From: Rhizobium sp. Pop5
GTDB lineage: Bacteria; Pseudomonadota; Alphaproteobacteria; Rhizobiales; Rhizobiaceae
Assembly (NCBI RefSeq): GCF_024721175.1
Contig: NZ_CP099399.1
Span: 4,366,160-4,430,159, forward strand
Length of the DNA: 64,000 nucleotides
Direction: 5' to 3'
Shown: piece by piece, positions 1 to 64,000 of the stretch
How positions within the stretch are numbered: the first letter of the stretch is position 1
Layout of the letters: the number at the start of each line of letters is the position of its first letter
Translations under genes and position numbers: made by a program
Notes under the pieces: generated by a model
What the model saw: the letters and a program-made list of their open reading frames with translations, nothing else
The model's database searches: none
Told to the model about the DNA's origin: nothing

Positions 1-318
1 ATGAATCTGGAATTCGTCGACATCCGCCCAGACAATCCAATCGCAGCTCTTGGAAATCGTCGACTGAATTTCATCGTGGTGAGCTCGTAAAGACATCGCG
101 TCAAAAGTGCACACCAATTCTCGTAACGTCACTCCCTCCATTTGGCCTAAAACAGACCTCGATCCTTCCAGAATTCTGTCTCGTTCTACTTTCGGGATGC
201 CCGGCTCAAATTGAATCGAAATTTCAAAACGACAAACACCTTGCCGAAGATAATGGCGAACAAACTGGGGTAGCCAGCCGATCCGCGCCGGTTCCGTGGT
301 CATAACCAAGGAGATCAT
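1..318 (-). CDS. Glycosyltransferase-like protein, N-terminal part (runs off the left edge)
   Basis: The minus strand is open from an ATG at 318 to the edge of the window (106 codons). The start is MISLVMTTEPARIGWLPQFV and the visible end is DWIVWADVDEFQIH. The WADVDEF segment is typical of glycosyltransferase family 2/92-like enzymes, where the acidic residues bind the sugar nucleotide and metal. The ATG overlaps the TGA of the upstream gene (ATGA), so the two are translationally coupled. It is the last visible gene of a minus-strand operon starting at 4541. The acceptor and donor sugars cannot be told from the sequence. Confidence 0.6.
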   Translation of the reverse strand, partial: MISLVMTTEPARIGWLPQFVRHYLRQGVCRFEISIQFEPGIPKVERDRILEGSRSVLGQMEGVTLRELVCTFDAMSLRAHHDEIQSTISKSCDWIVWADVDEFQIH

Positions 319-1007
319 GTATAGATGTCCTGCATATGAGCTGCCCACGTTGCAAACGCGCTATTTGTTCGATGGCCCGGCAATGTCCCGTACAGCATGT
401 CCTTACGCCAGGCGACATAATTGAAGGAAAGCTGGTCCCGTCGACTTCCGTGTTCTAACTCAGACCACCAGCCGGCGCAGAAATCCCGTGCCCTTACTGT
501 ATTCCTGCGGACCAAAATTGAAGTTTCAACCAAGCCGTAATTCTCGGGGAACCCTTCTTCACGATATCGCTTTATTTGCATCAATATTTTGCTTGGGTCG
601 TCCTTACGGCGTGCGATGCACGCCGCCGCTTCTTCATATGCACAGTTACGGGGGCCGTAAGTCGATGGATATGCAAATGTTGCTAGATCATGCTCTCCCA
701 AATATCCGATAGCGTCTAATAGCAGTCCAGATGGTTGAAGGCAGGCATCGATCCAGATGCTGTACTCATGTTCGGGTAAATAGAGGTGCGGATGCAACTT
801 TATATGCCGTGCCAACCTGACTCTTTGATCGAGGGTAGTTGACGGTTTGACTGGCAATATCCTCCAAGGTGGTCGGCGGGGAAGGACTTGATCCGTGAAG
901 CATAAATGTGAAACAGGCCCAGCTAGCGACAACTTAAGGCTGTCGTATGGACCCAAAAGAGCAGTGTAGACTACTACATTGGAGTATTCCGGGGTATCAC
1001 TGCCCAT
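315..1007 (-). CDS. DUF616-type glycosyltransferase-like protein
   Basis: A 230-residue protein resembling the DUF616 (TOD1/MUCI70-like) glycosyltransferase domain. The segments YSIWIDACLQ (about residues 82-91), the acidic and Arg-rich middle, and the late DQLSFNYVAW follow the family pattern of a strand ending in W-I-D and a C-terminal DQ helix. It starts 2 bp after the carbamoyltransferase stop and its own stop overlaps the next start by 4 bp, so it is in one operon with its neighbours. A role in building a glycan or a glycosylated small molecule is likely, but the substrate is unknown. Confidence 0.6.
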   Translation of the reverse strand: MGSDTPEYSNVVVYTALLGPYDSLKLSLAGPVSHLCFTDQVLPRRPPWRILPVKPSTTLDQRVRLARHIKLHPHLYLPEHEYSIWIDACLQPSGLLLDAIGYLGEHDLATFAYPSTYGPRNCAYEEAAACIARRKDDPSKILMQIKRYREEGFPENYGLVETSILVRRNTVRARDFCAGWWSELEHGSRRDQLSFNYVAWRKDMLYGTLPGHRTNSAFATWAAHMQDIYT

Positions 1008-1009
1008 TC

Positions 1010-2662
1010 TTATACCCGCTCCACAATAAAATTCTCCAGGACTAAGAGGTCGATCTTGTTCTCAACAAAGGTCCTGATGGCGTCTTGCGGGGTGCAAACA
1101 ATTGGCTCGCTACTGTGGTTAAAGGACGTGTTGAGCAAAATAGGGTGCTCCGTTAAATTTCCGAATGCATTTAGAAGGTCATAAAATTTCGGGCACAATT
1201 GCCGCTCGACTACTTGTACACGCGCCGTGCCATCGACGTGTGTGATCGCAGGAAACTGCGTTCTGAAACCCCGGCGCACATCCGCCGTGAACAGCATGTA
1301 TGGATCAAGTTTAGCACCGTCGAAATACTTAAGTGCAGCTTCCTTTAAGACCGCAGGAGCAAACGGTCTAAAAATCTCTCGTTGTTTGATGATGGCATTC
1401 AAGCGTGCGGCCATGTCCTCTCGGCGAGGGTCGGCGAGCAAGCTGCGTGCGCCGAGGGCCCGAGGTCCGAACTCCATCCTGCCTTGGAACCAACCTACGA
1501 CCGCCCCATCAGCGATAGCTTTTGAAACAGAGGAAACGAGCTCGTCATCAGGTTCTTCCCGATAGTCGAGGCCCAGCTCAGCCAGTAACCGGGGAATTTG
1601 GTAGGAATCAAAAGAAGGGCCGAGATACGGATTAAATAACGTCTTCGACCTATCTAGCCGCGCAAGATCGCCGGATCGCTGCGCTAGAAACGCTGCACCG
1701 ATTGCAGCTCCGGCATCCCCCGCTGCAGGCTGGATGAAAACGTCGGCGAAACCCGCGTTCGCAGCGATGTAAGCATTTGCCTTACAATTAAGAAACACGC
1801 CGCCCGCAAGACAGATATTCAAGATACCGGGAAATTCCGACTTTGCGTGCCGCACCAATTTCAAAAGTGTGCTTTCCGTTAAGCGTTGCAGTGAAGCCGC
1901 CACGTCTGCGTGCACAGGTTGAATTGGCTCTTCAGGTAGGCGCTGAGGACCAAACACTGAGGTTAAAAATCGACAGCCGTCGCCATCTCTACTCATCTGA
2001 CTTTCTACGAACGCTGAAGCGCATCGAAATGATCCGTCGAGGTTAGGACTCAACAGACTCTCCGCAGAATACTTGTCGGGACTGCCGAAAGCCGCCAGTC
2101 CCATTACTTTGTACTCGTCAAGAAGCGGACGAAAGCCTAAATGCTCTGTCACTGCCGAATAAATTAATCCGATTGAATTCGGATATTTTATCTCCTTGCG
2201 ATTACGGATCTGCCCGCTGCGACCCTCGAACAGCGATATGCACGTGTCTTCCCCGACACCATCAACAACCAAGATGCAGCAATGATCAAACGGTGAGCAA
2301 AAATAAGCCGATGCTGCGTGAGCGGCATGGTGTGGTACGAAACAGAGTGGCGTATCGGCGCCTACAAGTCTTTTTACGTGCTTCTTCAGGCTTGCCAGTT
2401 CTTCGACAGGTACGCGCGAGGATATCCCACCAAAGCCCCTCAGATACTTTCTTGAAGGCTGCTCGTAGAAGCAAACAACATCAAGATCCGAAGGGCTCTC
2501 AATCGCAGATAGACAAAATTCGATAGCGGCGGCAGGAAACCTCTTGTCGTTTTTGCTGCGGGTGAAGCGCTCCTCCTCCGCAGCAGCAATCAAAACGCCA
2601 TCCTCAACGAGAGCCGCTGCGGAGTTGTGGTAGAAGCAGGAAATACCAAGACTTATAGTCAA
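1010..2662 (-). CDS. Carbamoyltransferase, NodU/CmcH family
   Basis: A 550-residue protein close to the usual family length of about 570. The N-terminal Kae1-like domain carries FYHNSAAALV (His12), the metal-binding HHAAHAAS (His111, His115) and VVDGVGED (Asp134). The C-terminal YrdC-like part has FGPRALGARSLLADPRR and REIFRPFAP. Enzymes of this family move a carbamoyl group from carbamoyl phosphate, through carbamoyl-AMP, to a hydroxyl of a sugar (nodulation factor) or an antibiotic. The start is a TTG overlapping the TGA of the radical SAM gene (TTGA), consistent with the N-terminal MTISLGISCF. It belongs to the operon 4541-1. The carbamoylated product is unknown; no nod genes are seen nearby. 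Confidence 0.88.
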   Translation of the reverse strand: MTISLGISCFYHNSAAALVEDGVLIAAAEEERFTRSKNDKRFPAAAIEFCLSAIESPSDLDVVCFYEQPSRKYLRGFGGISSRVPVEELASLKKHVKRLVGADTPLCFVPHHAAHAASAYFCSPFDHCCILVVDGVGEDTCISLFEGRSGQIRNRKEIKYPNSIGLIYSAVTEHLGFRPLLDEYKVMGLAAFGSPDKYSAESLLSPNLDGSFRCASAFVESQMSRDGDGCRFLTSVFGPQRLPEEPIQPVHADVAASLQRLTESTLLKLVRHAKSEFPGILNICLAGGVFLNCKANAYIAANAGFADVFIQPAAGDAGAAIGAAFLAQRSGDLARLDRSKTLFNPYLGPSFDSYQIPRLLAELGLDYREEPDDELVSSVSKAIADGAVVGWFQGRMEFGPRALGARSLLADPRREDMAARLNAIIKQREIFRPFAPAVLKEAALKYFDGAKLDPYMLFTADVRRGFRTQFPAITHVDGTARVQVVERQLCPKFYDLLNAFGNLTEHPILLNTSFNHSSEPIVCTPQDAIRTFVENKIDLLVLENFIVERV

Positions 2663-3621
2663 TTTTCAACTCTGCGCTTAGTAACAGCGATATCTACCAA
2701 ACAGGAACAAGCATGCCGTGTGCAGATGGCTATCGGTCCTTCGGGCAAGGAGAAAGTCCCGCAAATATTTCCTAGGTTTCCTCCTTCTCTGCAATTAGCG
2801 CGAAACAAGTCGCCGTTTCCATGAACTACCAACAGCTCGATCCCCGCCGCGCACGAAAACCCCAAGAATCGATTTGCTCGCGTTGCCACCATTCGCGACG
2901 CCTCAACGGTGTTTTGCGTTCCGTCCTCGTAGGCGACACGCATACGACTGCAAGTTCGGTCTTGCTTAGCGGCAGTCCTTGTTGAGAAGCGATAGGTCTT
3001 CAGGGTATCGAGTTGTTCGTCCTCATACGGGTAAAGTTCGTTCTTGAATGAGACTAGCAACGGTTTCAACGTTGCGGTCACATCGCGGTGCTCTTCTGTA
3101 AGCCTAACGGCGATATGGCGTGTCTCCTCGAAGCGATCTGGGAGCATTGTGAAATTTACATGGACCGAACAAAACGCCGTTAAGAAGTTTAAAACACTTA
3201 CAAATTTGTCATAGTCGGAGTACTCGATGTGATAGGTCAAGGTGACCTCACGCCAGACTGGTCCGAGCCGTTCCCACCACGCCCGTGGACGTGTGGCATT
3301 CGAGATTATCCCTACGGTATGTCCTAGATTCACTGCACGTGAAGCGGAGCTTTGGAGCGGCTCCCACAGTGTGGGCTCTCCCCCGGTCCATTGAAAATGA
3401 ACTTGGCGCCCGGTACCGGACGACCATTCGCTCACCGCATCGACGAAGCGGTGGGCTTGTGCGGCATCCTGTTGCCAAAGTGTCCCGTCGTGTAAATATT
3501 TGGGACAGTATGAACAACGGTAGTTGCACCTGTTTCCAACGTTCCAATCAACAACGAGCAGTTTTGAGCGTGCGGCGTCGGTGTGCTCCAGTGATACAAT
3601 TTTTGGCCGAGTCACATTCAT
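2659..3621 (-). CDS. Radical SAM protein with C-terminal Cys cluster
   Basis: A 320-residue protein when started at the ATG at 3621, which overlaps the TGA of the upstream SGNH gene (ATGA); a longer start at 3666 would overlap that gene by 49 bp. CNYRCSYC (Cys32, Cys36, Cys39) is the CxxxCxxC motif that binds the SAM [4Fe-4S] cluster, and TGGEPTLW is the GGE motif. Near the C-terminus FSCAAG, ANCREGGNLGNIC and CTRHACSC look like SPASM/Twitch ligands for one or two extra clusters. Such proteins modify peptides or sugars by radical chemistry. No precursor peptide was recognised next to it, so a carbohydrate or small-molecule substrate is equally possible. Confidence 0.8.
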   Translation of the reverse strand: MNVTRPKIVSLEHTDAARSKLLVVDWNVGNRCNYRCSYCPKYLHDGTLWQQDAAQAHRFVDAVSEWSSGTGRQVHFQWTGGEPTLWEPLQSSASRAVNLGHTVGIISNATRPRAWWERLGPVWREVTLTYHIEYSDYDKFVSVLNFLTAFCSVHVNFTMLPDRFEETRHIAVRLTEEHRDVTATLKPLLVSFKNELYPYEDEQLDTLKTYRFSTRTAAKQDRTCSRMRVAYEDGTQNTVEASRMVATRANRFLGFSCAAGIELLVVHGNGDLFRANCREGGNLGNICGTFSLPEGPIAICTRHACSCLVDIAVTKRRVEN

Positions 3622-4541
3622 CGATACGGTTCCACGACAATTGTTTCCTGCCGTCGGGCCACCCATGAAGTCACATCGTCACCTAAAGTCAGATTGTTTT
3701 CCAAAGACCGAAAAATACGTCGAACTCGACGGCCTCGCCTTTGAAAACTGGTGGTAGCCATCTTCGCAACTGCGGCCAACGCTAAAAGCTTATTGGAAAG
3801 GGGGCCTGGATGTGTGTGGTCACCCGCAAAGTCTATCCGCGGAAATACAAGACCACTATACTCTTCGTTCGACATCCACTGATTTATACTTGGAGTCTTA
3901 TAGTATGTTGCATAGGTGTAATAAAATGGAACGCAATACGCCAGACAGGCGAGGGAGCAAATCTTAATTGAGCGATATAGTCGCGCCATGTCATTTGCAT
4001 AGCCTTCAAGGTCTTCACACTTTTTCTTAAGGCTAATTCTTTCATCGGACCATTCCGATCTGTTCGGCTGCCCCGGTCTCAGGGTGTATCCTTTTTTTTC
4101 GGAGGCCCAATACTCGACGCGAGATGCTTGGGTAAAAGCTACAAATACAATATCGGGCCGGAGGCATTCTATGCTTTCCGACAGCTGTCTAGATATATAA
4201 TCATTGCTGGCACCGGGAACAGCCAGGTTAATATCGAAAACTCGGCGTCCCAAAAGTATTTGAAGCAGTCGAGCCATCTGCGCGCCTAAGGTTTGTTCCC
4301 GGGGTAGACCGTAGCCGAATGCAAAACTGCACCCCAATACGAGAATGGTGAGATCACGCTTGCCTGGTTTGCGTTCAGCCAGCCTAAAACCTTGGTCATC
4401 CAGCTTATGAACGAACCCGTCCGTGGTGACAAATTCGCGCCCAGGCACTTCGAATCCGAATGATACTTGGCCAGGATGTATAAATCCCGGCCTGTCTTCT
4501 GAAGTATCTAGACGTTCTCTGACAACACGCTTCGGCCCCAT
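3618..4541 (-). CDS. SGNH/GDSL-like hydrolase
   Basis: A 307-residue cytoplasmic-looking protein and the first gene of the minus-strand operon. LVLGCSFAFGYGL (residues 68-79, Ser72 as likely nucleophile) replaces the GDS block, VPGASNDY (109-115) is the Gly/Asn oxyanion block, and GDHTHPG near residue 243 supplies the Asp-x-x-His block. The family hydrolyses acyl esters or transfers acyl groups on glycans. A Cys precedes the Ser, as in the SGNH proteins of polysaccharide loci. Upstream lies a 324-bp gap that must hold the operon promoter. The substrate is not evident. Confidence 0.65.
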   Translation of the reverse strand: MGPKRVVRERLDTSEDRPGFIHPGQVSFGFEVPGREFVTTDGFVHKLDDQGFRLAERKPGKRDLTILVLGCSFAFGYGLPREQTLGAQMARLLQILLGRRVFDINLAVPGASNDYISRQLSESIECLRPDIVFVAFTQASRVEYWASEKKGYTLRPGQPNRSEWSDERISLKKKCEDLEGYANDMARLYRSIKICSLACLAYCVPFYYTYATYYKTPSINQWMSNEEYSGLVFPRIDFAGDHTHPGPLSNKLLALAAVAKMATTSFQRRGRRVRRIFRSLENNLTLGDDVTSWVARRQETIVVEPYR

Positions 4542-4865
4542 ACCACAACCTCTCGGAATAGAGCTGCGAGAAACGAATAAGCATAGCTCTCCACTTGACC
4601 GGACATCGGAGAAGAGTATTTAGAATGAATTGCCTGTTTGTGCTTGCTACACACGTATTGCATGAGTTTTAATGAAATGCAATCGCCTTCCAATAATCCT
4701 TTTTTACTACGGAAATAGCACTTCCATGCAACAGAAGGCTTTGATTGCTTGGCGAAACAACACAGATAGTTGTTGATTGACGTTCCCCGAGTTGGCGCGT
4801 TGATCTTTCACCTAAAATAGCCGAGCCTTCAAACATAAACCAACGTTTATGTTTGACGGAGGACC
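4542..4865. promoter_or_regulatory. Intergenic region with inverted repeat before the recombinase
   Basis: This 324-bp gap separates the divergent glycan operon and a serine recombinase gene and should hold both promoters. A perfect inverted repeat with 11-bp arms (4830-4840 and 4845-4855, 4-nt loop CAAC) lies directly before the ribosome-binding site GGAGGA (4858-4863) of the recombinase. It could be an operator or a half of the recombination site. I could not assign a convincing -35/-10 pair. Confidence 0.45.
4836..4847. repeat. Left copy of 12-bp direct repeat flanking the recombinase
   Basis: TAAACCAACGTT occurs here and again at 5518-5529, on either side of the small recombinase gene. 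The core AACGTT is palindromic. This copy lies inside the 26-bp inverted repeat before the gene. It may mark the ends of a small inserted cassette or be recombinase binding sites. Confidence 0.5.
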
Positions 4866-5500
4866 ATGAAATACGTCGCCTACTACCGCGTTTCAACATC
4901 CAAACAGCAGCGCTCAGGACTTGGTCTGGCAGCACAAAAGGCGACCATCGAAGCCTTCGTACAACCTGCTGACGAATTGATTGCGGAATTCGTCGAAACA
5001 AGTTCGGGCAAAAAGGACGACCGTTCGAAGCTCGCTGAGGCAATCAAGATCACGAGAAAAAACAACGCCAAATTGGTGATCGCGAAGCTCGATCGCTTTT
5101 CGAGGCGGGTCAGCTTCATCGCGAAGATGATGGAAAGCGATGTCGGATTTGTAGTCGCAGACATGCCGACAGCGTCAGAATTCCAGCTCCATATCTTTGC
5201 AGCTTTGGCTCAAGAGGAGCGCCGGCTCATCTCGGCGAGAACAAAAGCCGCTCTCGCTGAAGCGAAGAAAAAGGGAGTGAAGCTAGGTGTTCACGGAGCG
5301 CGCCTCGCACAGCAAAATAGAATCGAGGCTACTCGTCGAGCAAGTGAGCGAGCCCTCATCTACCGGAAGGTTGGACCGGCATGTCTTATTCGGGCATCGC
5401 CCGCCACCTTAACGAGGCAGGGATAAAATCGAAGATGGGTGGCATCTTTCACCCGCAGAGTATCAAAAATTTGATCCGCTGTTTAAGTGAGCCTCACTGA
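4866..5500 (+). pseudogene. Small serine recombinase (resolvase/invertase), frameshifted
   Basis: The open frame 4866-5426 starts MKYVAYYRVSTSKQQRSGLG, with the catalytic Ser in YYRVS, followed by KLDRFSRR and AQEERRLISARTKAAL, all standard for the catalytic domain of serine recombinases. After IYRKVGPA the frame is wrong. In the +1 frame from about 5380 the sequence reads MSYSGIARHLNEAGI, the usual DNA-binding helix, and ends at a TGA at 5498-5500. A single-base indel therefore separates the two domains. The gene is preceded by GGAGGA and is flanked by a 12-bp direct repeat (4836-4847, 5518-5529). It is probably inactive, unless the indel is a sequencing error. Confidence 0.75.
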
Positions 5501-5517
5501 TTAAATCAATCACAATT

Positions 5518-5529
5518 TAAACCAACGTT
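5518..5529. repeat. Right copy of 12-bp direct repeat flanking the recombinase
   Basis: Exact second copy of TAAACCAACGTT, 18 bp after the reconstructed recombinase stop. It lacks the surrounding inverted repeat of the left copy. The stretch 5530-5650 up to the next gene shows no further feature that I can support. Confidence 0.5.
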
Positions 5530-6448
5530 CAAAAATGGCTCCGCACCGGCTGATCCTATCTCGGGTTTTCTCTGTTTTTCGCGCCAAGGGGCTTTTTTTA
5601 CCTATCGCACCTGTCGATAATCGATCAACTCAACTGCATCAGGTGACACGATGTTCGCAATTGCACCCACAGATTTAGATTGGTTCGACCGATTGAGAAC
5701 TGGTCCTGTACCGAACTTGATCAATTTTTGGACACCGACGCCTTGGAATATCAGGCGCTTAAGCTCCAATGACCGATTTTATTTTCTGCTGAAGCATCCA
5801 GTTCGGAAAGTCGCGGGTTACGGACTGTTTGTTAGTTATGTCGAACTGTCTGCTGCCGATGCATGGGAAAAATTTGGAGTGGGAAACGGAGTGGATAGCA
5901 GGGAAGGCCTAACCACTAAGGTACAGGATTTTGCGACAAAGCGCTCCATAAAGGCACTGCCGTCTAATCCGCAAATTGGATGCATACTACTTCGAGAACC
6001 TGTTTTTCTCGCCGACAATGAATTTCTATCTCCCGATGAAGTAGGCCATACCTTTCCTCGCGAGGTGGTGAAACTGAAATATTTCACCGATCAAGATAAA
6101 CTCCAACTTGCCCTGGGCCGGCCAATGCTGGTCACAACACCCTTCACGTTGGTCGCTGGCACCGGAACTCGGAAACATGTATCCCGAAAAGACAGGAAAG
6201 GACAGTCTGCGTTTCGGCAGACCGTCCTGAAGAACTACGAACATCGTTGCTGCATCACCGGCGCTACGATAGCGGAATTGCTAGAAGCAGCCCACATACA
6301 GCCATATGTGGACCAGCGAAGTGATCATCCTCAGAACGGGCTTTGCCTAAGGGCAGATATTCATCGCCTTTTCGACAGTGGGTTGATCACGATAGACACG
6401 AGCTTCCGGCTGCACGTGGAGTGCCCCCCATTTCGCCGGACAGATCAG

Positions 6449-7276
6449 CTATTGAGACAATGCTTTGATGAACTCCCTTGGGGAGGCCATTTTCAGCGCT
6501 GAGTGTGGATGGATTTCATTATAGTCTTCGATCCATCCGTCGATCTTCCGGAGAGCTGTATCGGCGTCCGGAATGGGTGAGATGCGTATATAGTCCCGCT
6601 TCAAGGTTTTGACGAAGGCTTCAGACATGCCGTTCGATTGTGGGCTGGCAACGGGCGTGAAGCATGGGATCAGGTTGAGGGCTTGGGCAAACAGCCTGGT
6701 CTCCCGCGCGGTGTATGCACTGCCGTTATCAGATAGATGTTCTATTGCATGCGGGGCGCTGGTTGCGCCGAAGCGCTTTTCGACGGCCTCCAACATCATG
6801 TCTCGAATGTCGCAGCCGGATATCCCGGCATTGGCGACGGCTGCCCATGAGATAATTTCCCGGTCAAACGCATCGATGATGAACGCGAGACGGACCACCT
6901 CGCCATTCCAGCAAGTGAACTCAAGGCCATCCGAGCACCAGCGCAGGTTAGACCGCATCACCATGACCTTGCCGTCGTGGACACGGCCTATTCGCACCGC
7001 CGTGTGTTTCTCAAGGATCATAGCGTGATTGGCCATGATGCGATGAACTCGCTTGCGATTGACGACGGGCAGATCAGCAGCTCGCCGCTGCCTGTTGAGA
7101 AGGGCAGCGATCCGCCGATAGCCATAGGTCGGCCGAGCATCCACGAGTTTACGAATGGCAGGCAGCAGCTCGGCATCGTCCGCTTTGAGGTATGATCCAC
7201 GCGGCTTGCACTTGCCTTTAAGGCGCTCCACGAGATTGGACCGCGATACGCCCAGGACGTCAGCCACGGTCTTCAT
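6449..7276 (-). CDS. IS3-family transposase OrfB (DDE integrase domain)
   Basis: A 275-residue transposase with an HTH_21-like N-terminus (PTYGYRRIAALLNRQRR) and an rve integrase core. The acidic triad is visible as FIIDAFD, HLSDNGSAY and the Glu in SPQSNGMSEAFVKTLKRDY. It is normally made as an OrfAB fusion: the frame is open upstream of the ATG to a run of seven A on the minus strand (7318-7324) inside orfA, a typical -1 slippage site. It overlaps orfA by 4 bp. Confidence 0.92.
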   Translation of the reverse strand: MKTVADVLGVSRSNLVERLKGKCKPRGSYLKADDAELLPAIRKLVDARPTYGYRRIAALLNRQRRAADLPVVNRKRVHRIMANHAMILEKHTAVRIGRVHDGKVMVMRSNLRWCSDGLEFTCWNGEVVRLAFIIDAFDREIISWAAVANAGISGCDIRDMMLEAVEKRFGATSAPHAIEHLSDNGSAYTARETRLFAQALNLIPCFTPVASPQSNGMSEAFVKTLKRDYIRISPIPDADTALRKIDGWIEDYNEIHPHSALKMASPREFIKALSQ

Positions 7277-7662
7277 CGGGAACCGTCCTTCGGCAACAAG
7301 ATCGGCCGCGATATCGGTTTTTTTGAGTGGGCTTTAGAAAGAGCTTCGCGGAGAATCTCGTTCTCCAACGTCTTGCGCCCGAGGATGCGCTCAAGCTCGC
7401 GCACTCGATCTTCCAGCTTCTTCACCTCGGAATTGCCGATCACTGGCTCGTCAGAATCCACGGCCACCGCACCTCCCTCGCTCAGGAGCCTACGCCAGCG
7501 ATACAGAAGATTTGGCGCAACTCCATGCCGCCGCGCCGCGGAGGAAACGGTCTCCCCGGCGGCATAGCTTTCCTCGATGATCTGCAGTTTGCGTTCCGTT
7601 GTCCAGCGTCGCCGCCGGACGTCACCGATCATCAAGTCAACCTGTCGAAACTCGTTAGACAT
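7273..7662 (-). CDS. IS3-family transposase OrfA (helix-turn-helix)
   Basis: A 129-residue protein with an HTH_Tnp_1 domain (RRRRWTTERKLQIIEES, then SSAARRHGVAPNLLYRWRR at residues 41-59) and a C-terminal leucine-zipper helix (VKKLEDRVRELERILGRKT). It binds the element's ends. The segment KAHSKKP overlaps the A7 slippery run at 7318-7324 where ribosomes may shift into orfB. It resembles IS2-group OrfA proteins. Confidence 0.92.
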   Translation of the reverse strand: MSNEFRQVDLMIGDVRRRRWTTERKLQIIEESYAAGETVSSAARRHGVAPNLLYRWRRLLSEGGAVAVDSDEPVIGNSEVKKLEDRVRELERILGRKTLENEILREALSKAHSKKPISRPILLPKDGSR

Positions 7663-8066
7663 AAGCTTATCCTCAAGCCTGTGCTTGAGCCTTCCTGCTT
7701 ATGCTGAGTGTCCGGTCGAAAGTGGGGGCAGTTCAGCACGTTAGTCCGAAGCTTGCAGGAACCGACTATCAAAAACTTGTAGGCCAGCCAGTAACGTTGC
7801 CAACCTTATCCACTACTCGCCCTTCCACTTTAGCACTTGAGCATCATTTCCATCAAATTTTCCGGTAGGTGACGATCAGTGTGAGCTGAAGCAATACCTG
7901 CCTGGTGACTGCAGGCTAAACTCGATGAACAGCCGGATGAGGCCAATGTCAGGAGGAGCAAATGGTGGTGGAATATCGTGATCGTGCACACAAACCGATA
8001 GCATTGATCCCTTACTGTCTCGTCGTATTTTAAAGTTTGATCGCGGATTGCGCCAAGCCCCCAAGT

Positions 8067-9794
8067 TCAACTCGCCCGGTCAGTTCCCCACGTATCATCG
8101 TCAGCAAATGTCATGACAATGTGTTTTGTAGGATCGTCGCGATCAACATCCACCGCTCGAAACCTATGACCGCCGAACGCGACATAAAAGTGCCGGTGAG
8201 ACCCGTCGTCTAATGCGTCGTGCCGCTTTGCAAACGCGATTGAGGCAGCTAAAAGCTGAGCAACATCCGGGTCCAAACTCGCTGTCATTCTTTCTATTTC
8301 ACGCTGAGGACCGTCACGACCATCAGGATAAATTTTCATTTGTTGCACATTGCGGCGTATCCAATCGGCAACGGCAATTCGACTATCCAAATTGTCTTTC
8401 GGTCCAGTTGAGATTGCTTCAATGAGGATTCTGATATCAAGATCGCTATCGGCTTGGCGGGAGACCTCCTGCCGAGCCTGGGAACTGAGTTGTGCCAGCT
8501 CTTGTTCCAGCCGCTGTATTTCGCTGGCAAGGTCGACAAGCTTACCTTTGACGTAGCCGATATCAACGCTGTCATCGGACAGCAGGTCGAATGCGCCTTC
8601 TCTCATTTTTTTCTTCGTCAATTCATTGGAAATCGTGGCCATTTGTCCTTCAGCTGAGAGGCGAGCGTCCTCAGCCGAAGATCCGAGCATGAAAGAGTGC
8701 AAATCCAGCTCCTTCACAAAAAAGAGGAAGGCTGTTTCAAGATGCTTTAAGGGCCACGATCCTGCCCAGCACTCATTTCCACGACGAGCGTTGTCACATC
8801 GAATATAGACCCCACCCTTAGGGCCGGTACCCTTGTCAACAATCATCATCTTGCCGTTGCAATAACCGCAGGTGGCGGCTCCTGCAAACAGGTTGATGTT
8901 GTTACGACCCTTTCGACCACTCCCACGATTCTTTCGGACAGCTCGACCAGCCTGTATTCGTTCAAACTGGTCCCGCGAAATAACAGCAGGAAAGTAATCG
9001 GTGATTGGATCGCCTGCCGGAGTACGCTTGCCTTCGATGTATCGATGAGGCTGGAACTCGCCTAACACCGCACGGCTGGTCAGAAGTTTCGAGACGTAAG
9101 ATTCATGCCACCCTTGGGACGGAGCGAACGTCGGCACGCTGTCCAAATTGAGTTTGCGAGCAATCTGGTACGAACCCCTACCGTTGTCGGCGTCATTGTA
9201 GATGGCTTTCAAAATCTCGACACGCTCAGGGATTACATCATACACCCGTCGATCTTCTGAAAGGCGCAACCATGCAGGTGCGACTTGCGTCAGTTTCTTG
9301 TCGTGGATGTTCCTGCGTTTGTTCTCCCATGCCGCGCCAACACGCAGGGCCTTGGTGCGCGATTCATCGTAGGCGCGAGCCATAATCACGACAGAGAGAA
9401 GGATATCAGAAACATCGGCGCTGCCGGACTTGTAGACCCGCCTATCGGTTAACGTGACTATGTCGACGCCTGATTCCAGAATTTGAAGAAATAGAGCAAC
9501 AGCCGTCTGCGGTTTTTCACGGCTGATGCGGTCGAGAGATTCGACTATGAGCAACGATCCCTTTGGGATCAAACCATCTTCAGCAAGAGTTAGAAATCTA
9601 CCGAGTTCACCCTGCGCAACGTTCTTCCCACGGTAAGCGGAGACGCCGATATCTTGGAGCTTGAAATCTTCGACCAGTTCGAGGCCGTTTTCCTCGCAGT
9701 AGCGCTTCGATTCTTCGGTCTGTCTTCGTAGGCTGTCGCCTTTCAACTGAACATCGGTCGACATGCGGACATAGGAATAGGCTTTAGGTTTCAT
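8067..9794 (-). CDS. Large serine recombinase (resolvase + recombinase + zinc ribbon)
   Basis: A 575-residue protein. The N-terminal catalytic domain starts MKPKAYSYVRMSTDVQLKGD with Ser12 as nucleophile and contains LLIVESLDRISRE. The recombinase domain follows (about 170-280, YQIARKLNLDSVPTF, YVSKLLTSRAVLGEF, DYFPAVISRDQF). A zinc ribbon (CGYCNGKM ... CDNARRGNEC) and a coiled coil (about 380-450) complete the usual large serine integrase layout. Ribosome-binding site GGAGAG is just before the start. It is intact, unlike the other two recombinases here, and shares the PKAYSYVR start with the remnant beside comM. A 13-bp-arm inverted repeat lies 36 bp upstream and may be its recombination or control site. 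Confidence 0.9.
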   Translation of the reverse strand: MKPKAYSYVRMSTDVQLKGDSLRRQTEESKRYCEENGLELVEDFKLQDIGVSAYRGKNVAQGELGRFLTLAEDGLIPKGSLLIVESLDRISREKPQTAVALFLQILESGVDIVTLTDRRVYKSGSADVSDILLSVVIMARAYDESRTKALRVGAAWENKRRNIHDKKLTQVAPAWLRLSEDRRVYDVIPERVEILKAIYNDADNGRGSYQIARKLNLDSVPTFAPSQGWHESYVSKLLTSRAVLGEFQPHRYIEGKRTPAGDPITDYFPAVISRDQFERIQAGRAVRKNRGSGRKGRNNINLFAGAATCGYCNGKMMIVDKGTGPKGGVYIRCDNARRGNECWAGSWPLKHLETAFLFFVKELDLHSFMLGSSAEDARLSAEGQMATISNELTKKKMREGAFDLLSDDSVDIGYVKGKLVDLASEIQRLEQELAQLSSQARQEVSRQADSDLDIRILIEAISTGPKDNLDSRIAVADWIRRNVQQMKIYPDGRDGPQREIERMTASLDPDVAQLLAASIAFAKRHDALDDGSHRHFYVAFGGHRFRAVDVDRDDPTKHIVMTFADDDTWGTDRAS

Positions 9795-9829
9795 GCTCTC
9801 TCCTTAAGACAGAGCATTTACCTCATAAG

Positions 9830-9868
9830 TTAATCCACCTCAACATCTGAATTATGAGGTGGATTAAT
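9830..9868. repeat. Inverted repeat with a motif repeated at 12659-12681
   Basis: Perfect 13-bp arms (TTAATCCACCTCA at 9830-9842 and its complement at 9855-9867, 12-nt loop) sit upstream of the large serine recombinase. The 23 bp at 9846-9868 recur with two mismatches at 12659-12681, and the two copies bracket the small secreted protein and OLD-family ATPase genes. Possible roles are an attachment site pair, an operator, or the ends of a small cassette. Confidence 0.55.
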
Positions 9869-10041
9869 CAACCGCCGGTTATGATCCAAGCGCAGCAAAT
9901 TCCAGGTATATCGGTGTCAGCTTCCCGATGGGCTAAAGTAACGTTGCCAGCCGTCATAACAGAAAAAGTGATTGCGCAGCTCACGGTTGCATGCTTTGTG
10001 GGATTTACGGTCGAATGCGCGTGCGGCGGGGAGATGCAACA

Positions 10042-10551
10042 TTGAAGCGATATATATTCATCTGCGCGGTAATATGCGGCCTAGCTTGGAGCGCTCATGC
10101 GAAGGATGTTGATCCCGATGTTGCTCAAGAATGCGCACGCCTATGGGGAAGCGATTATCACATGCAGCTCTTCTGCAGGAAACAACAGATGCGGGCTAAG
10201 GACGAGATCCGACTCCAAAACTTTGAAACCTCACTAAGAGGCGACTCGACCACCCAGGCGGCCATCCTTAATTCAAAAAAGCTTTATCGGAACGGGATAA
10301 GCGAATTCAACAGATTCATCGACAGCTGCTACTCTAAGGCGGCCGATATAACGCAATACAAAATCTGTACCGTTATGGATACTTACGCGCAGATCCGCAC
10401 AGGCGCTAAGGGCAGGAACGGCGCTCAAGCTACTGAGGACCGACAAATCGCTCAAGCTAACCGTATATTTGGCAAAACGCAGGGGAAGGCCATTCAGAAG
10501 TCCATTGTTGGTGAAGCAATTTTGGCGGTGATCTATGACCTCAACAATTGA
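10042..10551 (+). CDS. Small exported protein of unknown function
   Basis: I chose the TTG at 10042 because it follows GGGGAG by a normal spacing and gives a clean signal peptide, MKRYIFICAVICGLAWSAHA, with a cleavage site before KDVDPD. An ATG at 9991 in the same frame would add 17 residues without such a site. The mature part (about 149 residues) is mostly helical with four Cys (ECARLWG, LFCRKQQ, DSCYSKA, YKICTVM) that could form two disulfides. It resembles short rhizobial periplasmic proteins, but I do not recognise the family. It precedes the OLD-type ATPase gene by 185 bp, in which no further feature was seen. Confidence 0.55.
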   Translation: MKRYIFICAVICGLAWSAHAKDVDPDVAQECARLWGSDYHMQLFCRKQQMRAKDEIRLQNFETSLRGDSTTQAAILNSKKLYRNGISEFNRFIDSCYSKAADITQYKICTVMDTYAQIRTGAKGRNGAQATEDRQIAQANRIFGKTQGKAIQKSIVGEAILAVIYDLNN

Positions 10552-10736
10552 CAGGGTGGGTCCACTAGTTGGCCTCACCCTCTATTGCATCTCTCGCGGT
10601 CGCGTTTTCGACGATCGGCGCAATAAATGCAAAACAGTCGCCGTCTGTCGGCTTGGCAATCTCCTTCCTAAACGAGGAATACAATGACGAAGGCCCGATG
10701 CTTCGTCAAACCGTACTCTAATGAGGGCCACGAAGC

Positions 10737-12551
10737 ATGCGAATTCGTGAAGTTGAACTAGAGGGCTACGCGAGCTTTGATAAAACCGAGATTATAAAGT
10801 TCGGGCCGGGGATCAATTTTGTCGTTGGCCAGAACAATACCGGAAAGTCGGCATTGCTTCGAAGTCTGAGAGTTGCGTTCAATCACAATCCCTACCGCAG
10901 CTCATCGTCATTCAGAACCGAGCTGCTCGTAGAACCCTTTCAAAAATTAAAAATCGAATTTCAGCGCGGAGAACTCTTCAACGCTTGGCTTCGTGGAGGA
11001 TTTGACATCAATTGGAGTTTCGAAAGCGATCCAGACAAGCAAGCTAACGCCGTGAGCGCCTTCTTACAAAAGGATGAGTGGATCGCCGAGATCCATCGCT
11101 CTCCACGGGAATTCAAGATCGAAAATTGGCCGATGGCACCGGAGCCCAACGCAGTGATAGGGTGCTACCATCCAACGCCAAAAGGTGCCTCGTTCGTGAA
11201 TTATCAGGCCATAGGCAATGGGCTGACAAACATCCTGCAATTTCGCTGGAATGAGGCATTTTTTCACTTTGATGCCCAGCGATACAACGTAGGCGTTTGC
11301 CCAATTGCTATGCTACCGCAGTTGCAATCGGACGCAGCAAATTTGCCAGCCGTACTGATGCGAATGCAAGGAAACAACGGCGACCTCTTTCGGGCCCTTG
11401 TTCAGCACATGCGCGACATTTTTCCGAGCGTGCGAAATCTAAGCGTTTCTAGCCCGGATCGATCGGGTGACCTTGAAATTCTGGTGTGGCCGGTTGTCGA
11501 GCAACAACACCGAGAGCTTGCCACAAGCCTGAACGAGAGTGGCACCGGGTTATCACAAGTGCTTGCAATACTTACTGTGGTGATGGTCATGGAAGAGGCC
11601 GTGATTGCCATCGACGAGGTAAGCAGCTTTTTGCACCCGGCAGCGGCTAAAGCACTGGTTCGAATCCTGGAAAGCCACTATCCCTATCATCAATATATTA
11701 TTTCAACCCACTCACCCGAGGTGATCACGGCGTGTTCACCCTCGACAGTCCACCTTATCACAAAGACTGATTTTTCCTCTTCGGTGATCGCGTTGGATGT
11801 TGAGAATATGCAGCATCTACGCGCAATTACATCCGAATTAGGCGTAACGATGACAGATGTCTTCGCTGCCGATCGGGTAGTTTGGGTCGAGGGGCCGACC
11901 GAAGAGAAGGCTTTCCCTTACATCTTTGAGGAAACACGAGACGACAGTTCGAGCGAGCGCCGTCAGAAATCTCCGCAATTTGCGGCCGTTGTCGCTACTG
12001 GCGACTTCACGGCGAAACGCACCCGGCCCGACTTGATTTTTGACATTTACGATCGCTTGAGCAACGCATCCGTTCTTTCCGGCGCGGCAACCTTTGCTTT
12101 CGACGCGGAAGAGCTGAATCATGCGCAGATGGAGGATCTAACGCGACGCGCGAAAGGCCGGCTGCTGTTTCTGCCACGGCGTATGTTCGAGTGCTACTTG
12201 CTTCAACCGGCCGCGATAGCGTCGGTTATGAATGCGTCGCTTGATGATGCGCCAGCATCGGTCGAAGCAATTGAAGGTTTCCTGATCTCGGAAGGGGGCA
12301 AGGTCAAATACAAAGCAGGAGAGGAATGGAACGGCGATTTCACGAATGAAAAATGGCTTGAGAGAGTGGACGCCGCGAATCTCTTGAGTGACCTGTTCAG
12401 CAGCCTTTCCGACACCCGACTTACGTTCTCAAAGCGAAATCATTCCTTCGAGATTTTAAGGGAGATTCTTGTGGCCGATCGCGCTCACGTCGAAGGGCTG
12501 ATCGACTTCGTGAGAAGACTGGTCGCCCTTTCGCGGCAGGAAACTGATTGA
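10737..12551 (+). CDS. OLD-family ATPase with TOPRIM domain (candidate antiphage protein)
   Basis: A 604-residue SMC/ABC-type ATPase. It shows Walker A GQNNTGKSA (about residues 32-40), the signature SGTGLSQVLAIL (about 263-274), Walker B VIAIDEVSSFLHP (about 284-296) and the switch His in ISTHSPEV. A TOPRIM-like segment DRVVWVEGPTEEKAFPYIF starts near residue 380. This is the layout of OLD nucleases and of GajA. No UvrD-like GajB lies beside it, so it is not a canonical Gabija system. It sits in a defence-rich island and converges with a PD-(D/E)XK nuclease gene. Biochemical function is inferred from the family only. Confidence 0.78.
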   Translation: MRIREVELEGYASFDKTEIIKFGPGINFVVGQNNTGKSALLRSLRVAFNHNPYRSSSSFRTELLVEPFQKLKIEFQRGELFNAWLRGGFDINWSFESDPDKQANAVSAFLQKDEWIAEIHRSPREFKIENWPMAPEPNAVIGCYHPTPKGASFVNYQAIGNGLTNILQFRWNEAFFHFDAQRYNVGVCPIAMLPQLQSDAANLPAVLMRMQGNNGDLFRALVQHMRDIFPSVRNLSVSSPDRSGDLEILVWPVVEQQHRELATSLNESGTGLSQVLAILTVVMVMEEAVIAIDEVSSFLHPAAAKALVRILESHYPYHQYIISTHSPEVITACSPSTVHLITKTDFSSSVIALDVENMQHLRAITSELGVTMTDVFAADRVVWVEGPTEEKAFPYIFEETRDDSSSERRQKSPQFAAVVATGDFTAKRTRPDLIFDIYDRLSNASVLSGAATFAFDAEELNHAQMEDLTRRAKGRLLFLPRRMFECYLLQPAAIASVMNASLDDAPASVEAIEGFLISEGGKVKYKAGEEWNGDFTNEKWLERVDAANLLSDLFSSLSDTRLTFSKRNHSFEILREILVADRAHVEGLIDFVRRLVALSRQETD

Positions 12552-12658
12552 TAAGTTTGATTGATACTACTTCGCGCCCAGTTGTATGCAAATGCAGACC
12601 CTCTCCAGCGTGTGCACGCGGTTGACGAACGGTCGACCTTCTCGCAGCACCCGCATGT

Positions 12659-12681
12659 TCTGAATTATGAAGAGGATTAAT
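12659..12681. repeat. Second copy of the 23-bp motif at 9846-9868
   Basis: Twenty-one of 23 positions match the motif at 9846-9868, in the same orientation. It lies in the 167-bp gap between the convergent ATPase and nuclease genes. The surrounding inverted repeat of the first copy is missing here. Confidence 0.55.
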
Positions 12682-12718
12682 TGGCCATGCGACAACGTAA
12701 GTTCCCACTATGTCTGGA

Positions 12719-14365
12719 TCACGACCAGCGGAATGTGAAGTTTCCATCAGCCTCAGTATACTCGACGACTTCGACATCGAAGCTTTCCAGAACAGAAGAG
12801 GTAAGCTGTCCGATGCCCGTCGGAGCCACCAGAAGCTTTCGGAATGACCGACCCCGGAGCTTCTCATAAAACAGAAGTTGCCCAAGGGCCTTTAGATAAT
12901 CACCAGGCCCGGACCCAGTCTTGATTTCGAATAACATAGGGTCTGTTGGGCACATGGTGTAGAGATCCGGTGCCAGGCCGGCTGTTCGAGTGTTGACTAC
13001 TTTTAACCCCTTTGCTTGCAGATGTCTGATCAATGCCTCGGACACCTCAGCATGTTTTCGTGTGACGATGATCTCATCTTTTGCCGGGATCACGTATGAT
13101 CCCATAGCCTCATACATTAATTTCTCAGCTCTGACGGCCTCGTTCTCTTCGGCTGCAAGCTCCCGATCAATGCCGAGAAAATCCATTACGGCGTCTTTAA
13201 TGTCCTCAAGTCTTATAGATGCATGGCCACGGAAAATAAGCCCTTCGCGTATCGCGGTAGGAAGGCTCGATATCGCAACGGTCTTCAGTTTGCTGATGTC
13301 GCGCCTTATCGCGGTGTCATCTTCTACTTTATGGCTAAGATGAATCGGATTGCCGGTGACACGTAGAAAGTAAGCTTTGCCAAGATGTGGGACGATAACG
13401 ATATCGTTAACTCTGACTTCTTGGATAAACCGCCATACTTGGTTCGTTCCGTGCGTGATCCGTTTCTGTGCGGCTAGCTGCGGATAAAGAGAAGCAAGTT
13501 TCTCGCGGATTTCGTCTTTTGTTACTGCGAAATTTAATACCGTTTGCTCATCAAGTGCGCTCCAACCAATAGCTATTTGGTTATCTTCGAGCAGCTCGAC
13601 GACTCGATCGATTCCACTCGGAGCAAGGCGATAAGCATAGATATTGGGAATAGCCAAAGCTGCCGGTGAGGCCTTAGGTCGCTCTCGGGCATTGTTTTTC
13701 GGCACGATACGAAGCCCTGCCGCTTCAAGCGCCTCGAAGCAGATTTGACCCCAGCCGGCACTGAAATGACCCGGATGCGCCTCTATACGCAGCGCGTATT
13801 CCAGGGCAAGGCCGAACACTTTTTTTGGTGCTAGAGGTATCCCTTCAGAAGTCACGGCATCGTAATCGCGAGAGGGCTCGAAGTTGGGGGCATCCCCACC
13901 CCCCAACAGCTTCTGGACTGCCCGGTCGATATGAGCTGTTTCAACCTTTCGCAAAATTTCGGCAGACAGACGGACAATCTTGGGCGTAGGTTCGAAAGGT
14001 TGAAGAGCAAGCTTTAACTGGTCGTGGCTAGTTTCAGAGGTCGCGACCAACAGGGTTCTCCAAGCACCGCGGCTTTTTGTACCGGCGTTCATTTCCCGAA
14101 TAAGTTGGTCGAACCGCGTGGCGACTGGTTCCTCCTTGGTGAACAAAAGTCGGCGACCAGGGAGAAAGATGTCCTTACTGGATCGAATACCAAGATAGAT
14201 TTCGTAAGGGATCGTAGCTGTATCCAAGCGTGCCAACAGCAATTCAACTGCACGTCGATAGTCTCTGTTTCCGATGGTACCACCGCGACAACGCACGATG
14301 ACGCTCAGTTGGTCCAGGTCCAGTGTGGCGTTGATGCGCTTACCATCGGCAGTGACCAGTTTCAT
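12719..14365 (-). CDS. PD-(D/E)XK nuclease with EVE-like domain (type IV restriction-like)
   Basis: A 548-residue protein of three parts. Residues 1-215 are an unrecognised N-terminal domain. At about 245-345 lies an EVE/PUA-like region with IAIGWSALDE, TNQVWRFIQEVRVNDIVIVPHLGKAYFLRVTG, the pattern of domains that read modified bases. At the C-terminus (about 465-510) LAPDLYTMCPTDPMLFEIKTG gives the D and ExK of a PD-(D/E)XK nuclease, followed by YLKALGQLLFYEKL. The architecture suggests cutting of DNA with modified bases. No methyltransferase partner is present, which fits a modification-dependent enzyme. Its upstream region was later hit by IS66. Confidence 0.65.
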   Translation of the reverse strand: MKLVTADGKRINATLDLDQLSVIVRCRGGTIGNRDYRRAVELLLARLDTATIPYEIYLGIRSSKDIFLPGRRLLFTKEEPVATRFDQLIREMNAGTKSRGAWRTLLVATSETSHDQLKLALQPFEPTPKIVRLSAEILRKVETAHIDRAVQKLLGGGDAPNFEPSRDYDAVTSEGIPLAPKKVFGLALEYALRIEAHPGHFSAGWGQICFEALEAAGLRIVPKNNARERPKASPAALAIPNIYAYRLAPSGIDRVVELLEDNQIAIGWSALDEQTVLNFAVTKDEIREKLASLYPQLAAQKRITHGTNQVWRFIQEVRVNDIVIVPHLGKAYFLRVTGNPIHLSHKVEDDTAIRRDISKLKTVAISSLPTAIREGLIFRGHASIRLEDIKDAVMDFLGIDRELAAEENEAVRAEKLMYEAMGSYVIPAKDEIIVTRKHAEVSEALIRHLQAKGLKVVNTRTAGLAPDLYTMCPTDPMLFEIKTGSGPGDYLKALGQLLFYEKLRGRSFRKLLVAPTGIGQLTSSVLESFDVEVVEYTEADGNFTFRWS

Positions 14366-14525
14366 AGAGGTTCCGTAATTTCTTGGTCCGTGGGTCGATT
14401 ACCAGCACTAGCCGATGAAGCTGAGTGATCGATTAATAGTGGGTAAGCGACAAGCAGCCCCCGTCTGGCATTGATGGCGGCGATTCCGGTATTGCGGTGA
14501 GACGATTCACGAACTGTGAGCTTCT

Positions 14526-14912
14526 ATGTCTGCGCCTAGCTCTGGAACTAGAAACTTCCATATGATCGAGGCCGTTCCGGAACGGCTTGAAGGTGCGCCG
14601 CGACAGTTTCGGCGGCGCTGGTCCGACGAATTCAAAGAACGGGCAGTGGCCGAGGCGATGGAGCCCGGCGCCAGTGTTTCGGCGATCGCACATCGCCTAG
14701 AGATACATCCCTCACAGCTATTTGGTTGGCGCCGTGATGCTCGTGACGGACGCCGATCTGCGCGGCAGGATCAGGCTACGGTATCGAGAACGACGTCAAG
14801 TGGTGCGCTTGCGGTGATCGACGTGATCATCGGCGACGTTGTGATCCGGGCTGGCGCTGGGATCGATGAAGCACACCTGCAACGGGTTATCCGAGCGGTG
14901 CGCTCGGCATGA
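14526..14912 (+). CDS. tnpA: IS66 accessory protein TnpA
   Basis: A 128-residue protein with the helix-turn-helix RRRWSDEFKERAVAEAMEPG and SVSAIAHRLEIHPSQLFGWRRD typical of IS66 OrfA. A second in-frame ATG at 14562 (MIEAVPERLE) is possible. Its stop overlaps the tnpB start by 4 bp. Confidence 0.9.
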   Translation: MSAPSSGTRNFHMIEAVPERLEGAPRQFRRRWSDEFKERAVAEAMEPGASVSAIAHRLEIHPSQLFGWRRDARDGRRSARQDQATVSRTTSSGALAVIDVIIGDVVIRAGAGIDEAHLQRVIRAVRSA

Positions 14913-15253
14913 TCCCGTCGAACGTAAAGGTCTTTCTCGCGAGCCATCCAATAGACTTCCGCAAGGGGCCAGATAGCTTGCTATCGCTGGTTCGAGATGC
15001 CGGCAGCGATCCGTTCAGCGGATCTCTCTATGTCTTCCGGGCGAAGCGAGCGGACCGGATCAAGATTGTATGGTGGGATGGATCCGGGGTTTGCCTTTAT
15101 GCCAAGCGGTTGGAAAAAGCGCAGTTCTGCTGGCCGCGCATTGGCCACAGCCGGGTCCAGCTCAACCATGCCCAGCTCTTGGCATTGGTCGATGGAATGG
15201 ACTGGAAGCGGGTTCGCTTTACGCCCGTCAAACCGCCTGAGATTGTTGGGTAA
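14909..15253 (+). CDS. tnpB: IS66 accessory protein TnpB
   Basis: A 114-residue IS66 Orf2-like protein with the family signatures HPIDFRKGPDSLLSLV, DPFSGSLYVFRAKRADRIK and WWDGSGVCLYAKRLE. It is needed for transposition of IS66 elements, by a role that is not well understood. The start is coupled to tnpA by an ATGA overlap. Confidence 0.93.
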   Translation: MIPSNVKVFLASHPIDFRKGPDSLLSLVRDAGSDPFSGSLYVFRAKRADRIKIVWWDGSGVCLYAKRLEKAQFCWPRIGHSRVQLNHAQLLALVDGMDWKRVRFTPVKPPEIVG

Positions 15254-15327
15254 AACCACTGCGGCGAAGTGAATCAGGGGCCTGAAACTACGGGCGGATC
15301 ACGGCAAAATATGCTCTGATCAGATCC

Positions 15328-16920
15328 ATGACGCGACCCGAGATCGAGCTCCCGGATGATGTTGAGGCCCTAAAGGCCATGGTCCTTGCCATGGCCGAAA
15401 AGGCAGCCCGTGTCGATGCTTTGGAAAAGCAGGTCGATGACCTGGAGGCCCGCAATGCTGACGCCGACGAGCGTATCGAGAGGCTGACGCAGATCCTCAA
15501 GGCCTTCGATCGGGCTCGCTTCGGACGGCGCTCGGAAAAGCTCGGCGCATCGGCTATCGACGATGAGCAGCAAGCCTTTGTCTTCGAGGAGATCGAGACC
15601 GGCATAGCCGCGATTAAAGCCCAGGTCACGAAAGGCAGCTCGAATACGGATGGCAAACGCGCACCGCGGCCACGCAAGGGCTTTGCACCGCATCTTGAGC
15701 GCGTCGAGGTGGTGATTGAGCCGGAAGAGTTACCGGAACACGCGGGCAAGCAAAGAATCCTGATCGGAGAAGACGTCTCCGAACGGCTAGATGTCGTGGC
15801 GGCGAAGTTCCGTGTCATCGTCACGCGCCGTCCCAAATACGCTTTTAAGAACGAAGACGGCGTCATCCAGGCTGCGGCCCCGCCACACATCATTGAAGGC
15901 GGCATTCCAACAGAAGCACTTCTGGCGCAGATCGCCGTTTCCAAATATGCCGATGGTCTACCCCTCTATCGCCAGGAAGCGATCTACGCGCGGGACAAGG
16001 TCGAACTCGACCGCAAGCTCATGGCTCAATGGATGGGCAAGCTGGGGTTCGAGCTCGATATTCTTGCTGATTACATCCTGAACGAGATCAAGAAGGCAGA
16101 GCGGATCTTTGCCGACGAAACGACCTTGCCGACGCTTGCACCTGGATCCGGATCGGCAAAGACGGCGTGGCTATGGGCCTACGCGAGGGACGATCGGACC
16201 TTTGGAGGCAGCGGTCCGCCGATGGTGGCCTATCGCTTCGAGGACAGCCGAGCGACCGAATGCGTTGCGCGGCACCTCAGCGGCTATCACGGGATCCTGC
16301 AGGTCGATGGATACGGTGCCTACAGCAAACTGGTCCGCAAGGATGGAGGCAACGACGGCGTTGTCCTGGCTGGCTGCTGGTCACATAGCCGCCGGAAGTT
16401 CTATGAATTGCATGTTGCCAAGAGCTCGAAGGTCGCCACAGAGACGGTCGAGCGCATGGCAAAGCTTTGGGAGATCGAGGAAACCGTTCGAGGCCAAAGC
16501 CCTGAAGCTCGTGTCGCGGCGCGACAGAAGAGTTCGGCGGTGATCGTCCGTGACCTCTTCACACTTTGGCAGGCGACCCTTCCGCGGGTCTCGGGAAAAT
16601 CCAAACTCGCCGAGGCTCTCCGGTATGCCATCTCGCGTCGAGACATCTTCGAGCGCTTTCTGACGGATGGGCGCATCGAGATTGACTCCAACATTGTTGA
16701 GCGGGCAATCAGGCCTCAAGCCATCACCAGAAAAAATAGCCTCTTCGCTGGTAGCGACGGCGGCGGCAGGACATGGGCGACGATCGCGACCCTGTTGCAA
16801 ACGGCAAAAATGAATACCGTCGATCCTCAGGCTTGGCTGACCCAAACGCTTGAGCGTCTCGCAAACGGATGGCCCAGCAGCGAGATAGATGCCCTCATGC
16901 CATGGAACTACACGGCCTGA
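15328..16920 (+). CDS. tnpC: IS66 transposase TnpC
   Basis: A 530-residue DDE transposase. It has an N-terminal coiled coil (about residues 15-60, EKQVDDLEARNADADERIERL), the zf-IS66-like region, the DDE core (IFADETTLPTLAPG, LQVDGYGAYSKL, and the Glu in GRIEIDSNIVERAIRP) and the C-terminal IS66 tail (SLFAGSDGGGRTWATIATLLQTAK). Complete and apparently functional. It ends 22 bp before the right end of the element. Confidence 0.95.
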   Translation: MTRPEIELPDDVEALKAMVLAMAEKAARVDALEKQVDDLEARNADADERIERLTQILKAFDRARFGRRSEKLGASAIDDEQQAFVFEEIETGIAAIKAQVTKGSSNTDGKRAPRPRKGFAPHLERVEVVIEPEELPEHAGKQRILIGEDVSERLDVVAAKFRVIVTRRPKYAFKNEDGVIQAAAPPHIIEGGIPTEALLAQIAVSKYADGLPLYRQEAIYARDKVELDRKLMAQWMGKLGFELDILADYILNEIKKAERIFADETTLPTLAPGSGSAKTAWLWAYARDDRTFGGSGPPMVAYRFEDSRATECVARHLSGYHGILQVDGYGAYSKLVRKDGGNDGVVLAGCWSHSRRKFYELHVAKSSKVATETVERMAKLWEIEETVRGQSPEARVAARQKSSAVIVRDLFTLWQATLPRVSGKSKLAEALRYAISRRDIFERFLTDGRIEIDSNIVERAIRPQAITRKNSLFAGSDGGGRTWATIATLLQTAKMNTVDPQAWLTQTLERLANGWPSSEIDALMPWNYTA

Positions 16921-17060
16921 ACGGCCTCAGCTTGCCGCTTACAATAGTGGCTCATTGCGACGCAGTGCGCTCGAAGCTGCGGCCTGGAAAACCACCGTAG
17001 CTTCGGCTAACTAACGTCGCCGAAGGCAACCTCATTTGCGGCAACAATTTCGCTTTGTCG

Positions 17061-17207
17061 TTAGTCGCGCAGCATCAAAATAGCCGTGAGCTTAACTCCG
17101 CAAATATGTTCGAAAAACTTGCCAGACTTCCTCTAGCCGCAGCGTTCGTAGAAGCGGATCGCAGGAACATTAAACACTGCCACAGAAAATCGTCTGCCGA
17201 CCGCCAT
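17061..17207 (-). pseudogene. Remnant of a GNAT acetyltransferase, 3' end only
   Basis: The minus strand here translates as MAVGRRFSVAVFNVPAIRFY, then ERCG, a TAG stop, RKSGKFFEHICGVKLTAILM and LRD. This aligns over its full length with the C-terminus of the intact GNAT at 21414-21878 (MAGGTRLIVGAFNTPAIHFY and onward), with Trp changed to a stop. The 5' part is missing. The rest of the gap 16943-17316 holds nothing else that I can support. Confidence 0.8.
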
Positions 17208-17316
17208 ACTGATTACAGCGGCGTCATCGAACCGGCTTTCCACAACTACGTCAATGACGCCTCCAGCGACCAGTTTGCGATATCACAAGGGCGTCTTCAG
17301 CATATATACCCCTTGA

Positions 17317-18117
17317 TCATCCGCACCATGGCCTTGGTGTTGGCGGACATCCGCCAGCACCGCAGACAAACGGCACGGCCAAGCCCTCGGATATAAGCGT
17401 CTGGCCGACATCACGTCCATTAACACGTAAAATGCCGCAGCTCCGACCGTAATTGCATTTGTCAGTCCCTTCTGTGCCTGGCTTGCAAGAGCAAGCAACT
17501 TTGGTCACCGTTGATTTTCCCGATGAAACCAATTCTACCAATCTCATACCTGCTTTGACGCCAAGCGCCCTCTCACGATCGCAAAGCGGTTCGAATTTTT
17601 CGGGCGTATTGAAGCCAACGAGCCGCACGCGGGTACCATCATTCATTTTGATCGTATCGCCATCGGTGATCGAAAAATTCCTTGCCTCAGAAGTTGTTGT
17701 CGACACCGCCGGGAACCAACCGCCGACATAATCTTCAGCGTGTTTAACGACTGTCGCGCTCATCATGACGACCATAACCGCACCGATGATCAGCAATTTC
17801 TGCTCGCTGCGGCTGAGTCCCCAATATCGTGTTCGACGTCGATATCTCCGCCGTTCCGGGACGTTGCTGACAACCAGTCTTAGATCGGCATCGCTCTTGA
17901 GCGCTGTCAGCCGCTTCAGCGTCGACATTTGCTTTTCTGATAGCCGCGTTCGCGTGCCGTAACGATCGATCTTCGACCGCATGTCAACAAGGAAGCCGCG
18001 CTGCCAATCCGTTGGTAGTCCACTCTGGAGGACGTCATCGATGCGGCTGCGGAAATACGCGACCTCAATATCTGTCAGCAAATGTGTAGCCCCCATCAGC
18101 CACACCATACCACGCAT
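17317..18117 (-). CDS. Membrane-anchored thermonuclease-like (SNase) protein
   Basis: The C-terminal half is a staphylococcal nuclease-like domain: FSITDGDTIKMNDGTRVRLVGFNTPE, then CDRERALGVKAG and GRDVGQTLISEGLAVPFVCG, ending CPPTPRPWCG. A hydrophobic segment (KLLIIGAVMVVMMSATVV) precedes it and should place the nuclease outside the membrane. The N-terminal third (TDIEVAYFRSRIDDVL, DMRSKIDRYGTRTRLSEKQM) is a small helical domain often found in such rhizobial proteins. The open frame reaches 18285; I prefer the ATG at 18117, but 18186, 18108 and 18096 are also possible. It likely acts on nucleic acid in the periplasm. Confidence 0.7.
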   Translation of the reverse strand: MRGMVWLMGATHLLTDIEVAYFRSRIDDVLQSGLPTDWQRGFLVDMRSKIDRYGTRTRLSEKQMSTLKRLTALKSDADLRLVVSNVPERRRYRRRTRYWGLSRSEQKLLIIGAVMVVMMSATVVKHAEDYVGGWFPAVSTTTSEARNFSITDGDTIKMNDGTRVRLVGFNTPEKFEPLCDRERALGVKAGMRLVELVSSGKSTVTKVACSCKPGTEGTDKCNYGRSCGILRVNGRDVGQTLISEGLAVPFVCGAGGCPPTPRPWCG

Positions 18118-18224
18118 TCGCCTAATCTCGGGTTGCGTGGATGAGGAAAATTTTAGCGAGTTTTTTTGCCGACCAATCGTGTGCATTTCGCAGCTACCGG
18201 CGCAGGTAGCTCTTCGCGCCGCTG

Positions 18225-18689
18225 TCAGTAACACAGTAACCCTCCTCCCTGGCCGGTGCAGTAGTTTCCGCCTCGGCACGAGCATTCCCCGGAAATCGCT
18301 GGCTGCATTTCCTCTGCTGACCCAAGCAAACCAACGGCACCCATTGTCGCTTCACACGATTTCTTACTTGCGTTCACCGAGCCATCACGACAAATAAAAC
18401 TCGAGCCTTGGCAATGTTCAATGCCGCCTTTTCGGCCACTGCATGGAGTGTTTGCCGAGACGGGCTGATTTGTCGGCACGTTGCTTACCAACAACGAAGC
18501 AGGTCGAACAAACCGACCCTTCAATTCAAGCGGCTCTCTGCGACTGATAGTAAAGCAATGCCCCTGGCCGACGAAGGCCGCAGCTAACAGCTTCAGACGC
18601 GAATTCCGACGCGAGCAACCCAGGCGTTTAATCTTGCGAAAGCAATTTCTGCGATTGAAGTGCGAGGCCAGTAGTCTATACGCGGGCAA
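18225..18689 (-). CDS. Small Cys-rich, probably exported protein next to SNase gene
   Basis: The conserved part is C-terminal: CSGRKGGIEHCQGSSFICRD, GSVNASKKSCEA, later GECSCRGGNYCTGQGGG. This Cys pattern is familiar from small rhizobial proteins encoded beside SNase genes, which supports the reading frame. The frame is open from an ATG at 18689, only 8 bp from the divergent MBL gene start, and the first 30 residues (Arg-rich) do not look like a signal peptide; the real start is probably further in, before KLLAAAFVGQG. Function unknown. Confidence 0.5.
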   Translation of the reverse strand: MPAYRLLASHFNRRNCFRKIKRLGCSRRNSRLKLLAAAFVGQGHCFTISRREPLELKGRFVRPASLLVSNVPTNQPVSANTPCSGRKGGIEHCQGSSFICRDGSVNASKKSCEATMGAVGLLGSAEEMQPAISGECSCRGGNYCTGQGGGLLCY

Positions 18690-18697
18690 GAGGGATT

Positions 18698-19999
18698 ATG
18701 CGTCAGAGAATTCACGAGCGCGTCCAACATCCTGTTGGACAAGGCTTTTTTCATAGCGGTCTTGTGCATGGCGAGGGTGGAACCGTTCGCTACGTCGTGG
18801 ACTGTGGTTCCATGAAAAAATATGAAACTGCAAGGAAGTCGAGAATACGAGCGTATATTAGAGATGTAAAAAAGCATTCACGAAAGTCGCGACTCGACAT
18901 TCTCTTTATAACCCACCTTCACGTCGATCACGTCAGCGGGATTGAGCAGCTTCTTGACGCCCGAAGCGGCCTTCAGGTGGACACTATTGTCATGCCATTG
19001 CTTGACGATATCGACCGGCTGATAGCGTTTGCCCGAAGCTACGCGGAAGACAGAGCCTCTGCGGACACAGAGTTTTATCGTACTTTTGTTACCCAGCCGA
19101 GTTCGGCCTTTTCTCGGTTCAACCCCCGTCAGGTCATATTCTTTCGGGCTGGAGATGGCGACGGAGGCACACCTGGAGGTGCGGATTCACCGCTAGCTCC
19201 GATTGACTATGATTTGCCTGGCGGTCTTAAAACAGAGCGTTCGTGGACGTTTGCTAGACGCGGCGATATCCCCACCTCTTCGGCTGAAAACTTGGAAACC
19301 GTCAACGATGCAGGCTTGGTCGTCCTTCCCGATACAGTTGCGGCAGCCGTTAATTACGAGCACGGTCATTGGCTGCTCGCTCCGTTCGTTGACCCCGGTA
19401 TTTCCCAAGACAGACCGAAGTTTCTCAAGGCACTTGCCGAAGAGAGAGGCCTGTCGGTGCCCAAAATGAAATCATGGCTCAGAGAGCGAGGCAATTTAGA
19501 AGATTTGCTGACAACCGGCACCGCCGATTTGATTGCTGCATATCACTCGTTAACAAGAGATCTGAACGTCACGTCACTCTGCCTCTATTCTGGACCAGCC
19601 CATCCGTTTCCGGCGCACGAGATATGGACTGGGAGAGATGAGGATCACTCAGCAGATTGGGGCTGGGGGTTCGGAAAGAGCGCCTGGATGGGAACGGGCG
19701 ATGCTGCATTAGCTTCACAAGTACGTCGCAAGGCGTTCCTCAAGCATTACGGCCCCCTCCTCAGCAACGTTGGTACATTTACGCTCCCCCATCACGGCTC
19801 TGTCCAAAACTTTCACCCTGAACTGGTGCGACGAATAAAACCCCGCCTATGTGTTGCGGCTGCTGATCGGTATTCGAATTGGTCTCACCCCGGAGCGCAC
19901 GTCGTCCAGTCGGTTTGTTCGCTGGGATCTGCAGTTCACGTGGCCACCTCGGAAATGCCTTCGCGACTCTTCGAATGCGTAGATCGCTGGAAAGTATAG
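18698..19999 (+). CDS. Metallo-beta-lactamase-fold hydrolase, first gene of MBL-RES pair
   Basis: A 433-residue protein. ITHLHVDHVSG (His73, His75, Asp77, His78) is the HxHxDH metal site of the MBL fold, with a preceding Asp in YVVDCGS (residues 33-38). Near residue 364 FTLPHHGSVQNFHPEL is the ComEC-like HHGS motif, followed by AAADRYSNWSHPG. No membrane segments and no RNase J or ComEC extra domains are seen. It ends one base before the start of the RES-domain gene, so the two form an operon. The MBL part may cleave a nucleotide, nucleic acid or ester; the target is unknown. Confidence 0.7.
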   Translation: MRQRIHERVQHPVGQGFFHSGLVHGEGGTVRYVVDCGSMKKYETARKSRIRAYIRDVKKHSRKSRLDILFITHLHVDHVSGIEQLLDARSGLQVDTIVMPLLDDIDRLIAFARSYAEDRASADTEFYRTFVTQPSSAFSRFNPRQVIFFRAGDGDGGTPGGADSPLAPIDYDLPGGLKTERSWTFARRGDIPTSSAENLETVNDAGLVVLPDTVAAAVNYEHGHWLLAPFVDPGISQDRPKFLKALAEERGLSVPKMKSWLRERGNLEDLLTTGTADLIAAYHSLTRDLNVTSLCLYSGPAHPFPAHEIWTGRDEDHSADWGWGFGKSAWMGTGDAALASQVRRKAFLKHYGPLLSNVGTFTLPHHGSVQNFHPELVRRIKPRLCVAAADRYSNWSHPGAHVVQSVCSLGSAVHVATSEMPSRLFECVDRWKV

Positions 20000-20000
20000 C

Positions 20001-21311
20001 ATGACGCTGGTTTGTCCGAAGTGTTTTGGTGATAGGGCGATCAGTCGGCGTATCCAGGAAGTAAGGCCGCAGTATCCCGACGAAAAATGCAGCTTTCACC
20101 CGCGAAACAAGGGAGTACCAATCCGCCTAGTCGCCGCGATGGTCGACGACGTATTCCGATATTTCTACAGCTTTGGAGAATATCCGTATGCCTATTCTGA
20201 ACAGGAGGGAGACAGTCTAGTATTCTGCGTTGGAGACATTACGCAAGCAGAAGACGAGGAAATAGCTCGCGCTCTGGCCGATCAACTCATTGAAGACGAC
20301 GAATATTGGCCCCAGAATGGCGAGCAGTCGTTTTACGCCGACGATCAGAACTACGTCCGCCACGGTTTCAACCGCAATCACCGCAACGATAACCTCTGGC
20401 GAAATTTTCGAGAAAGTGTCGTCTACCAGCAGCGCTTTTTCAATTCTAACGCCAAGGACCTAATTTCGGAGCTGTTCTCCGGTGTCGACGCACAACGAGA
20501 TCACCGAAGGCAGTCTCCAGTTTATGAGATTTCTCCGGGCAGCGACTTGGGTATCTTCTATCGTGCCCGTGTTCTCAGTGATCCGAAAGAGCGCGCCCGC
20601 GCCCGAGAGGAGCCGGCATCGGTTCTGGGGCCTCCACCGAAGCGACTGCGCAAGGCGGGTCGAATGAGTCCCGCAGGCATCGCCTGCTTCTATGGAGCTT
20701 TCGATCTTGAGACCTGCGTTGCAGAGCTTCGCCCTCCAGTCGGCAGCGTCGTGGTCTATGGGAAGTTTGAATTGACTCGACCCATCTGGGTACTCGACAC
20801 GACACGGTTTGAGGCGCCGATGAAACCACAGAGCCTGTTTTCGAAGGACTACCTACGCAAGGTCGAGCAGTGGGCGTTCATGCAGCGGTTTATGGAGGAC
20901 ATTGCTAAGCCGGTGTCCCCAACTGATGAACACCTAGACTATATTCCGACCCAAGCTGTGGCGGAGTACCTCAGGGTTCACCATCAATTCAAACGCGACG
21001 GCCATCAGCGCAAGATAGACGCCATAATTTACAGGTCGGCGCAGCTTCCAGCGAATAGAAACATAGCGATCCTCGGCGAAGCTGCCGAGGTTGGAAACGA
21101 ACCAGGATTACGCCCGAAGCGGCAACGCGAGACTCTGGCGGGGGCAAGCCTTCCAGATTCCATGGAGCTTTTCCTGACCGAAAGCCGGCCAGGACCGCCT
21201 CCCGCAATCCAGGCAATCAAATCGTCGGTAACGTCAATGAGGGTCGAAAGCGCCCGATATCAGACTGAAGATTACTTTGAGATCACTTCCGACGATGTGT
21301 TCCCTTTCTGA
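20001..21311 (+). CDS. RES-domain protein with zinc-finger-like HEPN/RES N-terminus
   Basis: A 436-residue protein. The N-terminus has CPKCFGD and CSFHPRN, a possible zinc site, followed by a helical region (VAAMVDDVFRYFYS) like HEPN/RES N-terminal domains. The RES domain begins near residue 183: FYRARV (Arg), AGRMSPAGIACFYGAFDLET (Tyr) and CVAELRP (Glu), matching the residues used by RES toxins to attack NAD+. No small Xre antitoxin is present; the coupled partner is the MBL protein upstream. NAD+ depletion on infection is a plausible role in this defence-rich island, by inference. Confidence 0.65.
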   Translation: MTLVCPKCFGDRAISRRIQEVRPQYPDEKCSFHPRNKGVPIRLVAAMVDDVFRYFYSFGEYPYAYSEQEGDSLVFCVGDITQAEDEEIARALADQLIEDDEYWPQNGEQSFYADDQNYVRHGFNRNHRNDNLWRNFRESVVYQQRFFNSNAKDLISELFSGVDAQRDHRRQSPVYEISPGSDLGIFYRARVLSDPKERARAREEPASVLGPPPKRLRKAGRMSPAGIACFYGAFDLETCVAELRPPVGSVVVYGKFELTRPIWVLDTTRFEAPMKPQSLFSKDYLRKVEQWAFMQRFMEDIAKPVSPTDEHLDYIPTQAVAEYLRVHHQFKRDGHQRKIDAIIYRSAQLPANRNIAILGEAAEVGNEPGLRPKRQRETLAGASLPDSMELFLTESRPGPPPAIQAIKSSVTSMRVESARYQTEDYFEITSDDVFPF

Positions 21312-21413
21312 AAGCCGATGTGCGGTGGCAAGGGGCCCACTTCGTCCACCATCTGTTCTATCAGACATAGGACGGCTCCAGGCCTCCTGCGATCTCATCG
21401 ATCGCGCCGTACG

Positions 21414-21878
21414 CTAGTCGCGCACCATCAAAAAAGCGGCGACCTTCGCCCCGCAAACGTCCTCGAAAAATCTTCGGGACTTCCTCCAGCCGCAGCGCTC
21501 GTAGAAATGGATCGCAGGAGTGTTGAAAGCTCCAACGATCAACCGTGTGCCACCCGCCATGTAAGCGTTGTGTAACAGACTGAAACCGATCCGATTGCGT
21601 CGAAATTCCTTAGCGACATTGAGAGCGGTGATGCAGTCGTCGATCTGATTGATCACGCCGACAACCTGCCCGTCAACGTCGGCAACCTGCATGCTGTTCA
21701 AAAACAGGCGGAGGTGTTCGCCAACGCAATCTTCTTTCGTGAAGCGTCTCACGATCTTCCGTGAGACTTGCCTTCCGTATGTTTCCATCCAGCACGAGGA
21801 AAGCAGTCGGTGAAGATCGTCGTAGTCTAAGTTATTAGCAGGACGAAAAATACAGTCGAAATTTAGGGGATCGATCAT
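21414..21878 (-). CDS. GNAT-family N-acetyltransferase
   Basis: A 154-residue GNAT protein. The acetyl-CoA loop region reads VAKEFRRNRIGFSLLHNAYM, a relaxed form of the usual R/Q-x-x-G-x-G/A, and the C-terminal strand NTPAIHFYERCGWRKS is typical of the family. Its last 49 codons are repeated as a degraded copy at 17061-17207. Substrate unknown. The 202-bp gap to the next plus-strand gene shows no clear feature. Confidence 0.7.
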   Translation of the reverse strand: MIDPLNFDCIFRPANNLDYDDLHRLLSSCWMETYGRQVSRKIVRRFTKEDCVGEHLRLFLNSMQVADVDGQVVGVINQIDDCITALNVAKEFRRNRIGFSLLHNAYMAGGTRLIVGAFNTPAIHFYERCGWRKSRRFFEDVCGAKVAAFLMVRD

Positions 21879-22080
21879 CTAGGCGCTCCTTGTCGGGAGC
21901 GCGGTCCGTGATCAATGTCGAATATTCAACGACCGCCTATCGGAACGCGAGAGTCCCGGAGGGATGGGATTACGGCAAGGACTGCTATGGCGAGAGCTGC
22001 AGACCGCACTGAATTCCTTCTGAGAGCCATCAAATTTTCGGTAGACTAAAAAGAAACTCGATTCGCTTTAAAGGTGAGCA

Positions 22081-22503
22081 ATGAGTAGCACCGTACGTAT
22101 TGGAGCGCTTCTCGCGTCGGCGATCCTCTTTCTTTCGTTCCTGTATCTAATCTTCATCGGCGCCGACAAAGGCCAGTACATCATGGTCGCTGTTGTTTTC
22201 GTTTTCGCTGTTCTCGCAACAAGGCTCGAAGACATAACGAACCTCACGTTTGGCGCAACGGGCGTACAAGCGGCCCTCGAAAAGAAGTTGAAAGAAGCAG
22301 AAGCGACCGTCGCCCAGTTACAGCGGGTGGCTGAACTATTCGGTCAAATCAGCGTACTTCAAATATCAATGAGCAACCGGTGGGATGGCCTGAGTTCCAG
22401 GGAGAAGCGAGATGCGATCAAGAAGAGGTGGGGCCAACTTGTCAGTCTAGTTAATGAGAATATCCTGCTCTCTCCAAGGCGAGAGGGGTGTCGAAGTGAC
22501 TGA
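22081..22503 (+). CDS. Small membrane protein with coiled coil, partner of the nSTAND protein
   Basis: A 140-residue protein. Two hydrophobic segments (ALLASAILFLSFLYLIFIGA, about residues 9-28, and IMVAVVFVFAVLAT, about 35-48) form a hairpin. A coiled coil follows (about 62-90, ALEKKLKEAEATVAQLQRV), and the rest is soluble and basic. It overlaps the next gene by 8 bp, so the two are translationally coupled. It may be a subunit of a membrane complex with the NTPase; I do not know the family. Confidence 0.6.
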   Translation: MSSTVRIGALLASAILFLSFLYLIFIGADKGQYIMVAVVFVFAVLATRLEDITNLTFGATGVQAALEKKLKEAEATVAQLQRVAELFGQISVLQISMSNRWDGLSSREKRDAIKKRWGQLVSLVNENILLSPRREGCRSD

Positions 22504-25252
22504 CAAGCTCAATCGAGCTTCTGCAAGACGCGGTGGCCCGTTAAGCAGAGCCATTGAAAGTTCGCTCTCGAGGGTTACTTCCAATATTACGGGCGTCGCC
22601 ACTTTGACCGGCGCGGTGTCTGGGTTAGTCGCTGCTTACTACACGCTTCGCGTACAGCTCGGACTTGCTGAACCTTGGCCAGCCCTGATATGCGGCACCT
22701 TCATACTTCTTTTCATCCTGCTTTACGTACTTCCGGAGTGGCGATCTGAGATAAAGATGGATCGCCTGGAAAGGGAAGGTATTAACGGCATCCTCAAGGA
22801 ACCATCCTACTTTCGATTGACGCCGTATCAGGCCGACGATGCAACGGCGTTTAACCGTCCGGACAATGCAGCAGCTTCTGTCCTTAAGTGGATAGAGTCT
22901 ACGTCCCATCCGATTCTTTACTTTTGGGGCCAGTCTGGGTCTGGCAAAAGCTCTCTCTTAAACGCGGCAGTGGTGCCAACCCTACTGAAGGGAGGCTGGG
23001 TTGTTTGCTCATGCCGCCCACATTCCGATTCTCTACAAGCAATCTCTACTGCCCTGCGGCAACAAACTGCGATTTGGCGAAAGCCCCCCGACTATCGCTA
23101 CGACACAGAGAGGATCCTAGATGAAGCTGTAAGCCGAGTGCGACAAAGCGGCAAAGGTCTAATTCTCATTATCGACCAATTCGAAGAAGTTTTTGTTCTA
23201 GGCGACGACAAGGCCAGATCGGCATTGACGAGGGTTCTCGGGGATCTTCAACAAAATCCACGGCCTGGACTGCTGCTGCTTTTGGCGCTCCGAGCGGAGT
23301 ACCTTACCGATGTGATGACTCTCGGACTACCCGGACCCGCGTTGGGCTCCAACGAGAATGCTTACGAGGTACGCCCATTCACACGCGCCGCTGGACAGGA
23401 TTTCATCGAGCACTCCGGCCTACTTCTCGGAGAGGATCTTGTTGAGGAAATTCTAGGCGAAGCTGCGGAAATTGAGGATATGCCGGACCGTGTGCGTCCG
23501 ATAGTCCTGAACCTACTTGGACTGGTGGTGTCTTCCTTTCACGGAGCGCTGCCGAAAGGAGTAAAAGCTGGCCGCCTACTTTCCGGCTACGTTGAGCGGA
23601 GCTTGAAAAACCCGCTCATCAAGGATGTATCACTCCGAGTTCTCCGCCCGCTCGTAACGGACGTCGGCACTAAGCGCACTCTCTCCACGGCCGAACTTTC
23701 AGAGCAGGCGAAGCTTGACCCCAGCGTTGTAAGAGGATGCTTGATTGCTATCGCAAACGACGGCTTAGTTAGGATTCTCAGCGGCAATGAAGAACGGTGG
23801 GAGGTCGCACACGACTTCATTGCGAGACTGATGCAACCAATGTTTCGTGATCGAAGAGACGCCGCTTGGTATTCAGTTCGAACGTGGCTTCCTCTGGCAG
23901 CCCTCACCATATGGTTACTAACATTTATTGTTTTGAGTTTGGTTTATCCCCGGCTGCATGACGATTATATACTTCGTGAGCTCGCGAGCGTCGGCTTGGT
24001 TCCAGGCCCTCCCGCTAAGACAGGGAATACTCTTGTTCAGAACGGGCTTGCGATTCAAGACGAAAAGGCGTTTTGGAATGTTGCCTCCCAAGCGAATTAC
24101 TTAAGCACGCCGGTCGTTTCGCTAACAATTGATGCAAAGCTCACCGGACGTGGAGTGCCCGATTTCCCGAAGCTCAAGAAGTTGGATTTGAACCTTTCGA
24201 CGCTGGAAGATTTTCCTAACCTCCCGAATCTTTTATGGCTTCGGCTTTCAGGGGACAGATTGGAGTCGCTTAAGGGCCTACCATCCTTACCAGCGTTGAG
24301 AAAATTTGAACTCATCGACACTCGGGTGACGAACTTCGTGGGAATGCCCTCGATGCCGGCGCTTCAGGAAATGACCATTGATTTCAACGATATTCGTGGA
24401 GGAGGTTTGAGCTTTGAAGGGATGCCGTTGCTTCCTCAATTGCAGAAACTTCAGGCGCCACAGGCTTTAATCGAAAGCTTTAAAGGCTTGATTTCGCAGC
24501 CGGAGTTAGTGCGACTGGAACTCGGTTCGATCCTTATAGGGGGACCTGGTTTGGATGAGGGCGAGGATGATCATGCGTTGGATTTCGGAGAATTTCCGCC
24601 GTTTCCGAAGCTCGAGGCCCTCAATCTCTACTTGCGGAAGCCGCTTAACCTCGCGAGGCTTTCAAAGCTTTCAGCTCTCAAATCGATCGAATTGCAAGGT
24701 GATAAGATAGTGGGTTTAGAAGGGCTGGCTAGTGCGCCATCACTGAATGAACTTAAGCTATCTGTGAAGGGCTCGTTTCTAGTGAAAGATGTGCCTGCCC
24801 TACCGTCTTTAACGTCTCTTCGTGTGGATGCTGACAAGTTAATTTTCTTCGACATGGCGGATTTTCCGGTTTTGGAAAAGGCGCAGTTCGACGGCATACT
24901 GGCCGACTTGCCAAATATATCTGCAGGCTCGCCGTTGACAGAACTCCGCTTGGTTAGCGGGCGAGAAATAACGTCCTTAGATGATTTTCCGGATTTAAAG
25001 CATCTTTCTAATCTGGATTTGAGATATTTAAAGCTCGGTAAATTGTCCAAGCTCCCTCCACTGGAGAATCTTATGACGATTTATCTTCCTGGCAATAAAC
25101 TTGCAGATTATAGCGGGCTAGAGGGCCACCGAAAGCTCAATCATATCTATGTTTACGAGGACATCGACCCGAAGATTGTTCCGTCAGATGTATATGAGGC
25201 AATACCGCAAACTCTACGCCAGTTCGTTTCGGCAGCAACCTGGCAGGACTAA
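22496..25252 (+). CDS. Membrane-anchored nSTAND NTPase with leucine-rich repeats
   Basis: I start it at the GTG at 22496, which follows GAGAGGGG and overlaps the upstream stop; an ATG at 22454 would add 14 residues. The product is 918 residues. Two N-terminal membrane segments (about 35-80) lead to an nSTAND1 NTPase: Walker A WGQSGSGKSSLLNAAVV near residue 145 and Walker B LILIIDQFEEVF near 222, then a winged-helix region (ELSEQAKLDPSVVRGCLIAI). A third membrane segment (WLPLAALTIWLLTFIVLSLV) lies near residue 465. The rest is about 14 irregular leucine-rich repeats. STAND proteins are sensor-effector switches used in antiphage immunity; the sensor would be the LRR part. Confidence 0.75.
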   Translation: MTDKLNRASARRGGPLSRAIESSLSRVTSNITGVATLTGAVSGLVAAYYTLRVQLGLAEPWPALICGTFILLFILLYVLPEWRSEIKMDRLEREGINGILKEPSYFRLTPYQADDATAFNRPDNAAASVLKWIESTSHPILYFWGQSGSGKSSLLNAAVVPTLLKGGWVVCSCRPHSDSLQAISTALRQQTAIWRKPPDYRYDTERILDEAVSRVRQSGKGLILIIDQFEEVFVLGDDKARSALTRVLGDLQQNPRPGLLLLLALRAEYLTDVMTLGLPGPALGSNENAYEVRPFTRAAGQDFIEHSGLLLGEDLVEEILGEAAEIEDMPDRVRPIVLNLLGLVVSSFHGALPKGVKAGRLLSGYVERSLKNPLIKDVSLRVLRPLVTDVGTKRTLSTAELSEQAKLDPSVVRGCLIAIANDGLVRILSGNEERWEVAHDFIARLMQPMFRDRRDAAWYSVRTWLPLAALTIWLLTFIVLSLVYPRLHDDYILRELASVGLVPGPPAKTGNTLVQNGLAIQDEKAFWNVASQANYLSTPVVSLTIDAKLTGRGVPDFPKLKKLDLNLSTLEDFPNLPNLLWLRLSGDRLESLKGLPSLPALRKFELIDTRVTNFVGMPSMPALQEMTIDFNDIRGGGLSFEGMPLLPQLQKLQAPQALIESFKGLISQPELVRLELGSILIGGPGLDEGEDDHALDFGEFPPFPKLEALNLYLRKPLNLARLSKLSALKSIELQGDKIVGLEGLASAPSLNELKLSVKGSFLVKDVPALPSLTSLRVDADKLIFFDMADFPVLEKAQFDGILADLPNISAGSPLTELRLVSGREITSLDDFPDLKHLSNLDLRYLKLGKLSKLPPLENLMTIYLPGNKLADYSGLEGHRKLNHIYVYEDIDPKIVPSDVYEAIPQTLRQFVSAATWQD

Positions 25253-26153
25253 AGGCGGGCGTGATCGCGGCGAGGAAGTCGTTCCATTCGTCGGTTTGTG
25301 TTCCGGCGTGCAAATTTTGGACGCCGATTGACAGGCTGCGTAGGAATACGCACCTTCTTGCCACTCGATCTATCGGCTCGGTGGGGCACGTAGGTCCCAA
25401 CTACGGAAGCATCTTCGAGCATCTTTTTGATGTATGAACGATGCCAAATCTTCCCCCGACCGAAGACTGGAACGCCTTCGCGATTTAGACTCTCGGCAAT
25501 CGCATGCTGTCCTCGGCCCTCCAGCGTCTGCTCAAAGATGCGGCGTACAATCACTGCCCTGCCAGGTATCAAATCAAAGCCGCTCCGATCCTCTCTAAGC
25601 TTTAGCCAACCGGGTGCCCTAGACGTCAGCGGCTTGGTTTTCGCGTTTGTCCGCTTGTTCTCCCACGCTTGCGCAACCCTTCGACCTTTCTTGGCGCTTT
25701 CCTCATGCGCCCGCATGGCAACCAAAAGTGCGACCATTAGAGCCGTCTGGTCCTCATCAAGGACCTCTTCCGTGTACACCCGCTGGTCATCCAAGGTTAC
25801 AAGCGTTATCCCCGCCTCGCAGATACGCTCAAGAAGCCTTACCGCCTTGCGTGGTTTCTTGCGGCTCAGGCGGTCGAGACTTTCTACGAGGAGATAACTT
25901 CCAGGCTTGATGTCGCCGTGTTCTACAGCCGCGAGAAACTCACCGAGACGACCGGCCTCCTCGTTGGCTCCCAGATATGCCGATACCCCAAGGTCACGGA
26001 AGGTGAGCAGGTCATCAAGATCAAGGCCGTGTCGCTGAGCGTAGGCTTCCGCTGCCGCAGTCTGTCGTCTGAGGCTATCTCCCTTCTCCTGTTCGGGAGT
26101 TGAGAAGCGAACATAGGAGTAGGCTTTGGGGCGGGTCGGGGGGGGTGGTTCAT
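25249..26153 (-). pseudogene. Large serine recombinase remnant beside comM
   Basis: It encodes a catalytic domain (RPKAYSYVRFSTPEQEKGDS, YLLVESLDRLSRKKPRKAV) and part of the recombinase domain (HAIAESLNREGVPVFG, HRSYIKKMLEDASVVGTY). After VRIPTQPVN the frame shifts; NDFLAAITPAF in another frame matches the DYFPAVISRDQF of the intact paralogue at 8067-9794, and then homology stops at the end of the nSTAND gene. The expected zinc ribbon is missing. The natural ATG (26151-26153) is out of frame with the body because of a run of eight C; nine would restore it. It probably inserted the island and then decayed. Confidence 0.8.
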
Positions 26154-26189
26154 GGTGGTGATTCCTAAAACAACGATGGGTCTTTTGTC

Positions 26190-27092
26190 CATACCTTGCT
26201 GATGGTCGGGCCTCCGGGCTCCGGCAAATCCATGCTGGCGGCAAGGCTGCCCTCTATCCTGCCGCCGCTTTCCGCCGCCGAGTTGCTGGAGGTGTCGATG
26301 GTCCATTCGATCGCCGGCCAGCTCACCGGCGGCAAACTCTCCGATCGCCGCCCCTTCCGCACCCCGCATCATTCCGCCACCATGGCCGCCCTCGTCGGCG
26401 GTGGCTTGCGCGCCCGTCCCGGCGAAGCCTCGCTTGCCCATCACGGCGTGCTTTTCCTCGATGAGTTTCCCGAGTTCACGCCGCAGGCGCTCGATGCGCT
26501 GCGCCAGCCGCTTGAAGGCGGCGAATGCGTCATCGCGCGTGCCAATCACCGCGTCTCCTATCCGGCAAAGTTCCAGCTGATCGCCGCAATGAACCCCTGC
26601 CGCTGCGGCATGGCGGGTGAGCCGGGCCACACCTGCGCCCGCGGCCCGCGCTGCATGAGCGATTACCAGGCCCGCATCTCCGGCCCACTGATGGACCGCA
26701 TCGATATCCGCATCGACGTGCCCGCCGTCTCCGCCGCCGACCTCATCCGACCGATGGTCGCCGAAGCCAGCGCCGACGTCGCCCGCCGCGTCGCCGGCGC
26801 CCGGGAAATCCAGCAGGAACGTTTCGAAGCCGCCGGTGCTAAGGGCATCGGCACCAATGCCCGCTGCTCCACATCAATGATCGAAAAACTCGCCGAACCC
26901 GACGCCGGCGGCCTGCAGCTCCTGCGCGAAGCCGCCGAAAAAATGAAATTCTCCGCCCGCGGCTACCACCGCGTCCTGAAGGTCGCCCGCACGCTCGCCG
27001 ATCTCGATGGCAAGCCGACGGTTGGGCGCATGCATCTGGCTGAGGCGATTTCCTACCGCATTGCCGGTGAGAGGTTGACGGCAGCGGCATAG
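26190..27092 (+). pseudogene. comM: comM (yifB) 3' part, cut by the island
   Basis: The frame reads HTLLMVGPPGSGKSMLAARL and onward to AISYRIAGERLTAAA, the AAA+ and C-terminal Mg-chelatase-like parts of ComM. Walker A, Walker B (GVLFLDEFPEF), the Cys cluster of family members (MNPCRCG ... GHTCARGPRC) and the sensor regions are all present. The N-terminal Lon-protease-like domain is missing. An in-frame stop at 26166-26168 precedes the conserved part. In other bacteria ComM is a helicase for branch migration during natural transformation. The residual ORF (from a TTG at 26196) has no good start and is probably not functional. Confidence 0.9.
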
Positions 27093-27192
27093 GAAGAACG
27101 TAGATCGTTGGCCTGCCATTCGCCGAAACTGCACGGTAGGCGGTTCTTCGGTTTCTCCGGGGGACTATGAATAGACCGAAGGAGGGCAGGCC

Positions 27193-28260
27193 ATGCAGGG
27201 GATTGAGTTGTCCCGTCGTTTTTACACAGACATTATCAGACCCTGGTTGGCTCAGGTCGCACCGGAACTCCCCCATTCAGCGGCGCTAATTGGTTACGGA
27301 TCGGAACTGCTTGGTCTGGATGACGAGGTCTCCAGGGATCACAACTGGGGGCCTAGGGTTCATATCTTCCTGAGCATCGACAGCTTCAATGACTATGCCC
27401 GACCGCTGGTCGGCGAGTTCACCAAGGTGGCACCCAGTAACTACCTTGGCGAGCCAATAGGATGGCGGAGCCGTCCGCATCCTCCTGCCAATGGCCCGGA
27501 GGCCGTCGGCGCCATTGAGCACGGGCTTGAGTTCCACACGCTGGAGGCTAGGCTCGAGGAGCACTTCGTCGTTCGCTCCGTTGAAAATCTAACGTCTGTT
27601 CAGTGGCTTGGATTTGCAGAGCAGAAGCTTCTCGCGTTCACGGCGGGCGCGGTGTTCCACGACGACGATGGGCGGTTGCGGAACGCCCGCGAGCGCATGG
27701 ACTATTTCCCCGATGACGTGTGGCTATACAAGATCGCATGTCAGTGGCGACGGATCGCTGAAGAGCAGGCATTTGTTGGCCGAGCGGGGCAGGTGGGGGA
27801 CGATCTTGGTTCGCGGATCATCGCTGGCCGGCTTATCCGCGATGTCATGAGGATGGGATTTTTGCTTGAACGCCGGTACGCCCCATATGCCAAATGGTTT
27901 GGAAGCAGCTTTGCAAAACTCCCGATTTCAGATCGCCTCGTGCCCCACCTGGAGCAGGCGGTTCTTGCGGGCGAGTGGAGCAAGCGAGGAAACGCACTCG
28001 CCTCGGCATATCTTGAGCTGGCGCACCGGCAAAATGCGCTGGGAATCGCCAATTTCGAGCCCGTCATCGGCCTATATCACGACCGGCCATTTATGACGAT
28101 CAACGCTGAGGATGCGGTTGCAAGCACCGCCGCGGCAATTGCAGATACGCACATTCAAAAGCTGTCAATTCTCGGCTCGCTCGATCAGGTCAGCGATCTC
28201 ACGCCACTTCTGGAAAATGCTTCTCTTTCGCAGTGCGTAATGCGGCAGCTGTTGAGCTAG
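27193..28260 (+). CDS. DUF4037 protein (nucleotidyltransferase-like)
   Basis: A 355-residue protein with the start GGAGGGCAGGCC-ATG. The N-terminal region ALIGYGSELLGLDDEVSRDHNWGPRVHIFL (residues 35-64) is the DUF4037 signature, whose GxGS and D-x-x-S-D-H residues resemble the active site of nucleotidyltransferases. Later parts (VFHDDDGRLRNARERMDYFPDDVWLYKIACQW) are also typical. Function of the family is not established. It stands alone between comM and cysK. Confidence 0.8.
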   Translation: MQGIELSRRFYTDIIRPWLAQVAPELPHSAALIGYGSELLGLDDEVSRDHNWGPRVHIFLSIDSFNDYARPLVGEFTKVAPSNYLGEPIGWRSRPHPPANGPEAVGAIEHGLEFHTLEARLEEHFVVRSVENLTSVQWLGFAEQKLLAFTAGAVFHDDDGRLRNARERMDYFPDDVWLYKIACQWRRIAEEQAFVGRAGQVGDDLGSRIIAGRLIRDVMRMGFLLERRYAPYAKWFGSSFAKLPISDRLVPHLEQAVLAGEWSKRGNALASAYLELAHRQNALGIANFEPVIGLYHDRPFMTINAEDAVASTAAAIADTHIQKLSILGSLDQVSDLTPLLENASLSQCVMRQLLS

Positions 28261-28280
28261 ACGCACAGACCTTAAGAAGA

Positions 28281-28299
28281 GGGGCGCCGAAACGCCCCC
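28281..28299 (-). terminator. Hairpin after cysK
   Basis: On the minus strand GGGGCG-TTTCGG-CGCCCC is followed by TCTTCTT, a stem with a weak T-rich tail 32 bp after the cysK stop. It can also act as the end of the converging DUF4037 transcript. Confidence 0.5.
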
Positions 28300-28330
28300 G
28301 CTAATCTCGATGATGATGGCAGCCCGCTCC

Positions 28331-29293
<963 letters not shown>

Positions 29294-29437
29294 GGGTGCT
29301 CTCCCTTTGAAATCCTGCCCCTGAATCGGGGAGGAGAATAGGGTCAAAGGCCGGCGGAGGCCAGACCGCGTTCATTCCGGCAAAGCGGTCCGGGGAGAAA
29401 ATAACCTTTGAAAACTGGTCCTTGCCGAATGTTTATT

Positions 29438-30055
29438 TCAGGCCGCCCGCGCGGCGATGAAGGCGGCCGTGCCCGCAAGGATGCCGGCCGCCACCCGGTT
29501 CAGCGCCTGCAAGGCCCGCGGCTTCCTCAGCATGGTGCGGGCCCGCGAGGCAAGCAGAATATAGGGTACGAGCACGACGATCAGCACCACGAAGGTAACG
29601 GCAAGCAGCATCACATAATCCTGCAGGCCGACATTGCCGATATCGATTAACGTCGGCGCCAGGGCAACGTAGAAGAGCATCGTCTTCGGGTTGCTGAGCG
29701 TCACCAGCAGGCCTGAGAGGAAGGACATGCCGATATTGGTGGATTTCCCTGCCGCAATGTCCTGCGGCAGCAGCCCCGCCGTCCAGAGTTTCCAGGCGAT
29801 GTAGCCGAGATAGAGGGCACCGGCGATCTTGATGACGATGAAGACTTCGGTGAAGGTCTGCGCCACGAAGGCAAGGCCGAGAATGACCGCTGTGAGATAG
29901 GTCATATCGCCGAGTACCAGCCCGAGGCCCATGAAGAAGGTCTCGCGGAAATTCGAGCCGAGCGCGCGTGCGACGATTGCGGTAATCCCTGGTCCGGGAA
30001 TGGCCGCGGCGATGAACAGCGCTCCGGCATAGGTGATCAAGGCGGTAAGGCTCAT
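29438..30055 (-). CDS. LysE/RhtB-family amino acid exporter
   Basis: A 205-residue integral membrane protein with about six hydrophobic segments. It starts MSLTALITYAGALFIAAAIPGPGITAIVARALG, where the PGPG motif is the family hallmark, and contains GLVLGDMTYL and LLVTLSNPKTMLFYVAL. Such proteins export amino acids or homoserine lactones. The substrate cannot be predicted. Confidence 0.9.
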   Translation of the reverse strand: MSLTALITYAGALFIAAAIPGPGITAIVARALGSNFRETFFMGLGLVLGDMTYLTAVILGLAFVAQTFTEVFIVIKIAGALYLGYIAWKLWTAGLLPQDIAAGKSTNIGMSFLSGLLVTLSNPKTMLFYVALAPTLIDIGNVGLQDYVMLLAVTFVVLIVVLVPYILLASRARTMLRKPRALQALNRVAAGILAGTAAFIAARAA

Positions 30056-30289
30056 CTTCTTAACCCATGGGTTTCCATCAGCCCATCTATAGGCAGGCGG
30101 CGCTTCCGCATCAATGCTTTGGTGCTGATCAGTCCATAACCATAAGGAATAGGTCTGCTAGACCATGATCTACTTGGAAAGCGACCCGGTCTTGCTATTT
30201 CTCTCCCTGCAAATGCGCGATCAGCGTCCTCCGTGCTTCCCGAAAAGGAGCGCAACGCCGCAGAGATTTTCATTACCAGGAGAGACTAA

Positions 30290-30808
30290 ATGTCCCATAC
30301 GCCAGCCGAAACCCGCAGGCTTTCGCCACTCAAGACGCCGTCCAGCCTGCCGACCAATGCCGTCACTGATATCTCGACTGCGCTGACCGCGCTGCTCGCC
30401 GATGTCTTCACGCTTTATGTGAAGACCAAGAACTTCCACTGGCACATGTCCGGCCCGCATTTCCGCGATTATCATCTGCTGCTCGATGAGCAGGCGGAAC
30501 AGATCTTCAATATGACCGACGACATTGCCGAGCGCGCCCGCAAGATCGGCGGCACGACGCTGCGCTCCATCGGCCAGATCGCCCGCCAGCAGCGCATTTT
30601 AGATAATGACGCGGATTTCGTCACGCCCGAGGATATGCTGTCGGAACTGGGCGGCGACAATGCCCAGCTCGTTTCGCTGCTGCGCGAGGTGCATGATCTC
30701 TGCGACGAGCACAATGATGTCGCGACCGCCAGCCTGATCGAGAACTGGATCGACGAGGCGGAGCGCCGCACCTGGTTCCTGTTCGAAACGACGCGCTCGC
30801 AGAGGTGA
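30290..30808 (+). CDS. dps: DNA-protecting ferritin-like protein Dps
   Basis: A 172-residue Dps with AGGAGAG before the ATG. The ferroxidase site residues are visible in TKNFHWHMSGPHFRDYHLLLDEQAEQIF (His, Asp, Glu). It stores iron with hydrogen peroxide as oxidant and protects DNA in starvation. The N-terminal extension (about 20 residues) is polar and may bind DNA. It lies divergently from the LysE gene; the 234-bp region between them shows no clear regulator site to me. Confidence 0.95.
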   Translation: MSHTPAETRRLSPLKTPSSLPTNAVTDISTALTALLADVFTLYVKTKNFHWHMSGPHFRDYHLLLDEQAEQIFNMTDDIAERARKIGGTTLRSIGQIARQQRILDNDADFVTPEDMLSELGGDNAQLVSLLREVHDLCDEHNDVATASLIENWIDEAERRTWFLFETTRSQR

Positions 30809-30851
30809 TGTCGGCAAACCGGCGCGTCGGTATCCGTGCCGGAGCACCGGT

Positions 30852-31754
30852 TCAGCTCTCGAACGCCCGGTTGAGCAAACGCCTCGGGGTCCAGCCGAGG
30901 TTCATGCCGGCTGCCGCAAGGAGAATGGTTGCAGCACCTGCGATCTGCATCGGCTGCAGCGCGTGGCCGAAGGCCAGCCGGTCGACCAGGATCGCGGCGA
31001 TCGGATAGATGAAGGACAAGGCGCCGGTCAGGTGCGTCGGCAGCCTCTGGATCGCGCCGTAGAGCAGCACATACATCAGTCCGGTATGAACGACGCCGAT
31101 GGTCAGGAGGATTGCCCAGCCTCCGGCATCCCCGGGCAGGTTGGAAAAATCCGCCATCGGCGCCAGCATGAGCATGCCGGTTGCGACCTGGATGAGCGCG
31201 ATCAGATGCGGCGGCGTGCCTTTCAGCCATTTCGCGGCAAGGGCCGCGAGCGCATAGAAGAAGGCAGCGCCCAGCGCCATCAGGATGCCGAAGCCATAAT
31301 CGCCAGATATCCCGCCGCCCGTCTGAGGTTTCGCCTGAACGATTGCCATCATGCCGGCGAAGGCGAGCGTCAGCCAGAACAGCTTGGCGGCGGTGATCTT
31401 CTCGCCGAGAAAGAGCGCGCCGAGCGCCAGCAGCATGAAGGGCTGGGTGTTATAAACCGTCGTGGCGATCGAGATTGTCGCATGCGAGTAAGAGGCAAAC
31501 AGCAAGAGCCAGTTCAACACGATGGCGACGCCGCCGAAAATGGCAATACCGAAGGCGCGCAGCGTAATGATGCCGGGCCGCAGCAGCCCGAGAGCACCGC
31601 AAATGACGAGCAAAGTGAGCGCGCCGAACAGGCAGCGCCAGAAGACCACGCCGCTGACCGGCTGGCCCGACATGACCACAAACCAGCCGATCGTCCCTGA
31701 GATCAGCATCGCTGCCGTCATTTCCGCCGAGCCTCTTTTGATGTCGCTGCCCAT
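30852..31754 (-). CDS. EamA-family (DMT) transporter
   Basis: A 300-residue membrane protein with ten predicted helices in two EamA repeats (first around MLISGTIGWFVVMSGQPVSG, second around GDYGFGILMALGAAFFYALA). It has the usual GALSFIYPIAAILVDRLAFG end of the second repeat. It is divergent from an Lrp/AsnC regulator 112 bp away, which probably controls it, pointing to an amino acid or related metabolite as substrate. Confidence 0.88.
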   Translation of the reverse strand: MGSDIKRGSAEMTAAMLISGTIGWFVVMSGQPVSGVVFWRCLFGALTLLVICGALGLLRPGIITLRAFGIAIFGGVAIVLNWLLLFASYSHATISIATTVYNTQPFMLLALGALFLGEKITAAKLFWLTLAFAGMMAIVQAKPQTGGGISGDYGFGILMALGAAFFYALAALAAKWLKGTPPHLIALIQVATGMLMLAPMADFSNLPGDAGGWAILLTIGVVHTGLMYVLLYGAIQRLPTHLTGALSFIYPIAAILVDRLAFGHALQPMQIAGAATILLAAAGMNLGWTPRRLLNRAFES

Positions 31755-31866
31755 GATCGCCTCCGTTTTCGATGATATGAGAATATTGCGGTAGCAGGCG
31801 ATTTTATATAAGAATGGAAAGGGAAATTATTGAATACTCCTAATTATCATAGGGAAAGTAATCGCC

Positions 31867-32331
31867 GTGGCTAATGATACGCAATCGCTTGACGAAATCG
31901 ATCAAGCCATTCTGGAGGCGCTGGCCAGCAATGCGCGGATCTCGCTGAAGGAGCTGGCGCAGGAGGTGGGCCTGTCCTCGCCAAGTGCAGCCGAGCGCCT
32001 GCGCCGGCTGGAGGAGCGGGGCGTCATCAAGGCCTTCACCATCGATCTGGACCCCGCCACCGTCGGTTATCCCCTCCAGGCGATCGTGCGGGTGCGCCCG
32101 CTGCCGGGACAGTTGCACATCGTCGAGCGCATCATCCAGGAAATTCCCGAAATCGTCGAATGCGACAAGGTGACGGGCGAAGATTGCTTCATCGCCCGGC
32201 TGGTCATTCGCTCAATGGCTGAACTTGACGGTCTCCTGGACCGGGTTTCCGAAAGAGCGGAGACCAACACGTCGATGATCAAAGCCTCGCCGGTCAAGCG
32301 CCGCCTGCCGCCGCTTTCACGGAAAGGGTAG
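31867..32331 (+). CDS. Lrp/AsnC-family transcriptional regulator
   Basis: A 154-residue regulator with an N-terminal winged helix-turn-helix (DEIDQAILEALASNARISLKELAQEVGLSSPSAAERLRRLEERGVI) and a C-terminal RAM ligand domain (AIVRVRPLPGQL, VTGEDCFIARL). It is divergent from the EamA transporter gene, the typical pairing for local control of an exporter by its substrate. Confidence 0.92.
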   Translation: MANDTQSLDEIDQAILEALASNARISLKELAQEVGLSSPSAAERLRRLEERGVIKAFTIDLDPATVGYPLQAIVRVRPLPGQLHIVERIIQEIPEIVECDKVTGEDCFIARLVIRSMAELDGLLDRVSERAETNTSMIKASPVKRRLPPLSRKG

Positions 32332-32352
32332 AGATCGGCCGGGCGATATTCT

Positions 32353-33252
32353 CTAGAAATCCGCCATCGGCGACAGCATCGCCGGAGAGGTCGGGGCGAT
32401 GTCGCCAAGCCCGCGCAGCATCAGCCTGGTGCCGCTTTTCAATGGCTGCGGCACGCCCACCCAGCCGAGCTTGTCGGGACGGAAGAACACCTCGGCAGAG
32501 GCGGGTGCAATTGCCAGCCCGCCGAGGATGGCCGCAAGCGTCGGGATCTCCGCTGCCACGACATCGAGAAGGCTGAAGCGGCCGGCCTCGTCGATCTTCC
32601 AGGCAACGACAGCCTGCCGGTCTTCCAGGAAGCTGATGCGGACATCGGCATCGAGCTGCGTGTTGATCAGAAACATTGCCGCATTGGCCGTCACACCAAG
32701 CGAAGTCGAAACCGGGGTTCGATTTTTCAGCAGCGATTGCAGCAAGGCAAGATCGCCTGAAGCCGTCGGGAGAAGCCGCCGGGCAGGTGCGGCTGGTGCG
32801 GAAGCGGCGGGTGCCGTTCCCTCATATCGGTGCAACGGTATCGAGCGGAAGCCGTAGGGTTCGTAAAGCGACGGCTTGTCGGTATAGAGGATGACGGCTT
32901 CGAAGCCTCGCCGGTCGCACCAGTCGAGCGCCTTCACTGTCAGATTGCGGTAGAGTCCCCGGCCGCGCCACGGCGGCCGCACGGCGCCGGATTGCAGCCC
33001 GGCGGCGTGGACGCTCCGGCCGTTGATGACGAAGGGCAGCGCAAAGGCGGAGATATTGGCGGCCAGCTCGCCTTCGGCATCGAACCAGCCGAAGGGCATA
33101 CTGGCGGGATCTGGTCCGCCAAGCCGTTGCAGCGGCCCGATATCAATGCCGAAAATATCCCTGAGCAGGCGGACCAGTGCTGCCCAGCCGGCGGGGTCAG
33201 CGAAATAATCCCGCCGGAAGGTCAGGCCCGCGCTGTCGAGGCGCTGTGCCAT
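32353..33252 (-). CDS. GNAT-family acetyltransferase, Eis-like two-domain
   Basis: A 299-residue protein. The acetyl-CoA site is GAVRPPWRGRGLYRNLTVKAL (residues about 88-108), followed by AVILYTDKPSLYEPYGFRSIP. The C-terminal half resembles the sterol-carrier-like half of Eis-type GNATs. Its start overlaps the dut stop (TGATG), so it is co-transcribed with dut. The substrate is unknown. Confidence 0.82.
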   Translation of the reverse strand: MAQRLDSAGLTFRRDYFADPAGWAALVRLLRDIFGIDIGPLQRLGGPDPASMPFGWFDAEGELAANISAFALPFVINGRSVHAAGLQSGAVRPPWRGRGLYRNLTVKALDWCDRRGFEAVILYTDKPSLYEPYGFRSIPLHRYEGTAPAASAPAAPARRLLPTASGDLALLQSLLKNRTPVSTSLGVTANAAMFLINTQLDADVRISFLEDRQAVVAWKIDEAGRFSLLDVVAAEIPTLAAILGGLAIAPASAEVFFRPDKLGWVGVPQPLKSGTRLMLRGLGDIAPTSPAMLSPMADF

Positions 33253-33722
33253 CAGACGCCGGTAGAGCCAAAGCCGCCTGCGCCGCGTGTCGTCTCGCTT
33301 GCTTCGGTGATTTCGGCCACCCGCGCCTGGGTTACCGGCGCGATCACCATCTGGGCGATGCGCATGCCGCGCTCGATGATGAAGGCTTCCTCGCCGAGAT
33401 TGGCAAGCAGCACTTTCACCTCACCGCGATAGTCGCTGTCGACCGTGCCCGGCGAATTCAGGCAGGTGATGCCGTGCTTGAAGGCAAGGCCGGAGCGCGG
33501 CCGCACCTGTCCCTCGAAACCTTCGGGAATTTCGAAGATGAAGCCGGTCGGCACCAGCGCCCGCTTGCCGGGCAGCAGCGTCAGCGGTTCGCCAACGGCG
33601 ACGGCGGCGCGCAGGTCCATCCCGGCCGCCCCCTTGCTTTCATAGACGGGCAGATCGAGGCCTTCGCCGTTGGCCAGGCGGATGAGGTTCAGCGTCGGGC
33701 TGAGATCGTGATGAATGGTCAT
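33252..33722 (-). CDS. dut: Deoxyuridine 5'-triphosphate nucleotidohydrolase
   Basis: A 156-residue trimeric dUTPase that turns dUTP into dUMP and pyrophosphate, keeping uracil out of DNA and supplying dTMP synthesis. All five motifs are visible: GMDLRA (I), [12 protein letters not shown] (II), [13 protein letters not shown] (III), RIAQMVI (IV) and the C-terminal [10 protein letters not shown] (V). In many Rhizobiales dut follows coaBC directly; here the two are 12 kb apart. Confidence 0.97.
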
Positions 33723-33811
33723 GGCCCATTACTTTGCGCCTCGAAGGGCAAGGTCAATTGCATTACCGGGCTTTAGTCGCTAGTTAAGCGCCAATTCACA
33801 GGATTCACATC

Positions 33812-35395
33812 ATGGCCGAAAGTCTCGCCGAGGCGGTCTCCCGCCGCCGCACATTCGCTATTATCGCCCACCCGGACGCGGGTAAGACGACGCTCACCGA
33901 AAAGCTGCTGCTGTTCGGCGGCGCCATTCAGCTAGCCGGCGAAGTCAAGGCGAAGAAGGATCGCATGCAGACGCGCTCCGACTGGATGAAGATCGAGCGC
34001 GAGCGCGGCATCTCCGTCGTCACCTCGGTGATGACCTTCGAATATAACGACAATGTCTTCAACATCCTCGATACACCGGGCCATGAGGATTTCGCCGACG
34101 ACACCTATCGCACGCTGACCGCCGTCGACGCCGCCGTCATGGTCATCGATGCCGCCAAGGGCATCGAGCCGCGTACGCTGAAGCTCTTCGAAGTCTGCCG
34201 CATGCGCGACATTCCGATCATCACCTTCATCAACAAGATGGATAGGGAAAGCCGCGATCCCTTCGAGATCCTCGACGAGGTGGAAGAGAAGCTGGCGCTC
34301 GATACCGCGCCGATCACCTGGCCGATCGGCCGCTCGAAGACCTTCTGCGGCTCCTATCATCTGGCCAACAGCACCGCCCGCGGTTCCGATACGGAGGTCG
34401 AGACCACGCCGGTCAACGGCCCGCGTGCCATCGCGGACAGGCTGCCGGAAAACGAACGCCAGGCCTTCGTCGACGAGACGGAGCTTGCGATCGAGGCCTG
34501 CCGTCCCTTCGACCGGCAAGCCTTCCTGGAAGGCCATATGACGCCTGTTTTCTTTGGGTCGGCGCTGCGCAATTACGGCGTTCGCGACCTCATCAACGCG
34601 CTCGGCGATTTCGCGCCGCCGCCGCGCGACCAGGTCGCCGATACCAGGACCGTGCACGCGACCGACGACAAGATGACGGCCTTCGTCTTCAAGATCCAGG
34701 CGAACATGGACCCGAACCATCGCGACCGTATCGCCTTTGCCCGCATCTGCTCCGGCAAGCTCGAGCGCGGCATGAAGGCGAGGCTCGCTCGCACCGGCAA
34801 GCAGCTCGGCCTGACGGCTCCGCAATTCTTCTTCGCCTCGCAGCGCCAGCTCGCCGACACCGCCTATGCCGGCGACGTTGTCGGCATTCCCAACCACGGG
34901 ACGCTGAGGATCGGCGATACGCTGACCGAAGGTGAATCGCTGGTCTTCCAGGGCGTGCCGAACTTCTCGCCGGAAATTTTGCGCCGCGTGCGTCTGGAAG
35001 ACGCAATGAAGGCGAAGAAACTCAAGGAAGCCTTGCAGCAGATGGCCGAGGAAGGAGTCGTCCAGCTCTTCTCGCCGGAAGACGGCTCGCCGGCGATCGT
35101 CGGCGTTGTCGGCGCCCTGCAGCTCGACGTCTTGAAGGAGCGGCTGATGGCCGAATACGGCCTGCCGGTCTCCTTCGAAATGTCGCGCTTTTCTGTCTGC
35201 CGCTGGATCTCGTCCGATCAGGCAGCCGACCTCGACAAGTTCCTTACCGTCAAGCGCGGCGATATCGCCCGCGACCTCGACGGCGATCCTGTCTTCCTTG
35301 CCCAGGACGCATTTTCGCTGCGTTACGAGGCCGAGCGCTATCCGGCGATCAAGATGGTCGCCATCAAGGAATATCACGCCGCCAAGGCGGCGTGA
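33812..35395 (+). CDS. prfC: Peptide chain release factor 3
   Basis: A 527-residue translational GTPase that recycles RF1/RF2 from the ribosome. The GTP site shows AHPDAGKTTLTEKLLLF (G1), DTPGHEDFADDTYR (G3) and FINKMDRES (G4). Domain II (KMTAFVFKIQANMDPNHRDR) and the RF3-specific C-terminal domain (FQGVPNFSPEILRRVRLEDAMKAKKLKEALQQMAEEG) follow. Length is standard. Its last codons form a perfect palindrome shared with the end of the converging LysR gene. Confidence 0.97.
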   Translation: MAESLAEAVSRRRTFAIIAHPDAGKTTLTEKLLLFGGAIQLAGEVKAKKDRMQTRSDWMKIERERGISVVTSVMTFEYNDNVFNILDTPGHEDFADDTYRTLTAVDAAVMVIDAAKGIEPRTLKLFEVCRMRDIPIITFINKMDRESRDPFEILDEVEEKLALDTAPITWPIGRSKTFCGSYHLANSTARGSDTEVETTPVNGPRAIADRLPENERQAFVDETELAIEACRPFDRQAFLEGHMTPVFFGSALRNYGVRDLINALGDFAPPPRDQVADTRTVHATDDKMTAFVFKIQANMDPNHRDRIAFARICSGKLERGMKARLARTGKQLGLTAPQFFFASQRQLADTAYAGDVVGIPNHGTLRIGDTLTEGESLVFQGVPNFSPEILRRVRLEDAMKAKKLKEALQQMAEEGVVQLFSPEDGSPAIVGVVGALQLDVLKERLMAEYGLPVSFEMSRFSVCRWISSDQAADLDKFLTVKRGDIARDLDGDPVFLAQDAFSLRYEAERYPAIKMVAIKEYHAAKAA

Positions 35396-35398
35396 TAT
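35371..35398. terminator. 28-bp palindrome at the prfC/LysR convergence
   Basis: Perfect 13-bp arms (ATATCACGCCGCC and its complement) with a 2-nt centre AA. It encodes the last prfC residues and the stop and ends one base before the LysR stop. A GC-rich stem between converging genes suggests a bidirectional terminator, though no long T run follows on either strand. Confidence 0.5.
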
Positions 35399-36292
35399 TC
35401 ACTCGGCCAGCCGTTCCGCCAGAAAATCGACGACGGCGCGCACTGCCGGCAGCTGGCCGCGCCGGTGCGGCATCAGGATTGTCGTCTCGATGCTGCCGGC
35501 CGTCCAGTCCGGCAGCACCCGCACCAGCCGCCCGTCTGCCAGCGCCTTCCGGCAGACGGATGTCGGCAGGCAGGTAATGCCAAGCCCGGCAGCCGCCGTT
35601 TCCATCAGGACATAAGGCTCATCTGCCGCCACGGCGGATTGCAGCGTGACGAGCGCCTTATCGCCGTGATCGGTGTAGAGCCGCCACTGGTTTTCCGTCA
35701 GGCTGGTCATGATCGTTGCGTGCTCCACCAGCTCCTCCGGCCGGCGCGGTTGACCATGCGTGCTGACATAATCCGGGGAAGCGAGAATGAGGAAAGGGTG
35801 GCTGGCGAGCTTGCGCTGCACCAGCGCCGAATCCGGCAGCGGCCCGCGGTGGCTGCGCAGCGCGATATCGAAGCCCTCCTGCACGATATCGACGAAGCGG
35901 TCCGTCACATGCACGGAGAGCCGGAGCTTCGGATAGCGTGCCGTCAACGCCGGCAGATGCTCAGTCAAGGTAAACTGCGCCGTCGGTACCGAAGCCGTCA
36001 GGCGGACGGTGCCGGCGGGTTCGGCCAGATGCCTGCGCACGATGCCTTCGGCCATCTCCGCCTCGATGATCGAGGCCTGGGCATGCTGAAAGAATTCGCG
36101 GCCGAGTTCGGTCAGCGCGAAGCTTCGCGACGTGCGCTGGATCAGCCGCACGCCGAGCCGTCCTTCCAGCTCGGCAACCCGCTTGCTGACCGTCGATTTG
36201 GGAATGCCGAGATGCCTGGCCGCGGCGGTAAAACCGCCGCTGTCGACGGCCTGCACGAAAAGATGGAGATCGTTGAGATTGAAAAGCGCCAT
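35399..36292 (-). CDS. LysR-family transcriptional regulator
   Basis: About 297 residues when started at MALFNLNDLHLFVQAVDSGG (36292); the open frame upstream to 36388 lacks the family look. The helix-turn-helix is FTAAARHLGIPKSTVSKRVAELEGRLGVRL, and the effector domain has VRLTASVPTAQFTLTEHLP. It is divergent from a glutathione S-transferase gene 114 bp away, the standard arrangement for a regulator of that gene. Confidence 0.92.
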   Translation of the reverse strand: MALFNLNDLHLFVQAVDSGGFTAAARHLGIPKSTVSKRVAELEGRLGVRLIQRTSRSFALTELGREFFQHAQASIIEAEMAEGIVRRHLAEPAGTVRLTASVPTAQFTLTEHLPALTARYPKLRLSVHVTDRFVDIVQEGFDIALRSHRGPLPDSALVQRKLASHPFLILASPDYVSTHGQPRRPEELVEHATIMTSLTENQWRLYTDHGDKALVTLQSAVAADEPYVLMETAAAGLGITCLPTSVCRKALADGRLVRVLPDWTAGSIETTILMPHRRGQLPAVRAVVDFLAERLAE

Positions 36293-36406
36293 GACCGTCT
36301 TCCACAAATGTAGACATTGCGATGCATTTATCGCCTCTACCGCAGGATCGTCTACATCAGCACATTCATCGCGTCCAACAAGCTTCAATTCTGAAAGGAA
36401 CGATTG

Positions 36407-37114
36407 ATGTCACCCATATTGTTTTACGGCGTGCCGGAGGGCTGCTCCTTCGGCTCGATCGTCGCGCTGGAATGGTCCGGCCTGCCTTATCGGCTCTGCC
36501 GTGTCGAGATGCCGGAAATCGTCTCGAGCGACGAATACAAGCGGATCAATGCAGTCGGCGAAACGCCGTCGCTGCTGCTCGAAGATGGCAGGACCATCAG
36601 CGAAAGCATGGCGATCCTCCACCATATCGGCGCCCGCGCGATCGGCACCGGTCTGGGCTTTGCGCAGGGGGCGGAGGAATTCGATCGTCTGAACCAGATG
36701 CTCGCCTTTCTCAATACTACCTTCTTCAAGGCTTTCGGCCCGCTCTGGTATGCGTTCGAGCATCCGCTGGAGCCGCAGCAGAAACAGGCCATCACGGCCT
36801 ATGGCATGGCGGCGGTCGAAAAGGCGCATCACACGCTGGAACGTCTGCTCGGTGGCCGCGAATGGCTTCTCGGCAACGGGCCAAGCCTGGCAGATGCCTA
36901 TTTCGTCGGTATTGCCCGCTGGAACGATTTTCACAAGGTCGTCGACCGCCGCCAGTTCCCCGGCCTGCGCGGTCTCTATGAGCGCATGCAGGAGCAGCCA
37001 GCCGTACGATTTGCCCATGCGATCGAGCATCGGCAGGAGGCAAGAAGCAGCGGCGGTTTCCTCGGCGAGGTCGATCTGGCCGACGCATTCTGCCTGTTGA
37101 AGCAGGCGGCCTGA
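36407..37114 (+). CDS. Glutathione S-transferase family protein
   Basis: About 235 residues from the ATG at 36407, after AAAGGAACG. The N-terminal thioredoxin-like domain contains YGVPEGCSFGSIVALEWSGLPY and VGETPSLLLEDGRTISESMAIL, with the conserved cis-Pro (TPSLL) and the glutathione-binding ES pair. The C-terminal helical domain has the N-capping GNGPSLADAYFVGIARW. Probably induced by the divergent LysR protein. Substrate unknown. Confidence 0.92.
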   Translation: MSPILFYGVPEGCSFGSIVALEWSGLPYRLCRVEMPEIVSSDEYKRINAVGETPSLLLEDGRTISESMAILHHIGARAIGTGLGFAQGAEEFDRLNQMLAFLNTTFFKAFGPLWYAFEHPLEPQQKQAITAYGMAAVEKAHHTLERLLGGREWLLGNGPSLADAYFVGIARWNDFHKVVDRRQFPGLRGLYERMQEQPAVRFAHAIEHRQEARSSGGFLGEVDLADAFCLLKQAA

Positions 37115-37157
37115 AAACCCCGGCCATCGCATCTTTGGTGCGATGGCCAATCTGCCA

Positions 37158-37513
37158 TCAGCCCGCGGCGACGATCTCGACCAGCCAGTCATCGCGCAGC
37201 GTTTCGACGATGATGGCCGTGGTCGCCACGGCGCGGCCGCCAAGCGCCTGGAGACGGGTATTCTGGTTGGTCTCGACACAGGCGCCGTCGCTGAGATAGC
37301 TCGTCAGCCGCACCATTTTGTCCATCGTTATGCCGGCAGAGGCGAGAATGGCACGAAGATTGGACCAGACGCATTCCAACTGCCCTTCCAGATCGGCCGC
37401 CGCTATTCCCTCCGAGGCCCATCGTGCCGCTGACGAAGAGCATCGCGCGGCGGAAGTTCTGCGTGATGGGCTCGCCGCCATGCCCGAAGTTTGCGAAGGC
37501 GCGGAAACCGGTT
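37158..37513 (-). pseudogene. Broken RidA/YjgF-family gene
   Basis: The C-terminal part (LEGQLECVWSNLRAILASAG, VRLTSYLSDGACVETNQNTR, AVATTAIIVETLRDDWLVEI) is close to the intact RidA-like protein at 38775-39161. Upstream the frame is wrong: FANFGHGGEPITQNFRRAML and FVSGTMGL lie in another frame, so one base is gained or lost near 37415. No start was found before a stop near 37517. It looks like a decayed paralogue. Confidence 0.75.
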
Positions 37514-37522
37514 CAGGGAAGA

Positions 37523-38461
37523 CTATCCCGAGGGTTCCAGGCCGCGATCGCCGCGAAGAAGGTTCAGCCAGGCCTGCGACACTTTCTCCGCGCCTGTGCC
37601 CCCGAAGTGGCAATCGTCGTATCGGTCCTCTCCATCGAGTAACGCGTCAGAATTCACGCCCTCTCGGATACCGTGGCCGCTTTTTGACAGGGCCAGTTGC
37701 GCCCGTACTATCGCATTGTCTGGAATATGCTCCTTGAAGCCGCCGTTGCTCGGCTCGAGGCATTTCGATGCGATCGAAATGTAAACGGGCGCTGCGACGC
37801 CGTGCTGACGCAATGTGTCAACCATCGACATGAAACGTTTCTGATAGGCGTCTGCAGTGGTGCTCATAACGAGGTCCTTCTCTCCTTGCACCCAGAGGAC
37901 GCTCGTTATCCGGTAACCGGAATCCTGAAGCTGTTTTGTTGTATCGACCAGCACAGGATTGAGGTCACCACCCGTCGCCCATCGTGCGACCTCCGATCCG
38001 GAATATGCGAGAGGCGCGAGGATGACGCTGTCATTTTGTCCTGATGCGATCAATTTGTTCCCAAGAAGCGTCCAGTACTCTCCCTTGGTATCGGTCGATC
38101 CAAGAAGTGGCGACGCCGCGATGAAGCACTGTTTGTCAAAGGCGTTTACAACGCGAGCGCCGTAATTTGACCGGTACCGCTGCCCACCTTCGTTGGCCGC
38201 GTTCGATTGGCCAAGAATGAGTAAGACCGCAGTTCGATCAGTTTGAGTCGGGCAGGTCACAGCGGTTTTTGATTCATCCCCGATGAGCCGTTCCTTGTCG
38301 TCGAAGGTATAACGGCTTGGAGCCACCGCCTTCTCTGCGCCAACCATTTTCCTCAACTGGGAAAGTTGTGGCCAAGGAAAGATCTCATGTCTCGCGCTCA
38401 TGCCGCCGAGAAAGTACATGGCGAGCAAGGCGACCAGGCCGACTGCAATTGCTTTGCGCAT
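37523..38461 (-). CDS. Exported SGNH-type carbohydrate esterase (sialate O-acetylesterase-like)
   Basis: A 312-residue protein with an N-terminal membrane anchor or signal (MRKAIAVGLVALLAMYFLGG). VLLILGQSNAANEG (about residues 79-92, Ser nucleophile), APLAYSGSEVARW, VLWVQGEKDL and the C-terminal DDCHFGGTGAEKVSQAW match the SASA (DUF303) esterase blocks. It may remove acetyl groups from an extracellular polysaccharide. It sits between a broken and an intact RidA gene, with less GC-rich codon use than its neighbours, suggesting insertion. The 313 bp upstream (38462-38774) hold nothing I can support. Confidence 0.78.
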   Translation of the reverse strand: MRKAIAVGLVALLAMYFLGGMSARHEIFPWPQLSQLRKMVGAEKAVAPSRYTFDDKERLIGDESKTAVTCPTQTDRTAVLLILGQSNAANEGGQRYRSNYGARVVNAFDKQCFIAASPLLGSTDTKGEYWTLLGNKLIASGQNDSVILAPLAYSGSEVARWATGGDLNPVLVDTTKQLQDSGYRITSVLWVQGEKDLVMSTTADAYQKRFMSMVDTLRQHGVAAPVYISIASKCLEPSNGGFKEHIPDNAIVRAQLALSKSGHGIREGVNSDALLDGEDRYDDCHFGGTGAEKVSQAWLNLLRGDRGLEPSG

Positions 38462-38774
38462 GTCGCCACCTTTGAAACATCATCCGATGACATGGGGTCT
38501 ACGGACCGATCAAGGCTGCTCCAGCCATGAAGGTTCCTTTACACCAGCCACATCTGCTTGCTCGGGCGTGATCTTTAAAGAAGGTTCGTCGCGAAGATCG
38601 AGCCCCGATCGACGGCTATTTCGCGCGGAGTCGCCGAAAACCTGCTCTAAACTATAGTCCGGATCAGTGATGGCAATCATCCGGTTGGGTTAGAGATCAC
38701 GCCTGCCTGCCTGCAGCGAGGCTCGTTTCAGCGGGGTCTTTAGCGCCTGAAGCAGCCAACAAAAGATCCGGAAG

Positions 38775-39161
38775 CTATCCCGCGGCGATGATCTCGATCT
38801 CGACCAGCCAGTCGTCGCGCAGCGTTTCGACGATGATGGCAGTGGTCGGCACGGCACGGCCGTTGAGGGCCCGAAGCCGGGCATTCTGGTTGACCTCCAT
38901 CGAGGCGCCGTCCCGCAGATAGCTCGTCAGCCGCACGATATTGTCCACCGTCATCTCGGCCGAGGCGAGGATGGCGCGCAGATTGGACCAGATGAGTTCC
39001 AGTTGTCCATCGAGATCGGCAGCCGCCATTCCCTGTTGATCGAGACCCATCGTGCCGCTGACGAAGAGAAGCCGCGACGGATGCCGGACTTCCAGCGCAT
39101 GGATGTAGTCAGGGCTCGTCGCATAGAGCCCGCTTGCCGGATTACGCTCGATCATCTCCAT
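38775..39161 (-). CDS. RidA/YjgF/YER057c/UK114-family protein
   Basis: About 128 residues from the ATG at 39161 (MEMIERNPASGLYATSPDYI), which follows GGAAGAG. The fold is shown by RLLFVSGTMGLDQQGMAAADLDGQ, LIWSNLRAILASAEMTVDNIVRLTSYLRDG and AVPTTAIIVETLRDDWLVEIE. Members hydrolyse reactive enamines and imines from PLP enzymes; the catalytic Arg near the C-terminus of RidA is not present at the usual site, so it may belong to another subfamily. Divergent from an Lrp/AsnC regulator. Confidence 0.85.
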   Translation of the reverse strand: MEMIERNPASGLYATSPDYIHALEVRHPSRLLFVSGTMGLDQQGMAAADLDGQLELIWSNLRAILASAEMTVDNIVRLTSYLRDGASMEVNQNARLRALNGRAVPTTAIIVETLRDDWLVEIEIIAAG

Positions 39162-39243
39162 GATATCTCTTCCTCTTCCGAATATTCTGTTGAATAATCC
39201 CAATATCGACGATTATTCTTCGTCAGAAAGGGAAGTTTTCCGA

Positions 39244-39771
39244 ATGACGGAAAATACAAAAGATCTTCGGCGGAAGCGCCAGCAGCAGCCTGTCATGGAT
39301 GCCTTCGACCGAAAGATATTAGCCGAACTCGGCGCCGACAGCGGCCAGAGCTACACAAGGCTCGGCGAGGCAGTCGGGCTATCGGCGCCGGCCGTGCACG
39401 AGCGAGTACGTCGCCTGCGGCAATCGGGTGTCATCAAGGGCGTGCATGCCGCACTTGATGGATCGGCCCTCGGCAAGCCGCTGCTTGCTTTCGTCCATGT
39501 GGAGGCGGCCGGTTGGGGAAAAAGCGAGCGGCTAATGCAGGTCTTGCGTTTTCCCGAGGTCGAGGAGATGCATTCGGTCGCGGGCGACGCCAGTGTGCTC
39601 TTCAAGGTGCGCACCGCGAGCCCCCAGGCATTGGAGGCTTTTCTCTCGCAAATCCACGCCGTTCCCGGTGTCACCGGCACCCGCAGCTACATCGCGCTCT
39701 CCACCTATCTGGAGCGTCCGGTGCAGGCAGGCGTCACCGAGAACTGGCCTGACATGCCTTTGCCGGAATAG
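39244..39771 (+). CDS. Lrp/AsnC-family transcriptional regulator
   Basis: About 175 residues from the ATG at 39244; the longer frame from 39160 would overlap the divergent RidA gene. The winged helix is DAFDRKILAELGADSGQSYTRLGEAVGLSAPAVHERVRRLRQSGVI, and the RAM domain is GKPLLAFVHVEAAG to RSYIALSTYLE. It probably controls the divergent RidA-like gene, 82 bp away. Confidence 0.9.
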   Translation: MTENTKDLRRKRQQQPVMDAFDRKILAELGADSGQSYTRLGEAVGLSAPAVHERVRRLRQSGVIKGVHAALDGSALGKPLLAFVHVEAAGWGKSERLMQVLRFPEVEEMHSVAGDASVLFKVRTASPQALEAFLSQIHAVPGVTGTRSYIALSTYLERPVQAGVTENWPDMPLPE

Positions 39772-39777
39772 GCCGGC

Positions 39778-40179
39778 TCAGCCCTCGTCTGCAAACCGCG
39801 GCAGCGACTCGATATTCTCCACCCAGGGCAAAGCCGACCGGCACCATATTTGTTTCTTTGGCATCAGATCCCGCCGCTGGTCGATACCCCCGATGCGGAT
39901 GCCGATTGCGCCGCCACCGTCGCCCGCGCGGTAGAGCGGCGATCCGCAGTTCGGGCAGAAGAATTGCCGGCTGAGACCGCCGCTGTCGCCGTACTTCGTA
40001 TAGGCTTTGGGCTCGCCGGAAACGAGGTTGAAACTTCCCGGCCGCGCCGGCGCGGTGACGCGATAGGCGGAACCCGTCAGCCGCTGGCAATCGGTGCAGT
40101 GGCAGATCGAGACGCGCTCCGGATCGATTTCCGCCTGATAGCGGATCGCCCCGCAATGGCATCCTCCGGTGATATGCAT
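39778..40179 (-). CDS. GFA-family (Mss4-like) zinc protein
   Basis: About 133 residues from the ATG at 40179 (MHITGGCHCGAIRY). The zinc ligands of the glutathione-dependent formaldehyde-activating (GFA) fold are visible: CHCGAIRY, ICHCTDCQRL and FFCPNCGSPLY. Most members outside true Gfa have unknown roles. It starts 10 bp after the stop of the S10 peptidase gene and is likely co-transcribed with it. Confidence 0.88.
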   Translation of the reverse strand: MHITGGCHCGAIRYQAEIDPERVSICHCTDCQRLTGSAYRVTAPARPGSFNLVSGEPKAYTKYGDSGGLSRQFFCPNCGSPLYRAGDGGGAIGIRIGGIDQRRDLMPKKQIWCRSALPWVENIESLPRFADEG

Positions 40180-40189
40180 CGGCAATTCC

Positions 40190-41722
40190 TTAGTCCGCCG
40201 GCTGCGCGGCCGGGCGTGCGGTGTAGAAGGCCTTGGCATCTGCCGTGAAAGCGGCCTGCTGATCGGCTTTCGTGTAGAACATATGCCCGCCGCGATAGAG
40301 TTCCAGCCTGACGCGCCCGCCCGCGAGCGAGGGCGGCAGATGGTCGACCACATAGCGGCTGACGCTGTAGGGCGTCACCAGGTCGCTGTAGCCGTGCGCG
40401 ATCAGGAGATGAAAGGCCGAATTCGAGGCGAGCAGCTGCCTGACGTCGTCGTCGGCGCTCGCCTGGAAGCGCGATCCGCCGCCGCGCCCGCTGCCCCATT
40501 CCCAACGCCGGCTGATATCGCTGTCGAGAAGCTCATAGGTCATCTCGGTCTTGAAACCGAGCTCGTTGCGGGCATAGTCGGCGAAAGCGCCGCCATAGGC
40601 GCGGGTGAAACCATCGAGGATGGCGTCGTCACCGCGGTCGTAGTCGGATTCCGGATAGGGATCGGGCGAGGCAAAAGCGGCGTCGTAAGGGCTGGTCACC
40701 TCGCCCTTGCCGGTGTCCGCATGTTTGACGAAGGAATTGCCGAGGAAGCCGCGGTTGCGGGTGACAATATCCTCGGGGATACCGGTCAGCCGGGAAATCC
40801 TGCCATAGAAGGCGTCGGCATCCGCACCCGTCGGCGGCGCCCCGGCGAGCTTCATCAGATAGTCGCCGAGCGCGAAGGTTTCGGCCTCCTTCTGCTTCTC
40901 TTCGTCAAAGGCGTTCTTGCGGTCGAGTTCGGCCGCCGCCAGCGACGGCAGTTCCAGTGCTGCGCCGAGTGCGAACTGATCGGCATTGAACATCAACTGG
41001 CCTTCAAGCAAGGGCGAGAGCATCACTGCGCCGGCGACGACGATGCCCTGGCTTTCCTGCAGCACGGAGGCGACCTTGGCTGCGCGAAAGCCGCCATAAC
41101 TCTCACCGAGAAGATATTTCGGCGAGTTGGAGCGATTGTTGTGCGCGACATAGAGCGCGATCGCCTTGGCGATGCTCTGGGCATCGGCGTTGACGCTGTA
41201 ATAGTTGGAGGCGTCGTCCGCCTTTACAGTCCGGCTCCAGCCGGTGCCGATCGGATCGATCAGCACGAGATCGGTGAAATCGAGCCAGCTTTGCTCGTTG
41301 TCGACAAGTTTCGCATTGGCGCCGTCACGTCCATCAGGCCCGAAATCGAGTACCTTCGGCCCAACCAGCCCGAGATGCAGGAAGGCGGAAGCCGCACCCG
41401 GCCCACCGTTGAAGGCAAAGGTCAATGGCCGATTAGGCTCACCGCCTTTCGCGACATAGGCGGTGTAGAAGATCGCGGCGGTCTGCGCGCCGTCCTGACC
41501 GAAAAGGTCGAGCGTGCCTGCCGTCGCTGTATAGGCGATCTTCCGGCCGCCGATCGTCAGTTCGTGCTCCGTGACGGAATCGGCCGGCAGCAGCTTCAGC
41601 ACGCCGTCACGCGCGCTGCGCTGCACATTCGCCGGTCGTTCGCCATCTTCCTGTGCCGGGGAAAGGGCAGGCCACAGCGACGCCATAAGCGCAGTGAGCA
41701 GAAACAGGGTTCGTATGCGCAC
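40190..41722 (-). CDS. Exported S10-family serine carboxypeptidase-like enzyme
   Basis: I choose the GTG at 41722: it follows GGAGG at the right spacing and gives a signal peptide, MRIRTLFLLTALMASLWPAL with cleavage near SPAQ. The mature enzyme has the oxyanion region FAFNGGPGAAS, the nucleophile in LLGESYGGFRAAK, the Asp in HGYSDLVTPY and the His in YRGGHMFYT. This is the alpha/beta-hydrolase triad of S10 carboxypeptidases. It probably trims peptides in the periplasm. Longer ATG starts (41752, 41785) are less likely. Confidence 0.9.
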   Translation of the reverse strand: MRIRTLFLLTALMASLWPALSPAQEDGERPANVQRSARDGVLKLLPADSVTEHELTIGGRKIAYTATAGTLDLFGQDGAQTAAIFYTAYVAKGGEPNRPLTFAFNGGPGAASAFLHLGLVGPKVLDFGPDGRDGANAKLVDNEQSWLDFTDLVLIDPIGTGWSRTVKADDASNYYSVNADAQSIAKAIALYVAHNNRSNSPKYLLGESYGGFRAAKVASVLQESQGIVVAGAVMLSPLLEGQLMFNADQFALGAALELPSLAAAELDRKNAFDEEKQKEAETFALGDYLMKLAGAPPTGADADAFYGRISRLTGIPEDIVTRNRGFLGNSFVKHADTGKGEVTSPYDAAFASPDPYPESDYDRGDDAILDGFTRAYGGAFADYARNELGFKTEMTYELLDSDISRRWEWGSGRGGGSRFQASADDDVRQLLASNSAFHLLIAHGYSDLVTPYSVSRYVVDHLPPSLAGGRVRLELYRGGHMFYTKADQQAAFTADAKAFYTARPAAQPAD

Positions 41723-41827
41723 GATTTGTCCTCCGCGAATGCAGGCTGACATAGCGTAGCATCCGCGTCCGGCGACCGGCATCAAGAGATGGTGATGGGC
41801 CGGGGAGCGCGAAAGTGAGAGGGCGGT

Positions 41828-43117
41828 TCAGACTTTCTCGACCGCGCGCACATTCACTTCCAATGCTCGGCCGGCCTTCCAGCCGTTGATCGCGGCTCCA
41901 AGCCCGAGCGCGATGAAGAGAACCGCGCACCAGGAAAAGCTTCCGGTCCAGCCGCGGATGAGGCCGACGATGAGCGGGCCGATGGCCGCAAGAAGATAGC
42001 CGACACATTGCGCCATGCCGGAGAGATGGGCGGCGACATCGGGATCGCGCGAGCGCAGCACGATCGTCGTCATGGCGGCCGCGATCAGTCCGCCCTGGCC
42101 GATACCTTGCAACACCGCCCACAGCCAAACGGTCGAAAGCGGGGCAAAGAGCAGCCCGAGCAGGGCGGTGACCGCGACGCCGCAGAGGCTGGCGTTGATC
42201 AAGCGCTGGTCCCGGCCGCGCACGGCGATATGCGGCACGATGAGGCAGGACGCCGCCTGCACCATCACCGACAGCGACACGATCGCCCCGGCGGTGACGC
42301 CGTCGAGACCCCGTTCGCGCAAAATAGGGACCAGCCAGCCGAAGACGCAATAGGCAAGCGCCGATTGCAGCCCCATGAAAAGCGTGACCTGCCAGGCAAG
42401 CCGATCCTGCCAGAGGCCTTCGACCCGAAAACCGTTTCGCCTTGCATGGCCGCCGCTGCGAAGAACCTGCGGCAGCCAGATGAGGCCGACGAGAAGTGCT
42501 GGCAGCGCCCAGGCGGCGAGCGCGCCGTCGAGAGAGCCGCCGAGCATATGTTCGATCGGTAGGGTCAGCCCGGCCGCGCTGGCAGCACCCGCGCAGAGCG
42601 CCATCGTGTAGAAGCCGGTCATCACAGCGGCGCGCCCGGCGAAATCCCGTTTCACCAGCCCCGGCAGCAGCACGTTGCCGATGGCGATACAGGCGCCGGC
42701 AAGGGCCGTGCCGATGAAAAGTAGCGGCACCGAGGAAAGCCCGCGCAAGGCGGTGCCGAGCGCAAGCAGCAGGAGAACGCCGAGCAGTATGCGCTCCGAA
42801 CCGATGCGCTGGGCAAGGCGAGCCGCAAGCGGCGAGAAGGCGCCAAGGCAGACAACCGGAAGCGTCGTCAGCAGGCTGGCGCCAAGCGCGCTCAGCCCGA
42901 ATTCCGAGCGGATTTCCGGCAGGAGAGCCGAGGCGCTCGAGAAGACAGGTCGTAGATTGAAGGCGATCAGCACGAGGCTCGCACCGAGCAGGAAACGATC
43001 CGCAGCTCCCCTGACCCGCGTGGCCTGCGGTGGCGGAAGGCTGTCGGCCTCGGCGTCCAAAAGCAGTTCGTCGGCCGCCTCGAGCGTGCTGGCGGCATTG
43101 TTCGAAGGCGCGGTCAT
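41828..43117 (-). CDS. MFS transporter, CynX/NimT family
   Basis: A 429-residue membrane protein with about 12 helices. FNLRPVFSSASALLPEIRSEFGLSALGASLLTTLPVVCLG is the typical N-terminal block of the cyanate/nitroimidazole (CynX/NimT) group. Its start overlaps the stop of the GntR gene by 4 bp (ATGA), so both form an operon and the regulator probably senses the transported compound. The substrate is unknown. Confidence 0.9.
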   Translation of the reverse strand: MTAPSNNAASTLEAADELLLDAEADSLPPPQATRVRGAADRFLLGASLVLIAFNLRPVFSSASALLPEIRSEFGLSALGASLLTTLPVVCLGAFSPLAARLAQRIGSERILLGVLLLLALGTALRGLSSVPLLFIGTALAGACIAIGNVLLPGLVKRDFAGRAAVMTGFYTMALCAGAASAAGLTLPIEHMLGGSLDGALAAWALPALLVGLIWLPQVLRSGGHARRNGFRVEGLWQDRLAWQVTLFMGLQSALAYCVFGWLVPILRERGLDGVTAGAIVSLSVMVQAASCLIVPHIAVRGRDQRLINASLCGVAVTALLGLLFAPLSTVWLWAVLQGIGQGGLIAAAMTTIVLRSRDPDVAAHLSGMAQCVGYLLAAIGPLIVGLIRGWTGSFSWCAVLFIALGLGAAINGWKAGRALEVNVRAVEKV

Positions 43118-43803
43118 GACAGGATCATCCGGTCGAGCGCCGCAAGAACCGGCGCCATGAAACGGCGCACCGCCGCATCCGCCTTGTCGGGGTCGCCCGT
43201 TTCGATGGCGTCGACGATAGCGGCATGCGCCTGCATGTCTGGTTCCGGAATATCCTTGCCGAGCGTCGCAGCGATGGTGTCGGCGATCGAGGTCGAGAAA
43301 AAATTATAGATCTCGATCATCGCCTGGTTGCCAGAGGCGGCGATGACGGCCTTGTGGAAGGCGAGGTCGCGCTCGATGAAGGCGGCCTGGTTACCGCCAT
43401 CGTAATTGCTGCGTTCTGCAAGCAGCCTGCGGAGCCCCGCAACCGTTTCCGGCGTCTTGCGGATCGCCGTCAGCCGGGCTGCCTCCACGTCGAGCGCCAG
43501 GCGAGCCTCGAACTGGTCGCGCAGGCTGGCGCGCCGCGCCATCGTCAGTGGCCGGCCGGCATCGCTGGTCGAGCGCACATAGGTTCCCGACCCCTGCCGT
43601 GTCTCGAGATAACCCTGGGATACCAGAACCCGCACCGCCTCGCGCACCGTGCCGCGGCTGACGGAGAGCATGGCAGACAGCGAGGCTTCATTCGGCAATT
43701 TCTCGCCGACCGCCCAGCGTTTGCCGAGAATGTCGCTGCGGATCGCTTCGATCGCCTCATCCGCGAGATTGGTTTTGCTGAGAGCTCGCATTTCTCTATT
43801 CAT
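43114..43803 (-). CDS. GntR-family (FadR/FCD) transcriptional regulator
   Basis: A 229-residue regulator with a winged helix (EAIRSDILGKRWAVGEKLPNEASLSAMLSVSRGTVREAVRVLVSQGYL) and an FCD ligand domain (about residues 90-220) whose metal-binding residues include the Asp in IERDLAFHKAVI and the His in the same helix. An ATG at 43791 (MRALSK) is an alternative start. A perfect 45-bp palindrome covers the start region and is a good candidate for autoregulation. Coupled with the downstream MFS gene. Confidence 0.93.
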   Translation of the reverse strand: MNREMRALSKTNLADEAIEAIRSDILGKRWAVGEKLPNEASLSAMLSVSRGTVREAVRVLVSQGYLETRQGSGTYVRSTSDAGRPLTMARRASLRDQFEARLALDVEAARLTAIRKTPETVAGLRRLLAERSNYDGGNQAAFIERDLAFHKAVIAASGNQAMIEIYNFFSTSIADTIAATLGKDIPEPDMQAHAAIVDAIETGDPDKADAAVRRFMAPVLAALDRMILS

Positions 43804-43835
43804 AAAGTCATCTGATGACTTTATGAATAGAGAAA
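43791..43835. promoter_or_regulatory. Perfect 45-bp palindrome over the GntR start
   Basis: Arms of 22 bp (43791-43812 and 43814-43835) match without a mismatch around a single central base. The centre GTCATCTGATGAC has the form of FadR/GntR-type operators. It covers the ATG at 43803-43801. It could be an operator for the GntR protein; the extra arm length would also allow a strong hairpin at the mRNA start. Confidence 0.6.
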
Positions 43836-43861
43836 TTGAGTTCTGCCGTCAACCCGAAATC

Positions 43862-43892
43862 CAGGCAATAAAAAAGGGCCGCCTCAGCGACC
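43862..43892 (-). terminator. Rho-independent terminator before the GntR gene
   Basis: On the minus strand AAAGGGTCGC-TGAG-GCGGCCCTTT is followed by TTTATT, a GC stem with a T run. Two further hairpins lie just upstream (about 43895-43915 and 43915-43945). It ends transcripts coming from the small ORF region or from pirin before the GntR gene. Confidence 0.65.
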
Positions 43893-43954
43893 CTTTCCAT
43901 GAGTTTGGCCTCAAACTGGCCTGGGCTGTCTATGCAGCCCCAGGAAGGCGGGGA

Positions 43955-44026
43955 TTAGCGCGAGGGCTGCCTCGCTTTCATCACCTCTCCCATGCCCGTT
44001 ACGAGGTCCGAAATCTCATTAGACAT
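43955..44026 (-). CDS. Possible 23-residue small protein or leader peptide
   Basis: MSNEISDLVTGMGEVMKARQ followed by PSR and TAA. It has one of the best ribosome-binding sites in the area, AAGGAAGGTG, 5 bp before the ATG, and is followed by three hairpins, the last a terminator at 43862-43892. The 268-bp gap between the GntR palindrome and pirin otherwise holds nothing. It could be a small protein gene, a leader peptide or the marker of a small RNA. It is not preceded by a promoter I can define. Confidence 0.4.
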   Translation of the reverse strand: MSNEISDLVTGMGEVMKARQPSR

Positions 44027-44103
44027 TGGATCACCTTCCTTTCGTTCTGTTGCTGATAGATGGAAGGTAGGCCGATTCTTTTGAGAAGCAAGAAAAAATA
44101 CGA

Positions 44104-45015
44104 TTAATGCGCCGCCTTGATGAAGGTGCCGTTCTGCAACTCGCGCATCGCCTGCATGATTTCCTCGCGGGAGTTCATCACGATGGGGCCGTGCCAGGCG
44201 ACCGGCTCCTCGATCGGTTTGCCCGAAACAAGCAGGAAACGAATGCCCTGGTCGCCTGCCTGTACGGTGACTTCATCGCCGCTGTCGAAAACCACGAGCG
44301 TGCGGTTGCCCGACATGTCGCGAATGTTCAGTTCTTCGCCGTCGACTTCCTTCTCGACGCGCACGCCGAAGGGTTTCGATGCATCGCGGAAGGTGCCGGA
44401 GCCGGCGAAGATATAGGCGAAGGCGTTGCGGTAGGTATCGACCGGCAGACGCTTCTTCCTGCCGGGCGGTACAGAAACGTCGAGATAGATCGGCTCGGCA
44501 GCGACGCCGTCCACAGGACCGGCCTTGCCCCAGAAATCGCCGCAGATCACCCGCACGGCTGTGCCGTCATCATCGACGACGACAGGAATATCGGACGATT
44601 TGACGTCCTGATAGCGCGGCGCCGTCATCTTCAGGGAGGAGGGCAGATTAGCCCAGAGCTGGAAGCCGTGCATGCGGCCGGCGAAATCACCCTTCGGCAT
44701 TTCCTGATGCATGATGCCGCTGCCGGCCGTCATCCACTGGATGTCGCCCGCGCCGAGCAGGCCGCGATTGCCGAGGCTGTCGCCATGCTCGACGGTGCCG
44801 GCGAGCACATAGGTGATCGTCTCGATGCCGCGATGCGGATGCCAGGGAAAACCGCGGATATATTCCGCCGGATTGTCGTTGCGGAAATCGTCCATCATCA
44901 GGAATGGATCGGTCATCGCAGGATCGCCGAAGCCGAAGACGCGGTGCAGCTTGACGCCGGCGCCTTCCATAGTCGGGGTGGCGATACTCTCATGCTTTAC
45001 GGGGCGGATCGACAT
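44104..45015 (-). CDS. Pirin-family protein
   Basis: A 303-residue bicupin. The N-terminal cupin holds the metal site FPWHPHRGIETITYVLAGTVEHGDSLGN (His, His, His) with a Glu in IMHQEMP. The C-terminal part reads PIVMNSREEIMQAMRELQNGTF, as usual in bacterial pirins. Bacterial pirins can act as quercetinases or bind partner enzymes; the role here is not known. Confidence 0.93.
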   Translation of the reverse strand: MSIRPVKHESIATPTMEGAGVKLHRVFGFGDPAMTDPFLMMDDFRNDNPAEYIRGFPWHPHRGIETITYVLAGTVEHGDSLGNRGLLGAGDIQWMTAGSGIMHQEMPKGDFAGRMHGFQLWANLPSSLKMTAPRYQDVKSSDIPVVVDDDGTAVRVICGDFWGKAGPVDGVAAEPIYLDVSVPPGRKKRLPVDTYRNAFAYIFAGSGTFRDASKPFGVRVEKEVDGEELNIRDMSGNRTLVVFDSGDEVTVQAGDQGIRFLLVSGKPIEEPVAWHGPIVMNSREEIMQAMRELQNGTFIKAAH

Positions 45016-45276
45016 GGCGTCCTCTCAAAGGTTCAACTTGGCATCGACTATAGCCGTGAGGTCGCCAGGCGCGAAGTCCGCGGCGCGGGCAACGCAGTGT
45101 TCACAAAAGAACACAGCGTTTCGCCGAATTTGAAGAGGCCTGTCGTTAAGAAATCGTCATATTGCGCTTGCAAACCGTCCGAACGTTAAGCTGTTATTAG
45201 CCGAGCCGTTCGACAATTCAGTCGTGTTTTCAGCATTTCCCGCCGATGCGGCGGCGGGTTCCGGAGCAAGAAAGAC

Positions 45277-46089
45277 ATGTGTCGCTGGGCAGCTTATCGC
45301 GGAGATCCCCTCTATCTGGAGGAGCTGGTATCTTCGCCCGCCCATTCCCTGATCGAGCAGTCCCATTGCGCCACCCGCGCCAAGACGGCGACGAATGGCG
45401 ATGGTTTCGGCATCGCCTGGTATGGCGAAAGGCCCGAGCCCGGCCGCTACCGCGATATCCTGCCGGCTTGGTCGGATTGCAATCTGAAGAGCCTGGCGCG
45501 CCAGATCCGTTCGCCGCTCTTCCTCGCCCATGTCCGGGCCGCCACAGGCGGCGGTACGCGGCGCGACAATTGCCACCCCTTCACCCACGGCATCTGGTCC
45601 TTCATGCACAACGGCCAGATCTCCGGTTTCGAGCGCTTGCGCCGGCCGATGGAGGCGATGCTCGACGACGAGCTGTTCAATGCCCGCGGCGGGACGACTG
45701 ATTCCGAGCTGATGTTCCTGCTGGCGCTGCAGTTCGGATTGCGCGAAGCGCCGGTTGCAGCCATGGCTGACATGGTCGGTGTCGTCGAGGATCTGGCCGA
45801 AAACACTCTCGGTTCGATCCTGCTGCGTTTCACCGCCGCCTTCTCCGACGGAAAATCGCTCTATGCGATCCGCTATGCCACCGACCGCAAAGCGCCGACG
45901 CTCTATGCTTCGCCTGTCGGTGCCGGCTATTGCCTCGTGTCCGAGCCGTTGAATGACGATGTTGATGCCTGGGCCGAAATTCCGAACGGCAGCGCCGTCA
46001 CCATCGGCAAGAACGGCATCGAGGTGACCGATTTCCGGCTGGGGAAGCGCAACACGGCAAAGCGGCAGCGTGTGGCTATATCAGCCTGA
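45277..46089 (+). CDS. Class II glutamine amidotransferase (YafJ-like)
   Basis: A 270-residue protein starting MCRWAAYRGDPLYLEELV; after Met removal Cys2 is the N-terminal nucleophile of Ntn-type glutaminases. HVRAATGGGTRRDNCHPF and WSFMHNGQISGF are the glutamine-binding motifs. No synthetase domain is attached. Members of this YafJ group are related to EgtC, but no ergothioneine biosynthesis genes are beside it. Its end overlaps the converging coaBC gene by 14 bp. Confidence 0.92.
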   Translation: MCRWAAYRGDPLYLEELVSSPAHSLIEQSHCATRAKTATNGDGFGIAWYGERPEPGRYRDILPAWSDCNLKSLARQIRSPLFLAHVRAATGGGTRRDNCHPFTHGIWSFMHNGQISGFERLRRPMEAMLDDELFNARGGTTDSELMFLLALQFGLREAPVAAMADMVGVVEDLAENTLGSILLRFTAAFSDGKSLYAIRYATDRKAPTLYASPVGAGYCLVSEPLNDDVDAWAEIPNGSAVTIGKNGIEVTDFRLGKRNTAKRQRVAISA

Positions 46090-47290
46090 GCCTTTCGGCG
46101 ATCAGTGCAGCCAACCTTTCAGCAACCTCTTCCTTGGCGAGATCAGGCCAGTGCTCGATGCCGTCATGGCTGACAAGTTTGACGCTGTTGCGGCTGCCGC
46201 CCATAATGCCGGTCGCCGGGGAGACGTCATTGGCGACGATCAGGTCAGCGCCCTTCCTCTCGAGTTTCGCTTTCGCGTTGCTTTCGACATCCTGCGTCTC
46301 GGCGGCAAAGCCGATCACCATCTTCGGTCGCATTGTGTGATGGCCGACGGTTTTCAGGATGTCGGGATTTTCGGTCAGCGCCAGCGTCGGGATGGATTCG
46401 CCCGGATGTTTCTTCAGCTTCTGGTCGGCGGCCGAGGCCACGCGCCAGTCCGCCACGGCCGCGACCATCACGGCGACGTCGGCCGGCAGCGCCGCCAGCA
46501 CGGCGTCGCGCATCTCCTCCGCCCGCTCGACATGCACGGTGCTGACGCCGATGGGATCTGGGATCATTACCGGCCCGGATACGAGCGTCACCTCCGCCCC
46601 GAGTTTTGCAAGGGCCGCGGCGATCGCATGCCCCTGCCGGCCGGAGGAGCGATTGGCGATATAGCGGACCGGATCGATCGGCTCATGCGTCGGTCCCGAG
46701 GTCACGATCGCCTTTCGTCCGGCAAGCGGCTTGTGCCTGCCACCTTCGAACACAGCTTCGGCCGCGGCCACGATCTCCAGCGGTTCCGCCATCCGGCCGA
46801 GCCCGGCTTCCCCGCCTTCGGCCATTTCGCCGGCCATCGGCCCGACGAAGTGGACACCGTCTGCCCTGAGTGTCGCCGCATTGCGTCGTGTTGCCGGATG
46901 CGCCCACATTCGGGGGTTCATCGCCGGGGCGGCAAGCACTGGCTTATCCGTCGCCAGAAGCACGGTCGATGCGAGATCGTCGGCAAGCCCGTTCGCCATC
47001 TTCGCCATCAGGTCGGCCGTGGCAGGAGCAATGAGCACAAGGTCACAGTCGCGCGCCAGCCTGATATGGCCAACATCCTGTTCGTCCAAACGCGAAAATA
47101 GATCGACAAAGACGTGGTCTGCCGCCAGCGCGCCGACCGCAATCGGCGTCACGAATTCCTGCGCTCCCTTTGTCATGACAGGGCGGACACTCGCCCCGCG
47201 TTCGCGCAGACGGCGGATCAGATCCAGGCTCTTATAGGCCGCGATGCCGCCTGAGATGATGAGGAGGATGCGTTTGCCGTTGAGAGCCAT
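46076..47290 (-). CDS. coaBC: Bifunctional phosphopantothenoylcysteine decarboxylase/phosphopantothenate-cysteine ligase
   Basis: A 404-residue fusion. The N-terminal FMN-dependent CoaC part has GKRILLIISGGIAAYKSLDLIRRL, LIAPATADLMAKMANGLADD and the substrate-binding VLAAPAMNPRMW. The C-terminal CoaB part starts at AIVTSGPTHEPIDPVRYIANRSSGRQGHAIA, and later has KLKKHPGESIPTLALTENPDIL. Together they make 4'-phosphopantetheine for CoA. In many Rhizobiales it sits between ubiB and dut; here both are more than 10 kb away. Confidence 0.96.
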   Translation of the reverse strand: MALNGKRILLIISGGIAAYKSLDLIRRLRERGASVRPVMTKGAQEFVTPIAVGALAADHVFVDLFSRLDEQDVGHIRLARDCDLVLIAPATADLMAKMANGLADDLASTVLLATDKPVLAAPAMNPRMWAHPATRRNAATLRADGVHFVGPMAGEMAEGGEAGLGRMAEPLEIVAAAEAVFEGGRHKPLAGRKAIVTSGPTHEPIDPVRYIANRSSGRQGHAIAAALAKLGAEVTLVSGPVMIPDPIGVSTVHVERAEEMRDAVLAALPADVAVMVAAVADWRVASAADQKLKKHPGESIPTLALTENPDILKTVGHHTMRPKMVIGFAAETQDVESNAKAKLERKGADLIVANDVSPATGIMGGSRNSVKLVSHDGIEHWPDLAKEEVAERLAALIAERLRLI

Positions 47291-47369
47291 GGCTTTCTAC
47301 CCGTCGCCTTTTTGACTGGCCCCGACCCTAAGCCCTTGGCTCACAACATGCAATCGCGCCATCCCGTTC

Positions 47370-48134
47370 TCAGGTGCGGGTGATCGAACCGCCGCCATCG
47401 ACCAGCGAGGCAGTGCCGGTGACGAAGCTCGCATCGTCGGAGGCGAGGTAGAGAACCGACCGGGCGAGTTCTTCGGGGGCTGCGACACGCTTCAGCGCAT
47501 GCAGGTTGGTGACGAAGGCCTGCTTGTCGGGCGTATCGTTCATGTCGCGATACATGTCGGTATCGACGGCGCCCGGCAGGATGGCGTTGACGCGCACATT
47601 CTGCTGTCCGAATTCGACGGCGAGCGCCTGCGTCAGGCCGATCAGGCCGGATTTGCTGGCGGCATAGGCGGCTACACCGGGAAAGGCGAAACTATAGCCG
47701 ACGAAGGTCGAGGTGAAGATCACCGAGCCGCCGCCATTCTTCACCATTTCGCCGATCTGGTGCTTGGCGGCGAGGAAGGAGGCGGTGAGATTGATCGCCA
47801 GCGCTTCGCTGAAGCCTGCTTCCGAAACAGCAGTGCTTGGGCCGGCTTCGCCGAGCGTGCCGGCATTGTTGAAGGCGATGTCGAGCTTGCCGTAATTCGT
47901 CACGGCGGCTGCAACCAGCGCCTTGTGATAATCTTCCGACCGGACATCGCCGGCAAGGGCGATGGCGTCACCGCCCTCTGCCTTGATTTCCGAGACAAGA
48001 CTGTCGAGCTCGGCCTGACGGCGGGCGCCGACGACGACCTTGGCGCCTTCGGCGGCAAAGAGCTTCGCCGTGGCCCGGCCGATACCCGAGCTTGCGCCGG
48101 TGACGATCGCGACCTTGTTGTTCAAGCGGTTCAT
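47370..48134 (-). CDS. Short-chain dehydrogenase/reductase
   Basis: A 254-residue classical SDR. The NAD(P) motif is VTGASSGIGRATAKLFA, the catalytic Ser lies in VIFTSTFVGY, and the Tyr and Lys in AAYAASKSGLIGLTQ. It ends SDDASFVTGTASLVDGGGSI. It is divergent from a LysR regulator 124 bp away that likely controls it. Substrate unknown. Confidence 0.93.
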   Translation of the reverse strand: MNRLNNKVAIVTGASSGIGRATAKLFAAEGAKVVVGARRQAELDSLVSEIKAEGGDAIALAGDVRSEDYHKALVAAAVTNYGKLDIAFNNAGTLGEAGPSTAVSEAGFSEALAINLTASFLAAKHQIGEMVKNGGGSVIFTSTFVGYSFAFPGVAAYAASKSGLIGLTQALAVEFGQQNVRVNAILPGAVDTDMYRDMNDTPDKQAFVTNLHALKRVAAPEELARSVLYLASDDASFVTGTASLVDGGGSITRT

Positions 48135-48258
48135 GGTTCCATCTCCTGTGTTTGAAACAAGGCGGCCCCGCCGCCCTTTCGATGATGGGAAGATGGCATT
48201 TCTCTTTCGTTCGGATTAGTCTCCAGATACAGGAATTCGAATTCGGGATTGCCGAACG

Positions 48259-49164
48259 ATGATCAGGATCGAAGGCATTGCGGCTTTCGTCGCCGTGGTG
48301 GAGGCTGGCTCGGTCAGTGAGGCTGCCCGCCGGCTGCGGCTTTCCAAGTCGGTCGTTAGCGAAAGGCTGGCGGAACTCGAGAAATCATTGGGCGCAACCT
48401 TGCTGCGCCGAACGACGCGCAAGCTCACCTTGACCGAAGATGGCGCGGCCTTCATGGAACGTGCGGCGCGTATCGTGCGCGAGATCGAGGACGCAACGGC
48501 CGATATGGCCGAGCGGCGCGGAACGCTCTCGGGGCCGATCCGCATCGCCGCTCCCGTCACGTTCGGCCGCATGCATCTCGGCCCGGCGCTTTATCCCTTC
48601 CTTGCCGACCATCCCGATATCGAACTGACGCTCGACATCGACGACCGGCGCGTCGACGTTTCCTCGGACGGCTACGATGCCGTCATCCGCCACGGCCCGA
48701 TTGCCGACAGCCGGCTGGTCGTCTGGAAACTTGCGGAAAGCCGCCGCTTTCTCTGTGCCTCGCCGGATTATCTCACGCGCAAGGGAGCGCCGACCTCGCT
48801 GACTGACCTGAACGGCCATCGCGGCCTCTTCTACACCAATCGCGGCATCGCCGACTGGCGTTTCCAGACGCCGGAGGGTGCAATCATCGTTCGCGCAAAA
48901 ATGGCGCTCGGCATGAACAATGGCGATATGCTCCGCGATGCCGCGATTGCGGGGCTGGGCGTCGCCTTGCTGCCGGCCTTCATCGCCGGCCCCGCGGTCC
49001 GCGACGGCCGACTTGTCGAAATCGACGTGGGTTACAGGCCGGAGGCGGAATTCATCTATATGGCCCATCCCGAAGGCCGAAATCCCTCCGCCAAGCTCCG
49101 CGCCATCGCCGATCACCTGAAGAAGACCTTCGGCGATCCGCCCTATTGGGATCCTGCGGGCTGA
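48259..49164 (+). CDS. LysR-family transcriptional regulator
   Basis: A 301-residue regulator with helix-turn-helix SVSEAARRLRLSKSVVSERLAELEKSLGATLLRR and a PBP2-type effector domain (GPIRIAAPVTFGRMHLGPAL onward). Divergent from the SDR gene, the usual sign of local control. The 397 bp that follow (49165-49561) contain only a short open end, LRIEAGGWFRAIEGWPAVVA and a hydrophobic tail to a stop near 49419, perhaps a remnant of a small membrane protein. Confidence 0.92.
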   Translation: MIRIEGIAAFVAVVEAGSVSEAARRLRLSKSVVSERLAELEKSLGATLLRRTTRKLTLTEDGAAFMERAARIVREIEDATADMAERRGTLSGPIRIAAPVTFGRMHLGPALYPFLADHPDIELTLDIDDRRVDVSSDGYDAVIRHGPIADSRLVVWKLAESRRFLCASPDYLTRKGAPTSLTDLNGHRGLFYTNRGIADWRFQTPEGAIIVRAKMALGMNNGDMLRDAAIAGLGVALLPAFIAGPAVRDGRLVEIDVGYRPEAEFIYMAHPEGRNPSAKLRAIADHLKKTFGDPPYWDPAG

Positions 49165-49561
49165 GCCTCATGAAGCGAGCAGGCTCATCAGGTTTTCCGT
49201 CACAGGCGAGCGCTACGTCTTGAGCACGGCAAGCGCAGACGCGCGGCCGTCGACGGAAGGTAGGCGACGCCCTCGAGCCTGATCTGCGAATCGAAGCCGG
49301 CGGCTGGTTCAGGGCGATCGAAGGCTGGCCCGCCGTCGTGGCCTTCACGCTCGCGATGCTGGCGTTCGCTTTTGCCTCGGCCTGTGTTGCGTGGCACCTC
49401 GCGAACAGAAAGGCATGATCGCCAGCGCGACCGGGCGCTTGCGATCAGGATCTGCAATTCCATCATCTGACCACTTTCGATAATTTTCAGCACAGCCGCT
49501 TGACGGGTAAGATTATGTCTATTATTTAACGGAAAAGTTAATTAACTTATCGGTTAAAAAG

Positions 49562-49912
49562 ATGCATGATGATACACTCGGCCGGACCTTTTCAGCGCTT
49601 GCCGACCCGACCCGACGGGCGATCCTCGCGCGTCTGGCCCTGGGCGAAGCCTCTGTCTCGGAAATAGCCGAACCCTTCGACATGTCGCTGGTCGCCGTGT
49701 CGAAGCATTTGAAAGTGCTCGAAAATGCCGGCCTGATCTCCAAGGGCAGGGAAGCGCAATGGCGTCGTTGCCGATTGGAGGTGACACCTTTGAAGGATCT
49801 CGACGACTGGCTGGAGACCTATCGTCGCTTCTGGAGCGAAAGCCTCGACAAGCTGGAATCCTATGCAGCAAGCATCAAACAACGGAGGAATGACAATGAA
49901 CGTGACGAGTGA
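49562..49912 (+). CDS. ArsR-family transcriptional regulator
   Basis: A 116-residue winged-helix protein: FSALADPTRRAILARLALGEASVSEIAEPFDMSLVAVSKHLKVLENAGLISKGREAQWRRC. No Cys metal site is seen in the recognition helix. It overlaps the following SRPBCC gene by 17 bp, the common pairing of ArsR-like repressors with AHSA1/SRPBCC proteins. Confidence 0.93.
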   Translation: MHDDTLGRTFSALADPTRRAILARLALGEASVSEIAEPFDMSLVAVSKHLKVLENAGLISKGREAQWRRCRLEVTPLKDLDDWLETYRRFWSESLDKLESYAASIKQRRNDNERDE

Positions 49913-50384
49913 AGCAAAAGCTGCCGACCTTGGCCGCGAGATCGTACTCGTTAGGGACATTGATGCCCCGCGCGATGTCGTCTTCAGCCTCTGGACGGAG
50001 CCGAAACATCTACTCCACTGGTGGGGGCCACATAATTGCTCGGCTCCTTCCGTCTCCGTCGATCTGCGCGAAGGCGGCGCCTGGCGGCACTGCATTCTCG
50101 GGCCTGATGGCAAGGAATATTGGAGCCGGGGGACTTATCTCGAGATCAGCCCGCCCGAACGGCTCGTTTTCACCTTCGCCTGGGAAAATGAAGATGGGAA
50201 ACCCGGGCACGAGATGCACGTAACCATCGAACTGGAGGAAAGGGGTGAAGGGACGCACCTGCTCTTCCGCAAGCGCGAACTGCCGAGCGATGTCGAATTC
50301 AAGCTGCAATCGGGGGGCTGGGCCGAGGCTCTGGAAAAGGTCGTCGCCTATGCCGAAGCGCAAGCCAAAGGGCGCAACCGATGA
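49896..50384 (+). CDS. SRPBCC/AHSA1-family protein
   Basis: About 162 residues from the ATG at 49896, which follows GGAGG by 7 bp; ATGs at 49863 and 49890 are less well placed. The fold is shown by IVLVRDIDAPRDVVFSLWTE, LLHWWGPHNCS, GGAWRHCILGPDG and ERLVFTFAWE. This hydrophobic-pocket family binds lipids or polyketides; partners of ArsR regulators have unknown ligands. It is followed by a GFA-family gene with a 4-bp overlap. Confidence 0.92.
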   Translation: MNVTSEAKAADLGREIVLVRDIDAPRDVVFSLWTEPKHLLHWWGPHNCSAPSVSVDLREGGAWRHCILGPDGKEYWSRGTYLEISPPERLVFTFAWENEDGKPGHEMHVTIELEERGEGTHLLFRKRELPSDVEFKLQSGGWAEALEKVVAYAEAQAKGRNR

Positions 50385-50782
50385 AAAAGATCTACCATGG
50401 AAGCTGCCACTGCGGCGCCGTCACCTACGAGGCAGGCCTCGATCTCGCGGCCGGCACCTTCCGTTGCAACTGCTCGATTTGCAGAAAGAAACGGAGCTGG
50501 CTTGCCGTCGCATCTCCTGAGGATTTCCACCTCACCGGAGGCGCCGATAATATCGGCGAATACCAGTTCGCCTCCCAAAAGCTGCATCATCTCTTCTGTA
50601 AGACCTGTGGTATCAGCTCCTATGCCTGGGGCGAAAACGAGAAGATCGGTACCTTCTACGCCATTTCGGTCAATTGCCTGGATGATGCCGGCCCTGACGA
50701 ATTGATCGAAGCTCCGATCGCCTTCGTCGACGGTCTCCACGATTGCTACGACGCTCCGCCCGAGGAAACGCGCCATCTTTGA
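50381..50782 (+). CDS. GFA-family (Mss4-like) zinc protein
   Basis: A 133-residue protein with zinc ligands in GSCHCGAVTYEA, FRCNCSICRKKRSW and LFCKTCGISSY. Third gene of the ArsR-SRPBCC-GFA operon, coupled by an ATGA overlap. Similar to the GFA protein at 39778-40179 but only distantly. Function unknown. Confidence 0.9.
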   Translation: MKKIYHGSCHCGAVTYEAGLDLAAGTFRCNCSICRKKRSWLAVASPEDFHLTGGADNIGEYQFASQKLHHLFCKTCGISSYAWGENEKIGTFYAISVNCLDDAGPDELIEAPIAFVDGLHDCYDAPPEETRHL

Positions 50783-50805
50783 TGCTGGGGCTACTACCCC
50801 TGGCG

Positions 50806-52467
50806 TCAGCCGAGCCGGATATAGGGCACGTCCTTCTTTGCCACCTCATCAAGCGCCTCCTCATAACCGGCGTCGGCGTAACGCATGACGCCGAGCGCGG
50901 TATCGTTGGTCAGCGCATGGCCCAGCCGTTCGTCGGCGGCATCCGTGCCGTCGGCGATGACGGTGACGCCGCAGCTCGTCATGTAGCCGGCATATCCGCC
51001 GCCGCCGGAATGGACGACGACGAGATCGGCCATCGAAGAGCAGAGCATCATCGCATCGATCAGCGGCCAGTCGGCAATCGCGTCGGAGCCGTCCTTCATC
51101 CGCTCGGTCATGATATTGGGATGGGCCATAGCGCCGGCGTCGAGATGGTCGCGGGAGAAGGCGACGGGGCCTTTTAGTTCGCCGCTCGCAACCAGCGCAT
51201 TGACGCGACGGGCAAGCGCCGTGCGTTCGCCATGGCCGAGCCAGGCGATGCGCGCCGGCAATCCCTCGAAGGGTACGTGCTCGCGCGCCAGCCGAATCCA
51301 GTTGGTGATGATCTTATTGTCGGGGAACAGTTCGAGCAGCAGTTCGTCGATGCGAGCAATATCGCTCTCCTCGCCCGATAGAGCCATCCAGCGGAAGGGC
51401 CCGATCGCCCGGGCAAACAGCGGTCTGAGATAGGCTTCGGTGAAGATCGGGATGTCGAAGGCATTGGCGACACCGCCCTCTTTGGCCTGCGTGCGGATGA
51501 GGTTGCCGTTGTCGAAGACTTCGGAGCCTTTCTTCTGAAACTCCAGCATCGCCCTCACGTGCTCGACGATCGAGGCGCGGCTGGCCGCCATCAACTGGCC
51601 CTGGCCGTCGTCGCGCAAGCCTCTGACCTGGTCGAGATTCATGCCCTTAGGCACGTAGCCGTAGACGAGGTCGTGCGCCGATGTCTGGTCGGTGACGATG
51701 TCGGGCACGATGCCGCGCCTTGCGATCTCGGGATAGACCTCGGCCGCATTGCCGACGAGCCCGACGGACAGTGCCCGCTTTTCCTTCACCGCCGCATCGA
51801 TCATTTGAAGGGCGGTATCGAGACCGGGCGCGATCTCCTGGAGATAGCCGATCTGCTGGCGCTTGTGGGCACGCTCCGGATCGATGTCGACGCAGAGGAT
51901 TGCAGCACCTGCCATGCGGCCGGCGAGCGGCTGCGCGCCGCCCATGCCGCCAAGGCCGGCCGTCAGCACGAACCGGCCATGGAGATCGCCGCCGAAGCGC
52001 CGTTCGGCGATACGCATGAAGATTTCATAGGTGCCCTGGATGACGCCCTGGCTGCCGATATATTGCCAGGCGCCGGCCGTCAGCCCGCCCCAGCAGATCA
52101 GCCCCTTGCGCTGCAGCTCGTAGAACACTTCGGCCTTTGCCCATTGGCCAACGATGTTGCAGTTCGCCATGATGACGAGCGGCGCTTTCGCGTGGGTCTT
52201 CACCAGGCCGATCGGCTTGCCGGACTGGATGAGCAGCGTTTGGTCCTCGTCCATCTCGGTCAGCGCCTTGACGATGCCCTTGTGCGCCGCCCAGTTGCGC
52301 GCCGCCTTGCCGAGCGCGGCATAGACGATCAGGTTTTCGGGATCTTCGCCGACCGAGAGCACGTTTTCGAGCAACCGAAGCAGAGCCTCCTGCCGCCAGC
52401 CCTTGGCGCGCAGTTCCGGTCCGCCGGGAATGGGAAATTTCGGATGGCGTGGATTGGCCTTGGGCAT
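50806..52467 (-). CDS. Urocanase-family hydratase, probable (S-methyl)thiourocanate hydratase
   Basis: A 553-residue HutU homologue. The NAD+-binding and fold motifs are kept: QSGKPIGLVKTHAKAP, GGLTAGAWQYIGSQGVIQGTYE, GLGGMGGAQPLA and SRDHLDAG. Regions invariant in true urocanases are changed: the HHGGGVGMGYS block reads VHSGGGGYAGYM, RHADAGY reads RYADAGY, and the SPNRET segment reads HPNIMT. This points to a different imidazole substrate. It is the last gene of an operon with a MIO-less HutH-like lyase, a hydantoinase, a carbamoylase and an S-methyl-thiohydantoin desulfurase, so thiourocanate or its S-methyl form is the likely substrate. Confidence 0.8.
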   Translation of the reverse strand: MPKANPRHPKFPIPGGPELRAKGWRQEALLRLLENVLSVGEDPENLIVYAALGKAARNWAAHKGIVKALTEMDEDQTLLIQSGKPIGLVKTHAKAPLVIMANCNIVGQWAKAEVFYELQRKGLICWGGLTAGAWQYIGSQGVIQGTYEIFMRIAERRFGGDLHGRFVLTAGLGGMGGAQPLAGRMAGAAILCVDIDPERAHKRQQIGYLQEIAPGLDTALQMIDAAVKEKRALSVGLVGNAAEVYPEIARRGIVPDIVTDQTSAHDLVYGYVPKGMNLDQVRGLRDDGQGQLMAASRASIVEHVRAMLEFQKKGSEVFDNGNLIRTQAKEGGVANAFDIPIFTEAYLRPLFARAIGPFRWMALSGEESDIARIDELLLELFPDNKIITNWIRLAREHVPFEGLPARIAWLGHGERTALARRVNALVASGELKGPVAFSRDHLDAGAMAHPNIMTERMKDGSDAIADWPLIDAMMLCSSMADLVVVHSGGGGYAGYMTSCGVTVIADGTDAADERLGHALTNDTALGVMRYADAGYEEALDEVAKKDVPYIRLG

Positions 52468-52552
52468 CGTAGTTTCCTCGTTTATTCTCTGCTTTTTCCC
52501 ACGGCAGGACTTGCATATTGCCCTTCCATTGCGCTCCGTGCACTCGCGGCCT

Positions 52553-52613
52553 TGCCTCTCACCCCCTCGTCTGTCCTTCGGACATCTTCTCCCCGCTGGA
52601 GAGAAGAGGGATA
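52553..52613. repeat. Rhizobial intergenic palindromic repeat (RIME-like)
   Basis: This stretch contains TGTCC-TTC-GGACA and CTTCTC-CCCGCTG-GAGAGAAG, two small hairpins in the arrangement of the intergenic mosaic elements scattered through Rhizobium genomes. It separates the urocanase-like gene from tfoX within the operon and could affect transcript stability. Assignment is from memory of such elements; a genome-wide search would settle it. Confidence 0.55.
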
Positions 52614-52623
52614 ATCATGCCCA

Positions 52624-52953
52624 TCACTTGCCCGGCAGTGATTCCACATAGGCGAGCGCGGCATCGAGCAAGCGCCGCCTCAGCGCATCGTCGCCGTAGG
52701 CCTCGGCATTGGCTCGCACCCAGCCATGCATTACCCGCTCGCCCATTAGCATCTGGATCACGCCGGGCAGCGCCAGTGCCCAGCCGTCATTGTCCTTGCC
52801 GAGGCGGACTAGCATGCCGTCACTGCGCGCGCCGCAGAGAAGGTTGCCGTTCAGCATGAAGGCCCGGCCGCCGAACATGGATTTTTCGGCAAGGTCCGGC
52901 CGATCGCCGAGTTCCTCGCGCAGCAGTTCCTCAAGGCCTGGATCGCGCGCCAT
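52624..52953 (-). CDS. TfoX N-terminal domain protein
   Basis: A 109-residue protein with the TfoX N-terminal pattern: EKSMFGGRAFMLNGNLLCGARSDGMLVRLG and GVIQMLMGERVMHGWVRAN. It lies 2 bp after the desulfurase gene, so it belongs to the putative ergothioneine operon, yet it has no evident chemical role there. Such single-domain proteins are common and of unknown function. Confidence 0.85.
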   Translation of the reverse strand: MARDPGLEELLREELGDRPDLAEKSMFGGRAFMLNGNLLCGARSDGMLVRLGKDNDGWALALPGVIQMLMGERVMHGWVRANAEAYGDDALRRRLLDAALAYVESLPGK

Positions 52954-52955
52954 GT

Positions 52956-54053
52956 TCAGGCCCTCGCCGCCAGCGCATAACGCGCGATCTCGATCCCCAT
53001 CGCCTTTTCGACGACGGGATAGACAGTCGCGTCGAGTACGCTGGCTGAGAGCGGAATAATATCCATCGGCACATGCAGGATGAAGACGTGCATGCCTTCA
53101 CGAAGCTGGCCGACGCTGAGCGGCTCGCCTTCCTCAGAAAGCGTGGTGATGACGGCGGGGAAGGTCGCAAGCCGCCCGCTCCCCGCATCGTCCACAGCCA
53201 TATATTCGTTCATCACATGCAGCGTCACCGATTTCTCACCCGAGCCGACAGTGACCGTGCCGATGTCGAAGGCTTCCTTGGTGTAGATCACGTCTTTGCG
53301 GCTGATGACGCCTTCGGCGAGGATATGCCCGCCCGTTGCCTTGCAGATCGCGTCGATGACGGCAGACCCGCCGCGCTTTTCCGCCGCGATGATCGCTTCT
53401 CCGAGCGCAAGCGCCATCGAAATGCCGCCGAGCGCCGCGTGGCTGCGGACATAGGAGGCTCGCAGCGGATTGCGGCAGCTGGCGATGAAGCCGCCGGATT
53501 GATCGGCGGCGGCGCGCAGCACCGGCGAGATCTTCGCGGTCGCGCCTTTCACCACCAGCTCGATATAGCGATTCTCGGCCCTGTTGCCGCCGACCGCAGT
53601 CTGGATCATCTGCTCGGGTGAAGCTGCCATGCCGATCGAGCCCATGTCGCCCGTCGGATGGGCACGGATATCGCCGACGGCGTCGACCACCTTGGTGCCG
53701 AGGATCGCCGACGGGAGCCAGCCGTTCAGCGTCGAGGATTTGCCATTCTGGCCGATGATCAGCCCTGAAAGCTTTTCGCCGAGCGCCTCCTGTAACAGCT
53801 GCACAGCCTTCACATAGTCGACGCCCTGCATTTCCCAGGGCGTGGTCGAGGCGGGCGCGCCGATTGCGGCTGCCGTTGCGATCCATTCCTCGTCCTCCAA
53901 TTCGTCGATCGAGACCAGCTCCGGCCTGCCGATATTGACTGCCGCATAACCAAGCATCCGTCCATGATCCGCCCAGCCGCCGCCGCCGGCGGCATAGACG
54001 GAGCCACCCTTGACCGCGGCTTCCACGTCCTTCTCAACCAGTATGCGTCCCAT
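52956..54053 (-). CDS. DUF917 / S-methyl-thiohydantoin desulfurase family protein
   Basis: About 365 residues from the ATG at 54053 (MGRILVEKDVEAAVKGGSVY), preceded by AGGAGG and overlapping the M20 gene end by 20 bp. AAGGGGWADHGRMLGYAAVN, MGSIGMAASPEQMIQ and VISRKDVIYTKEAFDIGTV fit the family once called DUF917, whose characterised member removes the sulfur group from an S-methyl-thiohydantoin. In this operon it would convert the (S-methyl) thiohydantoin propionate into hydantoin propionate, releasing methanethiol or sulfide. The family link is from memory; the substrate is inferred from context. Confidence 0.75.
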   Translation of the reverse strand: MGRILVEKDVEAAVKGGSVYAAGGGGWADHGRMLGYAAVNIGRPELVSIDELEDEEWIATAAAIGAPASTTPWEMQGVDYVKAVQLLQEALGEKLSGLIIGQNGKSSTLNGWLPSAILGTKVVDAVGDIRAHPTGDMGSIGMAASPEQMIQTAVGGNRAENRYIELVVKGATAKISPVLRAAADQSGGFIASCRNPLRASYVRSHAALGGISMALALGEAIIAAEKRGGSAVIDAICKATGGHILAEGVISRKDVIYTKEAFDIGTVTVGSGEKSVTLHVMNEYMAVDDAGSGRLATFPAVITTLSEEGEPLSVGQLREGMHVFILHVPMDIIPLSASVLDATVYPVVEKAMGIEIARYALAARA

Positions 54054-55314
54054 CGGCGGCCTCCTGCTTCGAGTTTTTGTCCATTTCGCGCACCGCCTCG
54101 AACAGCACGGCGGCGCCGAGCGCGATGTCGTCATTGTCAGCCCATTCATCTGCGGAATGGCTGCGGCCCTCCCGGCAGGGCACGAAGATCATTGCCGCCG
54201 GCGCCACCTTGGCGATCCAGGCCGTATCGTGCCCCGCGCCGGAGGCCATGCGCCGGTGTTTCGCACCGACGCGGTCGCAGGCGGCCTCCAGGGTCGACAG
54301 CAGCCCGGCATCGCCTGGCGTCGGCAGGTTGTCGGAAACCCGGTTCTGCGGCTTGATCGTCACGTCGCAGGCGGCAGCGAGCTTTTCGACATGGCCGTCG
54401 AGCCAGCGGCAGAAAGCGTCCATATCGGCGCGGATCTCGGCCCGCCCGTCGATCAGCAGCACCACCTTCGACGGCACGACATTGGCCGCGTTCGGTTCGA
54501 TCCGGAATTCGCCGACGGTCGCCGCGAAATGGCCTGGCGTCTTGGCAAGCTCGGCGGCGGCATTGCGGATATCGAGCACCAACTGCGATGCCGCCACCAG
54601 CGCATCCGACCGCCGGTCCATCGGCGTCGTGCCGGCATGGTCGGCGCGGCCCTCGACGGTGATCTCGATCCGGGTGATGCCCGATATCGCGGTGACGATA
54701 CCGATATCCTCCCTCTCGGCTTCGAGCACCGGTCCCTGCTCGATATGAAGCTCGAGAAAGCCCGTTATATCGGGCCTGTTCTGCTGCATCAGCGCATCGG
54801 GCGTGCCGCCCATCTGCGCTATAGCCTCGGCGAGGTCGCGCCCGTCGCTGATGCGCGAAAGCCAGGCCTCCGGCAGTTGCCCGGTCATGCCGCGGCTACC
54901 GATACAGGAGACGCCGAAGATGCTGACCTCTTCGGCAAGGAAATCGATAATCTCAAGATCGTGGTCGAGCTCGATATTCTGGTCGCGAAGCGCGCGTGCC
55001 ACCTCCAGCGCCGAGATCACTCCGGCAATGCCGTCGAAGCGGCCGCCGTCCGGCACCGTATCGGAGTGCGAGCCGAGCATGATGGTGCCGAGCCATGGTT
55101 TGCGGCCCGTGCGCCGGCCGATCAGGTTGCCAGCGGCATCGATCCGCGTTTCCAGCCCCGCCGCCTTCATCCTCGCTTCAATATAGGCCCGGCCTTCGAG
55201 AAAGAGCGGCGAGAAGGCGCGCCGCGTCCAGGGATGCCCCGGCTCGGTGAGCCCGGCCAGCGCCTCTATATCCTCAGCAATCCGGCCGGCATTGACGGGC
55301 AGATTGCGGCTCAT
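54034..55314 (-). CDS. M20-family N-carbamoyl-L-amino acid hydrolase
   Basis: A 426-residue amidase of the AllC/carbamoylase group. Metal ligands appear in GSHSDTVPDGGRFDGIAGV (His, Asp), LAEEVSIFGVSCIGSRG (Glu-Glu) and ELHIEQGPVLEAE (His), with a dimerisation domain in between. In this operon the likely reaction is N-carbamoyl-L-glutamate to L-glutamate, ammonia and CO2. Coupled to the upstream amidohydrolase by a 4-bp overlap (ATGA). Confidence 0.88.
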   Translation of the reverse strand: MSRNLPVNAGRIAEDIEALAGLTEPGHPWTRRAFSPLFLEGRAYIEARMKAAGLETRIDAAGNLIGRRTGRKPWLGTIMLGSHSDTVPDGGRFDGIAGVISALEVARALRDQNIELDHDLEIIDFLAEEVSIFGVSCIGSRGMTGQLPEAWLSRISDGRDLAEAIAQMGGTPDALMQQNRPDITGFLELHIEQGPVLEAEREDIGIVTAISGITRIEITVEGRADHAGTTPMDRRSDALVAASQLVLDIRNAAAELAKTPGHFAATVGEFRIEPNAANVVPSKVVLLIDGRAEIRADMDAFCRWLDGHVEKLAAACDVTIKPQNRVSDNLPTPGDAGLLSTLEAACDRVGAKHRRMASGAGHDTAWIAKVAPAAMIFVPCREGRSHSADEWADNDDIALGAAVLFEAVREMDKNSKQEAADGTHTG

Positions 55315-56690
55315 GTCGCAGCTCCCGCGATCACCTGACGCGGCAACGGCCGAATGAACCGGCCGGTGCCGGGCTCGGCCAGCACCTTCCCGCCTTCCGC
55401 GATTTTTTCGCCGCGCAGATAGGTGGCCGACACGGTCCAGGGCAGGCGGATGCCGTTGTAAGGGCTCCAGCCGACGACGTTGTTGCCGCTTGCGGACGCA
55501 TCATAGACGCTTTCCTGCGGCTCCAGCACGGTGATATCGGCGTCCTTGCCGGGTGTCAGCGCCCCTTTGATATGATCGAGCCGGAAATGCTTCGCCGGAT
55601 TCTCAGCCATCAGCCTGGCCGCCCAGGTCAGCGGAATGCCGCGTTCGAGGGCACCTTTCACGAAAAGCGGCACCATGACCTCAAGGCCGGGAACACCGGA
55701 TGCATTGGCGAGCATGTCGGGATTGATCTTGCGGTTCTCCGACCAGCTGACGTGATCAGTCGAGACCAGCCAGACATCGCCTTCGGCCACCTTCCGCCAG
55801 AGGCTCTCCACCTCGGCGCGCGGACGAATGGGCGGATTGATTTTCGCCTTGCCGCCGAGGCGCTTTACGTCGTTTTCCTCGTCGAGCGTCAGATAGTGGA
55901 CGCAGCACTCGACCGTGGCCTCGAAACCGTCACGGCGATAGGCGCGGGCGATATCGTAGCCGCGCCGGAGCGAGCAGTGCACCACATGCGAGGGGCAGCC
56001 GGTATTGGCGCCTGTCTCAAAAATCGTGTGCATCGCCAGGAGCTCGGTGATCGCAGGCCGCGACAGCCCATGCGCCCGCCAATCGGTGATGCCGCTCGCC
56101 TTCACCTGCTCCATATAGCTGCGCACCGCCTCGTCATCCTCGTTGTGCACCCCGGCCGTCAGCCCGGTCGGCGCGATCGCCGCAAAACAGGCATCAAGCA
56201 GCGCGGGCGGAATGCGCGGAAAACGCTTGGGATCGGTGCCGAAGGTCGAGAACTTGAAGGCTGCGACACCCGCCGCGACCATTTCACGGATTCGCGCTGG
56301 GCCTTCCTCGGGGTCGACGGTGCCGTAAAGCGCGAAATCGACGCGCGCCTGCGGGCTCGCATGGTCGATCTTCCACTTTACGGCCGCAGCCGAACAGACG
56401 AGATTGCCTTCGTCATAGGGCATATCGACGATCGTTGTCACGCCGCCGGCCGCCGCCGAACGTGTCGACCAGATGAAATCCTCCTGGTCCTTCTGGGAAA
56501 GCGAATGCACCTGCGCGTCGATGGCGCCGGGCAGGATCAGCGCCTTGCCCAGCAGATGCCGTTCGCGGGCCGCAGGCGGCACGCCGAGGCCGACCTCGGC
56601 GATCCTGCCGTCGCGGACGGCGACATAACCCTCCTCGAGAATGCGATCCGGCAGCACCACCGTGCCCTGCAGAACGAGATCGAAGTCCAT
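55311..56690 (-). CDS. Hydantoinase/allantoinase-like amidohydrolase
   Basis: A 459-residue cyclic amidohydrolase. The fold and most metal ligands are there: the carbamylated-Lys candidate in VAAFKFSTFG, His in AGVHNEDDE, His in SHVVHCSLRRG and Asp in LVSTDHVSW. The first metal motif reads GAIDAQVHS, so the first His of the HxH pair is Gln. In the operon it would open the ring of hydantoin-5-propionate to N-carbamoylglutamate. It starts 20 bp after the lyase stop. Confidence 0.82.
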   Translation of the reverse strand: MDFDLVLQGTVVLPDRILEEGYVAVRDGRIAEVGLGVPPAARERHLLGKALILPGAIDAQVHSLSQKDQEDFIWSTRSAAAGGVTTIVDMPYDEGNLVCSAAAVKWKIDHASPQARVDFALYGTVDPEEGPARIREMVAAGVAAFKFSTFGTDPKRFPRIPPALLDACFAAIAPTGLTAGVHNEDDEAVRSYMEQVKASGITDWRAHGLSRPAITELLAMHTIFETGANTGCPSHVVHCSLRRGYDIARAYRRDGFEATVECCVHYLTLDEENDVKRLGGKAKINPPIRPRAEVESLWRKVAEGDVWLVSTDHVSWSENRKINPDMLANASGVPGLEVMVPLFVKGALERGIPLTWAARLMAENPAKHFRLDHIKGALTPGKDADITVLEPQESVYDASASGNNVVGWSPYNGIRLPWTVSATYLRGEKIAEGGKVLAEPGTGRFIRPLPRQVIAGAAT

Positions 56691-56709
56691 GCCGCTTCCT
56701 CCTCTGAGA

Positions 56710-58296
56710 TCAGATCGCCACCGGTTCTTGGCGGCCGAGCCGCTCCTCTATGCGCTCAAGCGAACTGAGCGCGAAGAAATCGTCGAAGGAGGCGATCGGA
56801 ACCTGCTCGGTCAGTTTCGAAAGGAAGTCATCCGAGCCGAGTTCCTCCTCGATCGCCTCGACCTCCGCCGAGAGCGGCCGATCGATCGTATAGAAATCGG
56901 CATGTTTGCGCACGACCTCATAGAGCATGGCCGCGACACCCCTGGGCTCGTCTCCCAGAATGTCCATCGCCTGGGCGGAGAGCAAGGCCTCAAGGGCGGC
57001 AAGGCGCTTCAACGCCCGCATCTGCCGGTCGAAGCGCTCGATGACGAGTGGCAGGAAGGCTGCCTCATCCTCCAGCCCGGCGGCCACCACCAGCGACTGG
57101 GCGGAAACCGGGTTGGACATCGACAGTACGCGCGAAAAGATCTCGCCGGCGAGCTTGATGATCGGCCCGAAGCCGGTGGCGATGCGTCCCGGCGGCACGA
57201 GATTGACCGGCAGGTCGCGTCGCTGGCCGTTGCCGAGAATGACGCAGCGATTGAAGGCGTTGCGCGCCGCATGCGCCATGCAGAGCGCTGCCGATTCGAG
57301 CAGGATCGTCACATCGAGCGGAAGAGAACCGCCCGATGTCATCACCCGGCCTTCGACGACGACGGGATTGTCGTCCGAGCGGCCGGTGGCGGCCAGGATC
57401 TTGTGACCCGTCGAAAGCAGGTTTTCGATCACCGCGCCGAATACTTGGGCGATCATGCGCAGGCTGAGCGGATCCTGCACATGCGTGGCGACGGGCCAGT
57501 TCCAGTCGTCAGAGGCGTTGCAGAGCCAGGCGCCGATCAACGCCTCGCGCGCCGTGCCGACGTGGCGGACCGCTTTCCAGGGATCGCGGGAGGCGCCGAG
57601 CGCGCCCGATGCCATCATGCCGGTCGCGAGCAGTACGCGGATCGAGGCTGCAGCACTCCGCGTCGTTTCCGCCGCCGCGGCAAAGCTCACCGCGTTGACG
57701 CTGAGCGAGGCGAGACTGTCGCGCGGCGCCATCCGCACCGGTTCGAGCCCTGCTGCGCGGAAGGCTTCCGCCGCCTGCATCCGGTTGCCACGATACATCG
57801 CTTCGCCGACGCCGGTCAGCACCGCGCCGATCTGCCCCATCAGCCCGATATCGGCGCAGCCGATCGAGCCGGTGCGCCGCACGACCGGAATGAGGTCGGC
57901 CTTGAGCATCGTCATATAGGCGTGGACCAGCTCCGGCGTGCAGCCGACCTGGCCGGTCAGCGCCGTATTGATGCGGATCGCCATGGCGTTGCGCACGACA
58001 TTGCAGGAAAAGGGCGTGCCGGTGCCGAAATGATGGGCACGCACCAGGCCGAGATTGAAGGTGTCGAGTTCGTCGGCCGACCACTCCACATCCTTCATCG
58101 CGCCCACACCTGTTGTCGAGCCGTAGACGGGCATGCCGGAGGCGATTGCATCTTCGACGATCTCGCGCGCGATCGCAATGCGGGCCATGCCCGTCGGCGA
58201 AGCCGAAATCGTCGCCTTGCCCGCACCGATTGCCACCATCTCGGCAAAGCCGAGCGGTCGTCCGGAAAGTTCGATACCGGGGCGTTCGTGCTGCAT
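56710..58296 (-). CDS. HutH-like lyase without MIO triad, probable ergothionase
   Basis: A 528-residue member of the aromatic amino acid lyase superfamily. YGSTTGVG (58-65) matches the YGxNTGFG region, and the C-terminal half (SLSVNAVSFAAAAETTRSAA, SDDNPVVVEGRVMTSG) keeps the fold. The MIO-forming Ala-Ser-Gly after GSIG is replaced: residues 143-150 read GSIGCADI. It therefore cannot make the MIO cofactor needed by histidine ammonia-lyases. Ergothionase, which eliminates trimethylamine from ergothioneine, is a known MIO-less relative. The neighbours supply the remaining steps to glutamate. First gene of the operon; the promoter should lie in the 89-bp gap after ubiB. Confidence 0.82.
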   Translation of the reverse strand: MQHERPGIELSGRPLGFAEMVAIGAGKATISASPTGMARIAIAREIVEDAIASGMPVYGSTTGVGAMKDVEWSADELDTFNLGLVRAHHFGTGTPFSCNVVRNAMAIRINTALTGQVGCTPELVHAYMTMLKADLIPVVRRTGSIGCADIGLMGQIGAVLTGVGEAMYRGNRMQAAEAFRAAGLEPVRMAPRDSLASLSVNAVSFAAAAETTRSAAASIRVLLATGMMASGALGASRDPWKAVRHVGTAREALIGAWLCNASDDWNWPVATHVQDPLSLRMIAQVFGAVIENLLSTGHKILAATGRSDDNPVVVEGRVMTSGGSLPLDVTILLESAALCMAHAARNAFNRCVILGNGQRRDLPVNLVPPGRIATGFGPIIKLAGEIFSRVLSMSNPVSAQSLVVAAGLEDEAAFLPLVIERFDRQMRALKRLAALEALLSAQAMDILGDEPRGVAAMLYEVVRKHADFYTIDRPLSAEVEAIEEELGSDDFLSKLTEQVPIASFDDFFALSSLERIEERLGRQEPVAI

Positions 58297-58385
58297 GTGC
58301 CTATCTCCTTGAAAATGAGATTAAGCGAGGCCTCCGTCACATGGGATATCCCAAATGCCGAACACAGCATGTTTTTGCGAACGGA

Positions 58386-59960
58386 TCAGCTCAGCATCCA
58401 GGCAATATAAAGAAGCGTCAATGCAATCGCCCAGAGCGCAATCCTGGCCGAGCGGTTGTGCCGCGCTTCAGCCTTGCCGATAGCATCCGCCGTCTGCGCG
58501 TCGAAGCGCAGCCCATGTTCGCTCATATGGAGAAGCTGGTGGTGGAATTTTTCGGTCTTCGCCGCGATTTCAGGCACGGCCTCGGCGAGCTTGACCGCCG
58601 CCTTCAGTCCATCTTGGAGATCAGTGACGATCCGCTTCGGTCCGAGATTGGTGCGAATCCAGTCGCCGACAACGGGTTCGGAGGCCTTCCACATGTTGAA
58701 GCGCGGGTTGAGCATGCGTGACACGCCTTCGACGACGACCATCGTCTTCTGCAGCATCACCAGCTCCGGCCGCGTCGCCATGTCGAAGAGTTCGGTCACT
58801 TCGAACAGCAGCGTCAGCAGCTTGCCCATCGAGATCGTCTCGGCCGGCTGTCCATGGATCGGCTCGCCGATCGCCCGGATCGCCTGGGCGAAGCTGTCGA
58901 CATTGTGGTGGCCGGGTACATAGCCTGCCTCGAAATGCACCTCCGCGACGCGGATGTAGTCGCGGGTGATGAAGCCATAGAGGATTTCGGCGAGGAACCG
59001 CCGCTCCTTTTTGCCCAGCCGTCCGACGATGCCCATGTCGACGGCGACGATCATGCCGTCTGCATCGACGAAGAGGTTGCCCGGATGCATGTCGGCATGG
59101 AAGAAGCCGTCGCGCAGCGTATGGCGCAGGAAGGACTGGATCAGCGTATCGGCGAGCAGGTTGAGGTCGTGGCCCGCCGCGCGCAGTCCCTCGACGTCGG
59201 ACATTCTCGTCCCGTCGATCCACTCCATGGTGATGACGTCGCGTCCGGTGCGCTCCCAGTCGACCTTCGGCACACGAAAGCCCGGGTCTTTTTCGGTGTT
59301 TTCGGCGATCTCGGAAAGGGCAGCCGCCTCCAGGCGAAGATCCATCTCCACCTTGGTTGTCTGTTCCAGCGTCTTCGTCACCTCGACCGGCCGCAGCCGC
59401 CGGCTGAACGGCAGGAAGCGCTCCTGCATGTGGGCAACGAGATACATCGCCTCGATGTCATGGGCAAAGCGCTGGCGCACGCCGGGCCGAACGATCTTGA
59501 CGGCGACCTTCTTTCGGCCCTCTGGAGTCTCGACTTCGGCCGGATGCACCTGGGCGATCGAGGCGGCGGCGATCGGATCGCCGAAGCTCGCATAGAGCTC
59601 GCTCATCGGCCGCCCGAGCGAAGCCTCGATATTGGCCTTGGCGGCGGCCACGGGGAAAAAGGCCATCCGGTCCTGAAGCTGCGACAGATCGTTGGCGAAT
59701 TCGACGCCGACGACATCAGGCCGTGTGGCCAGGAACTGGCCGATCTTCACATAGGAGGGGCCAAGCCGCTCGACGGCTTGCGCCAACCGGTCGCTGCGCG
59801 CAATTGCCATGGCGCGGCTGCGCGCAAACAGGCTGACGAAGGATTTGGCAAGGCTGATCGAAGGCGGCAGGCCCTCGGACGGCAATGCCGAGATCACGCC
59901 TTCACGCACGAGAATCCAGCCGACCCTGATCAGGCGGAAATAGGCTCCGAAAGTGCTCAT
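58386..59960 (-). CDS. ubiB: Ubiquinone biosynthesis protein UbiB (ABC1/Coq8 family)
   Basis: A 524-residue atypical kinase-like ATPase. Visible are the KxGQ motif (GPSYVKIGQFLATRPDVVG), the Lys in KVAVKIVRPGV, FFHADMHPGNLFVDADG and VAVDMGIVGRLGKKE, plus two C-terminal membrane segments (the last is ALWAIALTLLYIAWML). It assists the ubiquinone ring-modifying complex. It starts 3 bp after ubiE and is in one operon with it. Confidence 0.95.
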   Translation of the reverse strand: MSTFGAYFRLIRVGWILVREGVISALPSEGLPPSISLAKSFVSLFARSRAMAIARSDRLAQAVERLGPSYVKIGQFLATRPDVVGVEFANDLSQLQDRMAFFPVAAAKANIEASLGRPMSELYASFGDPIAAASIAQVHPAEVETPEGRKKVAVKIVRPGVRQRFAHDIEAMYLVAHMQERFLPFSRRLRPVEVTKTLEQTTKVEMDLRLEAAALSEIAENTEKDPGFRVPKVDWERTGRDVITMEWIDGTRMSDVEGLRAAGHDLNLLADTLIQSFLRHTLRDGFFHADMHPGNLFVDADGMIVAVDMGIVGRLGKKERRFLAEILYGFITRDYIRVAEVHFEAGYVPGHHNVDSFAQAIRAIGEPIHGQPAETISMGKLLTLLFEVTELFDMATRPELVMLQKTMVVVEGVSRMLNPRFNMWKASEPVVGDWIRTNLGPKRIVTDLQDGLKAAVKLAEAVPEIAAKTEKFHHQLLHMSEHGLRFDAQTADAIGKAEARHNRSARIALWAIALTLLYIAWMLS

Positions 59961-59963
59961 ACG

Positions 59964-60740
59964 TCAGAGCTTCCACCCGGAATGGAGTGCGGCGATGCCG
60001 CCGGTATAATTGGTGTAGGTGACGCGCGAGAAGCCGGCCTGGCGGATCATCGCTGCGAAATTCTCCTGGTTCGGAAACTTGCGGATCGATTCCACCAGGT
60101 ACTGGTAGGGTTCGGCATCGCCGGTGATCGCCTTGCCGAACTGCGGAATGGCATTGAACGACCAGGCATCGTAGATCTTATCGAGAAGCGGCATATCGAC
60201 TTCGGAAAACTCCAGCACCAGCAGCCGACCGCCGCGCTTCAGCACGCGATAGGCCTCTGACAGCGCCACATCGATCCGGGGCACGTTGCGGATGCCGAAA
60301 GCGATCGTATAGGCGTCGAAGCTTGCCGCCTCGAAAGGCAGTTCCTCGGCGTTCGCCTCGACGAAGGTGAGATTGCTGGAAAGCTTCTTCTTTTCCGCCC
60401 GCTCAGCGCCGACGGCGAGCATCGAGCCGTTGATGTCGAGCACGTTCGCATGCGCCTGCCGGTTCGATGCCTCGACGATGCGGAAGGCGATGTCGCCAGT
60501 GCCGCCCGCAACGTCGAGCACCTTGTAGCCTGGCTCCTTGCGCGGGTTCAGCGCCGAGATCATCGCATCCTTCCAGGCGCGGTGCATCCCCATCGACATG
60601 ACGTCGTTCATGATGTCGTAGCGCTTGGCGACCTTGTGGAACACCTGGTTGACCAGGCCCTGCTTCTCGCCGCCGGTCACCTCGCGGAAGCCGTAGGAGG
60701 TCTCCATGCCGCCATCGGCGGAAGTGCGGCTTTCTGACAT
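59964..60740 (-). CDS. ubiE: Ubiquinone/menaquinone C-methyltransferase
   Basis: 258 residues from the ATG at 60740 ([20 protein letters not shown]). The SAM-binding motif is [17 protein letters not shown], and the UbiE signatures are [17 protein letters not shown] and [34 protein letters not shown]. It adds the C-methyl group in ubiquinone synthesis. The upstream ATG at 60779 is not needed. Divergent from mutM, 148 bp away. Confidence 0.96.
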
Positions 60741-60888
60741 CAGACTGCTCCGTTCCTGAAGATTCGGGCACAGCGGCATAGCGAAAGACCGTGCGCAACG
60801 TTATCTATGGGCCGCGTTCTCCACGGCCCACTGGCGCTATAGCGCACATCGTCGTCGGTTGAAACACGTTAGATATAGATGGGTTAAG

Positions 60889-61779
60889 ATGCCGGAATTG
60901 CCAGAAGTCGAAACGGTCAAACGCGGCCTGACGCCGGCGATGGAGGGTGCTCGCGTCGCGAGGCTGGAGCTGCGCCGCAAGGACCTGCGCTTCCCCTTTC
61001 CGGAGGCTTTGGCGGAAAAGGTGTCCGGCCGCACCATCGTCGGCCTCGGCCGCCGCGCCAAATATCTGCTGGTCGATCTCGACGACGGCAACACGCTGAT
61101 TTCCCATCTCGGCATGTCCGGTTCCTTCCGCGTCGAGGAGGGGGCGGCCTCCGAAACGCCTGGACAGTTCCACCATGCCCGCTCGAAGGATGAGAAGCAC
61201 GATCATGTCATCTTCCATCTGGAGGGACAGGGTGGCCCGCGCCGCGTCGTCTACAACGATCCGCGTCGTTTCGGTTTCATGGATATGGTGGGGCGCGCCG
61301 ATCTCGCTGCTCACCCCTTCTTCCGCGATCTCGGGCCGGAGCCGACCGGAAATGAACTCGGCGCCGCCTACCTTGCCGAACGCTTCCGCGACAAGGCGCA
61401 GCCGCTGAAGAGCGCGCTCCTCGACCAGAAGAACATTGCCGGCCTCGGCAATATATATGTGTGCGAGGCGCTGTGGCGCTCGCATCTGTCGCCGATCCGC
61501 GCCGCCGGCACGCTGGTGACGGCAGGCGGTAAACCGAAGGAGCAGCTGAACCTGCTTGTCGCCTCGATCCGCGATGTGATTGCCGATGCCATCGCCGCCG
61601 GTGGGTCCTCGCTGCGCGACCATATCCAGACGGATGGATCGCTCGGTTATTTCCAGCATTCCTTCTCAGTCTATGATCGTGAAGGTCAGGCTTGCGGCAC
61701 GCCGGGCTGCGGCGGTACGGTCGCCCGGATCGTGCAGGCGGGTCGCTCTACCTTCTATTGCGCCACCTGTCAGAAATAA
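60889..61779 (+). CDS. mutM: Formamidopyrimidine-DNA glycosylase
   Basis: 296 residues starting [17 protein letters not shown], where the mature Pro2 is the catalytic residue that attacks the damaged nucleotide and Glu3 assists. The helix-two-turn-helix [19 protein letters not shown] and the C-terminal zinc finger [20 protein letters not shown] with CATC complete the enzyme. It removes 8-oxoguanine. The ATG at 60859 lies 10 codons upstream but would hide Pro2, so 60889 is the start. Confidence 0.97.
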
Positions 61780-61801
61780 CAGCGAGAACCGGGAGAACAG
61801 C

Positions 61802-62575
61802 ATGGCCTACGAGACCCTGATCGTCGAAACCCGAGGTAATATCGGCCTCGTCACGCTGAATCGCCCGCAGGCGTTGAACGCATTGAACTCTACCGTGCTC
61901 AAGGAATTGAAAGAGGCCTATGCCGCTTTCCATGCCGATGAGGCCGTTGGTGCCATCGTGCTCACGGGCTCCGAGCGTGCCTTCGCTGCCGGCGCCGATA
62001 TCAAGGAGATGCAGTCGCTTGAGTTCGCCGATATATATAAGAGCGATTTCATCAGTGGCTGGGATGATGTGGCCAAGGCTCGTAAGCCGGTGATTGCCGC
62101 CGTCAGCGGTTTTGCACTCGGCGGCGGCTGCGAGCTCGCGATGATGTGCGATTTCATCATCGCCTCGGAGACGGCGAAGTTCGGCCAGCCGGAAATCACC
62201 CTTGGCGTCATTCCCGGCATGGGCGGCTCGCAACGGCTGACGCGCGCCGTCGGCAAGGCCAAGGCGATGGATCTCATCCTGACCGGCCGGATGATGGATG
62301 CCGCCGAGGCCGAGCGATCGGGACTCGTTTCGCGTGTGGTGGCGCCGGAGCGTCTCATCGAAGAGGCTTTTGCCGCGGCCGAAAAGATCGCTTCGCTTTC
62401 GCGTCCTTCGGTCCTGATGGCAAAGGAGGCGGTCAATCGTGCATTCGAGATGACGCTGGAAGAGGGGCTGCGGTTCGAGCGGCGCCTCTTCCATAGTCTC
62501 TTTGCTACGGACGATCAGAAGGAGGGCATGGCCGCCTTCGTCGAGAAGCGCAAACCTGCTTTTAAGCACCGTTGA
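61802..62575 (+). CDS. Enoyl-CoA hydratase
   Basis: 257 residues from the ATG at 61802. Crotonase motifs: [31 protein letters not shown] with the first catalytic Glu region, and [21 protein letters not shown] with the second Glu. It hydrates trans-2-enoyl-CoA in beta-oxidation. It starts 22 bp after mutM and is probably co-transcribed. Often called fadB1 or paaF-like in rhizobia. Confidence 0.94.
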
Positions 62576-62766
62576 GAGCTTTTAGGCCTTTCCGGCTGGA
62601 AAGCTTGAAAATCCGCGTTGACGTGGGCCGGCTTTAGAGTTATATGCCCGCCCACGGTTCGGAAAGCCGGTTTGGTTTTCCGCGATTGCTCCCGCATTGC
62701 TGGATTTGGTGGCCGCAGGGCCCGCGGTAATGGCGGAGTTTGTTCGAATTCTTGAGAGAGGCATCC

Positions 62767-63045
62767 ATGGCCAATACAACTTCGGCGAAAAAAGCGACCC
62801 GCAAGATCGCCCGCCGTACCGACGTCAATAAGGCTCGTCGCTCGCGCGTTCGTACTTTCGTTCGCCAGGTCGAAGAGGCTATCGCATCCGGTGACGCCGA
62901 CAAGGCGAAGGCCGCTTTCCTGGCCGCTCAGCCGGAGCTTGCCCGCGCTGCCAGCAAGGGCGTACTTCACTCCAACACGGCATCTCGCAAGGTCTCGCGC
63001 CTTGCCGCTCGTGTGAAGGCACTTTCGGTCTCCGCGACCGCGTAA
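62767..63045 (+). CDS. rpsT: 30S ribosomal protein S20
   Basis: 92 residues, [20 protein letters not shown] to [17 protein letters not shown], a basic helical protein that binds 16S rRNA. The start follows GAGAGAGG; a longer frame from 62740 lacks support. Position directly upstream of dnaA is conserved in Rhizobiales. A terminator follows at 63076. Confidence 0.97.
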
Positions 63046-63075
63046 TATTTCATTAACGACCGCTTCGTTATGATT

Positions 63076-63101
63076 AGCCCGGTAATTTTACCGGGCTTTT
63101 T
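63076..63101 (+). terminator. Rho-independent terminator of rpsT
   Basis: Perfect 10-bp stem AGCCCGGTAA / TTACCGGGCT with a 2-nt loop, followed by TTTT, 30 bp after the rpsT stop. It separates rpsT from the dnaA control region. Confidence 0.9.
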
Positions 63102-63102
63102 C

Positions 63103-63374
63103 GATTCCGCCGACAGGCTCCCGCATGGTTAATCTCACGACTGTTTCGTGTCAGCGCCATGACAGGAAATATTGTTTAAAAACAATGGCTTGCGCAAGGA
63201 TGCTTTCACGCCGTGCGACTCTGGCCCAAGCTTCCGGGACCATGGACGAGTCAAGAAGATTTTTATTTTTTTTCTTTCCCTGCGTGTCAAAATAGCCCGA
63301 AAGGGGAATCTCCTTGATTCAACAGCGATTCTTTTTTGACGCTGATGTGACGCCCGAAAAGGGCGGGCGGAGTC
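63103..63374. promoter_or_regulatory. dnaA control region with seven GANTC (CcrM) sites
   Basis: GANTC occurs at 63103, 63217, 63248, 63306, 63316, 63327 and 63370, seven times in 272 bp where about one is expected by chance. In alphaproteobacteria CcrM methylates GANTC, and the methylation state controls dnaA and other cell-cycle promoters. The region also has an AT-rich run near 63258-63280. The whole gap 63046-63898 carries no gene I accept; an 85-codon frame at 63533-63790 is unconvincing. Confidence 0.6.
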
Positions 63375-63898
63375 AATGGCCGCTTCTTAATTTTGCGTAA
63401 AATTCATCGTTGATCTTGCCTTTTGATCCTGCCTAAATGCCTCCAACAAAGGGCGCGGACATCACCTGCAGAGGCTCGGTCTTAACTGCCACGTCGGCAG
63501 GGCGATAAGTTTGTGCCCCTTGTTACGGAGCCATGCGCTTCCGTTTTTTCAAGCACTTGACGGAGTTGGGCCGTAACGTGGCTGTTACGGAACGGGGATG
63601 TTTTGTGCCTTCAGCGGCCACACGTTTAAGGCGAGGCTGCCGGAGAGGGTTAGTTGATATTGCGTTCGGGCTGGTCGGCCGAAAACGAGGATCGACCGTC
63701 AGCCTGGCACGGAGAGCTGATGAAGGTTGCCGCATGAGCGCGGTACCTGCAACGGAATTCTGTGCCGGTCCCTTTAGGGACAGTGTTTGAGTGAACCGGC
63801 AGGTGAGTGGCTCATGAGGATGCCGCCAGCCCGCCAAAGCGGGGAATGATCGGGCGGCTTTTAGCGGACGCCGCCCGAGGGAATTGAAAGGCGGCACA

Positions 63899-64000
63899 AT
63901 GCAGATGAATACGATGACGACAGGCGGGCTCGACAATGGGGATACGGCACCGCAGGCGTTCGGCTCCATTCGCCTGGAAGCAGGAGAAGCAAAGGCGGAA
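63899..64000 (+). CDS. dnaA: Chromosomal replication initiator DnaA, N-terminal part
   Basis: The last 34 codons of the window read MQMNTMTTGGLDNGDTAPQA and continue FGSIRLEAGEAKAE, open to the edge. I recognise this as the N-terminal extension of rhizobial DnaA, and the position after rpsT supports it. An in-frame ATG at 63905 is an alternative start. The AAA+ and DNA-binding domains are beyond the window. Confidence 0.8.
   Translation, partial: MQMNTMTTGGLDNGDTAPQAFGSIRLEAGEAKAE

What the first reader, a model, noticed from the sequence alone, without database searches (positions are those of the whole stretch)
50806..58296. Complete operon for ergothioneine or S-methyl-ergothioneine breakdown to glutamate
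Six minus-strand genes with overlaps or short gaps encode a MIO-less HutH-like lyase, a hydantoinase-like amidohydrolase, an M20 carbamoylase, a DUF917/S-methyl-thiohydantoin desulfurase, a TfoX protein and a divergent urocanase. The order of reactions would be: loss of trimethylamine, hydration, desulfuration, ring opening, decarbamoylation, giving L-glutamate. Automated annotation would probably call this a histidine utilisation operon with hutH and hutU, which the active-site changes contradict. Known: each family's chemistry. Inferred: the substrate.
Basis: partly seen in the sequence, partly recalled or inferred. Interest (0 to 1): 0.85.

Follow-up and report, generated by a model that had tools for sequence, protein, structure and literature searches.

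The report
Ergothioneine breakdown operon in Rhizobium
A soil bacterium carries a full set of genes for dismantling the antioxidant ergothioneine, a known pathway whose first enzyme is usually mis-named here, and a shared DNA site appears to tie it to a distant importer and regulator.

Summary
Confirmed: six co-directed genes (58296-50806, minus strand) encode a MIO-less HutH-family lyase, hydantoinase, M20 carbamoylase, DUF917 protein, TfoX_N protein and urocanase homologue. Four pass curated NCBIfam cut-offs for ergothioneine breakdown (thiourocanate hydratase, thiohydantoin desulfurase, ErtD, ErtE). B and C fail the S-methyl models, which an Agrobacterium plasmid operon passes. So the substrate is most likely ergothioneine, not S-methyl-ergothioneine. 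A separate hutUGHI set serves histidine. The lyase shares active-site residues with ergothionases, at about 30% identity to a Burkholderia one, and falls outside the HutH group in a tree. The pathway is known.

What may be new lies outside the given coordinates. A site, TGTNCR-N8-GATATSCC, stands before the lyase in 77 of 80 named related loci. Its stricter form occurs without mismatch twice in this 6.7 Mb genome: before the lyase, and between a tandem-HTH LysR gene and an OpuAC-type betaine ABC transporter (C2:112-118 kb). Relatives of that regulator lie beside ergothioneine genes in other families, often with the same site. I infer one regulon split over two loci. TfoX was found only in Rhizobium loci; its role is unknown.

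The parts
58343..58364 (-). operator-like site TGTTCGGCATTTGGGATATCCC in the ubiB-lyase gap
   Evidence: Pattern TGTNCR-N8-GATATSCC in 77 of 80 named loci; the form TGTTCR-N8-GATATCCC has 2 mismatch-free sites in the own genome
58317..58329 (-). conserved block CTCGCTTAATCTC 13 nt behind the operator, possibly a -10 region
   Evidence: Fixed spacing and strong column conservation in the 66 gaps with an exact core; sequence; function inferred
56710..58296 (-). A: MIO-less HutH-family lyase, predicted ergothionase
   Evidence: PF00221; best PDB match 6s7j ergothionase, E 1e-49; residues; tree
55311..56690 (-). D: hydantoin-5-propionate amidohydrolase ErtD
   Evidence: NF058538, 779.1 against cut-off 600
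54034..55314 (-). E: N-carbamyl-L-glutamate amidohydrolase ErtE
   Evidence: NF058540, 635.2 against cut-off 520; a general Zn-dependent hydrolase model scores higher, 839.1 against 486
52956..54053 (-). C: thiohydantoin desulfurase (S-Me-THD/DUF917 family); the ORF is open to 54149
   Evidence: NF058529, 595.9 against cut-off 440; S-methyl model NF058532, 273.8 against 450, failed
52624..52953 (-). T: TfoX_N-domain protein of unknown role
   Evidence: PF04993; in 72 of 99 loci compared and 0 of 15 order-search loci of other genera
50806..52467 (-). B: thiourocanate hydratase (urocanase family)
   Evidence: NF058530, 1058.9 against cut-off 930; S-methyl model NF058531, 736 against 880, failed; it also passes hutU, 696 against 375

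Best explanation
This is the catabolic half of an ergothioneine-use system in a Rhizobium (leguminosarum/etli group). Lyase A removes trimethylamine from ergothioneine without a MIO cofactor, giving thiourocanate. Hydratase B adds water to give the thiohydantoin propionate. C removes the sulfur, giving hydantoin-5-propionate. D opens the ring to N-carbamyl-L-glutamate, and E releases L-glutamate. The order and chemistry are those of the published five-step pathway (recalled); their use here is inferred from family membership. The substrate is probably imported, since no EgtD-family gene was found. Inferred import and control: an OpuAC-type quaternary-amine ABC transporter at C2:112-116 kb and a divergent tandem-HTH LysR regulator at C2:116.6-117.8 kb, with the operator TGTTCR-N8-GATATCCC at both loci. 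TfoX is an addition seen in Rhizobium loci, with no assigned role.
For: Four curated models passed. S-methyl models failed here but passed by a control operon. The genome's own HutU fails both thio models. Best PDB match of the lyase is ergothionase. MIO triad lost, with K68, D193, D308 and K381 shared with 6s7j and a Burkholderia lyase but not HutH. A 100/100 branch parts it from HutH. Operon order in 76 of 80 named loci. Separate hutUGHI. No EgtD hit. Operator in 77 of 80 named loci and 2 mismatch-free sites in the genome, the second at the regulator/transporter. Regulator in 15 of 19 genomes passing the desulfurase model and 1 of 24 not matching it.
Against: No biochemical evidence. The lyase is only about 30% identical to the Burkholderia lyase, on a long stem in an unrooted tree with 7 of 18 inner forks open. 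B also passes the hutU cut-off. The binding protein ranks nearest OsmF/ProX-type structures, with EgtUC much lower. The operator pattern was loosened after seeing relatives' sites. Loci L041, L042 and L166 have the regulator but not the site. The lyase fold model is poor.
Confidence: 0.88

Rival explanations
1. The operon degrades S-methyl-ergothioneine, with methanethiol leaving at the DUF917 step.
For: The DUF917 family includes S-methyl thiohydantoin desulfurases, and C and B match those models weakly (273.8 and 736 bits).
Against: Both scores are below the curated cut-offs (450 and 880), while the non-methyl models are passed. An A. tumefaciens pAt operon shows the reverse.
Confidence: 0.04
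2. It is a duplicate histidine-utilisation operon acting on histidine and urocanate.
For: Lyase and hydratase belong to the HutH and HutU superfamilies, and B passes the hutU cut-off (696 against 375).
Against: The lyase fails hutH (204 against 539) and B fits thiourocanate hydratase far better (1058.9). The MIO triad is absent. Hydantoinase, carbamoylase and desulfurase have no place in the hut route. A complete hutUGHI set is on C3.
Confidence: 0.02
3. The main natural substrate is ergothioneine sulfonate or another oxidised form.
For: [quoted passage not shown] paper not held). Activity of T. denticola ergothionase on the sulfonate is recalled.
Against: A thiohydantoin desulfurase is needed for the thione but presumably not for a sulfonate, which could leave as sulfite (reasoning, not tested).
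Confidence: 0.06

Closest known systems
Five-step bacterial ergothioneine catabolism (Beliaeva, Leisinger and Seebeck 2021; title seen in a reference list) and the NCBIfam ert models
   Same: Hydratase, desulfurase, ErtD and ErtE pass the curated cut-offs; gene content covers all five steps.
   Different: The lyase is a divergent subfamily. TfoX is inserted, and transporter and regulator lie at a second locus. The paper is not held, so gene-by-gene comparison with it was not possible.
Ergothionase of T. denticola (PDB 6s7j) and the Burkholderia-type lyase
   Same: No MIO triad; shared K68, D193, D308, K381; best PDB match.
   Different: About 30% identity to the Burkholderia lyase; separate clade on a long stem.
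S-methyl-ergothioneine pathway (NF058531, NF058532), seen here on A. tumefaciens pAt
   Same: Same protein families and similar logic.
   Different: Window proteins fail those models; pAt has a GST and a molybdopterin S/N-oxide reductase beside the genes and no annotated lyase in the 17 kb read.
EgtU ergothioneine importer of Firmicutes (PMC9732360, passages)
   Same: Same broad class of quaternary-amine binding proteins.
   Different: The Devosia-type relative ranks closest to OsmF/ProX-type chains, with EgtUC well below; EgtU specificity residues were not tested.

Membership tests
Ergothionase | HutH-family fold without the MIO triad (absence of MIO stated in PMC13405746) | tested here: met
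   GSIGCADIG in place of GSVGASGDL; PF00221
Ergothionase | Residues shared by known ergothionases and not HutH | tested here: met
   K68, D193, D308, K381 shared with 6s7j and the Burkholderia lyase. Which residues are catalytic in 6s7j was not read; the paper is not held
Ergothionase | Grouping with known ergothionases in a tree | tested here: inconclusive
   Parted from HutH at 100/100, but unrooted and on a long stem
Ergothionase | Trimethylamine release from ergothioneine | not testable with these tools
   Needs an enzyme assay
Thiourocanate hydratase (NF058530) | Curated score cut-off | tested here: met
   1058.9 against 930; own HutU scores 684.8 and fails
Thiohydantoin desulfurase (NF058529) | Curated score cut-off | tested here: met
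   595.9 against 440
ErtD and ErtE (NF058538, NF058540) | Curated score cut-offs | tested here: met
   779.1 against 600 and 635.2 against 520
S-methyl-ergothioneine pathway (NF058531, NF058532) | Curated score cut-offs | tested here: not met
   736 against 880 and 273.8 against 450; control operon passes both
Histidine utilisation (hutH) | hutH cut-off and MIO triad | tested here: not met
   204.3 against 539.15; triad absent
Histidine utilisation (hutU) | hutU cut-off | tested here: met
   B scores 696 against 375, but the thiourocanate model fits better at 1058.9
EgtU ergothioneine transporter | Ergothioneine-specific residues of the binding protein | not tested
   Residue list read in passages of PMC9732360; no residue-by-residue alignment to EgtUC was made

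The most novel reading that the evidence does not exclude
In Rhizobium, ergothioneine use is one regulon split over two unlinked loci. A tandem-HTH LysR regulator senses ergothioneine or a pathway product and acts at TGTTCR-N8-GATATCCC before both the catabolic operon and an OpuAC-type ABC importer that takes up ergothioneine. The same regulator-operator pair controls ergothioneine clusters in other alphaproteobacterial families. The lyase belongs to a distinct, usually mis-named ergothionase subfamily common in plant-associated Rhizobium.
Probability: 0.7. Interest if true: 0.6.

Novelty: new member of a known kind. Interest (0 to 1): 0.48.

Why it matters
A recent survey of ergothionase started from the Burkholderia sequence, reported the enzyme as definitively identified in only a few microorganisms, and itself warned that divergent homologues were not counted (PMC13405746, passages). 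This lyase is such a divergent homologue: where public records name it, they say histidine ammonia-lyase or aromatic amino acid lyase, yet it stands beside the complete downstream pathway in 76 of 80 named loci fetched. Estimates based on that query would probably miss it. The predicted regulator and operator give a handle for finding further ergothioneine genes, and a testable sensor. The result also suggests that legume symbionts can use ergothioneine as a nitrogen and carbon source.

Tried and rejected
S-methyl-ergothioneine as substrate: rejected on model scores with a positive control. Histidine utilisation: rejected. Turnover of self-made ergothioneine: not supported, no EgtD-family hit in the genome; that search's control also rang in E. 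coli, so the model is not fully specific, and other biosynthesis genes were not sought. Structure prediction of the lyase: low confidence (pLDDT 56.5); its fold search ranks 6s7j first but at TM about 0.6 with close runners-up, so it carries little weight. Sigma-70 and terminator scan: found numbers no higher than shuffles give in any useful way (2 against a mean of 1.4; 3 against 5.4). TfoX as a general pathway member: rejected, absent from 15 of 15 order-search loci of other genera; two of those 15 (L052, L056) hold little more than a DUF917 gene.

The first operator searches with a longer core gave one site in the genome and none at the transporter. The second site appeared only after same-genus relatives suggested a freer centre, so the pattern is partly post hoc. 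The long pattern gave no site beside E-C-B in L163, L164 or L165.

Literature: four primary papers (ergothionase structure, five-step pathway, gut cross-feeding, sulfonate pathway) were looked up and are not held. Searches (20 of 31 listed) listed no paper on a Rhizobium ergothioneine operon or its regulator; two looser ones (searches listed of 1,427 and of 6,133) were swamped by other terms. Only listings were seen there. The fate of trimethylamine was not examined.
Full report
OBSERVATION. The window is the end of contig C2 (4366160-4430159) of a 6.74 Mb genome. The closest named lyases are from the Rhizobium leguminosarum/etli group. Six intact genes run on the minus strand from 58296 to 50806. 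Pfam families: aromatic lyase; amidohydrolase; M20 peptidase; S-Me-THD N and C domains (formerly DUF917, recalled); TfoX_N; and urocanase with all three domains. One start needs correcting: C probably begins at 54053, because both desulfurase models align from residue 35-36 on. Upstream lies ubiB, with an 89-nt gap that holds AAGGAGA, a good ribosome-binding site, before the lyase.

WHICH PATHWAY. NCBIfam 20.0 has curated models for this pathway, and four of the six proteins pass them: B thiourocanate hydratase (1058.9 against 930), C thiohydantoin desulfurase (595.9 against 440), D ErtD (779.1 against 600) and E ErtE (635.2 against 520). B also passes hutU (696 against 375), and E scores higher still on a general Zn-dependent hydrolase model (839.1 against 486). 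The S-methyl models are failed by B (736 against 880) and C (273.8 against 450). An A. tumefaciens pAt operon gives the opposite result (975.8 and 555.1, both passing; 725.3 and 271.8 on the non-methyl models, both failing), so the models discriminate. The genome's own HutU fails both thio models (684.8 and 703.8). TfoX matches no NCBIfam model. B and C are 70% and 68% identical to proteins near an ergothionase-type lyase on a Burkholderia arboris replicon. [quoted passage not shown] The paper is not held, and its chemistry is recalled.

THE LYASE. It scores 204 against a hutH cut-off of 539, and its best solved relative is T. denticola ergothionase 6s7j (E 1e-49), ahead of every HutH entry listed. 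In an alignment of 21 lyases the MIO triad is replaced (GSIGCADIG; SSIGEGDI in 6s7j; GSVGASGDL in the genome's own HutH). Positions K68, D193, D308 and K381 (window numbering) are shared with 6s7j and the Burkholderia lyase but not with HutH; one related lyase (L054) has R at K68. In a maximum-likelihood tree a 100/100 branch parts the two HutH rows and two other lyases of this genome from the 17 remaining rows, which include 6s7j and the window. The tree is unrooted, 7 of 18 inner forks are open, several end branches are long, and the window's clade sits on a stem of 4.5 changes per column, so sisterhood with known ergothionases is not shown. No ergothionase model was matched by this lyase, nor by the Burkholderia one, so that absence is not evidence against. 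A fold model was poor (pLDDT 56.5) and is given little weight, although Foldseek ranked 6s7j first.

HISTIDINE PATHWAY ELSEWHERE. On C3 the genome has hutU (974 bits), hutG (402), hutH (721) and hutI (429), all over their cut-offs (location). The genome has no EgtD-family hit, so the substrate is probably imported.

DISTRIBUTION AND CONTEXT. The desulfurase model is passed by 18 of 297 genomes of the order and 6 of 398 of the phylum; the two sets overlap. Of 99 loci compared (the window, 18 from the order search, 80 named loci), 72 have TfoX. Among the 80 named loci, 68 have the full operon with TfoX, 8 the full operon without it (one of them a MAG, L152), 3 only the lyase beside ubiB (L151, L153, L154), and 1 is cut by its contig end (L105). 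None of the 15 order-search loci from other genera has TfoX; L056 there is only a 34% DUF917 match and L052 shows only C. In the two lyase-only Rhizobium genomes, E, C and B lie elsewhere together (L163, L164), with no D found in the 20 kb read. In Shinella (L165) C and B are broken into pieces. In two Devosia-type loci whose genes I read (L045, L048) the lyase is followed by a four-gene ABC transporter and then D-E-C-B; L046, L047, L050, L051, L053 and L054 show similar spacing and were not read for it. Other loci are partial: L039, L041, L042, L049, L052, L055, L056 and Paracoccus L175 show no lyase in the stretch read.

THE OPERATOR. The ubiB-lyase gap holds TGTTCGGCATTTGGGATATCCC (58364-58343), followed 13 nt later by CTCGCTTAATCTC. 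The core GGGATATCCC is exact in 66 of the 80 gaps examined (the window and 79 named loci). Of the other 14, eight show a one-base variant in the part printed, five more match the looser pattern below, and L154 has neither. The pattern TGTNCRNNNNNNNNGATATSCC is found in 77 of 80 named loci (not L113, L151, L154), each time ahead of the lyase. It also precedes ergothioneine genes in other families: before the lyase in L045-L048, L050 and L051; before transporter genes in L049; before both the lyase and D on a Rhizobium sp. SL42 plasmid (L174); and before D in Paracoccus aminophilus (L175). In a set of 21 loci that I chose (19 of them neither Rhizobium nor the MAG L152; L056 left out), 10 hold it against 0 in each of 20 Markov resamples. 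The 11 without it are L039, L041, L042, L052, L053, L054 (a near variant), L055, L166, L172, L176 and L177.

THE REGULATOR AND TRANSPORTER. A LysR-family protein lies next to ergothioneine genes in L041, L042, L045-L051, L054 (in two frames), L152, L166, L174 and L175; two HTH_1 stretches were confirmed in the three examined (the genome's own copy, L175, L152). In L152 it sits between ubiB and the lyase, a plausible forerunner of the Rhizobium arrangement. The only full-length relative in this genome is at C2:116566-117834 (161 bits with the L152 query; next best 42). It is divergent from an ABC transporter whose binding protein (OpuAC family) is 65% identical to that of the Devosia-type operon. 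Three other Rhizobium genomes have the same pairing. The whole genome holds two mismatch-free matches to TGTTCRNNNNNNNNGATATCCC: before the lyase, and between this regulator and transporter. Three more sites have one mismatch; the reversed control pattern has one hit at up to one mismatch. Caveats: the centre of the pattern was freed after seeing the relatives' transporter sites, so the count is partly post hoc, and the second site overlaps the assumed start codon of the LysR gene, whose true start may lie downstream. The regulator (E at most 1e-20) is found in 15 of 19 genomes that pass the desulfurase model and 1 of 24 that do not match it (Fisher p 3.5e-7). Within the family it is 5 of 5 against 1 of 12. 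I picked the 24 from the listed non-matching genomes, and genomes are not independent. The four exceptions are G210 (gene in two frames in L054), G226, G244 and G288. The one extra, G591, carries D and E beside the regulator. If C2 is a circular chromosome the two loci are about 122 kb apart; circularity was not tested.

READING. Shown: gene content, family membership by curated cut-offs, loss of MIO, conservation of operon and operator, co-occurrence of the regulator. Inferred: the substrate, the reaction order in this organism, import through the second locus, and control by the LysR protein. The Devosia-type binding protein ranks nearest OsmF/ProX-type structures and EgtUC ranks lower, so ergothioneine specificity is not shown. 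TfoX is under purifying selection (pN/pS 0.28, 66 comparisons) but has no assigned role.

VERDICT. The lyase is divergent, and the predicted regulon did not turn up in the listings of the searches made.

Noticed in passing
L005:15407-16900 (C3:99.4-100.9 kb) and L002 (C2:2384522-2385892): Two further PF00221 lyases of this genome also lack the MIO triad (GSAGY-LTHNAH and GSVGY-LAVEGH, three residues shorter) but group with HutH; the first lies near ABC-transporter genes close to the hut operon. Function unknown.
   Followed up: partly
L176 (A. tumefaciens Ach5 plasmid pAt 403214-420161): Operon passing both S-methyl-ergothioneine models, with a GST, a molybdopterin S/N-oxide reductase, an IclR regulator and a branched-chain-type ABC transporter, and no annotated lyase in the stretch.
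   Followed up: partly
L173 (Polaromonas sp. JS666 plasmid 1, 303730-305349): A MIO-less ergothionase-type lyase beside an ornithine cyclodeaminase gene, without the other ergothioneine enzymes in the 19.5 kb read.
   Followed up: no
L177 (Microvirga ossetica plasmid 518946-538028): Desulfurase, hydantoinase and carbamoylase relatives with oxidoreductase genes but no hydratase or lyase in the stretch: perhaps a route for another thiohydantoin.
   Followed up: no
L151, L153, L154 beside ubiB; L163-L165: In R. wenxiniae, R. smilacinae and a Shinella the lyase stands alone beside ubiB while E, C and B lie elsewhere; in the Shinella record C and B are in broken frames.
   Followed up: partly
ubiB-lyase gap of L087, L080, L083, L099, L101: About 50-110 extra nt between the operator block and the lyase start, holding a GC-rich palindrome that looks like a small repeat element.
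   Followed up: no
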